In this document: positions 1 to 64,000 of the stretch, in pieces
How positions within the stretch are numbered: position 1 is the first letter of the stretch
How the letters are laid out: every line of letters starts with the position of its first letter
Assembly (NCBI GenBank): GCA_947441065.1
Contig: CANESI010000003.1
Coordinates: 62,001 to 126,000 of the forward strand
DNA from: Caulobacteraceae bacterium
GTDB taxonomy: Bacteria > Pseudomonadota > Alphaproteobacteria > Caulobacterales > Caulobacteraceae
DNA length: 64,000 nucleotides
Direction of reading: 5' to 3'
Notes under the pieces: generated by a model
What the model was told of the DNA's origin: nothing
Seen by the model: the letters and a program-made list of their open reading frames with translations, nothing else
Databases searched by the model: none
Translations under genes and position numbers: made by a program

Positions 1-1100
1 TGCAGGCGTCCCTCCTTCAGGCGATGGGTGATGCGGCATCAGACCCAACCGCCCGCATCACCGGAACTTCGCTTCCCCAGGCCATTGCGGCAGCGCCAGA
101 TACCGATCAAACGCTGACGCTTCAATCAAACCTGGTGCAAACCCAGTCATTAGCGGCGGCTCAGACTGCGGCTCAAGCCACGAGCGCGACGGCTACTCAG
201 GCCATGGTCAGTGGCCAAGCTGGGACGCTTCAATCAAACCTAGTGCAAACCCAGTCAGTAGCGACGGCTCAGACTGCCGCTCAAGCCACGAGCGCGGCGG
301 CTACTCAGACCATGGTCAGTGGCCAAGCTGGGACGCGCGAAACATCCCAGGCCAATGGCAGAGCGACCACTGCGCCCCTCGCCTCAGGTGAAACCTCATC
401 GACATCGTCCATTGCGAGCCCCCTGACAGCCGTAGCAATCGCGACAAATGGCGGTGCCAACAGCGCCGATACAGGCGGAGCATTCCAAGAGGCCCCGTCA
501 GATTTTTCTGAAGCCGTCACCCTGCAGGCCGCACAAAGCGACAGCGAAGCTGCAACAGACATCTTCGGTGCCCCCTTGCCGCTCGAAGGTCGAGTGACGC
601 AAGCCAGCCTTCAGACCGGTTCGTCAGCAACCCTGTCTAACCCGGCAACTGCGCCGCACCTCGCCGCCGAAATCAGCCGCAAGTTTGAGGGCAAGTCTGC
701 GCAGTTCGACATCTCCCTGACCCCCGAGGGGCTGGGCAAGGTCGATGTCAAGATCACCATCAATGCCCGCGGTGAAGTCAGCGCGGCGATGAAGTTCGAC
801 AATCCCCAAGCCGCCGCAGAGCTCAAGGGCCGCGCCGCTGAACTACAACGGGCGCTGGAACAGTCGGGCTTTAGCCTTTCACAAGAGGGGATCAGCTTCT
901 CCGACGGACAGGGCCAAGGCTTTAACGCGCCCCAGCAGCAGGCCAGCCAACAGGATTGGCAAGAGACCGCTCGCCGCACCGCTCAAAACCGCCTGTTCCA
1001 AGACACCAATGATCTGGCGGATGCCGCCGCCCTACGGGTTGCAGAAGCCTCTTCTGCCTATAGTCGCCGGTCCAACACCGGCGTTGATGTGAGGATCTAA
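1..1100 (+). CDS. fliK: Flagellar hook-length control protein FliK (5' end outside window)
   Basis: FliK measures hook length and switches the flagellar export specificity from hook to filament substrates. The frame is open from base 3, upstream of the first ATG at 24, so the gene probably starts outside the window. The first ~200 visible residues are low-complexity Ala/Thr/Gln/Ser, as in FliK ruler regions, and include a tandem 36-residue repeat. The conserved C-terminal hook domain follows (about residues 215-300 counted from the ATG at 24), with the typical LTPEGLGKVDVKI core and a Gln-rich tail. It ends 2 bp before flgD, and a GAGG in its last codons can serve as the flgD ribosome site. 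Family assignment rests on the C-terminal domain and on flgD-flgE downstream. Confidence 0.93.
   Translation, partial: QASLLQAMGDAASDPTARITGTSLPQAIAAAPDTDQTLTLQSNLVQTQSLAAAQTAAQATSATATQAMVSGQAGTLQSNLVQTQSVATAQTAAQATSAAATQTMVSGQAGTRETSQANGRATTAPLASGETSSTSSIASPLTAVAIATNGGANSADTGGAFQEAPSDFSEAVTLQAAQSDSEAATDIFGAPLPLEGRVTQASLQTGSSATLSNPATAPHLAAEISRKFEGKSAQFDISLTPEGLGKVDVKITINARGEVSAAMKFDNPQAAAELKGRAAELQRALEQSGFSLSQEGISFSDGQGQGFNAPQQQASQQDWQETARRTAQNRLFQDTNDLADAAALRVAEASSAYSRRSNTGVDVRI
117..332 (+). repeat. Tandem 108-bp duplication inside fliK
   Basis: Two head-to-tail copies (117-224 and 225-332) encode 36 residues each, starting TLQSNLVQTQS. They differ at 4 of 36 residues. The period is a multiple of three, so the frame is kept and the copies lengthen the ruler region of FliK. 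Confidence 0.95.
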
Positions 1101-1102
1101 CC

Positions 1103-1777
1103 ATGGCCGTCACAACCGGAAGTGCCGCTTCAGTCGCCGCTGCCGCCAACGCGCAGGTGGCGTCCAGCACCCAAAAGATGGCTGCAAATTCGCAGACCTT
1201 CCTAACCTTGCTGACCACACAGCTCAGAAACCAGGACCCGACGGCGCCAACGGACATGAACTCCATGACCCAGCAGTTGACCCAGATGACCGGGGTCGAG
1301 CAGCAGCTCCTGTCGAACGAACTCCTCACCAAGCTGGTCTCTCAGAGCGCAAACGCCATGGGAACCGCGGTCGGGTTGATTGGCAAGACTGTGACTGTAA
1401 CCAGCAACGTTAACAATATTGTCGGCGGTAAGGCCGACTGGCTCTACGAGCTCGATGCCGGTGCGGCGGCGGGCTCTGTGAGCATCAAGAATTCATCGGG
1501 CGCCATCGTCCATACCGAAAAGCTCGCCGACCTGAGCGCCGGGCGTCACTCCATCAGTTGGAACGGCAAGGATCTGGCGGGACGCACTCTGGCGGACGGC
1601 GGCCCCTACACGGCGACCTTCAATGCCGCCGATGCGGACGGCAAGTCCGTAGCCATTACAGCCATGGTCCGAGGCACGGCGACCGGTGCCGAGCAGGTCG
1701 GCGACCAGACCATGGTGTCTCTCACCAGCGGCAAGGTGCCCTACTCCGCCGTTGTCGGTGTCTCCTCAGGAATTTGA
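1103..1777 (+). CDS. flgD: Hook assembly scaffold protein FlgD
   Basis: FlgD caps the growing hook and lets FlgE subunits polymerise; it is not retained in the finished flagellum. The N-terminal half has the family signature around FLTLLTTQLRNQDPTAPTD (about residues 33-51) followed by the MTQQLTQMTGVEQQ helix. The C-terminal half (about 90-215) is the FlgD Ig/tudor-like module, with the ISWNGKDLAGR motif. The length of 224 residues is normal. It lies 2 bp after fliK and 84 bp before flgE, in the same direction, as expected for a hook operon. Confidence 0.97.
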   Translation: MAVTTGSAASVAAAANAQVASSTQKMAANSQTFLTLLTTQLRNQDPTAPTDMNSMTQQLTQMTGVEQQLLSNELLTKLVSQSANAMGTAVGLIGKTVTVTSNVNNIVGGKADWLYELDAGAAAGSVSIKNSSGAIVHTEKLADLSAGRHSISWNGKDLAGRTLADGGPYTATFNAADADGKSVAITAMVRGTATGAEQVGDQTMVSLTSGKVPYSAVVGVSSGI

Positions 1778-1861
1778 ACGTCAAGACCCAGCCCATCCCC
1801 CTTTCTCGGCCATGAGGCCACGCGGTCTTGATCTCCGCGCCCAGTACGAAGGATTACGATT

Positions 1862-3295
1862 ATGAGCCTTAATAGCGCCATGCTCACCGGGATCTCCGGT
1901 CTGACCACCAACGCCGCCTCTCTGGCGGTGATCTCGGACAATATCGCCAATGTGAACACGCCAGCCTTTAAGAAGAGCTCGGCTGAGTTTGCCAACATGG
2001 TCGCCAGCAGCGGCGCAAAGAAAGGCATCTATTTCGGCGGTGGCGTGAACGGCACGACGCGCCAATATATCTCGCAGCAGGGCAACCTGCAACGTACCAG
2101 CTCATCGACCGACCTGGCCGTCGCCGGTACGGGCTTCTTCATGGTCGCCAAGACCCCGAATGACCCGGTTGCGGCCGACCCTAGAACCTTTACGCGTGTC
2201 GGTAACTTCACCACGGACAATGCGGGCTTTCTCAAAGGCAGCAACGGCCAGTATCTGCTCGGTTGGCCCGTCGACAATACTGGCGCAATCGACTTTGACC
2301 CGACAGACATTACGAAGCTTCGTCCAATCAATGTGTCATCCGCGACAGGCACGGCTTCACCAACAACCACGGTTGCGATCAGTGCGAATTTGAAATCAAG
2401 CCAAACGCTAAACGCGAAAACGATTGCGTCGCCTCCTCCGATCCCTTACGTGGCCGGGACCTATGATCCCGCGACCTTCAACATGTCGAAATATGCGGCA
2501 AATCCTACGGCCAATCCGGCGGTGGGCATTCAACCCGACTTCGACTTACAGATAGCAGTCGCTGACTCAAAAGGCGGCCAGAGAAACCTGACCATTGCCT
2601 TCCTACGGTCGTCGACACCCAACACTTGGTATGCAGAACTGCGTGGGGTGCCCGCTGATTTCAACTCCACCGATTGCCCCGACGGCCTCATCTCGGCCGG
2701 GGTGGTTAAGTTCAACTCCGATGGTAGCCTCAACTTGGCCAGTACGACGCTATTTGGCGCTGCCGGTAGCACCACCATAAACCTTCTTGCGTCCGACTCC
2801 GCACTTCTTACTGGCAAACGTTACGCCTCAGCGCTCGGCAATTCGGCCCAATCGATCAACTTTGACCTCAGCAACAAGTTTACACAAACCGACAACGTCT
2901 CACAGCTGATCAGCCAGAGCGCCAACGGTACCGCCTTTGGTAACCAGGTCAGTATCGAGGTCGATGAAGAGGGCTTTGTCAGCGCCGTCTTTGATAATGG
3001 TTCGATCCGCCAGCTCTCTCAGATCGCAGTTGCAACCTTTACCAACGCTGAAGGCCTCAATGCTGGGACCGGAGGCCTCTTTACCGCCTCATCCACTAGC
3101 GGCAATTACATTTTGAACACGGCGGGCTCAACCGGCGTAGGTAAGATCCAAGGCGGTAACCTTGAAGGGTCCAATGTAGACCTGTCATTGGAATTTACGG
3201 GCCTCATTACTACTCAAAGAGCTTACTCAGCATCATCAAAGATTATTACAACATCAGACCAGATGCTTGATGAACTCATAAGCATTAAGAGATAA
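1862..3295 (+). CDS. flgE: Flagellar hook protein FlgE
   Basis: Structural subunit of the extracellular hook. The N-terminal rod-type signature (GISGL, then SDNIANVNTPAFKK) and the C-terminal helix (RAYSASSKIITTSDQMLDEL) are the conserved export and polymerisation ends of the FlgE/F/G family. The ~300-residue middle is variable surface domain. The start is supported by AAGGA eight bases upstream of the ATG. At 477 residues it is within the family range. Its client relationship with FlgD and FliK matches the two genes upstream. Confidence 0.97.
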   Translation: MSLNSAMLTGISGLTTNAASLAVISDNIANVNTPAFKKSSAEFANMVASSGAKKGIYFGGGVNGTTRQYISQQGNLQRTSSSTDLAVAGTGFFMVAKTPNDPVAADPRTFTRVGNFTTDNAGFLKGSNGQYLLGWPVDNTGAIDFDPTDITKLRPINVSSATGTASPTTTVAISANLKSSQTLNAKTIASPPPIPYVAGTYDPATFNMSKYAANPTANPAVGIQPDFDLQIAVADSKGGQRNLTIAFLRSSTPNTWYAELRGVPADFNSTDCPDGLISAGVVKFNSDGSLNLASTTLFGAAGSTTINLLASDSALLTGKRYASALGNSAQSINFDLSNKFTQTDNVSQLISQSANGTAFGNQVSIEVDEEGFVSAVFDNGSIRQLSQIAVATFTNAEGLNAGTGGLFTASSTSGNYILNTAGSTGVGKIQGGNLEGSNVDLSLEFTGLITTQRAYSASSKIITTSDQMLDELISIKR

Positions 3296-3392
3296 TAACC
3301 ACTCCTAACGACATGTGAATATCTCGCGGTAACGTTTTGTATAGTTTTGACGGGTGGAAAAGTGAAAATTAGGCAAATCTTTACTATGCCGA

Positions 3393-3407
3393 TTAAGTCG
3401 ATGTTAT
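3393..3407 (+). promoter_or_regulatory. Candidate CtrA box upstream of sciP
   Basis: TTAA-N7-TTAT, one base from the consensus TTAA-N7-TTAA, 54 bp before the sciP ATG in an AT-rich 165-bp spacer after flgE. In Caulobacter CtrA activates sciP, so a box here is expected. Binding is inferred. Confidence 0.6.
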
Positions 3408-3460
3408 CGCGTCTGATCTATTTTCGTCTTCTACAGTGATGGTGAGAAAGGCGAAAAGCC

Positions 3461-3742
3461 ATGTTGCAACAGCAACGCCTCAATAGCAAAGGCGAGAAGT
3501 ACGTGATCGGTCCGACCGGTGCGCCCTTGACGCTCTCGGACTTGCCACCCTCGGACACCCAGCGTTGGGTGATCCGTCGTAAGGCTGAGGTTGTCGTCGC
3601 AGTGAGCGGAGGACTTCTGTCCCTCGACGAAGCTTGCGAGCGCTACGGGCTAACCAACGAAGAGTTTTCGGGTTGGCAAAAATCGATTGAAAGCCACGGG
3701 CTGGCCGGACTGCGCACGACGCGCATTCAGCAATACCGCTAG
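3461..3742 (+). CDS. sciP: CtrA inhibitor SciP (DUF1153 family)
   Basis: Small helix-turn-helix protein that, in Caulobacter, binds CtrA and blocks CtrA-activated transcription in swarmer cells. The 93-residue length and the block WVIRRKAEVVVAVSGGLLS followed by DEACERYGLTNEEF (the HTH region) match DUF1153/SciP across the protein. Its place directly downstream of flgE is also the Caulobacter arrangement. A GAGAAAGG ribosome site precedes the ATG. The gene sits alone between a CtrA-type box and a strong terminator, so it is probably monocistronic. Confidence 0.93.
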   Translation: MLQQQRLNSKGEKYVIGPTGAPLTLSDLPPSDTQRWVIRRKAEVVVAVSGGLLSLDEACERYGLTNEEFSGWQKSIESHGLAGLRTTRIQQYR

Positions 3743-3759
3743 GTCTATCGATCTAAAGC

Positions 3760-3793
3760 AAAAGGGCCGCTCCGTCACAGGAGCGGCCCTTTT
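3760..3793. terminator. Bidirectional intrinsic terminator between sciP and lpxC
   Basis: A perfect 14-bp stem (AAAAGGGCCGCTCC and its complement) with a 6-nt loop gives a T run in both directions. It separates the convergent sciP (plus) and lpxC (minus) genes. Confidence 0.93.
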
Positions 3794-3816
3794 CTATTGG
3801 GGTATCGAAGAGGCGC

Positions 3817-4755
3817 TCAGCCTGCGCGGGCCATATCCATGACCGTCTCTTCGGCGGGCACGCGAATGCGCCAAGCATCTGGCCGCGCCATCAATTCGCG
3901 CACAACCGCATTGTTCAGACCATGACCGGCAAGGATACCTTCGAACCGGCCAATGATTGGCGCACCGAGCACATAGAGGTCGCCAATCGCATCCAAGGCC
4001 TTATGCCGCACAAACTCATCCCGACGACGCAGACCCTCGGGGTTCAGGACCCGATCCCCGTCGACGACCACGGCATTGTCCATCGAGCCGCCTCGCGCTA
4101 GGCCAATGCGGCGCAGGGCCTCAACCTCATGCAGAAAGCCAAAGGTCCGGCAGTTGGACAGTTCCTTACGGAACGCCGCCTCGTTCATATGCAGATCGAC
4201 CCGCTGACGGCCAATGGCGCTCGAGGCAAAGGCGATCTCGAAGGCCACTTCGAAACCATCGGCCGGGGTCAGCGAGGCGCGCTTGTCGCCGTCCACCACC
4301 TCAATCGGGGCTGTAATCTCAATATAACGGCGCGGCGCATCTTGGCGACGACGCCCTGCCCGGTCCAGAAGCTGCACGAAAGGCTCAGACGAACCGTCCA
4401 TGATCGGCACTTCAGGGCCATCCAACTCAACGACAGCATTATCGATCCCCAAGGCGCACAGGGCTGCCATCAGGTGCTCAATCGTCGAGACCGTAACCTT
4501 ATCGGCATTACCGATCACGGTACCAAGCTGGGTCTGCACCACAGCCTCACCGGACACAGGTACGCGATTGTCGAGGTCCGTGACATCGGTGCGCACAAAC
4601 ACAATCCCGGACCAAGCCACTGCGGGACGAACCGCCACGCGCACATGTTGGCCCGTATGCAAGCCAAGGCCTGCAAAGATCGCCGGACTGGCGAGGGTCT
4701 GTTGATGCAATGACGCTATAGCCACGTCGAAACCTTCCAAAAGGGGGAGCGGCAT
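3817..4755 (-). CDS. lpxC: UDP-3-O-acyl-N-acetylglucosamine deacetylase LpxC
   Basis: Zinc deacetylase for the committed step of lipid A synthesis. Visible landmarks are GLHTGQHV near the N-terminus, the STIEHLMAAL zinc-histidine motif and the HKALDAIGDL motif that gives the other zinc ligands. I place the start at the ATG at 4755 (MPLPLLEGF, 312 residues); an in-frame ATG at 4812 would add 19 unconserved residues. It follows ftsZ after a terminator, so it probably has its own promoter in 4756-4856. lpxC beside ftsZ is common in Proteobacteria. Confidence 0.95.
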   Translation of the reverse strand: MPLPLLEGFDVAIASLHQQTLASPAIFAGLGLHTGQHVRVAVRPAVAWSGIVFVRTDVTDLDNRVPVSGEAVVQTQLGTVIGNADKVTVSTIEHLMAALCALGIDNAVVELDGPEVPIMDGSSEPFVQLLDRAGRRRQDAPRRYIEITAPIEVVDGDKRASLTPADGFEVAFEIAFASSAIGRQRVDLHMNEAAFRKELSNCRTFGFLHEVEALRRIGLARGGSMDNAVVVDGDRVLNPEGLRRRDEFVRHKALDAIGDLYVLGAPIIGRFEGILAGHGLNNAVVRELMARPDAWRIRVPAEETVMDMARAG

Positions 4756-4836
4756 TCGGCCACCCAAAACCCCATCGTGATTTATAAAGTTTGTTTCGGC
4801 GCGGCAAAACAACTCCTGTTTCGGAATGTTTCGCGC

Positions 4837-4857
4837 TTAGGATATTGAAAATCCTAA
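4837..4857. repeat. Inverted repeat in the lpxC leader
   Basis: TTAGGAT-N7-ATCCTAA, perfect 7-bp arms, between the ftsZ terminator and the lpxC start. It has no T run, so it looks more like an operator or leader hairpin than a terminator. Confidence 0.5.
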
Positions 4858-4882
4858 CAAAAAGAGGCCGCACCGCGACCTC
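4857..4882 (-). terminator. Intrinsic terminator of the ftsZ transcript
   Basis: On the minus strand GAGGTCGC-GGT-GCGGCCTC (8-bp stem with one G-T pair) is followed by TTTTTG, 56 bp past the ftsZ stop. It probably separates ftsZ from lpxC. Confidence 0.8.
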
Positions 4883-4937
4883 AATTTCGTCTCAAATTGC
4901 AGCAAGAGGCCCTATTCAGGCACCCGCACCAAGGTTC

Positions 4938-6506
4938 CTAGTTTGCCAAGCGGCGCAGGAACGATGGGATCTCCAGATCATCACCAGCCTGCGCTTCAGG
5001 CTCTTCAATCGAACGAACAGCGGGTTGACCGGCGTTTTGATTGCGGAACTGTGGGATCGGGTCCGCCGCACGAGGCGCAATGACAGGATCTTGGCGCGGA
5101 CGGCTGCCGAACAGGCTCAACCAACCACCCTTTTGACCGCGACGGTCATCAGTGATCCGAGGGTCTGGCTGCTGGTAATATTCGTTCTGCTCAACCTCTG
5201 GCGCACGCTGGCCATAGTTCGTCGCCGCATGACTGTCCGATGATGTCATCTGCGGTGAATAGCTACCGGCATCAGAGTCATAGGACTGATGATGGGCGGC
5301 AAGCGGCTCAATATCCAGTTCAGCCTGATCGCTATAGATCGGGGCCTCATAGGTGTCTTGCGGCGCAGGGGCTAGGGCGGCCGCAGCGCGCTGAACCAGA
5401 TCCTGCTCAAAGGCTTGGGCAGGGGTCTGCATCATCACAGGCGCTTCAACCTGGGCGGCACGCGGTGCGGGCTCAGGAATACGCAAGGGCTCGGCCCGCG
5501 ACAGGCCGCGCTCCACCTTGGGCTCGATGGCGGCGATGGATGCACCGTCCATGCCCGTCGCCACGACCGAAACGCGGATCTTGCCGTCCAGCGATGGATC
5601 GAAAGCGGCACCGAAAATGATGTTGGCGTCCGCATCGACCTGATCGGAGATGGCGTTGGCCGCCTCGTCCACTTCGAGCAGCGTCATGTCTAGGCCACCG
5701 GTGACATTGACCAGCACAGCCTTGGCACCCTTGAGGGACACTTCGTCGAGCAACGGATTGGCGATGGCGTTTTGCGCCGCGAGCAGGGCGCGGTCTTCAC
5801 CCGACGCTTCGCCGGTGCCCATCATCGCCTTGCCCATCTCGGTCATTACCGTGCGGACGTCAGCAAAGTCGAGATTGATCAGCCCAGGAAGGACCATCAG
5901 GTCGGTGATCGAGCGCACGCCCGAATGGAGCACCTGATCGGCCATGCCAAAGGCTTCGGCGAAGGTGGTGCGCTCATTGGCGACGCGGAACAGGTTCTGG
6001 TTTGGAATAACAATCAGCGTGTCGACATAACGCTGCAACTCGGCGATCCCGGCATCGGCCAGACGCATCCGGTGACGGCCTTCGAACTGGAAGGGCTTGG
6101 TCACTACGCCGACGGTCAGGATACCGCGCTCACGGGCGCACTTGGCGATGATGGGGGCTGCGCCGGTTCCGGTACCACCTCCCATACCGGCAGTGATGAA
6201 AACCATATGGGCGCCGTCGAGATGCTCGCCAATTTCAGGCGCGGACTCTTCAGCGGCGGACATGCCGACTTCAGGATGGGCCCCGGCCCCGAGGCCTTGG
6301 GTCACTTGGACACCCAGTTGGATGCGGCGATCGGTCTTGGAGAAGGCCAGTTGCTGAGCGTCGGTGTTGGCCACCACGAACTCAACACCCTCGAGGCCCG
6401 CATCGATCATGTTGTTCACGGCGTTGCCACCGGCACCCCCGATACCGAACACCACGATCCGGGGCTTCAATTCCGTCGTACGCGGAGCAGACAATTGAAT
6501 AGCCAT
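4938..6506 (-). CDS. ftsZ: Cell division GTPase FtsZ
   Basis: Tubulin-like GTPase that forms the cytokinetic ring. The nucleotide-binding [11 protein letters not shown] type start (from about residue 20) and the tubulin signature GGGTGTG (109-115) are intact, and the T7-loop region is recognisable. After the globular domain (to about 320) comes a long Pro/Ala/Gln-rich linker. The C-terminal peptide [11 protein letters not shown] is the conserved contact for FtsA and other partners. At 522 residues with a long linker it resembles Caulobacter FtsZ. It is separated from ftsA by a 250-bp regulatory region with a perfect CtrA-type box. Confidence 0.98.
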
Positions 6507-6756
6507 CGACCAAAACCCTTCGAACCAACCTCGGCGAACCGCCCGCTAGGTGCATTTGTGGATGGCGTTAACTAAACGACCAGAATGCTTAACGTGCAGT
6601 TAACTGAATAGTCTGAGTCGGGCTTTGGTCGAGCCTTTTGGTGTAAAATTTGTGCATTGTCAGTGGGTTCCCGAATCATGTTCGACAAAACCCACTGCAA
6701 ATTCATGTCAATGATTACTATCGCTAGCCACAGCAGCCGCGAACAGATTTCGAACT
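6507..6756 (-). promoter_or_regulatory. ftsZ promoter and leader region
   Basis: A 250-bp AT-richer spacer between ftsA and ftsZ. It contains a perfect CtrA box (6589-6603), two GANTC sites for the CcrM methyltransferase (GAGTC 6615-6619, GAATC 6673-6677), and a 9-bp inverted repeat CAGTGGGTT (6661-6669) / AACCCACTG (6689-6697) that encloses the second GANTC. A TTGACA hexamer reads toward ftsZ at 6711-6706, but I could not assign a convincing -10. In Caulobacter CtrA represses ftsZ and CcrM methylation modulates it; the same logic is inferred here. Confidence 0.7.
6589..6603 (-). promoter_or_regulatory. CtrA box upstream of ftsZ
   Basis: TTAACGTGCAGTTAAC contains an exact TTAA-N7-TTAA, 83-97 bp before the ftsZ ATG. 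The motif matches the full CtrA consensus on either strand. Confidence 0.8.
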
Positions 6757-8082
6757 TTAGAGGTTGTCGCTTAACCATGCTGCGATTCTCGTCAGGGTCC
6801 CTGATGATGGATCGAGCTGTTGGGTGCGGTTGCGCCCACCGGTCAGGGCCTGGGTCGAGACCGCTTCACGCGGACCAAAGGCTGAACGATGCAGAACGCC
6901 TGCGGCTGCACAGAAGGCAGGACCAGAGGCGGAATCGGCCAGATGCGGCACGCGGCGCGGACGGCCTAAGCGGACGGGGCGATCAAAGACCCGCACAGCG
7001 ACCTCACGCACGCCAGCAAGCTGACTGGCCCCACCGGTCAAAACAATGCCCGCACCGGCCTCTACGGGCGCGCCAGAGGCCTTGAGGCGCTCTCGCAGCA
7101 GTTCCAGCGTCTCTTCAACGCGCGGCGCAATAATGCCCTTGAGCAGTGAGCGCGGCGCAACGACTGGCCCAGCCCCTAGATCATCCCCGCGCGGCGGCGC
7201 CTCGATCATTTCGCGGTCTTCATTGGCGCTGGCAATGGCCGAGCCATGCAAGGTCTTGATCCGCTCTGCCCCAGCGATGGAGGTCGATAGGCCACGGGCA
7301 ATATCAGCGGTCACATGGCTGCCGCCGACCGCAAGAGAGTCGACATGGACCAGCGAGCCATTGGCAAAGACGCTGACCGAGGTCGAGCCACCGCCCATAT
7401 CGATGCAGACGCAGCCCAGATCCATCTCATCCTCTTCCAAGGCCGCGAGGGCCGATGAGAAGGGGGCGGCGACGACGCCGAGGAACTGAAGGTGCGCGCG
7501 CTCGACACAGTGGCTGAGGGTCTGGAAGGCTTGATCGGCAATGGTTACGACCAAGAGCTCAAGACCCAGCGCGCGGCCGGTCATGGCGCGCGGATCACGA
7601 ATGCCGCGCAGACCATCAACGGACCAAGCGATGGGCAGAAGGTGAATAGGACGGCGTCCCTGACAGCGGACCTGATTAACCGCCGCTGTGATGGCGCGAG
7701 ACAGGTCGTGATCCGAAATGGGACGGGCGCCCAATGAGACCTGCGTGCGTACCCGGCTGCTGGACAGCTGACCGCCAGCGGTCGTGACGGTCACACCCTG
7801 AACATTAACACCGGCAACCGTCTCGGCCCGCTCAACAGCTTGAGCGATAGATTGGGTGGCCTCTTCGAGATTGATGATCGCACCGCCGCGGACACCGCGC
7901 GATTGCACATGGCTGACGCCAACGGTCTGGAGCGTCCGGTCTTCGCGACGGATGCCATCCGGCTTCATGATAAAGCACGTCACCTTGGACGCACCAAGAT
8001 CGACTGCAGCCACAACGGGCTGGCGTCCGGCCAAGGCCTTGAGGCCTTCGCGGGCCTCGCGGCGGTCGTCTAAACGCGACAT
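6757..8082 (-). CDS. ftsA: Cell division actin-like protein FtsA
   Basis: Actin-fold ATPase that anchors FtsZ filaments to the membrane. The phosphate-1 motif VVAAVDLGASKVTCF lies near the N-terminus, IDMGGGSTSVSVF is the phosphate-2 motif, and TGGASQLAGV is the adenosine motif; the C-terminal IAAWLSDNL fits the membrane-targeting helix. I prefer the ATG at 8082 (441 residues) because GGGGGAG lies 9 bases upstream. A GTG at 8109 overlapping the ftsQ stop (GTGCGTGA) would add nine residues. It is last in the run before the separately controlled ftsZ. Confidence 0.97.
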   Translation of the reverse strand: MSRLDDRREAREGLKALAGRQPVVAAVDLGASKVTCFIMKPDGIRREDRTLQTVGVSHVQSRGVRGGAIINLEEATQSIAQAVERAETVAGVNVQGVTVTTAGGQLSSSRVRTQVSLGARPISDHDLSRAITAAVNQVRCQGRRPIHLLPIAWSVDGLRGIRDPRAMTGRALGLELLVVTIADQAFQTLSHCVERAHLQFLGVVAAPFSSALAALEEDEMDLGCVCIDMGGGSTSVSVFANGSLVHVDSLAVGGSHVTADIARGLSTSIAGAERIKTLHGSAIASANEDREMIEAPPRGDDLGAGPVVAPRSLLKGIIAPRVEETLELLRERLKASGAPVEAGAGIVLTGGASQLAGVREVAVRVFDRPVRLGRPRRVPHLADSASGPAFCAAAGVLHRSAFGPREAVSTQALTGGRNRTQQLDPSSGTLTRIAAWLSDNL

Positions 8083-8101
8083 TCTGTCGAACTCCCCCAC
8101 A

Positions 8102-9049
8102 TCACGCACCCCCTGCTATCAGGCCGTCGGGGGCTGAGCCCGCCCTTGGCCTTATGGCAAGCGCTTCGGGATTGCGCAGATCGATACGTTCAAATCCCAA
8201 GTCCAAAATTCGCGATTTCTGATCGATCTGATCCAGTTGGATCAAGGCCGAGTCTTCGCCCACCGCAGGCAGTTGGATGATCCCGCCATCCTTAAGACGC
8301 AGGTCCCAGCGGCGCTGATCAACACGGACCAAGGCTTCCAGTCGCGACACCAATCGCGGACGAGACAGCACCATGGGCATAATGGCCGGCGCCGCTTCGT
8401 TCGCACCGACACCCACCACCAAAGGCAGGTTGCTAAAATTGGCCGCATTGGCCTCTTGAATGACCTTGCCCTCGACATCGACGACCTTGGTCTGGCCTTG
8501 ATTTTGCCAAACCGCGAGGCGTTGACGCTCAACGACGGCGATCACAAGGGTATCGGGCAAGAGACGAACGACCTTGGCCGACTTGACCCAACCCACCGCC
8601 TCGACCTTGGCCTGAAGGGCTTTCAGATCCAGAGTGAGAATGGGTTCATCCTGATAGAGGCCTGTGGCCGCGATGACGTCGGCCTGAGCCATGCCCGATG
8701 TGCCCTGCACATGGACGTCCCTGACCTTAAAGCCCATGGCGCTGGTCTGGGTCTCGAAGGTGGATGTGATGCCCGAGGCAATCTTTTGGGGCCGGTCACC
8801 GGTCACAAGGACGATCAGTCCGGCCAGAACCAGAACGCCGCCAAGCAGGCTGATGGTCTGAACAGGGCTTAAGGAAAAGCCGCCGAGACCTGCAAGCCGG
8901 TCGCGATTATTGGCAGAGGCTTGGGCAGCGGTGGCCCGAGGCCGAGGGGCGGTCTTTGGCGGAGCCACATTACGGCTGGCAACGGTGGCGGCAAACTTAG
9001 CGCGTGGGTCGGCTGGGCGACTAGATCCCGCTCTTACCCCTGCCGCCAT
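8102..9049 (-). CDS. ftsQ: Cell division protein FtsQ
   Basis: Bitopic divisome protein that links early and late division proteins. It has a basic Ala/Pro-rich cytoplasmic tail, one membrane span (around [17 protein letters not shown]), a periplasmic POTRA domain starting at [14 protein letters not shown] and the FtsQ beta domain. The ATG at 9049 is chosen because GGAG lies 7 bases upstream; an in-frame ATG at 9082 has no clear ribosome site. With this start it overlaps the end of ddlB by 29 bp, and its stop overlaps a possible ftsA GTG. Confidence 0.94.
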
Positions 9050-9962
9050 AAGCCTGCTCCACAATCCACAAAACCAAGTCATCGAACCCGATTCCGAGAT
9101 GGGCCGCCTGCTCAGGAGCGAGCGAGGTTGGCGTCATACCGGGCTGGGTATTAACCTCCAATAGGACCAGAAGGTCGTTAATGTTGTCATAACGAAAGTC
9201 ACTTCGTGTAACACCTTGGCAACCTAAAGCGCTGTGAGCGGCCTCTGCCATGCGCAAAGCACGCTCAAAAGCCGGCTTAGGCATGTCGGCAGGCATGATG
9301 TGCGTCGATCCGCCCTCCCCGTACTTGGCGTCATAGTCATAGAAGCCGGTGCGCGAGACAATATCGGTGACCGTCAAGGCCTGATGGCCCATCACGGCGA
9401 CCGCCAGTTCCTGTCCGGCAATATAGGGCTCGACCATGACCTCCTCGCCGAAAGTCCAGTCCGGTGCCACCACCTGCTGAGGCGGTCCATTGGCCCCTTC
9501 GAAGACCAGAAACACACCAACAGACGAGCCCTCTGCATTGGGCTTAACCACATAGGGCGGGGCCATGACGTGGGATTTAGCCACGTCGAAACGGTTAAAA
9601 AGTCCGCCACCCGGAACAGTGACGCCTGCCGCTGCGAGCACAGCCTTGGCCTTGGCCTTATCCATAGCCAGCGCCGAGGCCAGCACGCCTGAGTGGGTAT
9701 AGGGCAGGCCCAGCGTCTCCAGCACGCCCTGAACGCAGCCGTCCTCGCCCCAAGCCCCGTGCAGCGCATTGAACACCACATCGGGCCTGTTGGCGGTTAA
9801 GACCTGCGCCAGATCACGGCCCGCATCGATACGGCTGACCTTGGCGCCCAGCCGCTCCAGCGCATCGGCACATTCGCGCCCCGATACCAAGGACACCTCG
9901 CGCTCGGACGACAGGCCGCCCATCAACACGGCCACATGACGTCCTGCCAAAGGAAGGCTCAT
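9021..9962 (-). CDS. ddlB: D-alanine--D-alanine ligase
   Basis: ATP-grasp ligase that makes the D-Ala-D-Ala end of the peptidoglycan stem. Landmarks are the N-terminal [20 protein letters not shown], the ATP-grasp segment [14 protein letters not shown], and [18 protein letters not shown] with the C-terminal metal-site Glu/Asn. Start is the ATG at 9962 with GGAG 8 bases upstream; an ORF extension to 10019 adds an unconserved basic leader. It is followed by ftsQ as in other alphaproteobacterial dcw clusters. Confidence 0.97.
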
Positions 9963-9984
9963 TCTACGCACTCCAAACCCAATT

Positions 9985-11400
9985 CTATTTCGCTGCCGCC
10001 TTCGGCGCACGGAACTCAACAGCGCTATCGGCGACCATCAAGGTAAAGGCCGACCAGACCGCGACGGCCTGATCCAAGTCCGCAGGCTTGATCTTGTCGA
10101 GCGTGTCGTCTGGCGTGTGATGCCAGTCGAAATAGTCCGTCCCGTCTTGGCGAAGGCTGGCGACAGGCATGCCCAAGGCGTTCATCTCTTCCAGATCAGC
10201 GCCGCCATTCACCGCTGGTGTCCGCTCTGGAATAACGCCAGCCACAGAAACGACACTGTAAAGGGCGGAGGCAAAGACCCGATCAGTTCCGGCAGGCAGG
10301 GCCAGTTTCAGCACCTTTCCGCCGCCAAAGTCGCTTTCGCTGCCAATGATGTGGCGGTCGACCTGAGCGCCGTGGACGGCGGCAAAGGCTTCACCAGCCT
10401 TGCCGATCTCTTCTGCACCCCAAAGGGCGACGCGCACGGTGCGGCGAGGACGCTCGGCCCGGTCAAGGATCTGCTTTCCCGCAGCCATGGTGATTGCGAC
10501 CCCGGCCCCATCGTCAATGGCACCCGTTGCCAGATCCCAACTGTCCAGATGGCCGCCAATAACCACGATCTCTTCAGGCTTTTCACGTCCGGTAATCTCA
10601 CCCACCACCGTGCGGGCCTCCAGATCAGGACCTGTGGTGGGTGTGACGATCATCTTGACTGTGACCGGCGCGCGCCGGTCCGTCATCCGCTCCAAAAGGT
10701 CCGCGTCAGGATTTGAAAGGGCAGCAGCTGGAATTTTCGAGACGGCCGGATCGTAGGTCATGCTGCCCGTATGGGGCACGCGGTGACTGTCTGTTCCCAG
10801 CGAGCGCAGCATATAGCCCACAGCGCCGCGCCTTGCCGCTTCAACCGCGCCTTGGCCACGGATGCGATAGCCTGCGCCATAGCCCGCGCCGTCCTGCGTC
10901 CGGATGATGCGTTCGGTGACGACGACGATCTTACCCTTCAGCGACCCTTCCGGCTGGGCCAGCAGGTCGTCAAAGCGCTTGAACAGAACCACCTGTGCGC
11001 TCAATCCCAGCGGCGGCGTCGCCACTGATCCCCCCAAGGCCGTGATGAACAGCTTTTGCGGGTAGGGTGCTGTTACTTCTGCCGTCTCAGCGCCGCGCTG
11101 CCAGTTCGGGACCGGGAAGGTTTCGACCGTCACCTTGTCATAGCCAAGGGCCTTGAACCGCGCCACGGCCCAGTCCGAGGCCCGGTGAGCCGCGGCGCTG
11201 CCTGCGGGGCGAGCCCCGACCTCTGTGGTTAGGGATTCGACCAGCTCATAGGCGATGGAGCCTTTCAAGGCCTTGTCACGCAGTTGCGCTGCCGCCGCCT
11301 GCTGCGCCGCATAGGGTGCGGTCTGACTGTGAGCGGTGCCGCTGATCGCTAGGCCCAAGGCCAGGGCGAGAACCGATCCTCGAGTGAATGTCAGCGACAT
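9985..11400 (-). CDS. Exported M28-family zinc aminopeptidase (PA domain)
   Basis: Predicted periplasmic metallopeptidase of 471 residues. Residues 1-26 form a signal peptide ending in ISGTAHSQ. A protease-associated domain is likely in about 130-230. The M28 core has the metal motifs [19 protein letters not shown] (His/Asp), LWGAEEIG (catalytic and metal Glu), SESDFGG and the terminal [16 protein letters not shown] lies 6 bases before the ATG. It sits between murB and ddlB, 73 bp after murB and 22 bp before ddlB, in the dcw direction. The natural substrate cannot be read from the sequence; wall peptides are possible given the location. Confidence 0.9.
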
Positions 11401-11473
11401 GGCAGGCTCCTAGAGCTTGGGTCAATAAACGATGGGGCAACAGTAGAGGGGCAAGCAGGGCGCCTGCAAGGGA

Positions 11474-12379
11474 TCAGGGTCGTCCGATCCGCTTGATTTC
11501 CCATTCCAACGAAACGCCTAGCTTCGACAGGACATCCGCCCGCACCGCTTCGCCAAGCCCTTCAAGGTCGGCGGCGCTGGCATTGTTGGCATTGATCAGG
11601 AAATTGGCGTGAAGGTCTGAGAACTGCGCCCCGCCAAACGGTTTGCCGCGCCATCCGGCCTCATCGACCAGTTTCCACGCACTGTGGCCCTCAGGATTTT
11701 TGAAGGTCGAGCCGCCGGTCTTTTCGCGAATGGGCTGGGAGGCCTCGCGCCGGGCGGTGATCGCCTCCATGCGCTCTAGAACCGCCTCAGGCGCGTCGGG
11801 AGTCCCCTTGAACAGCGCGCCGGTGAAGATCAGCCCGCCGCTCGCCGCTGCCGCTGAGCGCCGATAGCTAAAGCCCATGGCCTCATTGGACAGGGTAACG
11901 CCCTCGCCTGAGCGGTTGATGGCATAGGCCTCGACCAGCACATCCTTGGTTTCTGCCCCATAGCAGCCCGCATTCATCATGCAGGCACCGCCAATGGCAC
12001 CGGGAACACCGCGAAAAAACTCCAGCCCGGCAATGCCTGCTTGGGCCGCCGCCTTGGCCAGATTGGCATCGAGCACCGCTGCGCCCGCATAGATCTGGTT
12101 CTCGCCGCGCGGCTCAACGCCGCCGAAGCCGCGTCCCAAGCGGATCACGACCCCCTCGACCCCGCCATCGCGGACCAGCAGGTTGGAGCCTACGCCAATG
12201 GCCATGACCGGCACGGATGGATCCAGACCCTTCAAGAATGCGGCCAGATCGTCCTCGTCCTCAGGCAGGAACAGCACGTCCGCCGGTCCCCCGACCCGCA
12301 GCCAGGTGAAGGGCGCGAGGGCCTCGTTCAGGAGCAGCTTTCCGCGCGTCTTGGGCAGGTGATCCTGCCAGCGGCTCAA
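11474..12379 (-). CDS. murB: UDP-N-acetylenolpyruvoylglucosamine reductase MurB
   Basis: FAD enzyme that reduces UDP-GlcNAc-enolpyruvate to UDP-MurNAc. FAD-binding signatures [16 protein letters not shown] and [15 protein letters not shown] are near the N-terminus; ISGLEF-like [12 protein letters not shown] and the catalytic [10 protein letters not shown] loop follow. The start ATG overlaps the murC stop by 4 bp, indicating translational coupling. 301 residues is normal for this family. Confidence 0.97.
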
Positions 12380-13785
12380 GCCAGCGCCTCCAACTGGGCG
12401 GGCAAGGCATAGGCCCAGCTGGTAATGTCGCCAGCGCCGAGCAGAACCACCAGGTCACCGGGCTGGGTCTGGGCTGCGATCATGGCGGGCAGGTCCGCTG
12501 GACTGGGCAGAGCCAGAGCATGGCGGTGACCATAACGGCGCAGGCCTTCGACCAGGCTGTCACGATTGATCCCCTCAATCGGGCTTTCTCCCGCCGTATA
12601 GACATCGGCCACGATGACCACGTCGGCATCGTTAAAGCAGCTGCAGAAATCGGCAAAGAGATCGCGCAGGCGGGTGTAGCGATGGGGCTGAACCACGGCT
12701 ACGACCTTGCCCAGGCTGACCGCACGGGCCGCCTTGAGAACCGATGAGATCTCGACCGGGTGATGACCATAGTCGTCGATGATCCGCACACCCTTGGCCA
12801 CGCCCGTGGTCGTAAAGCGCCGCTTGACCCCGCCAAAGCCGGTCAGGCCTGCGCGGATCGCCTCGTCACTGACGCCCAGCTCGCGGGCAATGGCGATGGC
12901 CGCCAGAGCATTGGCGACATTGTGATCGCCAGCCATGGGCAGATGCAGATCGATCAGGCGCTTGACCGGACCGCCCGGCGGCGAGAACTGCACATCAAAG
13001 CGTGCGCCTTCTGGCCCCATGGTGACATTGGTCGCCCGAACCTCGGCCTGGGGATTGACGCCATAGGTCACCAGACGCCGGTTCTCGACCTTGGCCGCGA
13101 GGGCCTGAACCTCCGGGTGGTCCAGGCAGATGGCAGCAAAGCCATAGAAGGGGATGTTCTCGACAAAGTCCTTGAACGCCTTCTTGACCGCGTCGAAGTC
13201 GCCATAGTGATCCAGATGTTCCGGATCGATATTGGTCACCACCGCGACGGTGGATTTCAGCTTCAGGAAGGTGCCGTCGCTCTCGTCGGCCTCGACCACG
13301 ATCCAGTCACCCTCGCCGACCTTGGCGTTGGTGCCATAGGCATTGATAATGCCGCCATTGACCACGGTCGGATCCATGCCGCCCGCATCGAGCAGGGCCG
13401 CGATCATCGAGGTCGTGGTCGTCTTGCCGTGGGTTCCACCCACCGCCACCGAAAACTGAAGCCGCATTAGCTCGGCCAGCATCTCAGCGCGGCGTACCAG
13501 CGGCAGACGCTTGGCGCGGCCTGCGACCATCTCTGGATTATCGCCCTTGACCGCCGTGGAATAGACCACCGCCGAGGCGCCCTCCACATGGGCCGCATCA
13601 TGGCCAATGAAGATCTTGGCACCGAGCTTTTGCAGCCGCTCTGTGTTGGCGCTGGCCTTGGCGTCAGAGCCTTGGACCACATAGCCAATCCGAAGCATGA
13701 TCTCGGCAATGCCGCTCATGCCAATGCCCCCAATGCCAATGAAGTGCACGGGTCCGAGGTCGAAGGGTACGGGACGTCTGTTCAT
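12376..13785 (-). CDS. murC: UDP-N-acetylmuramate--L-alanine ligase MurC
   Basis: First of the Mur amino-acid ligases, adding L-Ala to UDP-MurNAc. The N-terminal [15 protein letters not shown] nucleotide motif, the P-loop [13 protein letters not shown], the [11 protein letters not shown] segment and the [11 protein letters not shown] block are all intact. 469 residues. It lies 61 bp downstream of murG and overlaps murB by 4 bp. Confidence 0.98.
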
Positions 13786-13846
13786 GCCCTATGGGTAGCT
13801 GATTTGCCCCAGAGGTCAAAGTAGGGGATGAGGCTTATCTTCGCCC

Positions 13847-14935
13847 TCAAATCCCCGCCGTCTGTTCGACCAGATCAGCAAGGCGTGCGGCCCCGTCGGG
13901 GATGGCCACCGAATGAGCGGCCCTGGCCATGCGGGTTAGACCCATCGGATCGGACAGGAGCCGTTCAAGCAGGCTGGCCATAGCGTCAACTGTGGCATCA
14001 TCCTCAGCCAGCACGACCGCCGCGCCAACATCGGTCAGGAGCTTAGCGTTAAAGCGCTGATGGTCATCCATGGCGATCTTGAGCGGGATCAGCAGCGAAG
14101 GACGCCCCGCCACCGCCAGTTCACTGACCGTCGAGGCCCCAGCCCGGCCAATGACCAGATGGGCCAAGGAGAGCCGCCCGGCCATGTCACGGAAGAAGGG
14201 GGCAATCTCGGCGTCGACCAAGGCCTCGGCATAGGCCTGACGCGCCGTTTCCAGCGACTCCTTGCGGGTCTGCTGTTGGATCTTCAACCGAAAGCGCAGC
14301 GCCTCAGGCAGGCGGGCAATGGCCTCTGGGATCAGTTCGGATAGGATGCGGGCACCTTGGCTGCCGCCCGTGATCAGCAGCCGAATGTCACCGGTCGGGG
14401 CCTCATAGGCCTGATCGAACAGGGCGCTGATCTCCGGGCGCACCGGGTTGCCGACGACTTGGGTGCGGGCCAAAACCTCGGACGAGGCCTTTTCGAGCGT
14501 CGGGAAGGCGCTGGCGATGGCCTGCACATGCGGGGCCAAGAGCCGATTGACGCGCCCCAGCACGGCGTTCTGTTCATGGATCATAGCCGGACGCTTGGCC
14601 GACAGGGCCGCGAGCAAGGCCGGAAGACTGGGATAGCCGCCAAAGCCCACCACGATGGCCGGGTCGATGACCTTGAACGCTGCCCGCGCCTGCATCACGC
14701 CTTTGGCGATCTGGATGCCTGCCCGCGCCATGCCGATAGGATCGCCATTGCGATAGGTCGCCGCCGACAGGGCGATCCGCTTCTCCGCCGGGAACTTATC
14801 CGCATAGACCGCGCCGCGCTCATCGGTGGCCAAAACCACGCGCCAGCCGCGCTCGGTCAGGGCCTCGGCCAAGGCCTGGGCCGGGAACATGTGCCCGCCC
14901 GTGCCACCGGCTGCGACGATGGCAACCTTTCTCAT
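13847..14935 (-). CDS. murG: UDP-GlcNAc:lipid I N-acetylglucosaminyltransferase MurG
   Basis: GT28-type glycosyltransferase that converts lipid I to lipid II on the inner face of the membrane. The N-terminal AAGGTGGHMFPAQALAE loop, the VVGFGGYPSLPALLA region, HEQNAVLGRVNRLL and the donor-site GGSQGARI are canonical. The start overlaps the ftsW stop by 4 bp. 362 residues. Confidence 0.98.
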   Translation of the reverse strand: MRKVAIVAAGGTGGHMFPAQALAEALTERGWRVVLATDERGAVYADKFPAEKRIALSAATYRNGDPIGMARAGIQIAKGVMQARAAFKVIDPAIVVGFGGYPSLPALLAALSAKRPAMIHEQNAVLGRVNRLLAPHVQAIASAFPTLEKASSEVLARTQVVGNPVRPEISALFDQAYEAPTGDIRLLITGGSQGARILSELIPEAIARLPEALRFRLKIQQQTRKESLETARQAYAEALVDAEIAPFFRDMAGRLSLAHLVIGRAGASTVSELAVAGRPSLLIPLKIAMDDHQRFNAKLLTDVGAAVVLAEDDATVDAMASLLERLLSDPMGLTRMARAAHSVAIPDGAARLADLVEQTAGI

Positions 14936-16113
14936 GCGAAGGTTCCGGCTTGGGCCAAGCCATCCTTCTGGGCATAGGCCCCCGGACGGCGGCGGGTCAG
15001 GGCCAAGGCCATACCAAGGGTCAGCCCCATGGCCAACATGCTCGATCCGCCATAGGACAGGAACGGCAAGGTCATGCCCTTGGTCGGGATCATGTTCAGG
15101 TTCACCGCCACATTGATAAAGGCCTGTTGCCCGACTAGAACAAAGAGACCCGCAGCGGCGACCTGCTCGAACGGATCAGACAGTTTCATCGCCTTATAGA
15201 GGCCGCGCACCACGATCACGGCAAAGAGGGTGATCAGAAACAGCGAGAAGATCAGGCCATATTCCTCTGCCGCCACCGAATAGATGAAGTCGGTATGGAG
15301 GTCAGGAACGTGACGCTTCATCACCCCCTCGCCTGGACCACGGCCCAATAGGCCGCCATTGACGATGGCTTCAGAGGCGCGGTCCACCTGATGGGTGTCG
15401 GCCTTTTCAGGGCTAAGGAAGCGGTCGACCCGGCTGGCGACATGGTCGAACATGAAATAGGTGCTGATGAGGCCGCTGACGGCTATGCCGCCGAGCCCAA
15501 CGACCCAGTGCATCGGGACGCCCGCCATCCAGAAGGCCGCGCCAAAGGCAATGGTCACCAAGATGGTTTGGCCAATATCGGGCTGGATCAGAAGTAGCCC
15601 TACCGATAGCAGATAGAGCACAAAGGCGATGGTCACGCCGGGAACGCCCTGCCCCTTCTGGCCCTCAGAAAACATCCAAGCGACCAGCACAATCAGGGCC
15701 GGCTTCATAAATTCAGAGGGCTGGAGCGAGAAACCGCCAAGCTGCAGCCAGCGCGTCGCGCCCTTGGCCGAGTGCCCAACAAAGGGCAAGGCCACCATGA
15801 TCACCACAGCCACCAGATAGATGATCGCCGCCGATCGCCTTATGCCCTTGGGCGATAACATCGAAACCGATAGCAGGACGACCGCTGCGGCCATGGCAAA
15901 GACCGACTGGCGAAAGGCGAAATGGAAAGGATCACCAATGTTCATCCGCGCGGCGGCAGCGGGGCTTGAGGTGAAGGACAGGAGCACGCCCAAGACCATC
16001 AACAGGGCCGTGGCCCCCAGTAGCCAGCGATCGGTGGTCCACCACCAGATGCTCAGCTTCGAGCTATCATCGCGGGCGAAGGTGTGATGTGGGCTTTGAA
16101 CAGTCACGGTCAT
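14932..16113 (-). CDS. ftsW: SEDS glycosyltransferase FtsW
   Basis: Multi-pass peptidoglycan polymerase of the divisome that works with FtsI. The sequence has about ten hydrophobic segments, the extracytoplasmic GATRWLQLGGFSLQPSEFMK block with the functional region before an acidic residue, and the C-terminal LPFLSYGGSSMLA motif. The annotated ATG has GGAG directly adjoining it, so the GTG two codons later (16107), with 6-base spacing, is a plausible alternative start. It is 4 bp after murD. Confidence 0.96.
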   Translation of the reverse strand: MTVTVQSPHHTFARDDSSKLSIWWWTTDRWLLGATALLMVLGVLLSFTSSPAAAARMNIGDPFHFAFRQSVFAMAAAVVLLSVSMLSPKGIRRSAAIIYLVAVVIMVALPFVGHSAKGATRWLQLGGFSLQPSEFMKPALIVLVAWMFSEGQKGQGVPGVTIAFVLYLLSVGLLLIQPDIGQTILVTIAFGAAFWMAGVPMHWVVGLGGIAVSGLISTYFMFDHVASRVDRFLSPEKADTHQVDRASEAIVNGGLLGRGPGEGVMKRHVPDLHTDFIYSVAAEEYGLIFSLFLITLFAVIVVRGLYKAMKLSDPFEQVAAAGLFVLVGQQAFINVAVNLNMIPTKGMTLPFLSYGGSSMLAMGLTLGMALALTRRRPGAYAQKDGLAQAGTFA

Positions 16114-16117
16114 CTCC

Positions 16118-17521
16118 TTAACCGATCAAGCCAAGAACAGCGGTTCGAAAGGCTTCGCCCCGCACTTCGAAATCTGGGAACTGATCAAAAGAGGCGCAGG
16201 CGGGGGACAGAAGCACCACGGCCTCGCGTCCTGTTCGCGCCGCCTCCTGCTTGGCATCGTCAAAAGCGGCTGCGGCGGCCTCTTGCACGCTGTTGCAACG
16301 CGTTAGTTCAGCCTTACCGTCCAGCGTCGCGGCAAAGGCGTCAGCGGCCTCTCCGACCAGATAGGCCTTGGCCACCCGGCCAAACAGATCCGTCAGGGGC
16401 TCGATCCCGCCGGACTTGGGCACACCGCCCGCAATCCAGAAGAAGCGGGGATAGCTGCTCATGGCTTGGCGCGCAGCATCGGCATTGGTGGCCTTGGAGT
16501 CATTGACGAAGCGAACACCGTCGCTGATCGCGACCGTCTCCATGCGGTGGACCAGCCCGGGGAAGGTCATCAGACCCTCGGCAGCATCCTCGACTGAGAC
16601 GCCCAAGGCGCGCACAGCCCCATAGGCGGCGGCGGCATTTTGCCAGTTGTGACGTCCGGGCAAGGACTTGGCATTGGTCAGATCCACAACCTCAACCACG
16701 CGGTCGCCGGTCGCATCATAGAGCACGCCCTGAAGCACATAGACGCCCCGGCCCATGGCCCGACCGGCAGAAACCGGCCAGATGGTGCGGCGGTTCGCAG
16801 CGGTAATCTCGGTACAGATCCTTTGGCACCAGTTGTCATCGACACCGACAATGGCCGTATCGCCAACGCCCTGATTGAGCAGCACCCGCCGCTTGGCTGC
16901 GACATAGCCCTCCATCCCGCCGTGGCGGTCCAGATGGTCCGGGGTGATGTTGAGAATGATCGACACATTGGGCTTGAGGCTCGAGGTCAGATCGAGCTGA
17001 TAGGACGAGACCTCCAGCACATAGACTGCGCCGCCATGCATGTCGTCGAGGCCCAAAACCCCAAGGCCGATATTGCCGCCGATCCGCGCATCCTTACCCG
17101 CCGAGGTCAGGATATGACCAATCAGGGCCGTGGTGGTCGACTTGCCGTTGGTTCCGGTAATGGCCACGATCTTGGGCCGCTTATGATCAGGCGCAGCATT
17201 GACCGTTCGAGCGAAGAGCTCGATATCGCCCAGCACCTCGACACCGGCGGCCTTGGCCTTGGTGACGGTCCAGTGGGGTTCAGGATGGGTCAGGGGCACG
17301 CCGGGGGACTGCATCAGGGCGTCAAACTGGCTCCAATCAGCGCTATTGAGGTCGACCACCTCAAAGCCTTCCGCCAGAGCCGCCTCGCGCGCAGCCGGTT
17401 TCTCATCCCAAAGGGCAACCGTCGCCCCGCCAGCCAGAAGGGCGCGTGCAGCGGTCAGGCCGGTTCGGCCCAGACCGAAGACCGCAACGCGCTTGCCTTC
17501 AAAACCTTTGACGGGGATCAC
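16118..17521 (-). CDS. murD: UDP-N-acetylmuramoylalanine--D-glutamate ligase MurD
   Basis: Adds D-Glu to the muropeptide precursor. It has the N-terminal VAVFGLGRTGLTAARAL fold, the ATP-binding AITGTNGKSTTTALI and the NITPDHLDRHG block. The start codon is GTG at 17521 with AGGAAGG about 8 bases upstream. It follows mraY by 13 bp. 467 residues. Confidence 0.97.
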   Translation of the reverse strand: MIPVKGFEGKRVAVFGLGRTGLTAARALLAGGATVALWDEKPAAREAALAEGFEVVDLNSADWSQFDALMQSPGVPLTHPEPHWTVTKAKAAGVEVLGDIELFARTVNAAPDHKRPKIVAITGTNGKSTTTALIGHILTSAGKDARIGGNIGLGVLGLDDMHGGAVYVLEVSSYQLDLTSSLKPNVSIILNITPDHLDRHGGMEGYVAAKRRVLLNQGVGDTAIVGVDDNWCQRICTEITAANRRTIWPVSAGRAMGRGVYVLQGVLYDATGDRVVEVVDLTNAKSLPGRHNWQNAAAAYGAVRALGVSVEDAAEGLMTFPGLVHRMETVAISDGVRFVNDSKATNADAARQAMSSYPRFFWIAGGVPKSGGIEPLTDLFGRVAKAYLVGEAADAFAATLDGKAELTRCNSVQEAAAAAFDDAKQEAARTGREAVVLLSPACASFDQFPDFEVRGEAFRTAVLGLIG

Positions 17522-17534
17522 AGCCGGGCCCTTC

Positions 17535-18647
17535 CTATCGCAGTTTCAAGGTGGCGAGGCCGATCAGGGCCAGAACGACGCTGATGATCCAGAAGCGGAT
17601 CACGACGGTCGACTCAGCCCAGCCCAGCTTTTCAAAATGGTGGTGGATCGGGGCCATGCGGAACACCCGCTTGCCGGTCAGCTTGAACGAGGCCACCTGC
17701 ACCATCACCGACACGGCTTCGAGCACGAACAGACCGCCGACAATGGCCAGAACGATCTCATGCTTGGTCGCCACAGCCACTGTGCCCAGCGCGCCGCCAA
17801 GGGCTAAAGACCCTGTATCGCCCATAAAGATCTTAGCGGGCGGGGCATTGTACCAAAGAAAGCCAAGCCCAGCGCCGATGATCGAGCCACAGAAGACCGC
17901 CACCTCACCGACGCCGGGAACGAAATGGACCTGCAGATACTGGGCAAACACATAATTGCCGACCAGATAGGCGATCAGACCAAAGGTCGCAGAAGCGATC
18001 ATCACCGGCACAATGGCCAGACCGTCAAGGCCATCAGTGAGGTTCACAGCATTGGATGATCCAATGATCACCACCGCGCCAAAGGCGACATAGAACCAGC
18101 CAATATCCAGCAAGAACCGCTTAAAGATCGGGAAGGCCACCGAGGTGGACAGACCAGGAGCCTCAGGGGAGCGGGCACCAAACTGGATCAGGATCACAAT
18201 CGCCACGACCGCCACAACAAACTGAAACACCAGCTTCATCCGGCTGGAGACCCCCGCCGTGGTCTGTTTGGTGACCTTGGCATAGTCATCCAAAAAGCCG
18301 AGCACGCCAAAGGCCGTCGTGACCATCAGCATGACCCAAACATAGATATTGCGCAGATCGGCCCAGAGCAGGGTCGCCCCGACCACCCCGGCCAAGATCA
18401 TGAACCCGCCCATGGTCGGCGTTCCCGCCTTTTCGACCACATGGCGGGCAATGCCGTCAGAGCGGATCGGCTGACCGCGCCCCTGCTTGGTCTTCATCCA
18501 GCGAATGAACCGCGAGCCCATGGCCACAGCAATGATCTGGGCCGTGAACATGGCCATGGCCGTTCTAAAGGTCAGATATTTCAAGAGGTTGATGGCCGGA
18601 AAAGCGTCTTTATATTGCGCCAGCCATTCATAAAGCAAATATAGCAT
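17535..18647 (-). CDS. mraY: Phospho-N-acetylmuramoyl-pentapeptide-transferase MraY
   Basis: Polytopic enzyme that transfers phospho-MurNAc-pentapeptide to undecaprenyl phosphate, giving lipid I. About ten transmembrane stretches; the GTPTMGG motif, the DDYAKVTKQ acidic pair, [13 protein letters not shown] and [13 protein letters not shown] are the catalytic signatures, and the [11 protein letters not shown] loop is present near the C-terminus. Its ATG overlaps the murF stop by one base. Confidence 0.98.
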
Positions 18648-20041
18648 TAGCCCCGTTCCCCCCTATCCAATGCTGCCAAGGCCGCAGCAATCACCGATGC
18701 CTTGGACCCATTGGACCCCTTAACCATCACCACATCACCGGCCTCGACCGCGCTCGCCACCTGGGGCGCGAGTTCAGCCGCTGTCATGGCGTAGCCGCCA
18801 CGCTGAGTCGGAGGAAGGGCATCCCAGAGGGATTTCATCAAAGGCCCCGAACAATAGACCTGATCAATCCCAGCCGCCGCGACCGCCGCTGCAATCTCGG
18901 CGTGAAGCCTCGGCCCGACCTCGCCTAATTCGAGCATATCGGTCAGGGCAACGATCCTGCGCCCCGTGGCCGTGCGCCCGCCAAGGCTGCGCAGGACGGC
19001 GGCCATCGACAGGGGATTGGCGTTATAGCTCTCATCGATCAGGGTGAAGGTTCCACCCGTAGCCAGCCCGACCTCGCGCTCAGCACCGCGTCCATCCAGC
19101 GGCTCGAACGCCCCGAGCGCGGCAACGCCCATGTCCAGATCAACGCCCAGCGCCTGCATCATCATCAGGGCCGCAAGACTATTGTGGCCCCAATGGGCAC
19201 CGCTTTGCAGGATCGGGAAGGTGACGGCCTTGCCATGGATCACGGCGCTGACCTGCGCCCCGCCTGTCACGGCGCAAATATCGGTGAGGCGAGCCTCGCA
19301 CTCAGCGCCTGCACCAAAGCGGACAATCTTGGCCCCCACGGCCTTGGCCTCTGCGGCGAGAAGATCAAACCAGCGGTCATCGGCATTGAGGACCGCTGTG
19401 CCCCCCGGCTCTAGTCCGGCAAAGATCTCGGCCTTGGCCCGCGCCACGCCCGCTTCGCCATCTGGGAAGTTCTCAATATGGACCGGTCCAACGGTCGAGA
19501 CACAGACTGCGTGAGGCCGGACCATCCGGGTCAGGGGGTCAATCTCTCCGGCATGGTTCATGCCGATCTCAAACACAGCCCGCTCTGTATTGCGCGGCAT
19601 ACGCGCCAGCGTCAGGGGCACGCCAATATGGTTGTTATAGGACTTGATCGAGGCGTGGGAGCGACCGGCCATGGCCAGACCCTTGGACACCGCTTGGGTC
19701 AGGCTGGTCTTGCCGACCGAGCCTGTGATGGCCCCGCGAAGGGCTGTACTTGCCCGATTGCGCGCGGCAATGCCCATCTGCTCCAGTCCGACCAGAACAT
19801 CGGGAACCAACACGGCGGAACCTGCCACTGCGCGAGACGCCAGCGACCCCGCCGCTCCGTTGGCAAGTGCCTGCTCGATAAATTCGTGGCCGTCTCGCAC
19901 GCCCGCCAAGGCGATGAACAGATCGCCCTTGTCGATGGACCGCGTATCGATGGACAGGCTCATAACCTCAAAGTCGGCACCGACGGCTTGGCCGCCCGTG
20001 GCCTTAGCAATTTCGGCAGATGTCCAGAGCGCGCCGGTCAT
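18647..20041 (-). CDS. murF: UDP-MurNAc-tripeptide--D-Ala-D-Ala ligase MurF
   Basis: Adds the D-Ala-D-Ala dipeptide made by Ddl. Mur ligase features are [14 protein letters not shown] near the N-terminus, the P-loop [24 protein letters not shown] and [12 protein letters not shown]. The P-loop reads GKTS where GKTT is most usual, which still keeps the Lys-hydroxyl pair. The start overlaps murE by 4 bp. 464 residues. Confidence 0.97.
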
Positions 20042-21498
20042 GCGACAGGCTCCAGACCCAGGGCACCAGCGGCCTCAGACACGTCATCGAAGGGATGGAC
20101 GACACCGGCTATGGTCTGACCCTGCTCATGGCCCTTGCCCGCAATGACGAGAACATCCCCCTCGCCGAGCAGACCCACGGCCTGTTGGATCGCCAAGTGA
20201 CGATCACCGACCTCCAGAGCACCGGGGGCCGCAGCAAGGATGGCCGCACGGATTGAGGCGGGATCTTCTGAGCGCGGATTGTCGTCGGTGACGATGGCCA
20301 CGTCAGCAAGACGCGCGGCGATCTCGCCCATCAGCGGGCGCTTGGTCCGATCTCGGTCGCCGCCAGCCCCGAAGACAACGATCAGGCGCCCCACAGTGTG
20401 GGGCCGCAAGGCCTCAAGCACGGTCTGCAATCCATCCGGCGTATGGGCATAGTCGACATAGACCTCGCCGCCCGAGGCTTTGGAACCCACAAGCTGCAGG
20501 CGTCCCGCAGCGCCCTTGAGATGCTCTAACGCCGCCAAGGTTGCCGCAACCTCTTCGCCCGCCGCGATACACAGACCCGCAGCCGCCAGTGCATTGGCCG
20601 CTTGGAACGCTCCGGCCAGAGGCAGGCTAACAATATGGTCCTGCCCGTCCGCCCGAACGGTCAGGCGCTGGCCTTTGGGCAGCAAGGCCCGCTCAACCAG
20701 CATCAAGCCTTGGCCCTGCTCGCCGACGCTCAGCACGGTCTGACCGGCCATCACCGCCGCCGCTGCAAACAGGTCGAAAGCATCGCTGTCAGCATTCAAA
20801 ACCGCAGTGCCACCACGCGGCAAGAGGGTTTCAAACAGGCGCATCTTGGCTCGGCCATAGCTGGCCATGTCGCCGTGATAGTCCAGATGATCTTGGGTCA
20901 GGTTCAAGAACCCGGCGGCCTTCAGTTGAACCCCATCCAACCGGCGTTGATCAATACCGTGAGACGAGGCCTCCAGCGCCATATGGGTCACCCCCATGGC
21001 GGCGACCTTAGCCATCAATTCCGCCACATCGGCGGCATCGGGCGTGGTCAGGCCAGGCGGCGTGATCTGCTGATCGCCCGTGAAAGGATCGCTGATCGTG
21101 ACGCCGAGCGTTCCCATGCTTGCTGCGCGATAGCCGAGGCGCTGGAAAATCTGCCGACAGAAGGTCGCGACCGAGGTCTTGCCATTGGTCCCGGTCACAG
21201 CCACGCAGACGGCTGGCTGATCACCCCAAAAGGCGCTCGCGGCCAAGGCATAGGCCCTGCGGACATCGTCTGAGGCAACCACCGGAACGGGAAGGCCTTG
21301 GATCGATGGCGGTGCAAGAATGGCTGCCGCGCCTGCCGTGATCGCTGCGGGAATAAAGCTCGCCCCATCGATCTTGGTGCCCGGCAGGGCAGCAAACAGA
21401 ACCCCCGGTCCGACCTTGCGGCTATCGGCCGTAACGCCAGTGATCATGGGATCATCTGCGACAGACTGTTTGACGATCTGTGAGAGCCGCCGCGCCAT
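20038..21498 (-). CDS. murE: UDP-MurNAc-L-Ala-D-Glu--meso-diaminopimelate ligase MurE
   Basis: Adds the third stem residue. The P-loop VTGTNGKTSVATFC, the LEASSHGIDQRRL block and the substrate-specificity motif DNPRSEDP (marker of meso-diaminopimelate enzymes) are present, so this is a DAP-type wall. 486 residues. Its ATG overlaps the ftsI stop by one base. Confidence 0.98.
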   Translation of the reverse strand: MARRLSQIVKQSVADDPMITGVTADSRKVGPGVLFAALPGTKIDGASFIPAAITAGAAAILAPPSIQGLPVPVVASDDVRRAYALAASAFWGDQPAVCVAVTGTNGKTSVATFCRQIFQRLGYRAASMGTLGVTISDPFTGDQQITPPGLTTPDAADVAELMAKVAAMGVTHMALEASSHGIDQRRLDGVQLKAAGFLNLTQDHLDYHGDMASYGRAKMRLFETLLPRGGTAVLNADSDAFDLFAAAAVMAGQTVLSVGEQGQGLMLVERALLPKGQRLTVRADGQDHIVSLPLAGAFQAANALAAAGLCIAAGEEVAATLAALEHLKGAAGRLQLVGSKASGGEVYVDYAHTPDGLQTVLEALRPHTVGRLIVVFGAGGDRDRTKRPLMGEIAARLADVAIVTDDNPRSEDPASIRAAILAAAPGALEVGDRHLAIQQAVGLLGEGDVLVIAGKGHEQGQTIAGVVHPFDDVSEAAGALGLEPVA

Positions 21499-23255
21499 TA
21501 GCGATCGCCGCCGCTCAGGCGCTCCGGGGTCACCGCAGGCGCATCCGTGGCCGTCTCCATGCGGCGAACACCCAGATAGGGCGCGATCCTCTCGGCGACC
21601 CGCCCAACAGCTGGTGCCGCTGTCCAGCCGCCTGTGGCAAATCCGTAGCTCTCCTTGTTGCCCTTAGGCTCATCCACAAGGATCAGAATGAAATAGCGAT
21701 CCCCGTCTATCGGACCATCGGTGGGGAATACGGCTGCAAAGCTTGAGACCAGCTTGGATCGGTCATAGCGACCAGCCACAACCTTTTCGGCCGATCCCGT
21801 CTTGCCGCCGACCCGCAGGCCCGGTGCTGCGCGCTCGGCACTGGCACCCGTTCCATGGGTGACATTCAACCGCATAAGGTCGAGCATAGACCGAGATGTC
21901 GCTTCCGAAATGACGCGCTTACCCGCAGGCACCGCGCCCGCTTCGACCTTGCGGATCGTCAGAGGCACCAGATTGCCACCATTCAAAATGGCGCCCATTC
22001 CTGATGCGACCGCCAATGGGCTAACCGACATGGCGTGGCCAAAGGACGCCGAGGCGACGATGTTTTCGCTCCAACGGTGCGGCAAGATCGGATGGGTCGT
22101 TTCTGCCAACTCAATCTTGGCGGGGGCGAAGAGGCCGAAGGACTGGAAGTAACGCTCCATGGTTGGTCCCCCGATCGTCAGGGCCAGCTTGGCGGTGCCG
22201 ATGTTGGAGGAGTGGAGAAAAATGTCAGAGAGGGTCATGACCCGCTTTTCAGCGTGAAAATCATGAATGGTCTGGCCGCCTGCTGTGATCGGCGTGGTGG
22301 CATCAAAGGTCGTACTGAGGTTCACTCGACCGGTATCGAGCCCCATCGCAACTGTGAAGACCTTGAAGATCGAGCCCATCTCAAATACCGAAGCCGCAGC
22401 CCGGTTCAGCAGATTGTTGGGAGGCGTCAGACCCGGTCTATTGGGATTGAAGTCAGGGTAACTGGCCAGGGCGAGGATCTCGCCAGTGCGGACATTGGTA
22501 ACAAGGCCCACCGCACCCGTCGCTTGGAAGCTCACCGCATTCTTTTGCAGTTCATCTTCAAGGGCAGTCTGCACCCTCAAATCGATGGACAGGGGCACCG
22601 ACTGACCAGGCACAGCGGCCAACTTGCGCACCGTGTCATCCAAAGCCAGTTCAGAGCCGGCAATACCGGCCCCGCCACGGTCCGAGAACCCGATAATGTG
22701 AGCGGCCGTGGAACCTAGCGGATAGACCCGGCGGCTTTCCTCTTCGAACACCACACCCGGAAGGCCAAGATTATGAACCACCGCCCGCTGTTCTGGCGTC
22801 AGTCCACCGACCAAATATTCTCGCCGATCACCGCGCAGGGCCTTGTCCAACCGCTCGCGGGTAAGGCCAGGTATGGTGGCCATCAGGGCCGTGCGCGTCT
22901 CGGAAACATCCCAGATTTCGCGGCTGTCGACATAGAGACCATAGTGCGGCAGGTCGACGGCCAAGAGCTGTCCGTTACGATCAACCAGATCGGCCCGAGC
23001 GCCCGATGGGGCAGCCAAGGTGCCGGTATTTTTCCCTGCATCTGAAAACAGGGCCGAATGGGTTGCGCCAACGGCAAGCGTTAGAAAACCGGCCGTAAAC
23101 ATGGCCAGAACGAAGAGGATGCGGATCCGGGCATCGTCTTGCAAACGCCCCGAGGCCGTCGCCCGCTCATAGGCGTGCTCTAGGCTCCACAGTCGCGCTG
23201 ACAGCCAGCGCCAAGCCGGGGGCAAACGGTAGACGTTGAGATCATCGGGCCTCAA
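21498..23255 (-). CDS. ftsI: Division-specific transpeptidase FtsI (PBP3)
   Basis: Class B penicillin-binding protein that crosslinks septal peptidoglycan. Cytoplasmic N-terminus, one membrane span (about residues 45-65), dimerisation domain, then the transpeptidase with the active-site Ser295-x-x-Lys298 (GSIFK), HSSNIG and GGKTGSAEK. The start is TTG at 23255, overlapping the ftsL stop as TTGA; a strong GGAGG 7 bases upstream supports this rare start. The C-terminal tail past the KTG box ends without a PASTA domain. 585 residues. Confidence 0.97.
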   Translation of the reverse strand: MRPDDLNVYRLPPAWRWLSARLWSLEHAYERATASGRLQDDARIRILFVLAMFTAGFLTLAVGATHSALFSDAGKNTGTLAAPSGARADLVDRNGQLLAVDLPHYGLYVDSREIWDVSETRTALMATIPGLTRERLDKALRGDRREYLVGGLTPEQRAVVHNLGLPGVVFEEESRRVYPLGSTAAHIIGFSDRGGAGIAGSELALDDTVRKLAAVPGQSVPLSIDLRVQTALEDELQKNAVSFQATGAVGLVTNVRTGEILALASYPDFNPNRPGLTPPNNLLNRAAASVFEMGSIFKVFTVAMGLDTGRVNLSTTFDATTPITAGGQTIHDFHAEKRVMTLSDIFLHSSNIGTAKLALTIGGPTMERYFQSFGLFAPAKIELAETTHPILPHRWSENIVASASFGHAMSVSPLAVASGMGAILNGGNLVPLTIRKVEAGAVPAGKRVISEATSRSMLDLMRLNVTHGTGASAERAAPGLRVGGKTGSAEKVVAGRYDRSKLVSSFAAVFPTDGPIDGDRYFILILVDEPKGNKESYGFATGGWTAAPAVGRVAERIAPYLGVRRMETATDAPAVTPERLSGGDR

Positions 23256-23701
23256 TGCCTTGCCTCCGAGCTGGGCTTGGCCGGTGCAGGCGGCGCTGCA
23301 ATATTGGCAGGCACCACAACCCCGGTCGCATCATCTTCAATCGGCACGACAACGGGCGCGGCAACGGGCGTCGGCAGCGGAGCCTTGAGCGCGACAAGCC
23401 CCAAGGTCTCAACCGTAGCCTCGTTTTTGGGCGAGGTCGGCCCCATGCCCAAATAGGCCGCAGCCAACCGTTCGATCCGCTCGGGCTGTTCGAGATGGGC
23501 GACTTCCGCGCGCAAAAGGCGAAGACGGGTCTGCTCAACAAGGATCTGCCGCTCGATCGTTGCAATCTGCGCCCGGTCACGACCGGCCCCAGCCTTGACC
23601 ATATAGACGCCGAGCGCCAGCACGAGAAAGAAGGCGAGGCCACCGAGCTCAACAACGCGAAAGCCGCGGAACCGCCGGGTAAAGAGGTCGGACATCATCA
23701 T
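23252..23701 (-). CDS. ftsL: Cell division protein FtsL
   Basis: Small bitopic divisome protein. One membrane span ([20 protein letters not shown]) is followed by a coiled-coil/leucine-zipper-like stretch ([20 protein letters not shown]) and a Pro/Ala-rich tail. Identification rests on this architecture and on its position between rsmH and ftsI, since FtsL sequences are poorly conserved. The ATG at 23701 (149 residues) overlaps the rsmH stop and has GGAGGG 7 bases upstream; an upstream TTG at 23716 is less likely. Confidence 0.88.
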
Positions 23702-24648
23702 GCCGTTACCCTCCAAGCCGGGGCCGCCGTTCTTACACCCGCGCGCAATTTGGCCGAGCGGGCGCGGGGATTGGCCGCCAGTTCTGCGTCAGATGGGCCG
23801 CGAGCGCCGTTGAAAATCAGATCAAAGGTGGGAGCGGCGGCGCGCTGGACGGGCGGCGCATGACGCGACCCAGACGGCAAACGCCCAGCCCGCTCGGTGA
23901 AGAACGATTTGACGATCCGGTCTTCCAAAGAATGGAAGGTCACCACCGCCAAACGTCCGCCCTCGATCAGGACCTGCTCTGCTGCCTCTAGGCCTGCTTC
24001 CAATTCCGCCAACTCTTCGTTCACAACGATGCGTAAGGCTTGGAATACGCGAGTCGCGGGATGTATCGGTGCACCTTTTCGTCCGCCAACGGCTCTTTCG
24101 ACCGTTTGGGCCAGATCAAGGGTGCTGGTGAAGGGGGTTTCAGCCCGACGACGGACGAGAAAGGCGGCAATCCGGCGCGCGGCGCGTTCCTCGCCATAGA
24201 CCCAAAACATCCGCGACAGGTCCGACGGCTCTGTATCATTGACGATATCGGCGGCTGTACGCCCATGAGCGCCCATCCGCATATCCAGCGGCCCATCGCG
24301 CATGAACGAGAACCCCCGCTCCGGCTCATCGATCTGCATAGAGGACACGCCAATATCGAGCGCGACACCATCACAATGGGTATGGCCCTGCCCGGTCAAG
24401 GCCTGAGCCATGAGCGAGAAGCGGGTCTCAAGGAGGGTAAAGTGACCGGTCGCCTTCAAGGGCTCAGCAAACTTGGCGGCTGTAGGATCGCGGTCTAATG
24501 CGATGACATCCGCCCCGGCTGCCAAGAGGGCGCGGCTATAGCCACCCGCGCCAAAGGTCCCATCGATAATCAGCTTGCCGGGCGCAGGCTCTAGGGCGTC
24601 AATCACCTCGCCCATCAGAACCGGAATGTGAGGCGCGACGTCGCTCAT
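23698..24648 (-). CDS. rsmH: 16S rRNA (cytosine-1402-N4)-methyltransferase RsmH
   Basis: SAM-dependent methyltransferase (formerly MraW). [13 protein letters not shown], the SAM-binding [27 protein letters not shown] and [13 protein letters not shown] are family signatures, and [13 protein letters not shown] is the conserved C-terminal block. It overlaps mraZ by 4 bp upstream and ftsL downstream, as second gene of the dcw operon. 316 residues. Confidence 0.98.
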
Positions 24649-25166
24649 GATCCAGATCCGCGAGAGGCTTGCTGGGCAGCGCGCTGTTGGGTGCGCAGGG
24701 CCGCCAGACCGTCGCGCGCGGCTTCGCGCTGAGCGGTCCGATGGGCTTGGAAGGCGTCGCGTGACCAGATCTGGAACCGGTCGCCCAGTCCGACGATGGA
24801 CACCCAGTCATTGAGGCCCATCATCTCGCAAAGGCTCTCGGGCAAGGTGATGCGTCCCGCCGTATCAAAGGACAGGGGCCGCATCTCGCCAAGGACCGAG
24901 GTTTCAAGCGCCAGCCGCAAGGGATCGCCGAAATCGAGCTCGGTCATGATCTTGGCATAGCGGTCCAAAAGGGCCGGACCACCGGCCTCCAGACAGTCCG
25001 CTTCAAAGGCTGGGAAGCAGTAGACGCCGTCAAAACCGGCTGAGGCGGGAATGACCGCAGACGGGACCGATTGCGCGAAGGCACGGAATTCCTGCGGCAC
25101 CACAATGCGCCGCTTCGAATCTAGCTGTTTCTCAAAGGTCGAGAGAAACACCCGCCTGCCCCTCAT
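24645..25166 (-). CDS. mraZ: Transcriptional regulator MraZ
   Basis: Double AbrB/SpoVT-like DNA-binding protein that controls its own dcw operon in other bacteria. Domain 1 has the [18 protein letters not shown] motif, domain 2 the [15 protein letters not shown] motif; a basic/Ala-rich tail follows. The ATG at 25166 gives 173 residues. A longer in-frame reading to 25511 runs through the intergenic repeats and is not credible. No strong ribosome site is visible. It is the first gene of the dcw operon and has a candidate MraZ operator 31-55 bp upstream. Confidence 0.94.
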
Positions 25167-25196
25167 TGATGATGATCGCCAGCGTGACGACTGAAC

Positions 25197-25221
25197 TGGG
25201 TTAACACGGGATGAATTGGGA
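25197..25221 (-). promoter_or_regulatory. Candidate MraZ operator in the dcw promoter
   Basis: On the plus strand TGGGT-N5-CGGGA-N5-TGGGA gives three YGGGW pentamers at exact 10-bp spacing, 31 bp before the mraZ ATG. E. coli MraZ binds TGGGN repeats separated by 5 bp, so the geometry matches. Here the repeats read on the strand opposite the gene. Confidence 0.6.
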
Positions 25222-25281
25222 TACAATGACACTGAATGGCATTGGGGGTGAAATTTTGGGGGTTTGGGGTGAGTAAATGAA

Positions 25282-25390
25282 AACAAGGCCCCCTTCGTCG
25301 CTACGCGCCACTTCCCCCAGAGGGGGAAGATCATCGATGCGCAAATCTTCCCCCTCTGGGGGAAGTACCGGCGAAGCCGGGGTAGGGGGA
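25282..25390. repeat. Palindromic repeat, A element copy 1
   Basis: About 109 bp. Two 21-bp arms (25311-25331 and 25345-25365) are perfect inverted copies, and each arm is itself nearly palindromic (CCCCC-AGA-GGGGG). A small hairpin CCGGC-GAA-GCCGG follows. Other copies are at 52737, 53024 and 58864. Confidence 0.9.
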
Positions 25391-25412
25391 AGCCCCATAG
25401 GCCCGTGTCAGA

Positions 25413-25445
25413 CCCCTGGGTTGCTTCGCTGCGCTCGCAATGACG
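25413..25445. repeat. Palindromic repeat, D element copy 1
   Basis: Short dispersed motif with core GGGTTGCTTCGCTGCGCTCG; a near-identical copy is at 58675-58707. Confidence 0.85.
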
Positions 25446-25455
25446 CCGAGGAGAA

Positions 25456-25504
25456 ACAAAGCCCTTTCCCCCCTTGAGGGGGAGAGGGTTGGGAGTGGGG
25501 GGAT
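25456..25504. repeat. G-rich repeat, C element copy 1
   Basis: Starts with AAGCCCTTTCCCCCC and carries the hairpin CCCCCTTGAGGGGG followed by GAGAGGGTTGGGAGTG. Nearly identical at 58713-58759 and diverged at 52862-52953. Confidence 0.85.
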
Positions 25505-25525
25505 GCGCCACGAACGATCCGGCAG

Positions 25526-25566
25526 TGTGAAAGGGTCTGGATCCCCGCCTTCGCGGGGAACACGGG
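25526..25566. repeat. Palindromic repeat, B element copy 1
   Basis: Contains GGTCTGG then the hairpin CCCCGCCTTCGCGGGG. Copies at 52969, 58591 and 58811. Confidence 0.85.
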
Positions 25567-25582
25567 ATGTGCGTAAGAAAAA

Positions 25583-25987
25583 CGGATCAGACGGCCTGTA
25601 AGCCGGGTTCTGTGCCGCCCACCTTGCGGCAGGCGCGACGATCATTCCTCTGGACCGGCCATTGCTGGACGGTTCTCGCGACCTACCCGGACGCCTCGGG
25701 CCGGTGAAGCCCTGCCCTGCATCCCCTTTCGAGAACCAAGGCGCGACGTCCCAATTTGGTCTTGCTCCAAGCGGGGCTTGCCTTGCCATCCCTGTTGCCA
25801 GGTCTGCGGTGGGCTCTTACCCCACCCTTTCACCCTTACCGACGCCGAGGCGCAGGCGGTTTGCTTTCTGTGGCGCTATCCCTAGGGTTACCCCCGGCGG
25901 GCGTTACCCGCCGCCTTTTCACCGTGGAGCCCGGACTTTCCTCGACCCCTGTTTCCAGGGACCGCGATCGCCCGGCCATCTGATCCG
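25583..25987 (-). ncRNA. rnpB: RNase P RNA (class A)
   Basis: Catalytic RNA of RNase P, about 405 nt. The 5' end (near 25987, CGGATCAGATGGCC) pairs with the 3' end (GGCCGTCTGATCCG, to 25583) to form helix P1. The universal GAGGAAAGTCCGGGCTCC segment is near the 5' end, and the 3' part has ACAGAACCCGGCTTACAGGC, typical of the conserved core. A TTTTT follows P1, so P1 may act as terminator. Open reading frames across this segment are spurious. Confidence 0.96.
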
Positions 25988-26034
25988 CCGCACAGATGAG
26001 GCCAGCAGCCTGCGGGGTCAAGGCCCCTGTCGAT

Positions 26035-26760
26035 CTAGGACCCGGCGCGCAGCAGATGCACGAGGCGGGCGCGGGTCTCGCCGTCGGCAATCCCATCGAT
26101 GCGTTCTGGCCGCCAATGGCGCTGAAAGGCCTTAAGGATGACGGCCGTCTTGTCGTCAAATTGGCCACTAGGCGCGCTGTCATAGCCAAGCCGCGTCAGG
26201 CCCGCCTGAAGGGCAAAGACCCCCGCCCCCTCATCGCCGATGGTCAAGGGTGCGCCCGGTGAGGCAGGCGGCTCAACCCACAGCCCATGCCCCGCCGCCG
26301 CAAGCCGGGCCCAAGGAAAGAGCTCGCCGGGATCTTCCTTGCGGTCCGGCGCGACATCGGAATGGCCGATAATGCGGCCATCAGCGATTTCCCAGCGCCC
26401 TCTAATCTCATCGAGCAGCGCGATCAGGGCTTCGATCTGCAGGTCCGGAAAGGCGCGGTAGCCGAACTCATGCCCGGGATTGACCAGCTCAATACCGATG
26501 GAGACCGCGTTGATATCGCGCTCGCCCTTCCAGAATGAGACGCCCGCATGCCAAGCGCGGCGCTCTTCGGCGACCAGCGTAAAGATGCGGCCATCCTCCT
26601 CGATCAAATAGTGGGCCGAAACCTTCGCCTGATGATGGCACAGACGCTCTAACGCCGCTTGCCCGGTCTGCATGCCCGTATAGTGGAGCACGATCATGTC
26701 GGGCGGTCCCTTGCGGGAATCGAAATTGGGCGAAGGACGGGCGATGGTCTCTAGGCTCAC
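26035..26760 (-). CDS. N-acetylmuramoyl-L-alanine amidase (AmpD-like) with peptidoglycan-binding domain
   Basis: Amidase_2 zinc hydrolase that cleaves the MurNAc-L-Ala bond. The catalytic domain (about residues 1-155) has VLHYTGM (zinc His), AHYLIEEDGRIFTLV, SIGIELVN and GHSDVAPDRKEDPGELF (zinc His/Asp and catalytic Lys region). A PG_binding_1 domain (about 170-238) follows. No signal peptide is visible, so a cytoplasmic recycling role like AmpD is likely. The start is GTG, overlapping the upstream transporter stop as GTGA. Confidence 0.93.
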   Translation of the reverse strand: MSLETIARPSPNFDSRKGPPDMIVLHYTGMQTGQAALERLCHHQAKVSAHYLIEEDGRIFTLVAEERRAWHAGVSFWKGERDINAVSIGIELVNPGHEFGYRAFPDLQIEALIALLDEIRGRWEIADGRIIGHSDVAPDRKEDPGELFPWARLAAAGHGLWVEPPASPGAPLTIGDEGAGVFALQAGLTRLGYDSAPSGQFDDKTAVILKAFQRHWRPERIDGIADGETRARLVHLLRAGS

Positions 26761-27647
26761 AGGCGGCTCCTCAAAAGGTCGGCCAGCGACATCATGCGGT
26801 TCGGCCTCAAGGCGATGATCAAGACACCCAGCAAGGCGATGGCCGATCCGATGGCCATCCGCAGATCAAAATGGTCTTGGGTTAAAAGAACGCCAAGGCC
26901 GATGGTGAAGAGCGGGGTCATCAGGGTCAGGGGGGCAATCAGATTGGCCTCATATTTCTGAATCAGGCCAAAATAGGCCGTATGTCCCCAGACGCTGACG
27001 GCGAGGGCCGAAAAGATCAGTGCGCCAAGGAAGGGCCAACCAGCGTCGATCATCAGTTCGAGCTGATTTTGCTCGAACAGGGCCGAAACCAAAAGGAGCG
27101 GCAGGATCGACGAGGCCCCAACCCAGGCCTGAAACTGAAGGGGCTTGATGCCGTCCATCTGCTTCATCAGCACCGCGCCCAAGGACCCTAGGAAGGCCGC
27201 TGCGGCGATCAGCAACAACCCGGTGGAGATCGGCACCCCTGTTGGGTCCCAAATCACGGTCATGGCTCCGATAAAGGTCAGGACGATGCCAATCCCCCTC
27301 CGCCAACGGATCGTCTCACCCAGGATCATGACCGAAAGGATGGTGGTCATGGGCACGCCCAACTGACTGACAATGGCAACGCCCGACGGACTGGCTGTCT
27401 GCAATCCTAAAAAGAGAAAGACGAAATTACCGCCGCCCATCAACAGGGCGACCAGTAGCAGCCGCAAACGCGGCTTGGGCATGGGCAAAAGCCACGGCAA
27501 GACGATCAAGGCGACGAGGGCAAAGCGCACCAAAGCATAGCTCATCGGCGGCACACCCATCTGGGTGATCACCACCTTGCTCAGTACGGTGTTGAGGGCC
27601 CAGAGGACGCAGATCAACACTAGAAAACCGAAATCCCGAAGTGTCAT
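26757..27647 (-). CDS. EamA/DMT-family membrane transporter
   Basis: 296-residue protein with about ten hydrophobic segments in two repeated EamA halves; the first half has GGGNFVFLFLGLQTASPSG and LGVPMTTILSVMILGE, typical of the drug/metabolite transporter superfamily. The substrate cannot be predicted. It is translationally coupled to the downstream amidase (4-bp overlap), so export or uptake of a wall-related or amino-acid compound is conceivable but unproven. Confidence 0.9.
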   Translation of the reverse strand: MTLRDFGFLVLICVLWALNTVLSKVVITQMGVPPMSYALVRFALVALIVLPWLLPMPKPRLRLLLVALLMGGGNFVFLFLGLQTASPSGVAIVSQLGVPMTTILSVMILGETIRWRRGIGIVLTFIGAMTVIWDPTGVPISTGLLLIAAAAFLGSLGAVLMKQMDGIKPLQFQAWVGASSILPLLLVSALFEQNQLELMIDAGWPFLGALIFSALAVSVWGHTAYFGLIQKYEANLIAPLTLMTPLFTIGLGVLLTQDHFDLRMAIGSAIALLGVLIIALRPNRMMSLADLLRSRL

Positions 27648-27750
27648 AGGTTGGATAATGCCTCAAGCCCCAGACGCGCCGCAGGGCCGTCCTTCGCGGG
27701 CTGTCTACACCAATTTCTGAATGAGGTTAGCCCCAATGGCGACCAAAGCC

Positions 27751-29922
27751 TTAGGTGGCTTGCAGTTGTTGCTTAACCCGTTCGGCCAAGGCCTTGATAT
27801 CCAGTGGCTTGGGTAAAAATGTCACGCCGGTCTCGCCTTCGAGCAGGTCTGAGAACTCCGCCTCGGCATAGCCGGATATGAACATGACGGGCGCGGACCC
27901 AAGATAGATTCGGGCCTTCTTCAAGAGGGTCGGGCCATCAATACCGGGCATGATCACGTCGCTGATCAAGAGATCGATGGTTCCGGCATGCTCTTCGGCC
28001 AAGAGCAAAGCCTCCTCGCCATCACTGGCCTCGATGACCTCATAGCCTCGCGCGCGAAGCAGACGGGCGGCAACGCTGCGGACCGCATCTTCGTCTTCGA
28101 CAAACAGGATACGTCCCGCGCCCGAAAGATCACGGGCCACCGGCTTAGGCTTGGCCACCGCAGGAGCATGGGCCGGCGCACCGGCGGCAGGCACGTAGAC
28201 CGGCAAGAAGATGCGGAAGGTCGCGCCTCGGCCGAGCCCGCTATCGACGTGAATCCAGCCATCAGCCTGTTTGACCATCCCATAGACGGTTGCCAGCCCT
28301 AGGCCCGTGCCCTCGCCCACCGGCTTGGTCGTAAAGAAGGGGTCGAAGATTTTCGACAGGACCAGAGGCGGAATACCGGGGCCATTGTCCGAAACCTCGA
28401 TCATGGCCACCTCTGCCGTAGAGGGTCGATCTGGCGCATAGCCTAGGACCCGGGCTTCAGTGGCACTAAGGCGCGCGGTACGGATGCTGACCACGCCGCC
28501 GCCTTGGGCCCGGACCGCATCACGCGCATTGACCGCAAGGTTCATGACCGCCGTTTCGAGCTGGCTCTTATCGGCCCGAACCAGCGGCAGGTTGCGGCCA
28601 TAGTCGGTCTCAAGCTTGACGTCCTCGCGCAGCAGGCGGCGCAGCAGGACCGAAAACTCGCTGATCAGTTCGCCCAGATCGAGAATTTCGCGCTGAACCG
28701 TTTGCTTGCGCGAGAAGGCCAAGAGCTTGCGCACCAGATCGGCCGCCCGAACGCCGGTCTGACGGATTTCAGTCAGGCCCTCATAGGACGGATCGCCCAC
28801 AGGATGACGGTGGAGAAGTTCATCCAACCGCAACTGGATGGCCGTCAGCAGATTGTTGAAGTCGTGCGCGACGCCGCCCGCCAACTGACCAATGGCCTGC
28901 ATCTTTTGCGACTGTGACAGTTGAAGCTCGACCTGCTTTTGCTCGGACACATCCATCAGATAGGCAATGATCCGGCCATCAGCCCTTGTCAGATAGAGGT
29001 GGGCAATGCCGCTGGGATTGGCGGTCAGGCGAACCTCCACCGGACCGGCCTGCCCCGCTGCGATCCGCTGCTGGGCCTCCGCGCGTGAGCTTGGCTCGAT
29101 CAGATCACCAAAGCAGGTGCCCTCAGACGGGGCTCCGGTAATGGCGCTAAAGGCGGCATTGGTCTGAAGGATCTGCGCATTCAAGGGGTCGGCACCGTCG
29201 AGCAGGGCCGCACCGAAGGGGGCGGCTGATGCGAAGGCATCGAGCATTGCTGGGCCTTCATACCGTCCAACGGCCGGATCGAGCGATGGCGCGGGTAAGG
29301 CTGGGATGTCGAGGCTGGCATCGCTCAGCTGTCCCTGAGGCCCCGAAAGACGACGCGGTTCGGCCATGCCCAGTCCGGTCATCCGAATGAGATAGGACCG
29401 CCGCCCCTTGGCTGAGGCCGCGAGGGTCGAGACCTGAACCGGGTGATCTTCACCATCAGCGCGAACCTGAGCTGACCCCACCTCACCGCGCCGCGCCGCC
29501 GTCAGGGCGGTGAATAGGCTGGAGGCATCCTTGCCCGCCTTGGGCAAGCGCGTGCCTTGCCCCAAAATCAAGCGCCAAGCGGGATTGGCGGCCAAGATGC
29601 GGCCATCGTCAGCGGCAACTGCGGCAGGCTCATTCAGGGCATGGACGAGGGTGTCGCGAACCTCCGCCTCGCTGGCGTCATCGCCTTGGCCAGAGTCTGT
29701 CGGATTGCCTGAAAAGGCGAAAAAACCGATGGAAACGACCCCGGCCAGACCAACCAGAAGCAATATGCCGCCAAGGCTCGAGGCACCGACCCGGATCGCT
29801 GGATAGGCGGCGAACCCGACAGCAATCAAAAAGCAAAGTCCCGCCAAAATCGGCACAAGGCGCGATGGTTTTGCGGGCTTAACCTGCCGATGGCTGACCG
29901 AATGGCGCGGCGTCCTATCCAT
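27751..29922 (-). CDS. cckA: Cell-cycle hybrid histidine kinase CckA
   Basis: In Caulobacter CckA phosphorylates ChpT, which passes phosphate to CtrA and CpdR; it also acts as phosphatase. Two membrane spans (about 22-42 and 50-70), two PAS-like regions (about 88-185 and 220-325), the dimerisation/phosphoacceptor helix with His353 in [13 protein letters not shown], the ATPase domain (N box 461-470, DNGPGIP 512, [13 protein letters not shown] from 537) and a receiver with Asp655 and Lys705 are all intact. 723 residues, close to Caulobacter CckA. Its position next to flhB supports orthology. Confidence 0.95.
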
Positions 29923-30071
29923 CGAGAGCGCTTGTCCTTCTGCCCGAAACGATCCTTCAGGCGCATGACTGAGGGATTCAGCCCCTCATTTTCTAGACTA
30001 TCTGCGAAATAGATAGGGCCAGTCCGTAGTCATCTGATTAAGACCGACGGATTAAATCCAACCTATCGGAC

Positions 30072-31160
30072 CTAGCGCGGCGAGGTTCGGGCGCGGCTGC
30101 GGGCCTGTTTCTTGCCCATGATGAAGCCGATGACCTTGGCCACAGCCTCATACTGTTCCTTGGGGATGGTCTCATCAATCTCGACCGTGGCGAAGAGCGC
30201 GCGAGCCAGTGGCGGGTCTTCGATGACCGGCACGCCAGCCTCTTCGGCAACCTCACGGATTTTCAAAGCCAGAAGGTCCATACCCTTGGCCACGCACATG
30301 GGGACGGCTGTTACGCCGGGCTCATAGCGCAGAGCGACGGCATAGTGGGTCGGGTTCATGACCACCACGGTCGCCTTGGCCACATCGGACATCATTCGAC
30401 GACGGGCGCGCTGCATCCGGATCTGGCGTAGGCGAGCCTTGATCTGCGGATCACCTTCGGACTGCTTGTTCTCGTCCTTGACCTCCTGCTTGCTCATCCG
30501 CATGCGTTTCATGAACCGCTGGCGCTGAATAAACCAATCGATCCCAGCCCCAAAGGTCAGCATGATCAGCACCGCATAGAGCAGCCCCTGCAGGATGTCC
30601 CAGGTTAAGGGAATGATGGCGGCCGGTGCCAGCTCTGCCAGTTGCGTCATCTGCATGGCGTGGGGCTCGAGAATCCACCAGGCGATGATCGCCAAGATGA
30701 TGACCTTCACGAACGACTTGACGAACTGGATCAGCGCATCCACCCCAAAGAGGCGTTTGAACCCTTCCAGCGGATTGAGTTTAGACAGGCCACCCTCAAA
30801 CATCTTGGACGGCGTGAACATAAAGCCGGTCTGGGCGATGGTTCCTGTGACCCCTGCGACCACTGTCACGGCAAAGATGATGCCCAAGACCGGTAGCATC
30901 GAGCCCACAGCCGTCTTCATAATGTTGATCGTGCCGTGACCGGTCAGATCCATCTGGTCAGGATGGGCCAAGAAGGGCAGCATGGAGGTGGCAATAGACT
31001 GCATCATCCACCCCCCCGCCCAAGCGATGGTCGCAGTTAAAGCGGCTAGGGTTGCAGCTTGGGGGATGTCCATCGATTTGACGACATCGCCCTTTTCCCG
31101 CGCCTGACCAAGTTTTCGGTCGGTGGGTTCTTCTGTTTGGGACTCTGGATCCTCCGCCAT
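30072..31160 (-). CDS. flhB: Flagellar export apparatus protein FlhB
   Basis: Export gate component that switches substrate specificity with FliK. Four membrane spans are followed by the cytoplasmic domain with the self-cleavage site NPTH (residues 269-272). 362 residues, with the charged N-terminus EEPTDRKLGQAREKGDV typical of FlhB. It is 12 bp downstream of fliR and last in the fliQ-fliR-flhB run; cckA follows in the same direction after 149 bp. Confidence 0.98.
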   Translation of the reverse strand: MAEDPESQTEEPTDRKLGQAREKGDVVKSMDIPQAATLAALTATIAWAGGWMMQSIATSMLPFLAHPDQMDLTGHGTINIMKTAVGSMLPVLGIIFAVTVVAGVTGTIAQTGFMFTPSKMFEGGLSKLNPLEGFKRLFGVDALIQFVKSFVKVIILAIIAWWILEPHAMQMTQLAELAPAAIIPLTWDILQGLLYAVLIMLTFGAGIDWFIQRQRFMKRMRMSKQEVKDENKQSEGDPQIKARLRQIRMQRARRRMMSDVAKATVVVMNPTHYAVALRYEPGVTAVPMCVAKGMDLLALKIREVAEEAGVPVIEDPPLARALFATVEIDETIPKEQYEAVAKVIGFIMGKKQARSRARTSPR

Positions 31161-31172
31161 GCTGCCGCGCGC

Positions 31173-31928
31173 CTAGAGAAACACGTGCAGGAAAGCTTCG
31201 TATCGCGAGATCCAAACAAGCCCGATCAAGCTGATGCTTAAGGCGAGCAAGGACAGACCGATCAACACGCTCAGGGGCGTGGCGACGAAGAAGATTTGGA
31301 ACTGTGGCATCACGCGGCCAATCAGGCCGGTGGCAATGTTGAACACCACTGAAAAGACGATCACAGGCGCAGAAAGCTGGACCCCCAAGGCAATGGATTG
31401 ACTGACCGTATTGATCGCCAGCTTTACAGCATCGCCCATCGGCACATCTCGGGTCGGCTCGAACAGGGTGTAGGAATGGACCATCGCCGTCAGGAACTGG
31501 TGATGCAGATTGGTCGCAAAGATCAGGGTCAGTCCCAACACACTCAAAAACGAAGTCACAGAGGTTCCTGGCTGGGCCTGCAGGGGATTGGCGGTCTGGG
31601 CAAAGGCCAAGGTGGTCTGGATCGAGATGATTTCCCCAGCGGTGGCCAAGGACGACATGAACAGACGCAGAATCGCGCCGAGCATGAGACCGACGATCAC
31701 CTCTTTCAGAATGTGTCCGGTCAGACCTCCGACCGTGGTCGATAGGGGCGGAAGGTGCGGCGCGGCAATCGGCGCCACGCAAATGGCCGTCACAAGAGCG
31801 AATGAAAGACGGATACGCGGCGAAATCGATGCTTCACCAAGCCCAGGCATCAGCATGATCATTGACGCAACGCGCGCAAAGACCAGACCGGCCACATAGA
31901 CCTGTTGGGCGGTGGCGTAGCTTTCCAA
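31173..31928 (-). CDS. fliR: Flagellar export apparatus protein FliR
   Basis: Integral membrane core of the flagellar type III export gate. About six hydrophobic segments, with the family-typical ARVASMIMLMPGLGE and ALVTAICVAP near the N-terminus. The start is TTG at 31928, 3 bp after the fliQ stop; the ribosome site is weak (CCGGGATG), so translation is probably coupled to fliQ. 251 residues. Confidence 0.95.
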   Translation of the reverse strand: MESYATAQQVYVAGLVFARVASMIMLMPGLGEASISPRIRLSFALVTAICVAPIAAPHLPPLSTTVGGLTGHILKEVIVGLMLGAILRLFMSSLATAGEIISIQTTLAFAQTANPLQAQPGTSVTSFLSVLGLTLIFATNLHHQFLTAMVHSYTLFEPTRDVPMGDAVKLAINTVSQSIALGVQLSAPVIVFSVVFNIATGLIGRVMPQFQIFFVATPLSVLIGLSLLALSISLIGLVWISRYEAFLHVFL

Positions 31929-31931
31929 GCG

Positions 31932-32195
31932 TTACATCCCGGCGATTCTGGCGGCGATCTTGCGCATGAAGTCACCCATCAACGCGCCCATGAACGGCAA
32001 GAACAGCAGCATGGCGACAAAGATCGCCAAGATTTTGGGGGCAAAGACGAGGGTTGCTTCTTGAATCTGGGTCAGGGCCTGAAACAGGCCGATGGCGATA
32101 CCGACCACCAGGCCGACAATCATGATTGGTGCCGACATGCCTATGGCCAGCCAGATGGCATCGCGTGCCACGTCGATCACTTCATTGCCGTTCAT
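31932..32195 (-). CDS. fliQ: Flagellar export apparatus protein FliQ
   Basis: Two-span export gate subunit. MNGNEVIDVARDAIWLAI begins the conserved protein, and the FQALTQIQEATLVFAPK loop lies between the spans. The ATG at 32195 (87 residues, normal family length) has AAAGG about 8 bases upstream; an in-frame ATG at 32216 adds seven unconserved residues. First gene of the fliQ-fliR-flhB run. Confidence 0.97.
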   Translation of the reverse strand: MNGNEVIDVARDAIWLAIGMSAPIMIVGLVVGIAIGLFQALTQIQEATLVFAPKILAIFVAMLLFLPFMGALMGDFMRKIAARIAGM

Positions 32196-32262
32196 AGAGG
32201 TGACCTTTCGACTCATTAAACCAAGCCTATCTTACCCCTAGTCAAGCTGGGGCCAAACGGGG

Positions 32263-32277
32263 TTAATAGACTCTCAA
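32263..32277 (-). promoter_or_regulatory. Candidate CtrA box upstream of fliQ
   Basis: Read toward fliQ this is TTGA-N7-TTAA, one base off the TTAA-N7-TTAA consensus, with a GANTC site (GAGTC) in the spacer. It lies 68 bp before the fliQ start. fliQ is a CtrA-controlled class II promoter in Caulobacter. Confidence 0.45.
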
Positions 32278-32307
32278 CATCGCGCCAAACCATTGTGCCT
32301 AAAGGCG

Positions 32308-32631
32308 TTAGATCGGCATCCGCATGATTTCTTGATAGGCAGAGATGACCTGGTCGCGAACGGCCATGACGGTTTCAAGGCTAGCCTCAGCCGAAGAGAT
32401 GGCGGTTACGACGTCGAGCAACTCTGCCTTGCCTTGAACCTGCGCCTTCATCTGGGTTTCGGCATAACGAGAGGTTTCCATCACCTCACTCATGGCGTTC
32501 TTGACCAGATCGCCAAACCCGCCGCCGCCGGCTAGGCCCGCCGCAGCATCGCCGCCCATACCGCCCAAGCCTTTTCCCGCTTGGGATTGAGCAGCCGCAT
32601 AGGCCTTTGCAGCAATTAGGGGAGCGACCAT
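32308..32631 (-). CDS. fliE: Hook-basal body complex protein FliE
   Basis: Small adaptor that joins the MS ring to the proximal rod. The Gly-rich N-terminal part is followed by the conserved C-terminal helix (about residues 62-107: [20 protein letters not shown] through YQEIMRMPI). AAGGA lies 7 bases upstream of the ATG. 107 residues; third gene after flgB and flgC. Confidence 0.96.
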
Positions 32632-32645
32632 CTATCTGTCCTTGT

Positions 32646-33077
32646 CTATTTGCGTAGCAGATCGAGCGTGCGTGACTGCATCGCCCGCGCCGTTTCGATC
32701 ACATTCAGATTGGCTTCGTAAGCGCGTTGGGCCTCACGCATATCCATGGCCTCAACCAAGGAGTCGACATTCGGCATTTTGACATAGCCCTTAGCGTCGG
32801 CTGAGGGATGACTGGGGTCATATTCGGACTTGAAATCTCTCTTGTCCGGCTCGACCTTGGACATCTGCACGCCTTGAATACCGTTAGACAGCCGCTGGGG
32901 CTGAAAGATCGGTATCTGGCGTTGATAGGGATCACCCCCCGGCGTCTTGGACGTGGAGTCCGCATTGGCCAGGTTCTCAGCGATGATCCGCATCCGCGCC
33001 TGCTGGGCACGCAAGGCAGAGGTCGCAACGGCCATTGCCGCGCCGGTCGAGGTCAAAGGAAATTTGGGATCTGCCAT
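32646..33077 (-). CDS. flgC: Flagellar proximal rod protein FlgC
   Basis: Rod subunit. RIIAENLANADSTSKTPGGD is the N-terminal rod signature, YVKMPNVDSLVEAMDMREA the central block and RAYEANLNVIETARAM the C-terminal helix. 143 residues. It lies 14 bp before fliE and about 20 bp after flgB, in one operon. Confidence 0.97.
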   Translation of the reverse strand: MADPKFPLTSTGAAMAVATSALRAQQARMRIIAENLANADSTSKTPGGDPYQRQIPIFQPQRLSNGIQGVQMSKVEPDKRDFKSEYDPSHPSADAKGYVKMPNVDSLVEAMDMREAQRAYEANLNVIETARAMQSRTLDLLRK

Positions 33078-33097
33078 AGCTTACGCTCTCCTACCCA

Positions 33098-33532
33098 TCA
33101 CCGTCCGGGGGCCCTAGAGGCCATCCGAAGAAGCCCAAGGGACTTTTGATAGAAGGTCACCGCGGCGTCATAGTTCATGCGCGCATCGGTCATCTTCATC
33201 ATCTGCTCTTCCAACACGACCTTGTTGCCATCGAGTCGGGTCTCAGAATCAGGGGCATTCTGAGGCTTACCTTGACCACCCGTGCTCGGAACCGTGCCTT
33301 GCATGTGACCCGCAGCGGTTCGGGCCGGTCCAACGGCGGCATTCGCCCCCGTCAACTGAAGACGACCCGCTGTCGAACTTTTATCTGGAATTACAAAGGG
33401 TTTCAGATCTTTTCCGACAAATCCCGGCGAATTTACGTTCGCGACATTTTGCGAAATCAAAGTCTGACGCTGGGACAGATATCCCAAGCGGCTCTTTAAT
33501 GTCGAAAATAAGGGAATTGCGTTGATGTCCAT
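33098..33532 (-). CDS. flgB: Flagellar proximal rod protein FlgB
   Basis: Rod subunit with the signature LISQNVANVNSPGFVGKD near residue 30 and the C-terminal helix around MKMTDARMNYDAAVTFYQKS. I take the ATG at 33532 (144 residues); a TTG two codons earlier is also open. Neither has a clear ribosome site. The CtrA-type box ends only 24 bp upstream, so the leader must be short or the promoter lies across the box. Confidence 0.95.
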   Translation of the reverse strand: MDINAIPLFSTLKSRLGYLSQRQTLISQNVANVNSPGFVGKDLKPFVIPDKSSTAGRLQLTGANAAVGPARTAAGHMQGTVPSTGGQGKPQNAPDSETRLDGNKVVLEEQMMKMTDARMNYDAAVTFYQKSLGLLRMASRAPGR

Positions 33533-33555
33533 TGGCAAAAGATGAACGAACAGGG

Positions 33556-33570
33556 TTAATCAGGCGTTAA
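33556..33570. promoter_or_regulatory. CtrA box between flgB and fliO
   Basis: Exact TTAA-TCAGGCG-TTAA in the 87-bp spacer between the divergent flgB (minus) and fliO (plus) genes. One box could serve both class II operons. Confidence 0.8.
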
Positions 33571-33619
33571 TCAGCTTGGTTCAAATCCTAGCCCCTAGGC
33601 CATTCGTGGCCGATTCATC

Positions 33620-33949
33620 ATGTCGGATCAGGTCAAGTCCATGGTTGAGTTCATCCGTATGCTGCTAGCCCTCGGGGTGACGCTGGCCCTGCTGGGCCTC
33701 GTGGCCGTCGGCATGCGCCGGTTTGGTCCCGACGCCTTGGCTCGGCTGCAATCCATCAAATCCGCGCCAAAGCGGTTGGCGGTGATCGAGAGCCTGATGC
33801 TTGATCCCACACGTCGCCTTGTCCTGATCCGTGTCGATCAAGAAGAAAAGCTCCTGCTGCTTGGCGACGGCAAGATCTTGATAGAGCATCCGACAGGACC
33901 TGCCCCCCTGCCCCCTTCCACGCCTGACCATACGGAGCCTGCGGCCTGA
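33620..33949 (+). CDS. fliO: Flagellar biosynthetic protein FliO
   Basis: Small bitopic protein that helps assemble the FliP ring. One membrane span near the N-terminus (about residues 14-30: MLLALGVTLALLGLVAVGM) is followed by a soluble domain with RRLVLIRVDQEEKLLLLG, the recurring FliO pattern, and a Pro-rich tail. FliO is weakly conserved, so the assignment also uses its one-base overlap with fliP. The ATG at 33620 lacks a clear ribosome site; the ATG at 33641 is an alternative. Confidence 0.88.
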   Translation: MSDQVKSMVEFIRMLLALGVTLALLGLVAVGMRRFGPDALARLQSIKSAPKRLAVIESLMLDPTRRLVLIRVDQEEKLLLLGDGKILIEHPTGPAPLPPSTPDHTEPAA

Positions 33950-34731
33950 TGCGTCCCGATAACAGCTTCAGCCTTCAGCGCATTGGCCTCCTTGCGCTCC
34001 TCACCACCCTCGCCTCGATGGCTGCGCCCGCTATCGCCGCCGCTCAGGCCTTGAACATCAATCTCGGCAGTGGCGCAGGCCTGACCGAGCGCGTGGTGCA
34101 GTTGATCGGTCTTATGACCATCCTGTCGTTGGCCCCCTCCATCGTGATCATGACGACGGCCTTTGTTCGGATCGTGGTGGTGCTGTCGCTCCTGCGCACG
34201 GCGATTGGCCTGCAGCAGAGCCCGCCCAATGCGGTGATTGTCAGCTTGGCGCTGTTTCTAACCGCCATTGTTATGGCCCCCACCTTCGAGGCCTCCTATG
34301 AGGCTGGCATCAAACCGTTGATGGACCAGCAGATGTCCCTGCCCGACGCCTTTGATGCCTCAGCGGCCCCGGTTAAGACCTTCATGCTCGGTCAGGTCGA
34401 CGATAAGGATCTTGGCCTATTTATCCGCCTGTCCAAGATCGATAGGCCAGAGACGCGGGCCGATACGCCCCTGCATGTCCTGACGCCTGCCTTCATGATC
34501 AGCGAATTGAAGCGTGCCTTCGAGATCGGCTTCTTGCTGTTCATTCCGTTCTTGGTCATCGATCTGGTGGTGGCCAGCATCTTGATGAGTATGGGCATGA
34601 TGATGTTGCCGCCAGCGGTCGTATCGCTGCCGTTCAAACTGATCTTCTTCGTGCTGGTTGACGGATGGGGACTGGTCTGCGGCTCCCTCGTGGAGAGCTT
34701 CAATCAGGGACGAATACCGCCTCCGGGCTAA
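33949..34731 (+). CDS. fliP: Flagellar export apparatus protein FliP
   Basis: Core of the flagellar export channel. A cleavable signal peptide (about residues 1-32) precedes the mature chain, as usual for FliP. SPPNAVIVSLALFLTAIVM and FLVIDLVVASILMSMGMMM are the family signatures, and the C-terminal LVDGWGLVCGSLVESF is conserved. 260 residues. Overlaps fliO by one base. Confidence 0.98.
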   Translation: MRPDNSFSLQRIGLLALLTTLASMAAPAIAAAQALNINLGSGAGLTERVVQLIGLMTILSLAPSIVIMTTAFVRIVVVLSLLRTAIGLQQSPPNAVIVSLALFLTAIVMAPTFEASYEAGIKPLMDQQMSLPDAFDASAAPVKTFMLGQVDDKDLGLFIRLSKIDRPETRADTPLHVLTPAFMISELKRAFEIGFLLFIPFLVIDLVVASILMSMGMMMLPPAVVSLPFKLIFFVLVDGWGLVCGSLVESFNQGRIPPPG

Positions 34732-34745
34732 TCCAAGCCGGTCTA

Positions 34746-37706
34746 TTACGCCGCCGGGCGAGCCGGTGCCGCCGCTCTCGCATTTCTCGACGTTAAGGGC
34801 GGCGCTCGATCCCGGAACCGCTGCTTCATCTTATCGACCCAACCGGCAAAGATTTCATTGTCTGAGACCTTCTGAGCGAAGTCAGCCGCCGTGGTGTCGC
34901 CATCGAGGCCGACCAGAGCGACCCTCAGGGCATCGGCCTGCTTGGACCCATTCACAAAGGGCGTGAAGCGCTGGTTCAATCGCGCCAGAGACGCATCGTC
35001 TCCGGCCAAGCTATAGCCGATCGCCGCACGCAACAGCCGTGTTTCATCCTCATCACTCAAAGGCGTCGTCGTCGCCTTCCAACGTTCCCCAAGGCTTCGT
35101 TCAAAGACCGGTCCAACCTGCGGCCAAGCCCGCTGGCGCCAAGCGACATCGCCCCTCACCTCGCTGGCATCTGCACTCCTGTCATTCTCTAGAATTTCGA
35201 GTGCCTGATCCATTCGACCGACGGCGACCAAAGCCTTGGCCTCGATAATCCGCCGTTCTGCGTTTAACGAGGTCGGCAAGACGGTCGTGCGTGAGCTGTT
35301 GATCGCTGCAAGGGCCTGCTCAGGCTTGCGGTTCATCAGATTGATCAGGGCCAGATCGGTGGCGACAACCGCACGCGGCACACCGTCTAAACGTTCATCG
35401 GCTTGGTATTTCAATAGCTCAGCGGCCTGATCCAACAGATCAACATCGACCAAACGCCTTGCTAGGCGACGGACCATCAGGTCGCCATCGGCGCCCATTG
35501 GGGTCAATTCCTTGAAGTCGTAGAACAGGGCGAGGGCCTGAATGGGCTCCAAGCCATCGGCATCACCATCGAGGAACAGAGCCTTAAAGGCATCGCTCAA
35601 CTGGCTCTGAATGGCCTGAGAATCTGGCATATCGGGCTGACGGTTGCCCGCAGAGCGCAGCACGTCTAGCGCCTCTCTGTACCGGCCCAAGCTGATATAG
35701 AGTTCACCCAGCGTGCGAATGGTTTTCAACTCATTGGCATCGCCGCGCCAGCGGTACCGAAGGCCGTCATAGATACCCGCAGCGGTCGGCGGCGTGATCA
35801 TGCCGCGGTCGAGCTTGATCCGCGTGGCATTGAGCAGAGCGGGGGAGTTGACCTCTTGGGTCCGTGCGCGCGAAAGGGCGTCGAACATGCGCATCGCTCG
35901 GGGTGCATCGCCCGCAGCCTCGAAAATCTGGGCCTGCACGAGTAAGGTCTTCAAGGTCTCGACAATATCGACGCCGGAAATCTGAGCGCCGCGCAACAGG
36001 GTCCGTGCGCCATCAACATCACCCGTCGCCAACGTCGCCTCGGCATTGGCCCTAGCAAACCGCGCCTGCCAGGTCGGCGAGAACATCCTGAGAGCCGGCA
36101 TGCCTTGCTGAAACTGATCACGGGCTTCGGGCCATTGGCCTTGCTTATAGGCAATATATCCCCGCCAGAGCGCACTGGACGGGTCGCCTTGCAAAACGGG
36201 CGACGCAAGATCGGTTGCGGCTTCTTTATAACGCCCCGCCATGACCTTCGCCGCACCACGAAGCCCCCGAAATTCCGCATTGCCCATCATGGTCTGGTTG
36301 ACCTTGGCCACCAGATTGAGCATCCCGATGCCCTCAAAGGACAGTTCCGAGCCGATCAGAAAACGGGCCAACGCCATCCGGGCCGTGACGTCGCCATCCT
36401 TGTTTTTGGTGGCCTCATCTGTCGCAGCCTCCATCAAGGCATGGTAGCGACCCAAAAATCCACCCGACCCGGTCTCAGACCAGCTCTTGAAATCGACCAA
36501 TGCTGGCATGGCCGCCGGTTGCGGCGCACCGGACTTCGCGGCGATTTGCTTGACCGCCGCCTTACCAGAGAGGGCGAGGCCCTTTGGCCTGCCGATCCGG
36601 ACAATATCGCCTGTGACAAAGACTTCGAGGTCATCGACATAGGGCTCAATGGCGAGGCCCTGCGACGAGCGCAAGAAGGCCGCCTCGACATAGTCCCGCC
36701 GCGACGGCAGGCCCTTTGCTGGGGCCAAGGCCGTGACCACGCCGATCCGGTCCCCAACCACAGGATCATTGATCCAAGCGATATGGGTTGCACCCGCAAC
36801 TGCCGCTGTGAGACTGGGCGGCACACCCCGCTCGTCCCGCCCGACCTTGATCAAGGTTGAGGCCGCCGTTGATGAGGGACCGATACCGATGGCCCAGACA
36901 GGCCCCTCAGCGCTGGCATTGACTGCCGTAGCCTGAGGCACAACCAGCCTTAGGGCCGTATAGTCATCGCCCTGAACCGCCCGAAGATCGCGAACCTGTG
37001 GCAAGGATTTGGCGACCTTGGACAGATCCAGTTGCGCCTTGCCATCAAAGACAATCCAGAGCGCGTCGCCGCGACGGAATATGGCAGCCCCCAATGGAGC
37101 CTTCCAGGGGAACCGCAGTACAGACTGTCCGCTCTCGACCTTCCCAGAGACCGGTACGATGCCATTGTCTGGTCGGGGATCCGGCCGGTTCTCTCCAGCG
37201 CCATCTGCGCTTACCTCCGAAACCGGATCAAGCTGCGCCGCCTCGGTCGCTGCCGCCTTCGCCTCGGGGTCCTTGCGCTTAAAAATATTGATATAGCTGC
37301 CGCCGTCAGCCTGACCGGAGATGAAATCAGCGTCGTCGGTCAGTTCAATCCTGACCTCCAAACCGGTACCGACCGCCTTGGCTTCAGCGGTCTTGATATA
37401 GGGCGGTGGGCTGACCCTCAGACGCGAAATGTCCGGCTTGGCGTTGCGATTGAACCGAACAAGGATGGCTTGTCCGTCCCGACTGATGGTCGCCCGTGTC
37501 GGAACCGACCATCGAAACTCAACCCTTGAAAAGGCTTCGCTCTTGGCGACGCGGACATCAAGGGGACCCACCGTCTCAGAGGCGGCCGGTGCCGTCGGCG
37601 GCCTACGGACCTGCGCCACGCTCGAAGGCGAGATGGCAACCGCCAGCATAGAAGCCAGCGCGACGCTGGCCTTCAATCTGCTTCGGCGGTGAGACCTCAG
37701 GACCAT
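34746..37706 (-). CDS. Exported TPR-repeat protein of the fliL-fliM operon, function unknown
   Basis: A 986-residue secreted or periplasmic protein with a basic signal peptide (about residues 1-32). The N-terminal third has beta-rich AMIN-like stretches (VEFRWSVPTRATISRDGQ, then a second similar one near SVLRFPWKAPLGAAIFRRGD). The second half (about 450-900) is all-helical with many Ala-rich TPR-like repeats (LYISLGRYREALDVLRSAGN, AKALVAVGRMDQALEILEND). It is last in a minus-strand run after the MotE-like gene, 10 bp downstream, and ends convergent to fliP. The operon suggests a flagellar or motility role, perhaps in a periplasmic scaffold; no specific function can be assigned. Confidence 0.75.
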   Translation of the reverse strand: MVLRSHRRSRLKASVALASMLAVAISPSSVAQVRRPPTAPAASETVGPLDVRVAKSEAFSRVEFRWSVPTRATISRDGQAILVRFNRNAKPDISRLRVSPPPYIKTAEAKAVGTGLEVRIELTDDADFISGQADGGSYINIFKRKDPEAKAAATEAAQLDPVSEVSADGAGENRPDPRPDNGIVPVSGKVESGQSVLRFPWKAPLGAAIFRRGDALWIVFDGKAQLDLSKVAKSLPQVRDLRAVQGDDYTALRLVVPQATAVNASAEGPVWAIGIGPSSTAASTLIKVGRDERGVPPSLTAAVAGATHIAWINDPVVGDRIGVVTALAPAKGLPSRRDYVEAAFLRSSQGLAIEPYVDDLEVFVTGDIVRIGRPKGLALSGKAAVKQIAAKSGAPQPAAMPALVDFKSWSETGSGGFLGRYHALMEAATDEATKNKDGDVTARMALARFLIGSELSFEGIGMLNLVAKVNQTMMGNAEFRGLRGAAKVMAGRYKEAATDLASPVLQGDPSSALWRGYIAYKQGQWPEARDQFQQGMPALRMFSPTWQARFARANAEATLATGDVDGARTLLRGAQISGVDIVETLKTLLVQAQIFEAAGDAPRAMRMFDALSRARTQEVNSPALLNATRIKLDRGMITPPTAAGIYDGLRYRWRGDANELKTIRTLGELYISLGRYREALDVLRSAGNRQPDMPDSQAIQSQLSDAFKALFLDGDADGLEPIQALALFYDFKELTPMGADGDLMVRRLARRLVDVDLLDQAAELLKYQADERLDGVPRAVVATDLALINLMNRKPEQALAAINSSRTTVLPTSLNAERRIIEAKALVAVGRMDQALEILENDRSADASEVRGDVAWRQRAWPQVGPVFERSLGERWKATTTPLSDEDETRLLRAAIGYSLAGDDASLARLNQRFTPFVNGSKQADALRVALVGLDGDTTAADFAQKVSDNEIFAGWVDKMKQRFRDRAPPLTSRNARAAAPARPAA

Positions 37707-37716
37707 CGGTTACGCT

Positions 37717-38652
37717 CTAGCCCGCGTTGCGCGGCGCGGCCCTTGCCGGAGCAGCCGCGGCAGGCCTGGCCGGGGTCGCGGAGGGAGATGTGGATACGGC
37801 AGCGCGAGCATCAGCCACCGAACGAGCGGCAGCAAGTCGGTTCGCGAGCCGCTCGGTCAGGGCCTTCGCGTCCGGTGCCGACATTTGCGCCAAAATGGCC
37901 GAGAGCGACTTTTCCTTCATCTTCAAGGCGATGGGAATACGAACACTGTCGTCCAACAGGCTAAAGCGAGCGGCGGCATCCTTGGGCTTCATGGCCTCAT
38001 AGACGCGGATCAAGCGATCATTTTCCGCCTGCTGCTGTGAATCGGCCTGTCCAAGCAGCGACTGAACCTGTCCCTTTAAACCATTTAGTGACTTAATCTT
38101 TCCATCGAGCTTTGCTTCCGCGGCGGCTAAGAGTTGGAGTTGGACATCAATATCCTTCTCGCGCTGGTCCAACTGCCCCCTGCGTGTCCCTAGGCTCTGC
38201 AAAACGCGCAGTTCGGCGGGCGACATACCGGCCTCTTTGGCCAGTTCCGCCGCCGTCGGTGCGCAGATTGCCGCTGACTTGGCGACAGATTTGGTGGCTG
38301 GAGCCGCCAAGGCACCGGACTTGCTCGCGGCCAATATGGAGCCTGAATAGGGACTGTTGGTGCTATTGGCGGCCATTTGCATTTCGCCAGCTTCGGCCGG
38401 GGTCGTGGCCGCTTGCGCAAGTTTTGCAGCATCCATGGGAACCGCTGGCTTTTCACCGGGCTTGGCGGTCGCGGCACCCGTTGCAGGCGCGCCCTTAGCC
38501 GCATCTGGTTTGGGGGCTGTCACGCCCTGAGCAAAGGCCTTTGCGCCTGACATCAACTGCGGCAGATCCCGCACACCCGATAGGGCGTTGATCGCCAGCA
38601 CACCACCGATGGTCACAGCAATAATGGGTAGGATACGAGGGACGGGCCTCAT
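37717..38652 (-). CDS. MotE-like (MgtE N-domain type) flagellar operon protein
   Basis: 311 residues. One N-terminal hydrophobic anchor or signal (about 9-30), a long Ala/Pro/Thr-rich linker, a coiled coil (about 165-220, QREKDIDVQLQLLAAAEAKL) and an MgtE-N/MotE-like module (about 220-275: VYEAMKPKDAAARFSLLDDS, ILAQMSAPDAKALTERLANR). MotE of rhizobia is a periplasmic chaperone for the motor protein MotC. Here the gene overlaps the DUF6468 gene by 4 bp and follows fliM. Family placement is fairly good; the partner is unknown. Confidence 0.8.
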   Translation of the reverse strand: MRPVPRILPIIAVTIGGVLAINALSGVRDLPQLMSGAKAFAQGVTAPKPDAAKGAPATGAATAKPGEKPAVPMDAAKLAQAATTPAEAGEMQMAANSTNSPYSGSILAASKSGALAAPATKSVAKSAAICAPTAAELAKEAGMSPAELRVLQSLGTRRGQLDQREKDIDVQLQLLAAAEAKLDGKIKSLNGLKGQVQSLLGQADSQQQAENDRLIRVYEAMKPKDAAARFSLLDDSVRIPIALKMKEKSLSAILAQMSAPDAKALTERLANRLAAARSVADARAAVSTSPSATPARPAAAAPARAAPRNAG

Positions 38653-39182
38653 CGACGGCCTCCGAAAAGATTACGCCGCGATTGGGCGGCTTTGGGCTGG
38701 GGATTGGGCTCGGAATCGGCCTCTGACGGGTCCGGTCCGGTAAAGAGATCGTCGTCCATTTGCATCAAGGGCATTCGGCTGCGTGGCGCGGGAGCGGCAG
38801 GCACGCGATCGGCGGGCGAGAGTTCCAAGGTATCGGGCTGACTGCGTGCACGGACGCGAACGGGTGGTTCTGGCGCAGGGCGTCGCTCTTGGCTGACCTT
38901 CTGGGCTGTCGCGATCATGGCTTGCAGTTTTTCAGACATTTCCCGTGCCCGGATCAGCCGGTCGCCCAAAACATCTCCGGCCTCGTCAGCGGCGATGCGC
39001 AGCTGATCAAGACCGGCCTGAGCCCGCAGGGCGGCCACATCCAACTCTTGCACCGCCTTGGCGAACCCAAGGTGGCTCTGACGCAACTCCTTCAATCGGC
39101 GCTCTAGGCGCCAACCGACCAAGAGCGCTGCCATGAGCAACACTGCGAGCAAGACATTCAGGATGATCGGGATCAGGCTCAT
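38649..39182 (-). CDS. DUF6468-type bitopic protein, possible PflI flagellar-placement protein
   Basis: 177 residues: one N-terminal membrane span (IPIILNVLLAVLLMAALLVGW), a helical cytoplasmic segment (about 25-95), then a Pro/Arg-rich disordered tail ending RRNLFGGRR. It overlaps fliM by 4 bp and the MotE-like gene by 4 bp. Caulobacter PflI is a bitopic protein needed for correct polar flagellum placement and is encoded beside early flagellar genes. Architecture and context agree, but I could not compare sequences. Confidence 0.7.
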   Translation of the reverse strand: MSLIPIILNVLLAVLLMAALLVGWRLERRLKELRQSHLGFAKAVQELDVAALRAQAGLDQLRIAADEAGDVLGDRLIRAREMSEKLQAMIATAQKVSQERRPAPEPPVRVRARSQPDTLELSPADRVPAAPAPRSRMPLMQMDDDLFTGPDPSEADSEPNPQPKAAQSRRNLFGGRR

Positions 39183-40261
39183 AGGTCCTTCCGAATGGCC
39201 CTCTTTGTCGATTCCGACAGCGAGGTCTCTACCCGAACGGCGATGGAGTGGTTACGCCGACCCATGCGGCCTTGGGTCAGGGGAATGGTTCCAGCGCGAA
39301 GTTCGACGAGGCTATCGGCTGTCGCATTGAGCATCAGCGTATCACCCACCTTGAAATCCAGAACCCGCTGAAGATTGATCTTCTGCTCATCCAGAACGCA
39401 GCGGACCTCCATCTGGGTGGTCCAAAGCTCGGTCGCAAGGTGGCTTTCCCAGATATTATCGCGACCAAACTTTTCACCCATGAACTGCTGCAGCAGCATT
39501 TTTCGAATGGGTTCGAGGGTCGCATAGGGCAAGAGAAGCTCGATGCGGCCGCCCCGGTCTTCCATATCGATCCGCAGCTTGACCAAAATGGCCGCATTGG
39601 CAGGTCGGGCGATGGCCGCAAAGCGGGGATTGGTTTCCAGACGATCCAGGTTGAAGGTCAGGGGGGTCAGGGGCTCAAAGGCCTGCTTGGCATCGGCCAA
39701 AACCACTTCGATCATCCGCTGGACCAGCGCCCGTTCGATGGTTGTATAGGGTCGCCCTTCAATCCGCATGGCAGCGGTACCGCGGCGACCGCCAAGCAAA
39801 ACGTCAACGATCGAATAGATCAGATTGGAGTCGACCGTGATAAGGCCATAATTGTCCAACTCCTCGGCGCGAAAGACCGCGAGGATGGCGGGCAGAGGGA
39901 TCGAGTTGAGGTAATCGCCGAACCGGATCGACGAGATGCTGTCCAGCGAGACTTCGACATTGTCAGACGTAAAATTGCGCAGGCTCGTGGTCATCAACCG
40001 CACAAGGCGGTCAAAGACGATCTCGAGCATGGGCAGCCGCTCATAGCTAACCAGAGCCGAATTGATGATCGACCGAATGCCGGTATTTTCATCGTCTGAG
40101 TCATCATTGAGATAGAAGCCGAGAAGATTGTCGATCTCCTCTTGATTGAGGATCCGCTCGGCACCGGGCAAGGGTTCCTGATCACCACCCAAGCCGTCGG
40201 TGGCGTTCGCTAGAGTGGCTCCAGCGTTCAAATCAGTCGAGGGGTCGTTTTCGTCAGCCAT
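39179..40261 (-). CDS. fliM: Flagellar motor switch protein FliM
   Basis: C-ring protein that binds CheY-P and sets rotation direction. The N-terminal CheY-binding motif LNQEEIDNLLG is at about residues 38-48. The middle domain (about 70-260) has SYERLPMLEIVFDRLVRLMT and the inner GGR-like GGRRGT loop, and the SpoA domain closes the C-terminus (LDFKVGDTLMLNATADSLVE). 360 residues; 27 bp after fliL. Confidence 0.98.
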   Translation of the reverse strand: MADENDPSTDLNAGATLANATDGLGGDQEPLPGAERILNQEEIDNLLGFYLNDDSDDENTGIRSIINSALVSYERLPMLEIVFDRLVRLMTTSLRNFTSDNVEVSLDSISSIRFGDYLNSIPLPAILAVFRAEELDNYGLITVDSNLIYSIVDVLLGGRRGTAAMRIEGRPYTTIERALVQRMIEVVLADAKQAFEPLTPLTFNLDRLETNPRFAAIARPANAAILVKLRIDMEDRGGRIELLLPYATLEPIRKMLLQQFMGEKFGRDNIWESHLATELWTTQMEVRCVLDEQKINLQRVLDFKVGDTLMLNATADSLVELRAGTIPLTQGRMGRRNHSIAVRVETSLSESTKRAIRKDL

Positions 40262-40288
40262 GATTCCCGTTCGGCTAGGATAACACCC

Positions 40289-40900
40289 TTAGCTGATCAA
40301 CATCTCTTCGATCAGCACTGCATTCACTTTAGCGGGGGCAATAATCAGATTGACCCGCCGCTGAATTTCCATCCGCAATTGATAATTGCCCTGGCTGCCT
40401 TGCATATCTTCAGGCCGCAGTTCGCGCAGGAAGGCTTGAAACATATCCTGCATTCTTGGCATGTTCGGTTCTAACACTTCAACAATCTCTGCGTTCGGCA
40501 ATTCCAATGTCAGTTTCAGCTTGATGTAGGTAGGCCGATTATCCGGTGACTGCATGTTCACCGTGATGTCGGGCATGGTGTAGAAGGTTACCCCGTCAGG
40601 GCCTTCCTTAACGATACCAACAGGCTTTGCGCCCTCGCCTTCCTTGCCGTGACCCCCTTCTTTTTTCTTCTCTTCCTTTTTCTCAGGCTTCTTTTCGCCG
40701 TGGGCTTCGGGCGGTTTTTTCTTGCCGAAAATCAAAAAGGCCGCCGTGCCGCCGCCGCCCAGGACGAGGGCCACAGCTACGCCGATCGCGATAAACAGGA
40801 CTGGGAGCTTTTTCTTCGCGGGTGCGCCCTCTTCGCCTTCTACGGCTTCAGCAGCTTCGCCCTCTGGGGCCCCTTTGCTCTTGGCTTTATCTTTGGCCAT
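40289..40900 (-). CDS. fliL: Flagellar basal body-associated protein FliL
   Basis: Single-span protein that rings the stator. A charged cytoplasmic N-terminus, membrane span (LPVLFIAIGVAVALVLGGGG), a Lys/Glu-rich linker and the periplasmic stomatin-like domain (about 100-203) ending RVNLIIAPAKVNAVLIEEML. The ATG at 40900 gives 203 residues; the longer reading starts at a TTG (40924). GGTGAG lies just upstream. First gene of the fliL-fliM operon. Confidence 0.95.
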   Translation of the reverse strand: MAKDKAKSKGAPEGEAAEAVEGEEGAPAKKKLPVLFIAIGVAVALVLGGGGTAAFLIFGKKKPPEAHGEKKPEKKEEKKKEGGHGKEGEGAKPVGIVKEGPDGVTFYTMPDITVNMQSPDNRPTYIKLKLTLELPNAEIVEVLEPNMPRMQDMFQAFLRELRPEDMQGSQGNYQLRMEIQRRVNLIIAPAKVNAVLIEEMLIS

Positions 40901-40991
40901 CGTCTCACCGCTGTTCGCGTTCAAATCTCGAGGCCAAAAGGCCTTAGCGAGAATCCCTGCACTACACTTCTTTATACATTGCTTACACGGG

Positions 40992-41006
40992 TTAAGGATC
41001 GGTTTT
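40992..41006 (-). promoter_or_regulatory. Candidate CtrA-type site in the fliL promoter
   Basis: TTAA-GGATCGG-TTTT, followed by TTAAC at 41006-41010, 92 bp before the fliL ATG. It is an imperfect CtrA motif (two mismatches in the second half). fliL is a known CtrA target in Caulobacter. Confidence 0.4.
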
Positions 41007-41022
41007 TAACCAAGCCCGATTT

Positions 41023-41037
41023 CGGCAGCTCTTGCCG
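41023..41037. promoter_or_regulatory. Candidate ftr (FlbD-type) element
   Basis: CGGCA-GCTCT-TGCCG, a perfect 5-bp inverted repeat in the style of Caulobacter ftr enhancers bound by FlbD. It is 65 bp upstream of the sigma-54 element of flgF, a usual activator distance, and also near the fliL start on the other side. Confidence 0.5.
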
Positions 41038-41102
41038 GGTCAAACCCGCTTGCTAAGTCTAAATTAACCACACTCTACATTGAAATGGTTCAGTTTTCAA
41101 AC

Positions 41103-41117
41103 TGGCCCATCATTTGC
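41103..41117 (+). promoter_or_regulatory. Sigma-54 promoter of flgF
   Basis: TGGCCCATCATTTGC fits TGGCNC-N5-TTGC with exact GG/GC spacing. The predicted transcription start (about 41129) leaves a ~34-nt leader to the flgF GTG at 41163. Confidence 0.8.
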
Positions 41118-41162
41118 ATTGGCTATGGATAGAAATTGGCTCAAGAGGAAAAGGAGCGCGCC

Positions 41163-41897
41163 GTGGATAATGCAATGTATGTCGGACTGTCGCGCCAGAT
41201 GACCTTGCGCCGTCAAATGGATGTGGTCGCCAACAATATCGCCAACCAAGACACGGTCGGCTTCAAGGTTGAACAGCTCATCCTAGAAGAAAAACCAGAG
41301 AGTCCCGCCAAGACGCTTGGCGGCCCCGCCCCGGTCAAGTTCGTACTGGATACCGGCCTTGCGCGCGACTTTAGCCAAGGCTCGCTTCGTACAACGGGAA
41401 ATAGCCTAGACATTGCCATAGAGGGTGAAGGCTTTTTCCAGATCGATACCGCGGACGGCCCGCGCTACACCCGTGATGGACGCTTTACGCTTGATGCTGG
41501 CGCTCGCCTGACGACGCAAAGGGGTGACACCTTGGTCGGCGATGGCGGCGCGATCCTAGTCGATACCCAAAAGGGCCCGCTCAGCATCAGCAAGGACGGC
41601 ATCATCAGCCAAGCCGGTCAGCGCATAGGAGCGCTTCGTCCGGTTCAGTTCGCCTCGATGTCCAGCCTCGAAAAGATGGGCGACGGTCTCTATCGCAACA
41701 CCTCAAATGTTCAGCCGACCCCGGCCACCACGGCTCAGATGCATCAGGGGATGCTCGAAGGCTCGAACGTCAATGCCATCAAAGAAATTACCGAGATGAT
41801 CGAGGTTAGCCGTGCCTATGAGCGCATGGCCCGCCTCGTCGAACAGACCGCCAAGCTCTCCGAAGATGCCATCGCACGCCTCGGCAAGATGAGCTGA
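41163..41897 (+). CDS. flgF: Flagellar proximal rod protein FlgF
   Basis: Rod subunit with VVANNIANQDTVGFK near the N-terminus and the C-terminal helix RAYERMARLVEQTAKL. I start it at the GTG at 41163 (244 residues, VDNAMYVGLSRQ), which has GGAG 6 bases upstream and follows the sigma-54 promoter; the longer reading from a TTG at 41136 would leave almost no leader. It is 31 bp upstream of flgG. Confidence 0.95.
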   Translation: MDNAMYVGLSRQMTLRRQMDVVANNIANQDTVGFKVEQLILEEKPESPAKTLGGPAPVKFVLDTGLARDFSQGSLRTTGNSLDIAIEGEGFFQIDTADGPRYTRDGRFTLDAGARLTTQRGDTLVGDGGAILVDTQKGPLSISKDGIISQAGQRIGALRPVQFASMSSLEKMGDGLYRNTSNVQPTPATTAQMHQGMLEGSNVNAIKEITEMIEVSRAYERMARLVEQTAKLSEDAIARLGKMS

Positions 41898-41928
41898 ACC
41901 CCATGACCCACGATCAGGAATTGTCGCA

Positions 41929-42717
41929 ATGAGAGCTCTTCGCACCGCCGCTTCGGGCATGTCTGCCCAGCAGACCAACGTTGAAGTTATCTCCAACAAC
42001 ATCGCCAACATGAACACGATTGGCTTCAAGCGTCAGCGGGCGGAATTCCAAGACCTGCTCTATCAGAACATCGAGCGGCAGGGCGCTCAGTCGTCTGATA
42101 CGGGCACCATCGTTCCGACCGGCATTCAGATCGGTTCGGGCGTCAAGGCCGGAGCCATCTACCGGATCACAGAGCAGGGCACGCCAACCTTGACCGGCAA
42201 CAAGCTAGACATGGCCATTGATGGGCGCGGCTTCTATCAGGTCCTGATGCCTTCGGGGGAAACCGGCTATACGCGGGCAGGCAACTTCTCCAAGAACGAC
42301 CAAGGCCAGTTGGTGACCAAGGACGGCTATCTGGTTCAGCCCGCCATCACCATTCCGCAAAATGCGACGGACATTTCCATTTCCGCCAGCGGTCAGGTCC
42401 AGATTGTGCAACCTGGCGCAACCGCTCCGGTCCTTCTCGGCCAGCTTCAATTGGCGACCTTCTTCAACGAGGCCGGTCTCGAAGCCATCGGCGGCAATAT
42501 GTACCTTGAAAGCGGTGCCTCTGGTGCAGCTGTCATTGGCACTCCGGGCGTCGAAGGGGTCGGCAAGATCATGCAGTCCTATACCGAAGCCTCCAACGTC
42601 GACGCCGTTACGGAAATTACCAGCCTGATCGTGGCCCAGCGGGCCTATGAGATGAATTCCAAGGTCATCACCACCAGCGACCAGATGCTGGCCGCTGCTT
42701 CACAGCTGAAGGGCTAG
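41929..42717 (+). CDS. flgG: Flagellar distal rod protein FlgG
   Basis: Main distal rod subunit, 262 residues as in most FlgG. MRALRTAASGMSAQQTNVEV and ISNNIANMNTIGFKR form the N-terminal signature; RAYEMNSKVITTSDQMLA the C-terminal one. It is followed 4 bp later by flgA. Confidence 0.98.
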   Translation: MRALRTAASGMSAQQTNVEVISNNIANMNTIGFKRQRAEFQDLLYQNIERQGAQSSDTGTIVPTGIQIGSGVKAGAIYRITEQGTPTLTGNKLDMAIDGRGFYQVLMPSGETGYTRAGNFSKNDQGQLVTKDGYLVQPAITIPQNATDISISASGQVQIVQPGATAPVLLGQLQLATFFNEAGLEAIGGNMYLESGASGAAVIGTPGVEGVGKIMQSYTEASNVDAVTEITSLIVAQRAYEMNSKVITTSDQMLAAASQLKG

Positions 42718-42721
42718 GGTC

Positions 42722-43525
42722 ATGCGCGCCGTCGCCATCGCTTTCAGTCTCGCCGCCACCTTGATCAGCGGTTCTGCCTTGGCCGGACAGCCGGTGACCC
42801 TGCGCAGCGAACTGGTCGATGGCAACGGTCAAGTCACCCTCAGCGACCTGTTCGACAATACCGGATCGGCCGGCAATGTGATGGTCGCCAACGGCGTAGA
42901 GCCTGGTCGCAATCAGGTGCTCGATGCCACCCAAGTTCAGCGACTGGCACAGCGTTATGGCCTCGACTGGTCCAACAGCACGGGCCTGCGCCGTCTGATC
43001 GTCCGCTCAGGGTTAGAGGCCGCACCAACAGCGCCAACAGCACAGGCGGCTCGGCCCGCCGCGACCGCCCGCTCGGCCTCAGCCGCCATGATCGAAGTCT
43101 TGACCTACAGCCGCAGCCTGTCCTCGGGCGATATCATCCAAGCCGAAGATCTGACCTATAGCCAAGTGCTGGTTCAGGCCGTGCCAAGCGATGCGCCGCG
43201 CAGTGCCGACGATGTGATTGGTCTGAGCGTTAAGCGTCCCCTGCGCACGGGCCAAGCCGTATCAACCCGTGATCTTCTGGCGCCCTTGGTGATCCTCCGC
43301 GATGACCTGGTGCAGGTTACCTATCGTGACGGTAGCATCGTTCTAAGCCTTGAGGCCAAGGCGATGGGCAATGCCGCCGTGGGCGAGCTCTTCACCCTAC
43401 AAAATACAAGTTCCAAAAAATCCATCGAAGCGGTGGCGACCGGTCCGGGCAAGGCCTTGACGGGTCCTGAAGCCGCTCAAGTTCGCCGCGAGTCCACCTC
43501 GCGCCGCTTAGCTTTCGCCCAATGA
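42722..43525 (+). CDS. flgA: P-ring assembly chaperone FlgA
   Basis: Periplasmic chaperone for the FlgI P ring. Signal peptide 1-22 ending SGSALAG, an N-terminal region with VTLSDLFDNTG, and a C-terminal SAF/ChapFlgA domain (about 125-265: GDIIQAEDLTYSQV, GLSVKRPLRTGQAVS, LVQVTYRDGSIVLSLEAKAM). 267 residues. Its end overlaps the flgH start by 4 bp. flgI is not in the window. Confidence 0.95.
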   Translation: MRAVAIAFSLAATLISGSALAGQPVTLRSELVDGNGQVTLSDLFDNTGSAGNVMVANGVEPGRNQVLDATQVQRLAQRYGLDWSNSTGLRRLIVRSGLEAAPTAPTAQAARPAATARSASAAMIEVLTYSRSLSSGDIIQAEDLTYSQVLVQAVPSDAPRSADDVIGLSVKRPLRTGQAVSTRDLLAPLVILRDDLVQVTYRDGSIVLSLEAKAMGNAAVGELFTLQNTSSKKSIEAVATGPGKALTGPEAAQVRRESTSRRLAFAQ

Positions 43526-44292
43526 TCCTGAGTAAGCGAGTTCATCCGATGACATCTGCCAAAACGCTTCGTTCACTGATCGTCCTTATGGCCCTGCCTA
43601 TGGCGGCCTGCTCAACAGTGACGAGTGCCGTCCGAGGGCCTGAGATGGCCCCGATGGGCTATCCGGCCCAGTTGGTGCCGCAATATCAACAGGTTATGAT
43701 GCAGCCGACCTCGCGGGAAACCGGACCGGCCTCAGCCAATTCCTTGTGGCGGAGCGGGGCGAGAGCCTTCTTCATCGATCAGCGCGCCAGCCGGATCGGC
43801 GATATCCTTACCGTCCAGATCGAAATTGACGACAGCGCGGATGTGTCCAATGCAACCGACCGGGCGCGTAACAGCACGACGACGGGTCAAGTCGAAGGGC
43901 TGTTTGGTCTCAACTCGTCAATTGGGCGGCTATTGCCACCGGGCTTCGATGCCGAACCGGGCCTCAACTTTGGTGGCACGACCACCGGCTCGGGCAGCGG
44001 CTCGGTCAAGCGGCAGGAAAAGATATCCCTCACCGTCGCGGCTCTGGTGTCGCAGGTCCTGCCCAACGGCAATATGATTATTCAGGGCCGCCAAGAGGTT
44101 CGTACCAATGGCGAGGTGCGTGAACTGACCGTTGCCGGGATCGTGCGTCCTGAGGACATCACCTCGACCAACACAATCAAGCACACACAGATCGCAGAGG
44201 CGCGTATCTCTTACGGTGGGCGCGGCGATATCAGCCGTATGCAAAAGACCCCCGCAGGTCAGGCCTTGGTCGAGACCTTCTCGCCCTTCTGA
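43522..44292 (+). CDS. flgH: Flagellar L-ring lipoprotein FlgH
   Basis: Outer-membrane L-ring subunit. A lipoprotein signal with lipobox around MAAC (Cys30) is followed by the conserved SLWRSGARAFFIDQRASRIG and DILTVQIEIDDSA, and the C-terminal VAGIVRPEDI and EARISYGGRGDI blocks. The first ATG at 43522 overlaps flgA; the ATG at 43549 is an alternative with a shorter signal. Last gene of the flgF operon. Confidence 0.96.
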   Translation: MILSKRVHPMTSAKTLRSLIVLMALPMAACSTVTSAVRGPEMAPMGYPAQLVPQYQQVMMQPTSRETGPASANSLWRSGARAFFIDQRASRIGDILTVQIEIDDSADVSNATDRARNSTTTGQVEGLFGLNSSIGRLLPPGFDAEPGLNFGGTTTGSGSGSVKRQEKISLTVAALVSQVLPNGNMIIQGRQEVRTNGEVRELTVAGIVRPEDITSTNTIKHTQIAEARISYGGRGDISRMQKTPAGQALVETFSPF

Positions 44293-44344
44293 TTTTCGTG
44301 AAGTCTGATTGAGCCCATGGTGCGGCGTCTGCTAGCATAGGGCC

Positions 44345-45265
44345 ATGACCCTTGCGCTCTACTCCCATGCTGACATGGAGCACCATCAGCCCGGCCCCGG
44401 CCATCCTGAGCGTTCACAGCGCCTGGGGGCCGTGCTCGATGCCTTGGCCGATGCGTCGGACCTGAACCTGCTGCGGCGGGAAGCCAGCCTTGCGTCTTTG
44501 GAGGACTTGCAACGGGTTCATCCCCGCGCCCATCTGGACCGCCTCATCGCCGCCTCGCCTGATCAGGGCCTGTATGAGCTGGATCCAGACACCTTCCTGT
44601 CTCCCGGCAGCATCGCGGCGGCGCGGCGCGCGGCGGGCGCCGTGATTGATGCGGTGACGGGCGTGGTCAATGGCGATCATGACCGGGCCTTCTGCGCGGT
44701 CCGCCCACCGGGGCACCATGCAGAACCCGGCACCGCCATGGGCTTTTGCGTCTTTAGCAATGTGGCCGTCGCTGCGCGGGTTGCCCAGAGCCTCGGCCTA
44801 GCCCGGATCGCCATCGTCGATTTTGATGTCCATCACGGCAACGGCACCCAAGCTGTGGTGGAACGTGACGCCAGCCTGTTCCTGGCCTCGATCCATCAGG
44901 CGCCGCTCTATCCCGGCACCGGCGATCCGTCAGAGACAGGGGTTGGTAATGTGGTCAACCGCACCGTGCCGCCCCATGCCCCAAGATCCCAATGGCAAAA
45001 GCGCTTTGAAAGCATGATGCCCGCCTTGGATGATTTCGCTCCTGATCTGATCCTGATCTCAGCCGGGTTCGATGCCCACGCACGCGATCCGCTCGGCGGA
45101 CAGTCCCTTCAGGCGGAAGATTATGCTTGGGCGACCCGTGCCATCTTGACCGTTGCCCGGCGTCATTGTGCGGGGCGGGTTGTGTCGTCGCTCGAGGGCG
45201 GGTACGACCTAGAGGCTTTGGGGCAATCAGCATTGGCGCATGTCCGCGCCTTGCAGGAGGGGTGA
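44345..45265 (+). CDS. Histone deacetylase-family (AcuC-like) deacetylase
   Basis: Zinc-dependent amidohydrolase of the arginase/deacetylase fold, 306 residues. HQPGPGHPERSQRL, VRPPGHHAEPGTAMGF (active-site His pair), DFDVHHGNGTQ (zinc ligands) and SAGFDAHARDPLGG are intact, so it should be active. Bacterial relatives act on acetylated small molecules, polyamines or protein lysines; the substrate is not known here. It is 52 bp after flgH and probably separately transcribed. Confidence 0.93.
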   Translation: MTLALYSHADMEHHQPGPGHPERSQRLGAVLDALADASDLNLLRREASLASLEDLQRVHPRAHLDRLIAASPDQGLYELDPDTFLSPGSIAAARRAAGAVIDAVTGVVNGDHDRAFCAVRPPGHHAEPGTAMGFCVFSNVAVAARVAQSLGLARIAIVDFDVHHGNGTQAVVERDASLFLASIHQAPLYPGTGDPSETGVGNVVNRTVPPHAPRSQWQKRFESMMPALDDFAPDLILISAGFDAHARDPLGGQSLQAEDYAWATRAILTVARRHCAGRVVSSLEGGYDLEALGQSALAHVRALQEG

Positions 45266-45307
45266 AGTCTTAGATCGCGAATCTCGTCGGTCTAAGAACA
45301 CAGCATA

Positions 45308-45940
45308 ATGGCTACTGAACCGTCGCCGAACCCGTCTGACCTGCCGCCCGCCCGTTCGGGTGCGAGCGCGCCCGTGCGCATCGTCTTGGCGCGTCATGGT
45401 GAGCCCGCCCTGTCGCGAAAGATCAAACTGCCTCCCAAGGGCTACCTGTCCTGGTGGGCACAATATGAAGAGGGCAGCCTGAAGGCGGGGCAGACGCCTC
45501 CGTCGGATCTGGTCTCCATTGCGCAAGCCGCCGACATCATCATCGCCTCGACCCGCCCCCGCGCGATAGAGAGCGCGCAGGCGGTTTGCGACGGCCGCGC
45601 CTTTAGCTCTGACGCCCTGTTCATTGAAGCGCCCCTTCCCCCGCCACCCTTTCCCAGCATTGTGCGGATGTCGCCGAGACATTGGGGATTTCTGTCGCGC
45701 TTCTGGTGGTGGTTCTTCAACCATCACGGCGGGCAAGAAACCCGAGCAGATGCCACAGTTCGCGCCGCTGAGGCCGCACGGCAGTTGACCGAGATGGGCG
45801 ATCAGGGCCGCAACGTCCTCGTCGTCGCCCACGGCTTCTTCAACGAAATGATCGGTCTGGAATTGAAACGTCTGGGCTGGAAGTTGGTCAAGGATCAGGG
45901 CTACAACTACTGGGCCCAAAAGCACTTTGTTCGGCGTTAA
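45308..45940 (+). CDS. Histidine phosphatase-family protein
   Basis: 210 residues with the RHG motif (LARHGEPALS) near residue 27, a second conserved basic site in STRPRAIESAQAV, and the catalytic His in VVAHGFFNEMIG. These define the phosphoglycerate-mutase-like phosphatase fold. The insert rich in Trp/Phe (LSRFWWWFFNHH) is unusual and could contact membrane or a hydrophobic substrate. Substrate unknown. Confidence 0.9.
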   Translation: MATEPSPNPSDLPPARSGASAPVRIVLARHGEPALSRKIKLPPKGYLSWWAQYEEGSLKAGQTPPSDLVSIAQAADIIIASTRPRAIESAQAVCDGRAFSSDALFIEAPLPPPPFPSIVRMSPRHWGFLSRFWWWFFNHHGGQETRADATVRAAEAARQLTEMGDQGRNVLVVAHGFFNEMIGLELKRLGWKLVKDQGYNYWAQKHFVRR

Positions 45941-45997
45941 GCTTGAACCGACAGACCACCGCCGCCCCGAGGGTGATGAATTAAGACCGGAGACCAC

Positions 45998-46240
45998 ATG
46001 ACCACCGTCACTGACATCGCCGCCCTCAGCTTCGAACAGGCCCTTGCCGAGTTGGAAAAGATCGTCGCGGAGCTGGAATCCGGTCAGGCCCCGCTCGAGC
46101 GGTCAATCGAGGTCTATGAGCGTGGCGCTGAGCTTAAAGCCCATTGCGAAGCCAAGCTTGAAGCGGCCCGCCTGCGGGTCGAAAAGATTGTTGTCGGTGC
46201 TCAGGGTGCCGTGGGCTCAGAGCCCGCCGAATTTAACTAG
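45998..46240 (+). CDS. xseB: Exodeoxyribonuclease VII small subunit
   Basis: 80-residue helical subunit of exonuclease VII. The conserved [20 protein letters not shown] and [20 protein letters not shown] cover nearly the whole protein. GGAG lies 5 bases before the ATG. The large subunit xseA is not in the window. It heads the xseB-csaA-ispA-dxs run, and xseB next to ispA and dxs is a common bacterial order. Confidence 0.97.
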
Positions 46241-46248
46241 AGCCCGGC

Positions 46249-46599
46249 ATGACCGCCGCCGCGCCCACCATCACCATCGAAGACTTTGACCGCGTCGATA
46301 TTCGTGTCGGCACGATCCTCAAGGCCGAACCCTTTCCCGAGGCCCGCAAACCCGCCTTCAAGCTGACCATCGATTTCGGCCCAGCGATTGGCATCAAGCG
46401 GTCTTCGGCTCAAATCACCCAGCACTATGTGATCGACGAACTGATTGGCCGCCGCGTCGCCGCTGTGGTCAATTTTGCGCCGCGCCAGATTGGGCCCTTC
46501 ATGTCTGAGGTGCTCTGCCTCGGTTTCCCTGACCCCTATGGTCATGTGGTTCTGGTGGATGTTGATCGGGCCGTTCCCAATGGGGGACGTCTGTTTTGA
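46249..46599 (+). CDS. csaA: tRNA-binding domain protein CsaA
   Basis: 116-residue stand-alone OB-fold protein related to the Trbp111 domain of methionyl-tRNA synthetase; CsaA has been linked to chaperone-like activity in Bacillus. [40 protein letters not shown] and [20 protein letters not shown] are the family blocks. It lies 8 bp after xseB, and its stop overlaps the ispA start. Confidence 0.95.
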
Positions 46600-47498
46600 G
46601 TTCCACCCCTGACCTCATTACCCTGAGCGACCGTATTGCGCGCGCCGCAGATCTCGTAACCGTCGCGCTAGACCAGCTTTTGCCCCGCTCTGACGGACCA
46701 GAGCAGCGGCTGATGGAGGCGATGCGCTATGCAGCCCTCGGTCCGGGTAAGCGCCTTCGGCCCTTCTTCGCGCTCGAAGCAGCCAAGATGTTTGACCTCG
46801 AGGAGCGTCCGGTCCTTCGCGCTGCCTGCGCGCTTGAATCTATCCACGCCTATAGTCTGGTCCATGACGACCTGCCCTGCATGGATGATGACGATCTGCG
46901 CCGAGGCCGCCCGACGGTTCACAAGGCCTATGATGAGGCCACCGCTGTTCTGGTCGGCGACGCGCTTCAGTCTGTCGCCTTTGAGATTATGGCCCACCCA
47001 GACACGCATGAAGACGGCAATATTCGGGCCCAACTGCTCTATCGCCTCGCGGTCGCCTCAGGGGCCACCGGCATGGCCGGCGGTCAGATGATCGACATTC
47101 TGGGTGTGCCCGATGATCTGGGGACCGCAGCACGGATGCAGCGGCTAAAGACCGGCGCGCTCATTACCTATGCCTTTGAAATTCCTCTGATCTTGGCCCG
47201 CGCGAGCGACAATGAACGCCATGCCCTGCTGGGATTTGCCCATGATTTGGGTCTCGCCTATCAGATTGTCGACGACCTTCTCGACGCCGAAGGCGAGGCC
47301 GAACTGCTCGGCAAGGCGGCGGGCGGCAAGGACGCGGCCAAGGGCAAGGCCAACTTTGTCACCCTTCTGGGCCTTGAACCGGCCCGCGAGCGGGTGCAGA
47401 TGCTGGCCGATCAGGCCCGCGCCCACCTTGTCCCCTTCGGTAATCGCGCCAAATTTCTAAAGGACAGCGTCGATTTCGTGCTAGATCGTCGCTCCTGA
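46596..47498 (+). CDS. ispA: Polyprenyl (farnesyl-type) diphosphate synthase IspA
   Basis: Trans-prenyltransferase for short isoprenoid chains. The first Asp-rich motif [20 protein letters not shown] and the second [12 protein letters not shown] are intact; the residues before the first motif (ESIHAYSLV) fit a C15 enzyme. The start is TTG at 46596, overlapping the csaA stop as TTGA, with GGGGGA 8 bases upstream. It supplies precursors together with dxs downstream. Confidence 0.95.
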
Positions 47499-47554
47499 CC
47501 GTCTGTATGGCTCTCAATTTTCTGTAAGGATCGGACCCTAAGTCCGAACGCATC

Positions 47555-49468
47555 ATGGTTTCCAACACGCCTCTTCTCGACACTGTGACCATGCCTGCGG
47601 ACACGCGGGGCATGGCGCTTGGCCAGCTTCGTCAGTTGGCCGATGAGGTTCGGGCCGAGATGATTGACGCCGTATCCACCACCGGCGGCCATCTGGGCGC
47701 GGGCCTCGGCGTGGTTGAGCTGACCGTTGCCCTGCACCATGTGTTCGAGACCCCTCGCGATATCTTGATCTGGGACGTCGGCCATCAGGCCTATCCGCAC
47801 AAGATCCTCACCGGACGCCGCGACCGCATGCGCACCCTGCGCCAAGGCGGCGGCCTGTCAGGCTTCACCAAGCGGGCCGAGAGCGAATATGACGCTTTCG
47901 GCGCGGCCCATGCTGCGACCTCGATCTCAGCCGCCCTTGGCTTCTGCGCCGCCCGCGATCAGCGCGGCGACAACAATAAGGTCATTGCCGTCATCGGCGA
48001 CGGCTCGATGAGCGCGGGCATGGCCTATGAGGCCATGAACAATGCCGCTGAGACGACCAAGCAGTTGATCGTGGTCCTCAACGACAATGACATGTCGATC
48101 GCACCTCCCGTCGGCGGCATGAGCGCCTATATGGCTAGGCTCGTCTCGGGCGGCGGCTATCAGTCCCTGCGCAAGCTCGGCAAGACCATGGCCGGAGCCC
48201 TGCCCAAGCCCCTGCAAGAGGCCGCTCGTAAGGCCGAAGAATTTGCCCGTGGCATGGTCACCGGCGGCACCTTCTTCGAAGAGCTTGGCTTCTATTACAT
48301 AGGCCCGATTGACGGACACGATCTCGACAACCTGATTCAGGTTCTCAAGAATGCCAAAGAATTCAATGATCGCCCGGTTCTGGTCCATGTTGTGACGCAA
48401 AAGGGCAAGGGCTATGCCCCGGCTGAAAATGCCGCCGACAAGTACCATGGGGTGGTCAAGTTCGATGTCGTCACCGGCAAGCAGGCCAAGACCCCGGCCG
48501 CCACGCCCAGCTACACCAAGGTCTTTGCCACCGAACTGATCAAGCAGGCAGAGCGTGATGATCGCATCGTCGCCATCACCGCCGCCATGCCCTCCGGTAC
48601 CGGCCTTGATCTCTTTGGTCAGCGCTTCCCGGACCGTACCTACGATGTTGGGATCGCCGAGCAGCATGCGGTGACCTTTGCCGCTGGTCTGGCCGCTGAT
48701 GGCATGAAGCCCTTTGCCGCGATCTACTCGACCTTCCTTCAGCGCGGCTATGATCAGGTCGTGCATGATGTGGCCATTCAAGGCCTGCCCGTGCGCTTTG
48801 CCATCGACCGCGCCGGTCTGGTCGGGGCTGATGGTCCGACCCATGCTGGATCATTTGACATCGGCTTCCTCGGCGCCCTACCCGGCTTTGTCGTCATGGC
48901 CGCTGCGGACGAGAACGAGTTGGCCCGGATGGTGGCGACCAGCGCCGCCATCGATGACCGTCCCAGCGCCTTTCGCTATCCGCGCGGCGACGGCACCGGG
49001 GTCGGCGTTCCCGATTTTGCCGAACCGTTAGAGATCGGCAAGGGCCGCATCCTGCGCGAAGGCAATGCTCTGGCGATCCTGTCCCTAGGTACGCGACTGG
49101 CCGAGGCCCTTCATGCCGCAGACATCTTGGCCGCCCATGGCTTGACCGCCACAGTGGCCGATGCTCGCTTTGCCAAGCCGCTCGACGAAGAGATGATCCT
49201 GCGCCTTGCGCGCGAGCATGAGTGCCTGATCACCATCGAAGAGGGATCGGTCGGCGGCTTTGGGGCCTTTGTGCTGCAGATGTTGGCCGAACGCGGGGCG
49301 CTGGACCGGGGCCTGAAGGTTCGCACCCTGACCCTGCCCGATATTTTCCAAGATCAGGACAAGCCCGAAATCATGTATGCGCAGGCCCATCTGGATTCAG
49401 AGGCCATCGTTCGCACGGCGCTCAAAGCGCTAGGCGTCGATCAGGCGAACGCCAACCTGCGGGCCTGA
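47555..49468 (+). CDS. dxs: 1-deoxy-D-xylulose-5-phosphate synthase
   Basis: Thiamine-diphosphate enzyme for the first step of the MEP isoprenoid pathway. [17 protein letters not shown], the TPP motif [32 protein letters not shown]-like [17 protein letters not shown] and [17 protein letters not shown] are canonical. 637 residues is full length. It is 56 bp after ispA in the same direction. Confidence 0.98.
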
Positions 49469-49474
49469 GCGGGT

Positions 49475-49993
49475 ATGATCACGATCCGATTGGCAACAGT
49501 CGATGACGCCGCCGCTCTGGAATCTGTGGGTCGCGAGACCTTTACCGAGACCTTTGGCCATCTCTATCCGCCCAAGGACCTGAAGGCCTTTTTGGACAGC
49601 GCCCATCTGGCCGAAAACTATCGCGCTTGGATCGCGTCAGACGCTTACGGTGTATGGATCGCCGAGCAGGACGGTCAAGCCGTCGGATACGCCGTCGCCG
49701 GGACCTGCGACTTGCCCCATCCCGACGTAACCCCGACCTGCGGCGAGCTGAAGCGGATCTATCTGCTCAACCGCGCGCAGAACGGTGGGGCTGGCACCCG
49801 CCTTATGACCGCCTGTTTCGATTGGCTCGTCAAGCCGGGGCGTCGCCTATGGATCGGCGTCTGGTCGGAGAACCATGGTGCCCAGCGTCTCTATGGACGC
49901 CACGGCTTTACCAAGGTCGGCGAATATGAATTCCCCGTCGGTGAAGTCCGGGACCGAGAATTCGTCCTTAGTCGGCAGTATAATTTAAAGTAG
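49475..49993 (+). CDS. GNAT-family N-acetyltransferase
   Basis: 172 residues with the GNAT fold: an N-terminal ITIRLATVDDAAALESVGRE, the acetyl-CoA site region LKRIYLLNRAQNGGAGTRLM and the C-terminal GVWSENHGAQRLYGRHGFTK. The loop reads QNGGAG, a usable form of the Q/R-x-x-G-x-G/A motif. It is 6 bp after dxs, so may be cotranscribed. The substrate is unknown. Confidence 0.92.
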   Translation: MITIRLATVDDAAALESVGRETFTETFGHLYPPKDLKAFLDSAHLAENYRAWIASDAYGVWIAEQDGQAVGYAVAGTCDLPHPDVTPTCGELKRIYLLNRAQNGGAGTRLMTACFDWLVKPGRRLWIGVWSENHGAQRLYGRHGFTKVGEYEFPVGEVRDREFVLSRQYNLK

Positions 49994-50035
49994 TGATTAT
50001 AATTATATAACTCAAAGTCACAGTTTGTGATTTAC
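49981..50035 (+). promoter_or_regulatory. AT-rich promoter region with two palindromes
   Basis: A sharply AT-rich stretch after the GNAT gene, with the perfect palindrome TATAATTATA (49998-50007) and TCACA-GTT-TGTGA (50018-50030) flanked by AAA and TTT. Probable promoter and operator of the recombinase-like gene at 50150. Confidence 0.55.
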
Positions 50036-50149
50036 ACCCCCATTTCGCGTCACGTAACAACCTCTTGGCTGAACAACGGCCATCAGAGTCGCGAGGCCGT
50101 AACATGCCGACAGATGCGACCTGACGTTCATTATCGGGGCTCGATCTCT

Positions 50150-50704
50150 ATGCTGCGCATTGGTTATATCTGTGACATCGACCTTGTCTCAAACAGGGGC
50201 ACTGACGAACAGTCATCCATCACCCCTCAAATGGAGGCGGATCGCGCTGCTCTGGTTGAAGCAGGCTGCAGAGTTATACGTGTTGAGACCGCACGGCCAC
50301 CGCGCGCGGCCTGCGGCCTTGTGTTGCAGTCCATCGTAGATTTTGCTGAACAGGGCGACGAGATCGTGGTCACCCGTCTAAACCAGATCGGCAGTTCCAG
50401 CGCCGCTGTGCTGGGCCTCTTACAGACCTTGAAGACGCGCGGTATTGGTCTGCGCCTGCTGGACCCTGGCCTGAATCGGCCTGGGTTGGTCGACGACGCC
50501 TTCATCCATACGTTGGAAATGATCTGCAGCCTTGATGGCCGCCTCGGCAGTCGCCAGATGGCAAGTCACGGAACCGGTCGTCGCAACCGCGTCACCACCG
50601 ATGACATCCGCTCGCTGCAAGCGCGCGGCATGGGCGCTGGACAGATCGCCGAAACCCTCCACGTCTCGCGCATGACGATCTGGCGCAAGCTGAAAGAGGC
50701 CTAA
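50150..50704 (+). CDS. Serine recombinase-like DNA-binding protein, catalytic residues missing
   Basis: 184 residues from the ATG at 50150 (upstream in-frame starts at 50027 GTG and 50114 ATG are less likely). The whole length follows the resolvase/invertase plan: IGY start, a DRAALVEAGC helix, EQGDEIVVTRLNQIG strand-turn, and a C-terminal GRRNRVT arm plus helix-turn-helix (AGQIAETLHVSRMTIWRKL). However, the usual YARVS serine motif reads YICDI, and the LDRLGR motif reads LNQIGS, so the nucleophile and key arginines are absent. I infer a DNA-binding protein without recombinase activity, perhaps a regulator. No mobile-element boundaries are visible around it. Confidence 0.8.
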   Translation: MLRIGYICDIDLVSNRGTDEQSSITPQMEADRAALVEAGCRVIRVETARPPRAACGLVLQSIVDFAEQGDEIVVTRLNQIGSSSAAVLGLLQTLKTRGIGLRLLDPGLNRPGLVDDAFIHTLEMICSLDGRLGSRQMASHGTGRRNRVTTDDIRSLQARGMGAGQIAETLHVSRMTIWRKLKEA

Positions 50705-50794
50705 AGCCGCTCGAACAGCCATTTGAGCGCCTGAAACCGTGCTGAGGATGTCCGCAAAGACTGGACAGTGAGGGCTCGCGGCCTCATCTTTAGA

Positions 50795-50808
50795 CGAACA
50801 ACTGTTCG
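50795..50808. promoter_or_regulatory. Palindrome upstream of the VWA-tetR genes
   Basis: CGAACA-AC-TGTTCG, 6-bp perfect arms, 25 bp before the VWA gene start. Size and symmetry fit a TetR-family operator, and a TetR gene is second in the same operon. Binding is inferred. Confidence 0.4.
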
Positions 50809-50832
50809 AAACCCTGCACGGGCCTAACCACC

Positions 50833-52011
50833 ATGTTCATGCGCTTCTTTTCCGAGCTTCGTCAGGCCCGCGTCCCGGTCTCTCTCAAAGAGTACCTGAT
50901 GCTGATGGAGGCCATGGACAAGCAGGTCATCGACCGCACGGTCGAGGATTTCTACTTCCTGTCCCGTTCGGCCCTGGTCAAGGACGAGAAGAACCTCGAC
51001 AAGTTCGACCGCATCTTTGGCAGCGTCTTTAAGGGCCTGGAAAAGATCGACGACGACCACACCTCTGAAATTCCCTCCGAATGGCTGCGCCTTCTGACCG
51101 AAAAGTTCCTCACCGATGAGGAAAAGGCCGAGATCGAAGCGCTCGGTGGCTTTGATAAGCTGATGGAGACCCTTCAAGAGCGCCTGAAGGAACAGAAAGA
51201 GCGCCATGAGGGCGGCAATAAGTGGATCGGCACGGGCGGCACCTCTCCCTTCGGTGCCAACGGTTATAATCCCGAAGGCGTGCGCATCGGCCAAGACAAG
51301 GGCCGTCACGGACGCGCCGTTAAGGTCTGGGACAAGCGCGAATATAAGAACCTCGACGACACGGTCGAGCTTGGCACCCGCAACATCAAGGTCGCCCTGC
51401 GCCGCCTGCGCAAATTTGCCCGCCAAGGCGCGCCCGACGAGCTAGACCTGCACGGCACCATCAAGGAAACCTCGAACAAGGGCTATCTGGATCTGGTCAT
51501 GCGCCCAGAGCGGCGCAATACGATCAAGCTTTTGGTGTTCTTCGACATTGGCGGCTCGATGGACAGCCATATCAAGCTGGTCGAAGAGCTGTTCAGCGCC
51601 GCGCGTACCGAGTTCAAGAACCTCGAATTCTTCTATTTCCACAACTGCCTCTACGAGTCGGTGTGGAAGGACAATAACCGCCGCCATACGGAAAAGATCA
51701 ACACCTGGGACGTGCTCCACAAGTACGGCCACGACTACAAGGTCATCTTTGTCGGCGACGCGACCATGAGCCCCTACGAGATCACCTATCCCGGCGGCTC
51801 GGTGGAACATTGGAACGAAGAGCCCGGCGCCATGTGGGTTGACCGCGTCACCCAGATCTATCCGAGCACCGTCTGGCTCAACCCCACCGCTGAACGCCAC
51901 TGGGACTACACGCCCTCGGTTGGCGTTATGAAACAGTTGGTCAGCGACCGGATGTTCCCCCTGACCATTGAGGGGCTCGACAAGGCCATGAAGGAACTGG
52001 TTCGGGGATGA
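50833..52011 (+). CDS. CoxE-type VWA-domain protein
   Basis: 392 residues. An N-terminal helical part (FFSELRQARVPVSLKEYLML is the CoxE-family opening) is followed by a charged linker and a von Willebrand A domain (about 225-392) whose metal site reads DIGGSMDS (DxGxS). Such proteins usually work with a MoxR-type AAA ATPase in assembling or activating metalloenzymes, but no MoxR gene is in this window. It overlaps the tetR gene by 4 bp. Function not known. Confidence 0.9.
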   Translation: MFMRFFSELRQARVPVSLKEYLMLMEAMDKQVIDRTVEDFYFLSRSALVKDEKNLDKFDRIFGSVFKGLEKIDDDHTSEIPSEWLRLLTEKFLTDEEKAEIEALGGFDKLMETLQERLKEQKERHEGGNKWIGTGGTSPFGANGYNPEGVRIGQDKGRHGRAVKVWDKREYKNLDDTVELGTRNIKVALRRLRKFARQGAPDELDLHGTIKETSNKGYLDLVMRPERRNTIKLLVFFDIGGSMDSHIKLVEELFSAARTEFKNLEFFYFHNCLYESVWKDNNRRHTEKINTWDVLHKYGHDYKVIFVGDATMSPYEITYPGGSVEHWNEEPGAMWVDRVTQIYPSTVWLNPTAERHWDYTPSVGVMKQLVSDRMFPLTIEGLDKAMKELVRG

Positions 52012-52706
52012 CCCAGCCGGACCCATCCTTGGGCCTCACGGACCAGGATTTGTCACCCGACGACGAGCCGCACCTGACCCAAGCAGGGTGCGCCGCCACC
52101 CGCGATCTGGTGTTCGTGGCGGCGGAGCGTCTCTTTGCGGTCCACGGCTTTCAAAAGGTGTCGGTGCGCGACATCACCGCCGAAGCCAAGGTCAACCTGG
52201 CCTCAATCAACTATCATTTCGGCTCGAAGGACGCCCTTCTGCTCGAAATCTTCACCCGGCGGACGGCTGAGCTCAACCGCGCCCGGGCCAAGATGTTACA
52301 TGAGGCCAACGCCGCCCATGCCGGCAAGCCGCCCGTTCGCGCGGTCCTTCATGCCCTCATCGCGCCGCCAGTGCGTTGGATGGACCCCAAGGGCGAGCGT
52401 CTGATCTCGGTCCAGTTCCTGATCCGCGCGCGAAGCGAGGGCACCGACCAGATGCGCGACATCCTGCGCACGGACGTATCGCACCTGCGCCGCTTCTCCG
52501 ACGCCCTGTTGGTCGCCTGCCCGCAACTGTCTGAGGAGGAGGTCTATTGGCGGCTCCATTTCAGCCTTGGCCTAATCCACAATAACCGGTTCGCCGAGTT
52601 TGACCGCCTAAACACCCTGTCTGGCGGCCTCACCCGCGAGGACGAGGTCGATCTGCTGATCCAAAGGATGGTCGACTTTGCCGAGGCGGGATTTTTGCGC
52701 TCTTAG
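52008..52706 (+). CDS. TetR/AcrR-family transcriptional regulator
   Basis: 232 residues. The N-terminal HTH runs from about residue 24 to 80 (VAAERLFAVHGFQKVSVRDI then VNLASINYHFGSKDALLLEI), the classical TetR pattern. The C-terminal ligand domain is of the TetR_C type with long helices. It overlaps the VWA gene as ATGA, so the two are coupled; the palindrome at 50795-50808 is a candidate self-operator. Confidence 0.93.
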   Translation: MTQPDPSLGLTDQDLSPDDEPHLTQAGCAATRDLVFVAAERLFAVHGFQKVSVRDITAEAKVNLASINYHFGSKDALLLEIFTRRTAELNRARAKMLHEANAAHAGKPPVRAVLHALIAPPVRWMDPKGERLISVQFLIRARSEGTDQMRDILRTDVSHLRRFSDALLVACPQLSEEEVYWRLHFSLGLIHNNRFAEFDRLNTLSGGLTREDEVDLLIQRMVDFAEAGFLRS

Positions 52707-52736
52707 CGGATGATCGCGCGGCGCATCGCGCCAAAG

Positions 52737-52845
52737 CAACAAGGCCCCCTTCGGCCCTTCGGGCCACTTCCCCCAGAGGGGGAAGATTTGCGCACCTAAG
52801 ATCTTCCCCCTCTGGGGGAAGTACCGGCGAAGCCGGGGTAGGGGG
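52737..52845. repeat. Palindromic repeat, A element copy 2
   Basis: Same plan as copy 1: 21-bp inverted arms with inner CCCCC-AGA-GGGGG, a 5' hairpin GGCCC-TTC-GGGCC and a 3' hairpin CCGGC-GAA-GCCGG. Confidence 0.9.
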
Positions 52846-52861
52846 TTCTTTTACAATAGAA

Positions 52862-52953
52862 AACAAGGCCCTCACCCTACCCTCTCCCTCAGGGAGAGGG
52901 CTTGATCGTTCTTAGCCCTCGCCCCCTTGGGGGAGAGGGTTGGGTGAGGGGGA
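52862..52953. repeat. G-rich repeat, C element copy 2
   Basis: Diverged, longer copy with two hairpins: CCCTCTCCCTCAGGGAGAGG and CGCCCCCTTGGGGGAG, ending GGGTTGGGTGAGGGGG. Confidence 0.75.
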
Positions 52954-52968
52954 TGCCCCACCGTCCTC

Positions 52969-53010
52969 AGTGAACAGGTCTGGGTCCCCGCCTTCGCGGG
53001 GAACTCGGAT
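52969..53010. repeat. Palindromic repeat, B element copy 2
   Basis: AGGTCTGGGT then the hairpin CCCCGCCTTCGCGGGG, as in copy 1. Confidence 0.85.
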
Positions 53011-53023
53011 GCGGGTTAAAAGG

Positions 53024-53131
53024 AAACAAGGCCCCCTTCGGCCCTTCGGGCCACTTCCCCCAGAGGGGGAAGGTTTGGGGACGGTAAATCTTCCCCCTCT
53101 GGGGGAAGTACCCGCTCAGCGGGGGTAGGGG
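53024..53131. repeat. Palindromic repeat, A element copy 3
   Basis: As copy 2, but the 3' hairpin is CCCGC-TCA-GCGGG instead of CCGGC-GAA-GCCGG: both sides of the stem changed together, so pairing is kept. Confidence 0.9.
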
Positions 53132-53177
53132 GTCTCCACGAACCCTGCGGCATAACCACCTCACCCGCCCTTTACTA

Positions 53178-53194
53178 TTGCGAGCCATTCGCAA
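53178..53194 (+). promoter_or_regulatory. Candidate Fur box
   Basis: TTGCGAGCCATTCGCAA, perfect 6-bp arms around 5 bp. It matches the Fur-type TGCGAAT-N-ATTCGCA at all but two positions and lies 68 bp before an iron-binding lipoprotein gene. Confidence 0.65.
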
Positions 53195-53262
53195 CTATGG
53201 CACTGAAAGAGCAACGAAGGTCGCTCAGCGGCCCTTGGTGTTGAAATGTCAGGAAGTCCATC

Positions 53263-54309
53263 ATGTCGCGCCTTCTGCCGATCCTTCTGGCCGCCGCCGC
53301 CCTCGGTGCCAGCGCCTGTAGCCCTGCCAAGCAGGCCGCGCCGGAAAGCGCGAGCTCTGGGTCGCTGAACGTCTATACGGCCCGGCACTATGACGCCGAC
53401 ACGCTGGTCTATGATGGCTTCACCAAGGCGACGGGAATCAAGGTCAACCGCCTGGAAATGAAGCCCGATCAATTGGTTGAACGCATGAAGGCCGAGGGCG
53501 ACGCCTCCCCCGCTGATATCATTCTGATGGCCGATGCTGGAGCCCTGTGGCGCGCTGAGCAGGCAGGCCTGTTCCAGCCCATCACCACGCCAACCCTCGA
53601 AAAGCGTATTCCCGTCGCCTTGCGTGACCCCAAGGGCCTGTGGTGGGGCTTTACCCGCCGCGCCCGGGTCATTGCCTATGACAAGGCTGCCGTGAAGCCT
53701 GAAGAGGTCGCGACCTATGAGGCCCTGGCCAGTCCGCGCTTTAAGGGCAAGGTCTGTGTGCGATCCTCAGACAATGTCTATAACCTGTCCCTGATGGCCG
53801 CCCTGATCGAGCATTGGGGTGAACCCAAGGCGCTGGCTTGGGCCAAGGGCGTCGTCGCCAACATGGCCCGCCCACCTCAAGGCGGCGATACGGACCAGAT
53901 CCGCGCCGTAGAGGCCGGAGCCTGCCAAGTGGCCCTGACCAACACCTATTACTATCTGCGCCTCGCCGCCTCGACCGAGGCCGCCGACAAGGCCGCCGTC
54001 GCGCGCCTCGCCCTATCCTTTCCCGAGCAGGCCGGTGTGGGGACCCACACCAATATCTCCGGTGGCGGCGTGGCGGCCAATGCGCCGAACAAGGCCGCTG
54101 CGGTCAAGTTCCTAGACTATCTGGCCAGCGATGAGGCTCAGGCCATCTTTGCCGGAGCCAACCACGAATATCCGGCCGTTGTCGGCGCGCCCTCCCCGCC
54201 AGACGTTGCCGCCCTTTCCCAGTTCAAGGCCGATCCGATGGCCGTCACGGTCTATGGCGAGCGTCAGGCTCAGGCTCAGAGCCTCTATGATCAGGCCGGT
54301 TGGCGATAG
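53263..54309 (+). CDS. Ferric iron ABC transporter substrate-binding lipoprotein
   Basis: Periplasmic iron-binding protein of the FbpA/FutA/IdiA family, 348 residues. A lipoprotein signal ends in the lipobox GASAC (Cys19). SLNVYTARHYDADTLVYDGF begins the mature domain, and the tyrosine run in LTNTYYYLRLA supplies iron ligands. AGGA lies 8 bases upstream of the ATG. The permease starts at the next base after the stop. A Fur-type box precedes the operon, so iron repression is likely. Confidence 0.93.
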   Translation: MSRLLPILLAAAALGASACSPAKQAAPESASSGSLNVYTARHYDADTLVYDGFTKATGIKVNRLEMKPDQLVERMKAEGDASPADIILMADAGALWRAEQAGLFQPITTPTLEKRIPVALRDPKGLWWGFTRRARVIAYDKAAVKPEEVATYEALASPRFKGKVCVRSSDNVYNLSLMAALIEHWGEPKALAWAKGVVANMARPPQGGDTDQIRAVEAGACQVALTNTYYYLRLAASTEAADKAAVARLALSFPEQAGVGTHTNISGGGVAANAPNKAAAVKFLDYLASDEAQAIFAGANHEYPAVVGAPSPPDVAALSQFKADPMAVTVYGERQAQAQSLYDQAGWR

Positions 54310-55917
54310 GTGACGAACCTCGCCGTCCCGCGACCTCACGTTAGACCTGCTGGACCATCGGCCCTCAGGATCGGCGCGTGGCTTGCAGCGGGATTGGCGA
54401 TCCTCCCCTTACTGGCCATTGTCTGGCTGGCTCTGACCCGACCCTCCGCGACGGCCATGCCGCTATCGCTGATCCTGCAATATGGCCTCACCACCGCCGC
54501 GCTTGGAGGCCTGACCGCCGTCGCCGTTACCGTTCTAGGCACCAGCGCGGCGTGGCTGGTGGTCATGTACCGCTTTCCCGGACGCAGCCTGTTCAGCTGG
54601 GCGCTGGCCCTGCCCTTAGCGGCCCCAGCCTTTGCGCTGGCCTATGGCTATGCCGATCTGCTTGATGTCGCCGGTCCCATCCGCACAGCCTTGCGCGCCA
54701 GTTTCGGCAGCGATTTTTGGCCAATGGAGATCCGTAGCCTGCCCGGCGCGGCCTTTATCCTATCTATGGCCTTCTATCCTTATGTCTATCTGACGGCCCG
54801 TTCGGCCTTTATCAGCCAGTCCGTCTGTGCGCTGGAGGCGTCGCGGACCCTCGGCAGCACGCCTTGGGAGACCTTAACCCGTGTCGCCCTGCCGCTAGCC
54901 CGCCCAGCCATCATTGCCGGAACCGCGCTGGCCCTAATGGAGGTCTTTGCCGACTATGGCGCGGTCAGTTTTCTCGGCGTCCAGACCCTGACCACCGGGG
55001 TTGTCCGCGCCTGGTCGGTCTATGGCGCGCCCGGATCAGCGGCTCGCCTGTCGCTGCTGTTGCTGGCCGTGGCGGCGGTGCTCCTATGGCTGGAGCGGTC
55101 CGGACGGCAAGGCCAGTCCTTTGGAGCCAACAGCGCCCGTTGGCGTCCGTTGGAGCCTCAGCCACTGCAAGGTTGGGCCTCGTGGGGCGCGAGCCTCTTT
55201 TGCCTCTCGCTCATCAGCTTTGGCCTCTTGATCCCCGCCGGATGGCTCGCCTATCGCGGCCTTTCCGCCGCGCCAGAGGCCGATCGTCTGATCCAAGCGG
55301 CCATGACCTCCTTTAGTCTGGCGGGCATTGGCGCCCTGGTCACCGTCGCACTGGCCTCACTGATAGCCTTTGGCGCCCCCCACAGCCATAGGATCAAGGG
55401 CCTAGCCAGCCTCGGCTATGCCACCCCCGGGGCCGTGATGGCGGTCGGTCTTCTGGCACCGGCCAGCCTGATCTGGCACGGCGCGGGATCGGGGGGCAGT
55501 CAGACGGTCGCTCTGGCCCTCGGCCTGCTCATCCTCGCCTATGCCGCGCGCTTGATGGCCTCAGCCCTTGGCCCCATTGAAGCCGGACTGACCCGCGTCA
55601 CCCCGTCTATGGACCGCGCCTCCCGTACACTCGGCGAGACCGAGACGGGAACCCTCCGCCGGGTCCATGTGCCCATCGCCAAGGGTGCCCTCTGGACAGC
55701 GACCCTGCTGATCTTTGTGGATGTGCTCAAAGAGTTACCGGCAACCCTGATCCTGCGGCCCTTTAACTTTGACACCTTGGCCGTTCTGGCTGATCGGTAC
55801 GCTTCGGATGAACGGCTGGCTCAGGCCGCTTGGCCGACCTTGCTGATCGTACTTACGGCCAGCCTGCCCATCATCATCCTGTCGCGCAAAATCATGCAGT
55901 CGCGGCCGGGGGAATAG
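54310..55917 (+). CDS. Iron ABC transporter permease (FbpB type)
   Basis: 535 residues with about twelve membrane spans in two homologous halves, the fused permease format of ferric iron importers. Each half carries an EAA-like loop (ALEASRTLGSTPWETLTRVA and a second near RASRTLGETETGTLRRVHV) that contacts the ATPase. Start codon is GTG, immediately after the stop of the binding-protein gene; the ATPase gene follows 6 bp later. Confidence 0.94.
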   Translation: MTNLAVPRPHVRPAGPSALRIGAWLAAGLAILPLLAIVWLALTRPSATAMPLSLILQYGLTTAALGGLTAVAVTVLGTSAAWLVVMYRFPGRSLFSWALALPLAAPAFALAYGYADLLDVAGPIRTALRASFGSDFWPMEIRSLPGAAFILSMAFYPYVYLTARSAFISQSVCALEASRTLGSTPWETLTRVALPLARPAIIAGTALALMEVFADYGAVSFLGVQTLTTGVVRAWSVYGAPGSAARLSLLLLAVAAVLLWLERSGRQGQSFGANSARWRPLEPQPLQGWASWGASLFCLSLISFGLLIPAGWLAYRGLSAAPEADRLIQAAMTSFSLAGIGALVTVALASLIAFGAPHSHRIKGLASLGYATPGAVMAVGLLAPASLIWHGAGSGGSQTVALALGLLILAYAARLMASALGPIEAGLTRVTPSMDRASRTLGETETGTLRRVHVPIAKGALWTATLLIFVDVLKELPATLILRPFNFDTLAVLADRYASDERLAQAAWPTLLIVLTASLPIIILSRKIMQSRPGE

Positions 55918-55923
55918 ACCGAC

Positions 55924-56943
55924 ATGACCACCGCCCTAACCCTTGATGGTGTCCGCAAGCTCTATGGCGCAAAGGTCGCTGTTGATGGTGTCAGCCTCAC
56001 GCTCGAGGCGGGGAAGATCACCTGCCTTCTGGGCCCGTCTGGCTGTGGCAAGAGCACGCTCCTGCGCCTCATTGCGGGACTGGAACCCCTTGATGGCGGC
56101 TCCGTCGCCACAGACAAAATCCTATCTGGCCCAACCTTCCACGCCCCACCAGAACAGCGCGATATTGGTTTTGTTTTTCAAGATTATGCGCTCTTTCCTC
56201 ACATGTCAGTTGAGGACAATGTCGCCTTCGGACTAAAGCGTCTTAGCCCCGCTGAACGCCAGAAACGCGCCCTGTTGCAGTTACAAAGGGTGCACCTTGC
56301 AGACCGTGCCAAGGCCTTCTCGCAAGCCCTGTCCGGCGGTGAGCAACAGCGTATCGCGCTGGCCCGCGCCTTGGCCCGCGAACCGGCTCTGGTGCTTCTG
56401 GACGAACCCTTTTCGGGCCTTGATGCCCATCTCAAGGCCGGGGTTAGAGACGCAACCCTTGAGGCCCTGCGGCAAGCAGGGACGGCGGCTCTGATCGTGA
56501 CCCATGATGCCGAAGAGGCCCTGATAATGGCCGACCATCTGGCCCTGATGGACAAGGGCCAGATCCTCCAGACCGGCACGCCGCAAGACTGCTACCGCCA
56601 TCCGGTTTCGCTCGCGGCCTCGCGCCTGTTGGGACCGGCCAATCCCATTGCCGTGGTTGTGGCGGGCGGCAAGGCGGACACTGGTTTCGGCAGTCTCGAT
56701 GCGCCCGGCTTCGCCGATGGCCCAGCCATGGCCATTGTTCGTCCTGAGGCCCTGACCCTCACAGCTGATGGCACGCCCGCCTTGGTGCTCGCCAATCGGT
56801 TTGCGGGTGCTGATAGCTGGATCACCCTGCGCATTGGCGGGCTGGAGCTTGAGGCCCGAATGGCGACGCGGCTATCACCTGTCGTCGGCAGCCAAGTGCT
56901 CGTCTGCCTTGACCCTAGCGCCTGCTCCGTCACACGAGCCTGA
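55924..56943 (+). CDS. Iron ABC transporter ATP-binding protein (FbpC type)
   Basis: 339 residues. Walker A GPSGCGKST (about residue 36), signature LSGGEQQRIALARAL (about 136), Walker B LVLLDEPFSGLD and the switch His in IVTHDAEEAL are intact. The C-terminal ~110 residues form a regulatory OB-like TOBE_2 domain. It energises the permease encoded upstream. Confidence 0.95.
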   Translation: MTTALTLDGVRKLYGAKVAVDGVSLTLEAGKITCLLGPSGCGKSTLLRLIAGLEPLDGGSVATDKILSGPTFHAPPEQRDIGFVFQDYALFPHMSVEDNVAFGLKRLSPAERQKRALLQLQRVHLADRAKAFSQALSGGEQQRIALARALAREPALVLLDEPFSGLDAHLKAGVRDATLEALRQAGTAALIVTHDAEEALIMADHLALMDKGQILQTGTPQDCYRHPVSLAASRLLGPANPIAVVVAGGKADTGFGSLDAPGFADGPAMAIVRPEALTLTADGTPALVLANRFAGADSWITLRIGGLELEARMATRLSPVVGSQVLVCLDPSACSVTRA

Positions 56944-56985
56944 CCCAGCAAAAGGGGTTGCTACGACCGACAATTCCATTTCCGG

Positions 56986-57002
56986 TACAGTAAATATCTG
57001 TA
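56986..57002. promoter_or_regulatory. Inverted repeat upstream of the porin gene
   Basis: TACAG-TAAATAT-CTGTA in the 141-bp spacer, followed by TATGTATAGA, a possible -10 region. Candidate promoter or operator only. Confidence 0.3.
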
Positions 57003-57084
57003 TGTATAGACTGTCTTAAGTGCGGCTCTTGAAATTTCCCTGTGCAGCCAAGATCTAGCGACCAATGGTTCGTCTCGAGAGGAA

Positions 57085-58251
57085 ATGATGAAGACGTTTT
57101 TGATGTTGGCTTCGGCCCTCGCGCTCAGCGCCGCCGCCGAAATGGCCAATGCTGAAGCCGCCGCCCCTCCCAAGGCCATCAGCTTTGTTGGCGCTACCAC
57201 CACCGACCTTTGGCAAAATACCAGCGGCGGCGTGAAGCGCGGCGGCGTGGTGATCAACACTGTGGACGCCATCTTCGACTTCGATGGTGCAGCTGTGGGC
57301 CGTGACGGCTGGAGCGCGAACCTGCATGTGCTGGCCACCGACGGCCACAGCCTCAGCGCCCTGCTCGGCGACATTCAGGCCGCAACCAATATTGAAGGCG
57401 ACGGCGCAACCCACCTGTTCGAGGCCTGGGTTCGTCGCCAAATTACGCCGACCACCGCCATCAAGGTCGGGATCATCGACCTCAATGCCGACTTCGATGC
57501 CAATGAGACCCCGGGCCTGTTCCTCCACAGTTCCCATGGCGTGGGACCAGATCTTTCGGGTGCAGGCCCAAACGCCGCGCCGGTTTGGCCGAACGGCACA
57601 GCCGGTATCGAGCTCCAGATGACACCGACCGAGAACAGCCGCTTCACCGCGGCCCTGTTCAACGGCACTCCCCGCGATGTCGACCATCCTCTAGCCCTGG
57701 CGGCTGTGACCCTTCACAAGGATGATGGTGTGATGGCCATAGCGCAGGGTGACTGGACCAGTTCAAAGGGCGTCCATTGGTCTGCTGGTTTCTGGCATCA
57801 TACGGCCGATTTTAGCCCCATTGATCCTTCGGCCACCAAGCCAGTGTCCGGACAAACCGGGGCCTATGGACTGGTCGAGGCGCCCCTGCCCTTCCTTGAT
57901 CGGTCCAGCGGCTGGATCAGGGTCTCGCGGGTCGATGATGCCTCATCCTATGTCGCCAACTATGTGGGCGGCGGCGTGACCCATGACGGGCTCTTTGCGG
58001 CAAGGCCCGACGATAAGATCGGTCTGGCCTTTGCCTATGCCAGGATCAGTGACAAGGCCCGCGCGGCCTCGGCGCTGGAGGGCCTTCCTCTGAAGTCTGG
58101 CGAATTGGCCTTTGAGCTGACCTATGCGGCCCAAATCACGCCAGCCTTGGCGCTACAGCCGGACCTGCAGTACATCATCCATCCCGGCGGCGATTCGTCT
58201 CTGGGCGATGCCTTGGCCATTGGTCTAAGGATATCGCTGCAAACCTATTAA
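57085..58251 (+). CDS. OprB-family outer membrane porin
   Basis: 388 residues with a signal peptide (about 1-24, ending EMANAEA) and a beta-rich barrel ending in an aromatic C-terminus (LRISLQTY), typical of outer membrane proteins. Regularly spaced strands (WSANLHVLATDGHSLSALLG, GIELQMTPTENSRFTAALFN) fit the carbohydrate-porin OprB group. It follows the iron ABC genes after 141 bp. Ligand unknown; iron-chelate passage is only a guess from the neighbours. The second ATG (57088) is an equal start choice. Confidence 0.82.
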   Translation: MMKTFLMLASALALSAAAEMANAEAAAPPKAISFVGATTTDLWQNTSGGVKRGGVVINTVDAIFDFDGAAVGRDGWSANLHVLATDGHSLSALLGDIQAATNIEGDGATHLFEAWVRRQITPTTAIKVGIIDLNADFDANETPGLFLHSSHGVGPDLSGAGPNAAPVWPNGTAGIELQMTPTENSRFTAALFNGTPRDVDHPLALAAVTLHKDDGVMAIAQGDWTSSKGVHWSAGFWHHTADFSPIDPSATKPVSGQTGAYGLVEAPLPFLDRSSGWIRVSRVDDASSYVANYVGGGVTHDGLFAARPDDKIGLAFAYARISDKARAASALEGLPLKSGELAFELTYAAQITPALALQPDLQYIIHPGGDSSLGDALAIGLRISLQTY

Positions 58252-58263
58252 GGACCACCGCCT

Positions 58264-58557
58264 GTGACCTCGCCCATCGAAGAGACCATCTTTGCTCAGT
58301 TGGCGTTGGTTGGAGAGGGAAAGTCCATCGATCCTGCCGCCGTCGCCAAGGCGCTGGAGCCTGAGGGTTGGCGCCGCATGCTGGGGCAGGTCCGCTCGAC
58401 GGCTGTAGGTCTGGCCCGCCAAGGCAAGCTGGTCATTACCCGCCACGGCAAGCAGGCCGACCCTGAAGCCTTCAAGGGGGTCTATCGCTTGCGGATGATT
58501 TTAGACACCGACCGCAGGCCTGAGCCCATCGTTGAGATCGTGGCTGATGATGAATAG
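58264..58557 (+). CDS. DUF3253 protein
   Basis: 97-residue protein, GTG start, 12 bp after the porin gene. The pattern PAAVAKALEPEGWRRMLGQV, LARQGKLVITRHGKQADPEA and GVYRLR is the DUF3253 winged-helix-like domain of unknown function. It may be cotranscribed with the porin. Confidence 0.8.
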   Translation: MTSPIEETIFAQLALVGEGKSIDPAAVAKALEPEGWRRMLGQVRSTAVGLARQGKLVITRHGKQADPEAFKGVYRLRMILDTDRRPEPIVEIVADDE

Positions 58558-58590
58558 CTAAACAAGGCCACCAGAGGGCCGCTTTCCGCC

Positions 58591-58634
58591 TGAGCGAAAG
58601 GGTCTGGGTCCCCGCCTTCGCGGGGAACAACGGT
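58591..58634. repeat. Palindromic repeat, B element copy 3
   Basis: AAAGGGTCTGGGT then CCCCGCCTTCGCGGGG, closest to copies 1 and 2. Confidence 0.85.
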
Positions 58635-58674
58635 GGGGGGGGGGACGCTTTAAGCCGCCCTCTTTCGCGTCAGT

Positions 58675-58707
58675 CCCCTGGGTTGCTTCGCTGCGCTCGC
58701 AATGACG
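58675..58707. repeat. Palindromic repeat, D element copy 2
   Basis: Matches the copy at 25413-25445 from CCCCTGGGTTGC through GCAATGACG. Confidence 0.85.
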
Positions 58708-58712
58708 CGGCG

Positions 58713-58759
58713 AAAAGCCCTTTCCCCCCTTGAGGGGGAGAGGGTTGGGAGTGGGGGGT
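58713..58759. repeat. G-rich repeat, C element copy 3
   Basis: Nearly identical to 25456-25504; again directly after a D element, so D and C travel together in two islands. Confidence 0.85.
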
Positions 58760-58810
58760 GTTCATCCACGGGCCTGTCCGCCAAGGCATGGTTCCGGAGG
58801 GTCCCTTCCC

Positions 58811-58858
58811 GCCTGAGTGAAAGCGTCTGGGTCTCCGCCTGCGCGGGGAAGACGGGTG
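58811..58858. repeat. Palindromic repeat, B element copy 4
   Basis: Diverged copy: GCGTCTGGGTCTCCGCCTGC, then GCGGGGAAG; the stem is imperfect here. Confidence 0.7.
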
Positions 58859-58863
58859 GGGGG

Positions 58864-58972
58864 AAACAAGGCCCCCTTCGGCCCTTCGGGCCACTTCCCC
58901 CAAAGGGGGAAGATTTGCCGTCTCTTGATCTTCCCCCTTTGGGGGAAGTACCGGCGAAGCCGGGGTAGGGGG
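58864..58972. repeat. Palindromic repeat, A element copy 4
   Basis: Inner arms read CCCCC-AAA-GGGGG and CCCCC-TTT-GGGGG where copies 1-3 have AGA and TCT, so the two 21-bp arms changed in concert and still pair perfectly. The last base is next to the acyl-CoA dehydrogenase stop (58974-58976). Confidence 0.9.
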
Positions 58973-58973
58973 A

Positions 58974-60122
58974 CTAGCCCCCCCGCTTCATCGTTTCGCG
59001 GGCGATGATGACCTGCTGGATCTGGCTGGTGCCTTCATAGATGCGGAAGATGCGCACGTCGCGATAGAGGCGCTCGATGCCATAGTCGGCGACATAGCCT
59101 GCGCCGCCAAAGATCTGCACGGCCCGGTCGGCGACTCGGCCGACCATTTCGGAGGCATAATATTTCGCAGCCGCCGCTTCGAGCGTGACATTGACGCCTG
59201 CGTCGCGTTGGCGGGCGGCATCCATCACCAGAGCCTTGGCCGCGAGGGCCTCGGTCTTGCAGTCAGCGATCATGCCTTGGACCAGCTGGAAATTGGCGAT
59301 GGGCTGGCCGAACTGCTTGCGTTCTGCCGCATAGGCCACACAGTCGCGCAAGAGCCGCTCCGCCACACCCACGCAGACCGAAGCAATATGCAGGCGGCCA
59401 CGGTCCAGAACCTGCATGGCGACCTTAAAGCCTTCGCCCTCGGCCCCGAGGCGGTTCTCGACGGGCACGCGAACATTGTCGAAGGTGACGTCACAGATGT
59501 GAGCCCCCTGCTGACCCATCTTCTTTTCAGGCTTGCCGATGGTGATGCCGGGCAGGTCGCGCGGGACCAGCAGGGCCGAAACGCCGCCGCCGCCCTTAAT
59601 GTCGGGATTGCTGCGGGCCATGACCGTGAACAGACCGGCCTTGTTAGCGTTGGTGATATAGCGCTTGGCCCCGTTGAGCACATAGACGTCACCGTCGCGG
59701 ATGGCGCGGGTCTGGACGGCGGCGCTGTCTGATCCGGCCTCGGGCTCGGTCAGGGCAAAGGAGGTGATAATCTCGCCCGATGCGATCCCGGCCAGATATT
59801 TTTCCTTCTGGGCGTCGGTGCCGAACATGACCAGACCCTGGCTGCCGATGCCGACATTGGTGCCAAAGGCCGAGCGGAAGGCGGGACTTGCGCCGCCAAG
59901 CTCGATCCCGACCAGAACCTCTTCCTCCATATTGAGGCCCAGGCCGCCATATTCAGTCGGGATGGTCAGGCCAAACAGACCCAGCTCGCGCATCTCAGCA
60001 ACAATCTCGTCCGGCACAGCATCATTCTCAGCGACCTGAGCCTCGATGGGGCGCAGACGCTCTGTGACAAAGCGGCGGACGGTTTCGATCAGCTGATTGC
60101 GGGTTTCGAGATCTAGGGCCAT
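58974..60122 (-). CDS. Acyl-CoA dehydrogenase
   Basis: FAD-dependent acyl-CoA oxidising enzyme, 382 residues from the ATG at 60122 (AGGA 7-8 bases upstream; longer in-frame starts to 60161 are unconserved). FALTEPEAGSDSAAVQTRA and RYITNANKAGLF are FAD/substrate motifs, and the C-terminal IFGGAGYVADYGIERLYRDV followed by RIYEGTSQIQ carries the catalytic Glu. Chain-length preference cannot be read. It is transcribed away from the thioesterase gene upstream. Confidence 0.96.
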   Translation of the reverse strand: MALDLETRNQLIETVRRFVTERLRPIEAQVAENDAVPDEIVAEMRELGLFGLTIPTEYGGLGLNMEEEVLVGIELGGASPAFRSAFGTNVGIGSQGLVMFGTDAQKEKYLAGIASGEIITSFALTEPEAGSDSAAVQTRAIRDGDVYVLNGAKRYITNANKAGLFTVMARSNPDIKGGGGVSALLVPRDLPGITIGKPEKKMGQQGAHICDVTFDNVRVPVENRLGAEGEGFKVAMQVLDRGRLHIASVCVGVAERLLRDCVAYAAERKQFGQPIANFQLVQGMIADCKTEALAAKALVMDAARQRDAGVNVTLEAAAAKYYASEMVGRVADRAVQIFGGAGYVADYGIERLYRDVRIFRIYEGTSQIQQVIIARETMKRGG

Positions 60123-60274
60123 GGGGTTTCCTCGCATAGGGTCGGCATCTTTAGGGATCATCTAGAGCCTAAATTGCGCCCGTCCAACAGGTCTTGCACA
60201 ATCATCTCTTGGAATGACGCCGAAGATATGTGATCGGCTGCAACCTAGATCGGGATCAGACGAGGAGCAAACCC

Positions 60275-60736
60275 ATGGATGGCGGAACCGAAGAGAATAT
60301 CTACAAGCCAACCACGGTCACCGAGGGCGAGTTTGCTGGTTGGCAGGCTTGGAACGGCTTTGATCCTTTCGAAGACCTGACCGGCCAGTTTGTCTACCGC
60401 GTCGAGGATGATGGAAGCGTGCGCTGTGCCTTCCGGGCGGCAGCAAAGCACATGAATGGCGGCGGCGCGATGCATGGCGGCTGTATGCTGACCTTTGCGG
60501 ATTTCTCGCTGTTCTGCATCGGACGCGAGGCCTTAAAGGACTCCAACTCGGTCACCGTGTCACTGAATGGCGAATTTATCGGCCCGGCCTTCGAAGGCGA
60601 TCTGATCGAGGCGCGCGGCGAAGTGGTCAAGGCGGGCAAGTCTCTGGTCTTTATCCGCGGCATCGTCTCGACCGGCGGCAACCCGATGCTCAGCTATTCG
60701 GGCGTGGTCAAGAAGATCCGGATGCGCCAGCCCTAG
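60275..60736 (+). CDS. PaaI-family hotdog thioesterase
   Basis: 153 residues from the ATG at 60275, which has GAGGAG 7 bases upstream; an ORF extension to 60230 has no ribosome site. The hotdog helix motif GAMHGGCMLTFADFSLF has the catalytic-type HGG and Asp, and SLNGEFIGPAFEGDLIEARG follows. It likely hydrolyses an acyl-CoA; substrate unknown. It is divergent from the acyl-CoA dehydrogenase. Confidence 0.92.
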   Translation: MDGGTEENIYKPTTVTEGEFAGWQAWNGFDPFEDLTGQFVYRVEDDGSVRCAFRAAAKHMNGGGAMHGGCMLTFADFSLFCIGREALKDSNSVTVSLNGEFIGPAFEGDLIEARGEVVKAGKSLVFIRGIVSTGGNPMLSYSGVVKKIRMRQP

Positions 60737-60746
60737 AGCCAAACAC

Positions 60747-61148
60747 CTAGAGGAAGTCCCTCAGATAGGCGATCAGGGGCGCGTCGGCAGGCGGCATCTC
60801 ATAGTCTGATAGGGCGTTTGGCTTTACCCAGGCCAGCGCCTCATGCTCCTTAGCCACGACCACCCCGCTCCAACGGCGACACAGATAGAGCGGCATCATC
60901 AGGTGGAAGGTCTCGTAGGTGTGCGAGGCAAAGACGAAGGGCGCAAGGCAGCTTTGGGTGATGGTGATGCCCAGTTCCTCGTCCATTTCGCGGATCAAGG
61001 CGGCTTCTGGCGTTTCCCCCGCCTCGACCTTGCCACCCGGAAATTCCCAAAGACCGGCCAAGGACTTGCCTTGCGGGCGCTTGCAGATCAGCACCCGGCC
61101 ATCCACATCGACCAGAGCGCAGGCGACGACGAGAACAATCTTAGTCAT
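60747..61148 (-). CDS. mutT: Nudix hydrolase MutT (8-oxo-dGTP diphosphatase)
   Basis: 133 residues. The Nudix box GKVEAGETPEAALIREMDEE continuing to LGI fits G-x5-E-x7-R-E-U-x-E-E-x-G-U exactly. KRPQGKSLAGLWEFPGG before the box is typical of MutT proteins that clear 8-oxo-dGTP. The ATG at 61148 is preferred to a TTG at 61157. It lies 12 bp after argJ in the same direction. Confidence 0.94.
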   Translation of the reverse strand: MTKIVLVVACALVDVDGRVLICKRPQGKSLAGLWEFPGGKVEAGETPEAALIREMDEELGITITQSCLAPFVFASHTYETFHLMMPLYLCRRWSGVVVAKEHEALAWVKPNALSDYEMPPADAPLIAYLRDFL

Positions 61149-61160
61149 GGGAGCCAATCT

Positions 61161-62537
61161 TTAGCTTCTATAGTCGCCATTGATCTCGATATAGCGCTTG
61201 GTCAGATCGCAGGTCCAAACGGTGGCGGTCGAACGACCCACCCCAACATCGACACTGACCTCTAGCTCGGCATTTTTCATATAGGCGCTCATGGCCTCTT
61301 CGTCATAGCTGGGCGAGACGGCCCCATCGACGGCGGCCACCAGAGGGCCAAAGCGGATGGCGAGGCGCTCGCGGCTGACCGGCTCATCGGCCCGGCCCAC
61401 GGCCATGACAATGCGGCCCCAGTTGGCGTCTTCACCGGCAAAGGCGGTCTTGACCAGAGGCGATTCCGCGACCGTCTTGGCGATCTTGCGCGCAGAGGCT
61501 GGCGAGCGCGCGCCTGATACGGTGATCTTGACGAACTTGCTCGCCCCCTCCCCGTCCCGCACCAACTGCAGGGCCAGATCGAGCATGACCTGCTCGAGCT
61601 TGTCGCGGAAATCGGCCAAGCGGCGATCCCCGGCCCGCGAGATCTTTGGCGCGCCCGCCGCGCCGGTGGCGAATAGCAGGCAGGTGTCGTTGGTCGAGGT
61701 GTCGCCATCGACCGTCACCCCGTTAAAGGTCGTGCGGGTATAGAGGCTAACCAAGGTCTGAAGGGCTGCAGGAGCAATAGTCGCGTCTGTCGCGATAAAG
61801 GCCAGCATGGTCGCCATATCTGGGGCAATCATGCCCGAGCCCTTGGTGATCCCGGCAATATGGACCGGCACGCCATCAATCTCAGCAACGGCACTCGCGC
61901 CCTTAGGGAAGGTATCGGTGGTCATGATCGCCTGCGCCGCATCGGCCCAGGTCCGCTGACCGCCATCGAGATCGGCTTCCAGTTCTGGCAGGCGAACCGT
62001 CAGCTTGGCATCGTCCAGCACCACGCCAATGACGCCGGTGGAGGCCAGCATCACATCGCGCTGGCGAATATCCAATCGCTTGGCGACGGCAGAGGCAACG
62101 CGTCGGGCCGCATCTGCACCGGGCTTGCCGGTAAAGGCATTGGCACATCCCGCATTGACCACGAGGGCGCGCACGTCCTCGCCCTCACTGGCCTCAAGCT
62201 GCTTTTTGCACCAGTCCACGGGCGCAGAGCCAATAGCGTGGCGGGTAAAGACCCCGGCGCAGCTCGTACCCTCGGCAAAACGCATGATCAGCACATCATC
62301 GCGCTCATGTTTGTAATAGCCCGCCCGACCAATGGCGATCTCTACCCCTCCGACCGGAGCGATCTGGGGAAAGGGCACGGCCAGAGGCGAGACCAGCAGG
62401 CCCGGCTTTCCGGGTGCTGCGGCGGCTGCCGGTTCAGGCGAAGTCGACAGACGCTTGGCCGCCTTTTTCAAGGCGCTGGCGATAGGATCGAGGGCCCGTT
62501 CCAAGGATTGGCCGGATTTTGGCGTTTTGGCAGTCAC
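61161..62537 (-). CDS. argJ: Bifunctional ornithine acetyltransferase / N-acetylglutamate synthase ArgJ
   Basis: Recycles acetyl groups in arginine synthesis. It is made as a precursor that cleaves itself at the Thr in KGSGMIAPDMATMLAF, seen here intact; VNAGCANAFTGKPG and FNGVTVDGDTSTNDT are other signatures. 458 residues, of which about the first 50 (Ala/Pro/Lys-rich) precede the usual family start near LLVSPLAVPFPQIAPVGG. The GTG start overlaps the parvulin stop as GTGA; a later start is possible. Confidence 0.96.
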   Translation of the reverse strand: MTAKTPKSGQSLERALDPIASALKKAAKRLSTSPEPAAAAAPGKPGLLVSPLAVPFPQIAPVGGVEIAIGRAGYYKHERDDVLIMRFAEGTSCAGVFTRHAIGSAPVDWCKKQLEASEGEDVRALVVNAGCANAFTGKPGADAARRVASAVAKRLDIRQRDVMLASTGVIGVVLDDAKLTVRLPELEADLDGGQRTWADAAQAIMTTDTFPKGASAVAEIDGVPVHIAGITKGSGMIAPDMATMLAFIATDATIAPAALQTLVSLYTRTTFNGVTVDGDTSTNDTCLLFATGAAGAPKISRAGDRRLADFRDKLEQVMLDLALQLVRDGEGASKFVKITVSGARSPASARKIAKTVAESPLVKTAFAGEDANWGRIVMAVGRADEPVSRERLAIRFGPLVAAVDGAVSPSYDEEAMSAYMKNAELEVSVDVGVGRSTATVWTCDLTKRYIEINGDYRS

Positions 62538-63499
62538 TTGGCGGTCTCTGGCTTGGTCAAAGAAGGGGCCGTCGCGCTCGGCGTAGCAGCAGGCGGGGTC
62601 TTGGGGGCCGAAGCCGGTTCCGTGGGTGCGCCTGGAACCTCAATGGGCTGTCCAATCAGGGTCTTGATGGTCGCGCGGTTTCGCAGCCGCTCCAACAGTT
62701 CGCGCACCTCGTCATAGGTCAAGAACCGCACGATCTGTGGCCGGGCTGTTTCCAGCGAGATGGGTTGCTCGGGACGTCGGTCCTCGACCTTGAGCACAGC
62801 AAAGCCCGCGTCGGTCTTGAAAGGGCCAACCAGCTCGCCCTTCTTGGCCGTCTTGAGGGCCAAGGCATAGGCTTCAGGCATGACGTCAGAGGTGAAATAG
62901 CCCAGATCCCCGCCATTGAACCTTGTCGCCGCATCGGTCGAGCGTTCCATGGCGAGGGCTTCAAACGAGCCCCCGGCCGCGATCAGCTTTTTGACCGCAT
63001 CGGCCTCGGCTTGGCTATTGAGCAGGATCTGGCGGGCGCGGAACTCTTCGGACTGCTTGGCCTGTTTGAGTTGGTCTTGATAGAGGGCGCGGATGGCGTT
63101 TTCGTTGACCGCCGTCTCGACCACCTTTTCCACGAGCATATCGCCTAAAATACGTTCGCGCGCGGCCTCAAGCCGGCGCTGGGCGCTCGGGTCCTGATCC
63201 AACTTGCGTTTCAAAGCCTCGGCGGCCAACAGCTTTTGATCGACCACCTGATCGAGCATGCGACGGAACAGGTCCGAGGACACGTCCAAGGGCTCGCCCT
63301 CGCCGATCAGGCCCTGAGCCACGGCTTCGCGTTTGACGTCCGAAGACCAGATGGTCTGATCGCCAACCTTAGCGGCGGCAACGTCCCCCGGCTCTGGCGG
63401 AGAATCAGTCGATTTTCCCGGACCGCAGGCGGTCAGGATCGTCAGAACGCACAGCGCCGAAAGGATCGTGCGCGCTACTGTAGCGGGGCTGGAGCGCAT
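62534..63499 (-). CDS. Parvulin-type peptidyl-prolyl isomerase, lipoprotein
   Basis: 321 residues from the ATG at 63499 (GGGAG 9 bases upstream; the longer reading to 63547 lacks support). A lipoprotein signal ends in the lipobox LTAC. A SurA/PrsA-like helical N-domain is followed by the parvulin domain (about 145-250: ARQILLNSQAEADAVKKLI, GGDLGYFTSDVMPEAYALAL, GPFKTDAGFAVLKVEDR) and a Pro/Ala-rich tail. Likely folds exported proteins at the membrane. It is coupled to argJ (4-bp overlap). Confidence 0.9.
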   Translation of the reverse strand: MRSSPATVARTILSALCVLTILTACGPGKSTDSPPEPGDVAAAKVGDQTIWSSDVKREAVAQGLIGEGEPLDVSSDLFRRMLDQVVDQKLLAAEALKRKLDQDPSAQRRLEAARERILGDMLVEKVVETAVNENAIRALYQDQLKQAKQSEEFRARQILLNSQAEADAVKKLIAAGGSFEALAMERSTDAATRFNGGDLGYFTSDVMPEAYALALKTAKKGELVGPFKTDAGFAVLKVEDRRPEQPISLETARPQIVRFLTYDEVRELLERLRNRATIKTLIGQPIEVPGAPTEPASAPKTPPAATPSATAPSLTKPETAK

Positions 63500-63732
63500 G
63501 AAGCCAAACTCCCGTACTGAAAAAGAAAAAGGGCGTCTCGTTGACACGGGTATGGGCGGTGCTTAAGTCTCGCGCGCGTGCAAGTCGAGCGGTTTTTCGT
63601 TGTCGGCGGTCCATCCACAGCTTGTGGCGAGACTCATGATAAGCGATCAGGCCTCACTCGCGCTTTTGCGTTATAGTACAGACGCGCTGCGGCCCTCGCC
63701 GTGCGTTTTCCTCGCGACCATCGGACCAGTTC
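63500..63732. promoter_or_regulatory. Divergent promoter region parvulin/secA
   Basis: 233 bp with no gene. TTATAGTACAG near 63671 could be part of a secA promoter; no clear operator or hairpin was seen. Confidence 0.3.
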
Positions 63733-64000
63733 ATGCTCGGCTTCGCTAAAAAGCTCTTCGGCTCTCCCAACGACCGTAAGGTTAAGGCCTTCTCCACCCG
63801 GGCCTTGGCCATCAATGCCTTGGAGCCAAAGTTCTCGGCCCTCTCCGATGAGGAGCTTCGTGGCAAGACCGCAGAGTTCAAGGCGCGGATCGAAAAGGGC
63901 GAAACACTCGACAATCTGCTCAACGAAGCCTTTGCCGTGGTGCGGGAAGCCTCCAAGCGGACCCTTGGCCAGCGCCAATATGATGTGCAGCTCGTCGGCG
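63733..64000 (+). CDS. secA: Preprotein translocase ATPase SecA (3' end outside window)
   Basis: The first 89 residues of SecA are visible, starting [18 protein letters not shown], with [19 protein letters not shown] and [20 protein letters not shown] as in the N-terminal DEAD motor domain before the Walker A motif. The frame is open to the window end. It is divergent from the parvulin gene across a 233-bp spacer. Confidence 0.96.

Follow-up and report, generated by a model that had tools for sequence, protein, structure and literature searches.

What does a resolvase do in its host when the residues that cut DNA are gone and no transposase stands beside it? In the window (the whole stretch of DNA that was analysed, 64,000 nucleotides), this question is raised by a gene at 50150..50704 on the forward strand, which the ORF, Pfam, phmmer, the structural model and the alignments identify as a domesticated, dead small serine recombinase of 184 aa. 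We consider it likely that a resolvase has here been exapted into a sequence-specific regulator, with the autoregulation of its ancestor kept. By the ORF check the frame is intact, running from an ATG at 50150 to the stop codon at 50702–50704. A longer ORF from a GTG at 50027 was set aside as an unlikely start, since the orthologs start with MLRIGY-type residues, with which the ATG at 50150 agrees. The gene is the sole match at E ≤ 1 in the whole 2.9-Mb genome.

The protein has the fold of the gamma-delta/Tn3 resolvases and is homologous to them. Pfam reports Resolvase (1.9e-5) and HTH_7 (2.4e-5), both passing the curated cut-offs, and phmmer matches the protein to the gamma-delta resolvase 1gdt at 2.6e-11. 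A profile of the dead family matches the Tn3 resolvase at 1.8e-17. Superimposing the AlphaFold2 model (mean pLDDT 80.8) on the gamma-delta catalytic domain 2rsl gives a Z of 15.4 and 1.7 Å over 109 residues. The top match in PHROGs is a DNA-invertase family (3.1e-8), and in NCBIfam nothing reached a cut-off. At the C-terminus, a three-helix HTH locates at 50597..50701 on the forward strand (model helices 150–158, 163–170 and 174–183; Pfam HTH_7 at residues 144–182). It is preceded by GRR (residues 143–145, 50576..50584, forward strand), which the alignment identifies as the counterpart of the minor-groove arm; an arm of the GRR type works in the minor groove. The Pfam matches, the 1gdt match, the model fit, GRR and HTH agree with the preliminary description, in which a serine-recombinase fold had kept its DNA-binding half. 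The same description had aligned the protein to gamma-delta-type resolvases along its full length. The homology, GRR and HTH stand, but the full-length alignment does not, because helix E is shortened. It spans residues 116–132 in the model, and 49/49 Phenylobacterium-type orthologs have no residue opposite gamma-delta E128 and G141. The shorter helix E could impair DNA binding.

We counted the catalytic residues in alignment A3, which holds the window protein, 60 of the 78 named loci and 12 of the 19 active-type loci (L119–L137). The 18 omitted named loci are close relatives of kept rows, together with L083 (internal stop), L105 (broken frame) and L107 (cut by the contig end). Among the 61 family rows are 49 of the Phenylobacterium type, seven of the window genus and five non-syntenic paralogs. 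The resolvase-type C-terminal HTH is present in 73/73 members, including the active relatives. In the alignment to 1gdt, codons 6–10 (50165..50179, forward strand) read YICDI in place of the nucleophile motif YARVS, with R8 changed to C and S10 to I. At codons 77–82 (50378..50395, forward strand), LDRLGR has become LNQIGS, with N for D67, Q for R68 and S for R71. The column of gamma-delta R45, a catalytic arginine, holds Gly in the window protein.

Across the family, an aligned Ser10 occurs in 0/61 members (one cell is a gap) versus 12/12 active relatives. R45 likewise occurs in 0/61 (two cells are gaps) versus 12/12, an alignment that is less certain because R45 sits in a variable stretch. 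R71 remains in 3/61 family members versus all 12 active relatives. Position 68 is Gln in 7/7 members of the window genus; 15/49 of the Phenylobacterium type and all 12 active relatives have Arg there. R8 is kept in 46/49 Phenylobacterium-type members (Lys in three) and in 12/12 active relatives, and gives way to Cys or Phe in the window genus. Position 10 is mostly Arg (40/49) in the Phenylobacterium type, and Ile, Thr or Val across the seven window-genus members. In a published account (PMC4499144), the scissile phosphate is described as contacted by R8 and R68, with R71 as a further, proposed contact. The joint gamma-delta alignment confirms what had been read by eye at YICDI and LNQIGS, the loss of the nucleophile and of arginines, and it restores no active-site Ser anywhere in the family. 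Judged from these columns, the catalytic chemistry is lost across the family, fully for Ser10 and R45 and near-completely for R71. A relocated active-site Ser was considered and rejected, with none aligned at position 10 in the 61 family members.

Orthologs were found in 7/7 genomes of the window genus and, at E ≤ 1e-30, in 75/101 Phenylobacterium genomes, the other 26 having no match at that threshold. Named carriers include Phenylobacterium haematophilum DSM 21793, P. deserti YIM 73061 and P. kunshanense BUT-10. The neighbourhood comparison revealed two conserved neighbours, a GNAT acetyltransferase gene upstream (49475..49993, forward strand) and a gene for a CoxE-like VWA protein downstream (50833..52011, forward strand). 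The CoxE-like gene follows in 60/78 named loci (some contigs stop before it), and 72/78 have one or more of the GNAT, CoxE-like and deacetylase-like genes. The core-genome setting without a transposase that had been proposed for the locus is borne out: the same GNAT gene lies directly upstream in 68/78 named loci, no transposase or mobile element stands beside the gene, and its neighbours in the window are core genes. The search for orthologs at the locus revealed a gene that is syntenic in two genera, with the substituted catalytic positions lost family-wide.

Selection was followed in 42 hand-chosen pairs, comprising the full set of 21 window-genus pairs, 19 close pairs of the Phenylobacterium type and two paralog pairs. 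The dN/dS ratio is at most 0.21 in 30 pairs and 0.24–0.37 in the other 12; nine of these set one sub-lineage of the window genus against its second sub-lineage, at dS > 1.3. Mean identity in the HTH exceeds that in the N-domain in the Phenylobacterium type (0.83 vs 0.61) and in the window genus (0.82 vs 0.65), and the two are about equal in the active relatives (0.50 vs 0.52). The HTH also holds residues that are invariant among the orthologs. The gene is under purifying selection, which is strongest on the HTH.

In a quick tree, the family and the active relatives split at SH-aLRT 100, on a tree that carries long-branch warnings. We further examined 20 CoxE-like loci, at which no family member was found (best E 0.36). 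In five of other genera (L168, L175, L177, L179, L183), the GNAT and CoxE-like genes adjoin without the gene; in L178 and L182, different genes lie between the two; in the remaining loci, the GNAT gene was not found near CoxE. One of the 20, L184, lies close to the end of a Phenylobacterium contig, and the genome carries the gene on another contig. In the CoxE tree, the window genus clusters with G022 (SH-aLRT 88) and not with Phenylobacterium. G019 and G021 adjoin Phenylobacterium in this tree, and neither has the gene at the corresponding place. Two histories are therefore possible: the gene was gained once and then lost in some lineages, or it was transferred from one genus to another.

The motif scan located three TGTNAC-type sites upstream of the gene, none assigned to a strand: site 1, GTCACA (50017..50022); site 2, the near-palindrome GTCACGTAACA (50049..50059), whose counterpart in L101, L102 and L103 is TGTCACGTAACA; and site 3, GTAACA (50099..50104). 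The preliminary description had seen no inverted repeats and no resolution site here. This has to be revised, since a res-like array of three TGTNAC sites, one of them near-palindromic, lies just upstream. By eye in the upstream alignment, CTTGGC (50064..50069, forward strand) is a candidate −35 box, and many Phenylobacterium orthologs have CTTGGC or CTTTGAC at the matching position. Inspection by eye found no convincing −10 box in the window, and single-strand folding of the region upstream of the gene is unremarkable (z −1.26).

The array is largely specific to this gene. Of the 55 merged TGTNAC sites in the 64-kb window, three fall within 110 bp of each other at a single place, 50017–50099, directly upstream of the gene. 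In L101, L102 and L103, the sole triple cluster likewise lies directly upstream of the gene; in L099, L100 and L104, where the recognition helix is nearly the same, there is no triple cluster. Across the 72 remaining named loci (799 kb), where the recognition helix is also nearly the same, there is a single triple cluster, upstream of the gene in L044. The ordered triple array with its spacers occurs once per genome in G000, G036 and G048, each time at this gene. It is missing from G001, and the match in G023 lies elsewhere, is unrelated and overlaps a long ORF.

TGTNAC is enriched upstream in both groups, with 23 matches versus 3.4 in shuffled sequences for the window genus (0/500 shuffles; the sequences are related) and 30 versus 7.4 for the Phenylobacterium type (0/200 shuffles), counts that include overlapping TGTNACA matches twice and exaggerate independence because the orthologs tested are kin. 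In a PWM scan built on 64 sites from the 10 motif-defining loci, the best site of the window is modest, and 6/60 shuffles are equally good. The spacing within the cluster differs from that of the active relatives, and most Phenylobacterium-type loci have no cluster.

The same hexamer accompanies active-type resolvases. L119 and nine plasmid genes (L196–L204) have several TGTNAC/GTNACA sites within 160 bp upstream, and triple clusters are present upstream in 10/10 of these loci. Together the ten regions contain 63 sites versus 6.1 in shuffles, TGTNAC having been picked by eye from these same ten regions. All ten genes keep GYARVS and LDRLGR/LDRLAR, and three of the nine plasmid loci (L196, L199, L203) adjoin a Tn3-family transposase, with L196 and L199 belonging to elements of Leisingera and Ruegeria. 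The recognition helices are nearly alike, SRMTVYR in the active type versus SRMTIWR. In a later check, L244 and L245, which have the helix SRMTVYR, showed four sites each within 102 bp upstream; both are close kin of L119, itself among the ten motif-defining loci. Six active-type genes with other helices (L249–L254) showed no array, with no more than one site in the 160 bp before the gene.

Most Phenylobacterium-type orthologs carry ATTGCNNNGATTTAAC, usually 90–97 bp before the start codon (65 aligned rows) and just upstream of a TTGRC box. The exact element occurs once each in 3/4 genomes, always at this promoter, and the fourth genome has none. Allowing up to three mismatches, it is found at this promoter in 4/4 genomes and in one other place, with one control match. 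The element is not a TGTNAC palindrome, and its half TTTAAC merely resembles TGTAAC. Within 2.5 kb upstream of CoxE at the 20 CoxE-like loci, there is one loose match (L181) and none in the other 19. In L099, L100 and L104, a comparable position is taken by TTGC-N6-TAAC, and one upstream element, since diverged, may therefore be common to both genera. We also considered ATTGCNNNGATTTAAC as a regulon element and rejected it, as the scans of four genomes gave almost nothing beyond its own promoter.

Two side observations concern these upstream regions. GTCACA stands about 60–62 bp upstream of the ATTGCNNNGATTTAAC element in L031–L037, L054, L062, L064, L076, L077 and L082 (48 bp in L034), and the carriers belong to separate Phenylobacterium-type sub-lineages. 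TGTCACAAAAGG in L031 and TGTCACAAATG in L033 are close to sites upstream of the active-type L199 and L196. Meanwhile, an AAACG-NN-CGTTCG-like element, noticed by eye, precedes the CoxE-like gene in L169, L175, L177 and L184; as these belong to several genera, CoxE seems to own a promoter element.

We searched the genomes for further targets with two patterns. GTNACGTNACA gave 29 matches in four genomes versus 9 for the control pattern, with seven cross-genome match groups. Four groups lie within long ORFs, and the groups of two genomes outside long ORFs are G000:C7 with G036:C5 and G036:C156 with G048:C510. A GTNACGTNACA regulon was rejected, the gene's own promoter being the sole intergenic match common to all four genomes. 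The canonical half-sites TGTNACAWWWGGGTG, allowing one mismatch, gave 4 matches versus 3 for the control in eight carrier genomes; at this control level, chromosomal targets of the strict form seem absent. G002 has an active-type gene, and its TGTNACAWWWGGGTG match, immediately before that gene, serves as a positive control.

Domestication is well supported by the single copy at a conserved place, the lack of a transposase, the catalytic loss, purifying selection and the higher conservation of the HTH. We propose that the ancestor would have been a resolvase akin to the ones found on Tn3-family transposons and plasmids of alphaproteobacteria. Its gene would have settled between the GNAT and CoxE-like genes and lost recombination while keeping the core fold, the basic arm and the HTH. 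The protein would now act as a sequence-specific DNA-binding regulator, whose HTH would bind the upstream TGTNAC-type sites and which would repress or tune its own promoter, as Tn3 resolvase does. At least one further target is probably controlled as well. Tn3 resolvase is described as controlling its own gene through res binding (PMC7157771).

The preliminary description had left the choice between a regulator and a nucleoid protein; the gene-specific upstream sites favour the former. An architectural, nucleoid-like protein would hold many weak sites and bend or bridge DNA without classical regulation. Resolvases bend DNA, and the small resolvase-type fold with its basic arm and HTH would suit such a role, as would the lack of a trans regulon in the genomes searched. 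Nevertheless, ATTGCNNNGATTTAAC is near-unique to this promoter in the four genomes scanned, and in three window-genus genomes the triple array occurs at this gene only, which points to specific sites and makes this reading unlikely. We regard it as quite unlikely that the dead resolvase serves as a host silencer in trans, occupying the res sites of incoming Tn3-family transposons and plasmids, repressing tnpR/tnpA promoters or poisoning synapsis; that it would block resolution and set its own level through a copied site is quite unlikely too. The near-identical recognition helix and the TGTNAC sites common to active-type plasmid resolvases, 3/9 of them beside a Tn3-family transposase, speak for a silencer, as does the control-level count of strict half-sites in carrier genomes. 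On the other hand, the gene sits among core genes, the main element upstream of most Phenylobacterium orthologs is a different one, and PADLOC returned nothing for P0001 and a weak match (0.0043) in the HTH region for L028.

It is very unlikely that an unrelated host regulator uses the conserved upstream elements as its operators while the protein acts elsewhere or through protein–protein contact. A widely used regulator should have many sites, and four genomes revealed one extra place; moreover, the window-genus motif agrees with the sites of the active relatives, although ATTGCNNNGATTTAAC, which is no TGTNAC palindrome, would fit this reading. That the gene is a decaying or non-functional relic is hardly credible. 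The active-site loss, the interrupted frames in 2/78 named loci (a stop in L083 and a frame break in L105, possibly assembly errors) and the 26/101 Phenylobacterium genomes without a match would allow it, but dN/dS is at most 0.37 in all 42 pairs, the HTH keeps its invariant residues and synteny extends over two genera. The dN/dS values contradict a pseudogene, and the gene is not the decaying orphan whose discovery was to speak against domestication.

The exapted regulator that we favour can be set beside three known systems. With the gamma-delta/Tn3 resolvase TnpR (PF00239 and PF02796) it has the fold, the domain order, the basic arm and the HTH in common. Unlike TnpR, the window protein has no Ser10, R8, R45, R68 or R71 and has a short helix E, and its gene has no transposase, a fixed chromosomal locus and an upstream element of its own. 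The SRMTVYR resolvases (L119, L244, L245, L196–L204), called active by their motifs, have a near-same helix and TGTNAC sites upstream; unlike the window protein, they keep GYARVS and LDRLGR/LDRLAR. Exapted transcription factors from mobile elements are known, among them SfsB/Ner and antitoxin-derived Xre factors, and in these, as would be the case here, a DNA-binding protein of a mobile element is kept as a host regulator. In the part of that source considered here, the factors are of the Xre and RHH types, and the serine recombinases mentioned work as recombinases (PMC8987985).

In the open-access literature searched, we found no description of a catalytically dead serine-resolvase regulator. 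The recruitment of mobile-element transcription factors is already known, and the version presumed here from sequence, with a serine resolvase, was not found described. It would present a mobile-element enzyme turned host regulator, in which the chemistry is dropped family-wide, the constraint is stronger on the DNA-binding half, and traces of ancestral binding sites persist upstream of the gene. Serine recombinases are textbook DNA-cutting enzymes, and the annotation "recombinase family protein" can cover non-recombinases. The 160-bp upstream operator candidate and the named strains make the hypothesis easy to test.

The family search returned eleven further matches, eight with active-type motifs and three paralogs (L246, L247, L248); seven of the eleven have GYAR(V/A)S with LDRLAR/LDRFGQ-type motifs. 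We notice a second paralog group that is non-syntenic and more degenerate (L092, L093, L095, L098, L106), three of its members in Phenylobacterium contigs and two matching contigs of other genera (G169, G008). No TGTNAC was found upstream of these five, despite a nearly identical recognition helix. L092 and L093 have common neighbours, and L095 has none in common with them. P. haematophilum has both kinds, the ortholog L086 and the paralog L095.

In the window gene itself, a TGTGACA site, which may be coincidental, falls inside the codons now standing in for the nucleophile motif (ATC TGT GAC ATC); the motif scan places it within codons 8–10 (50171..50177, no strand assigned).
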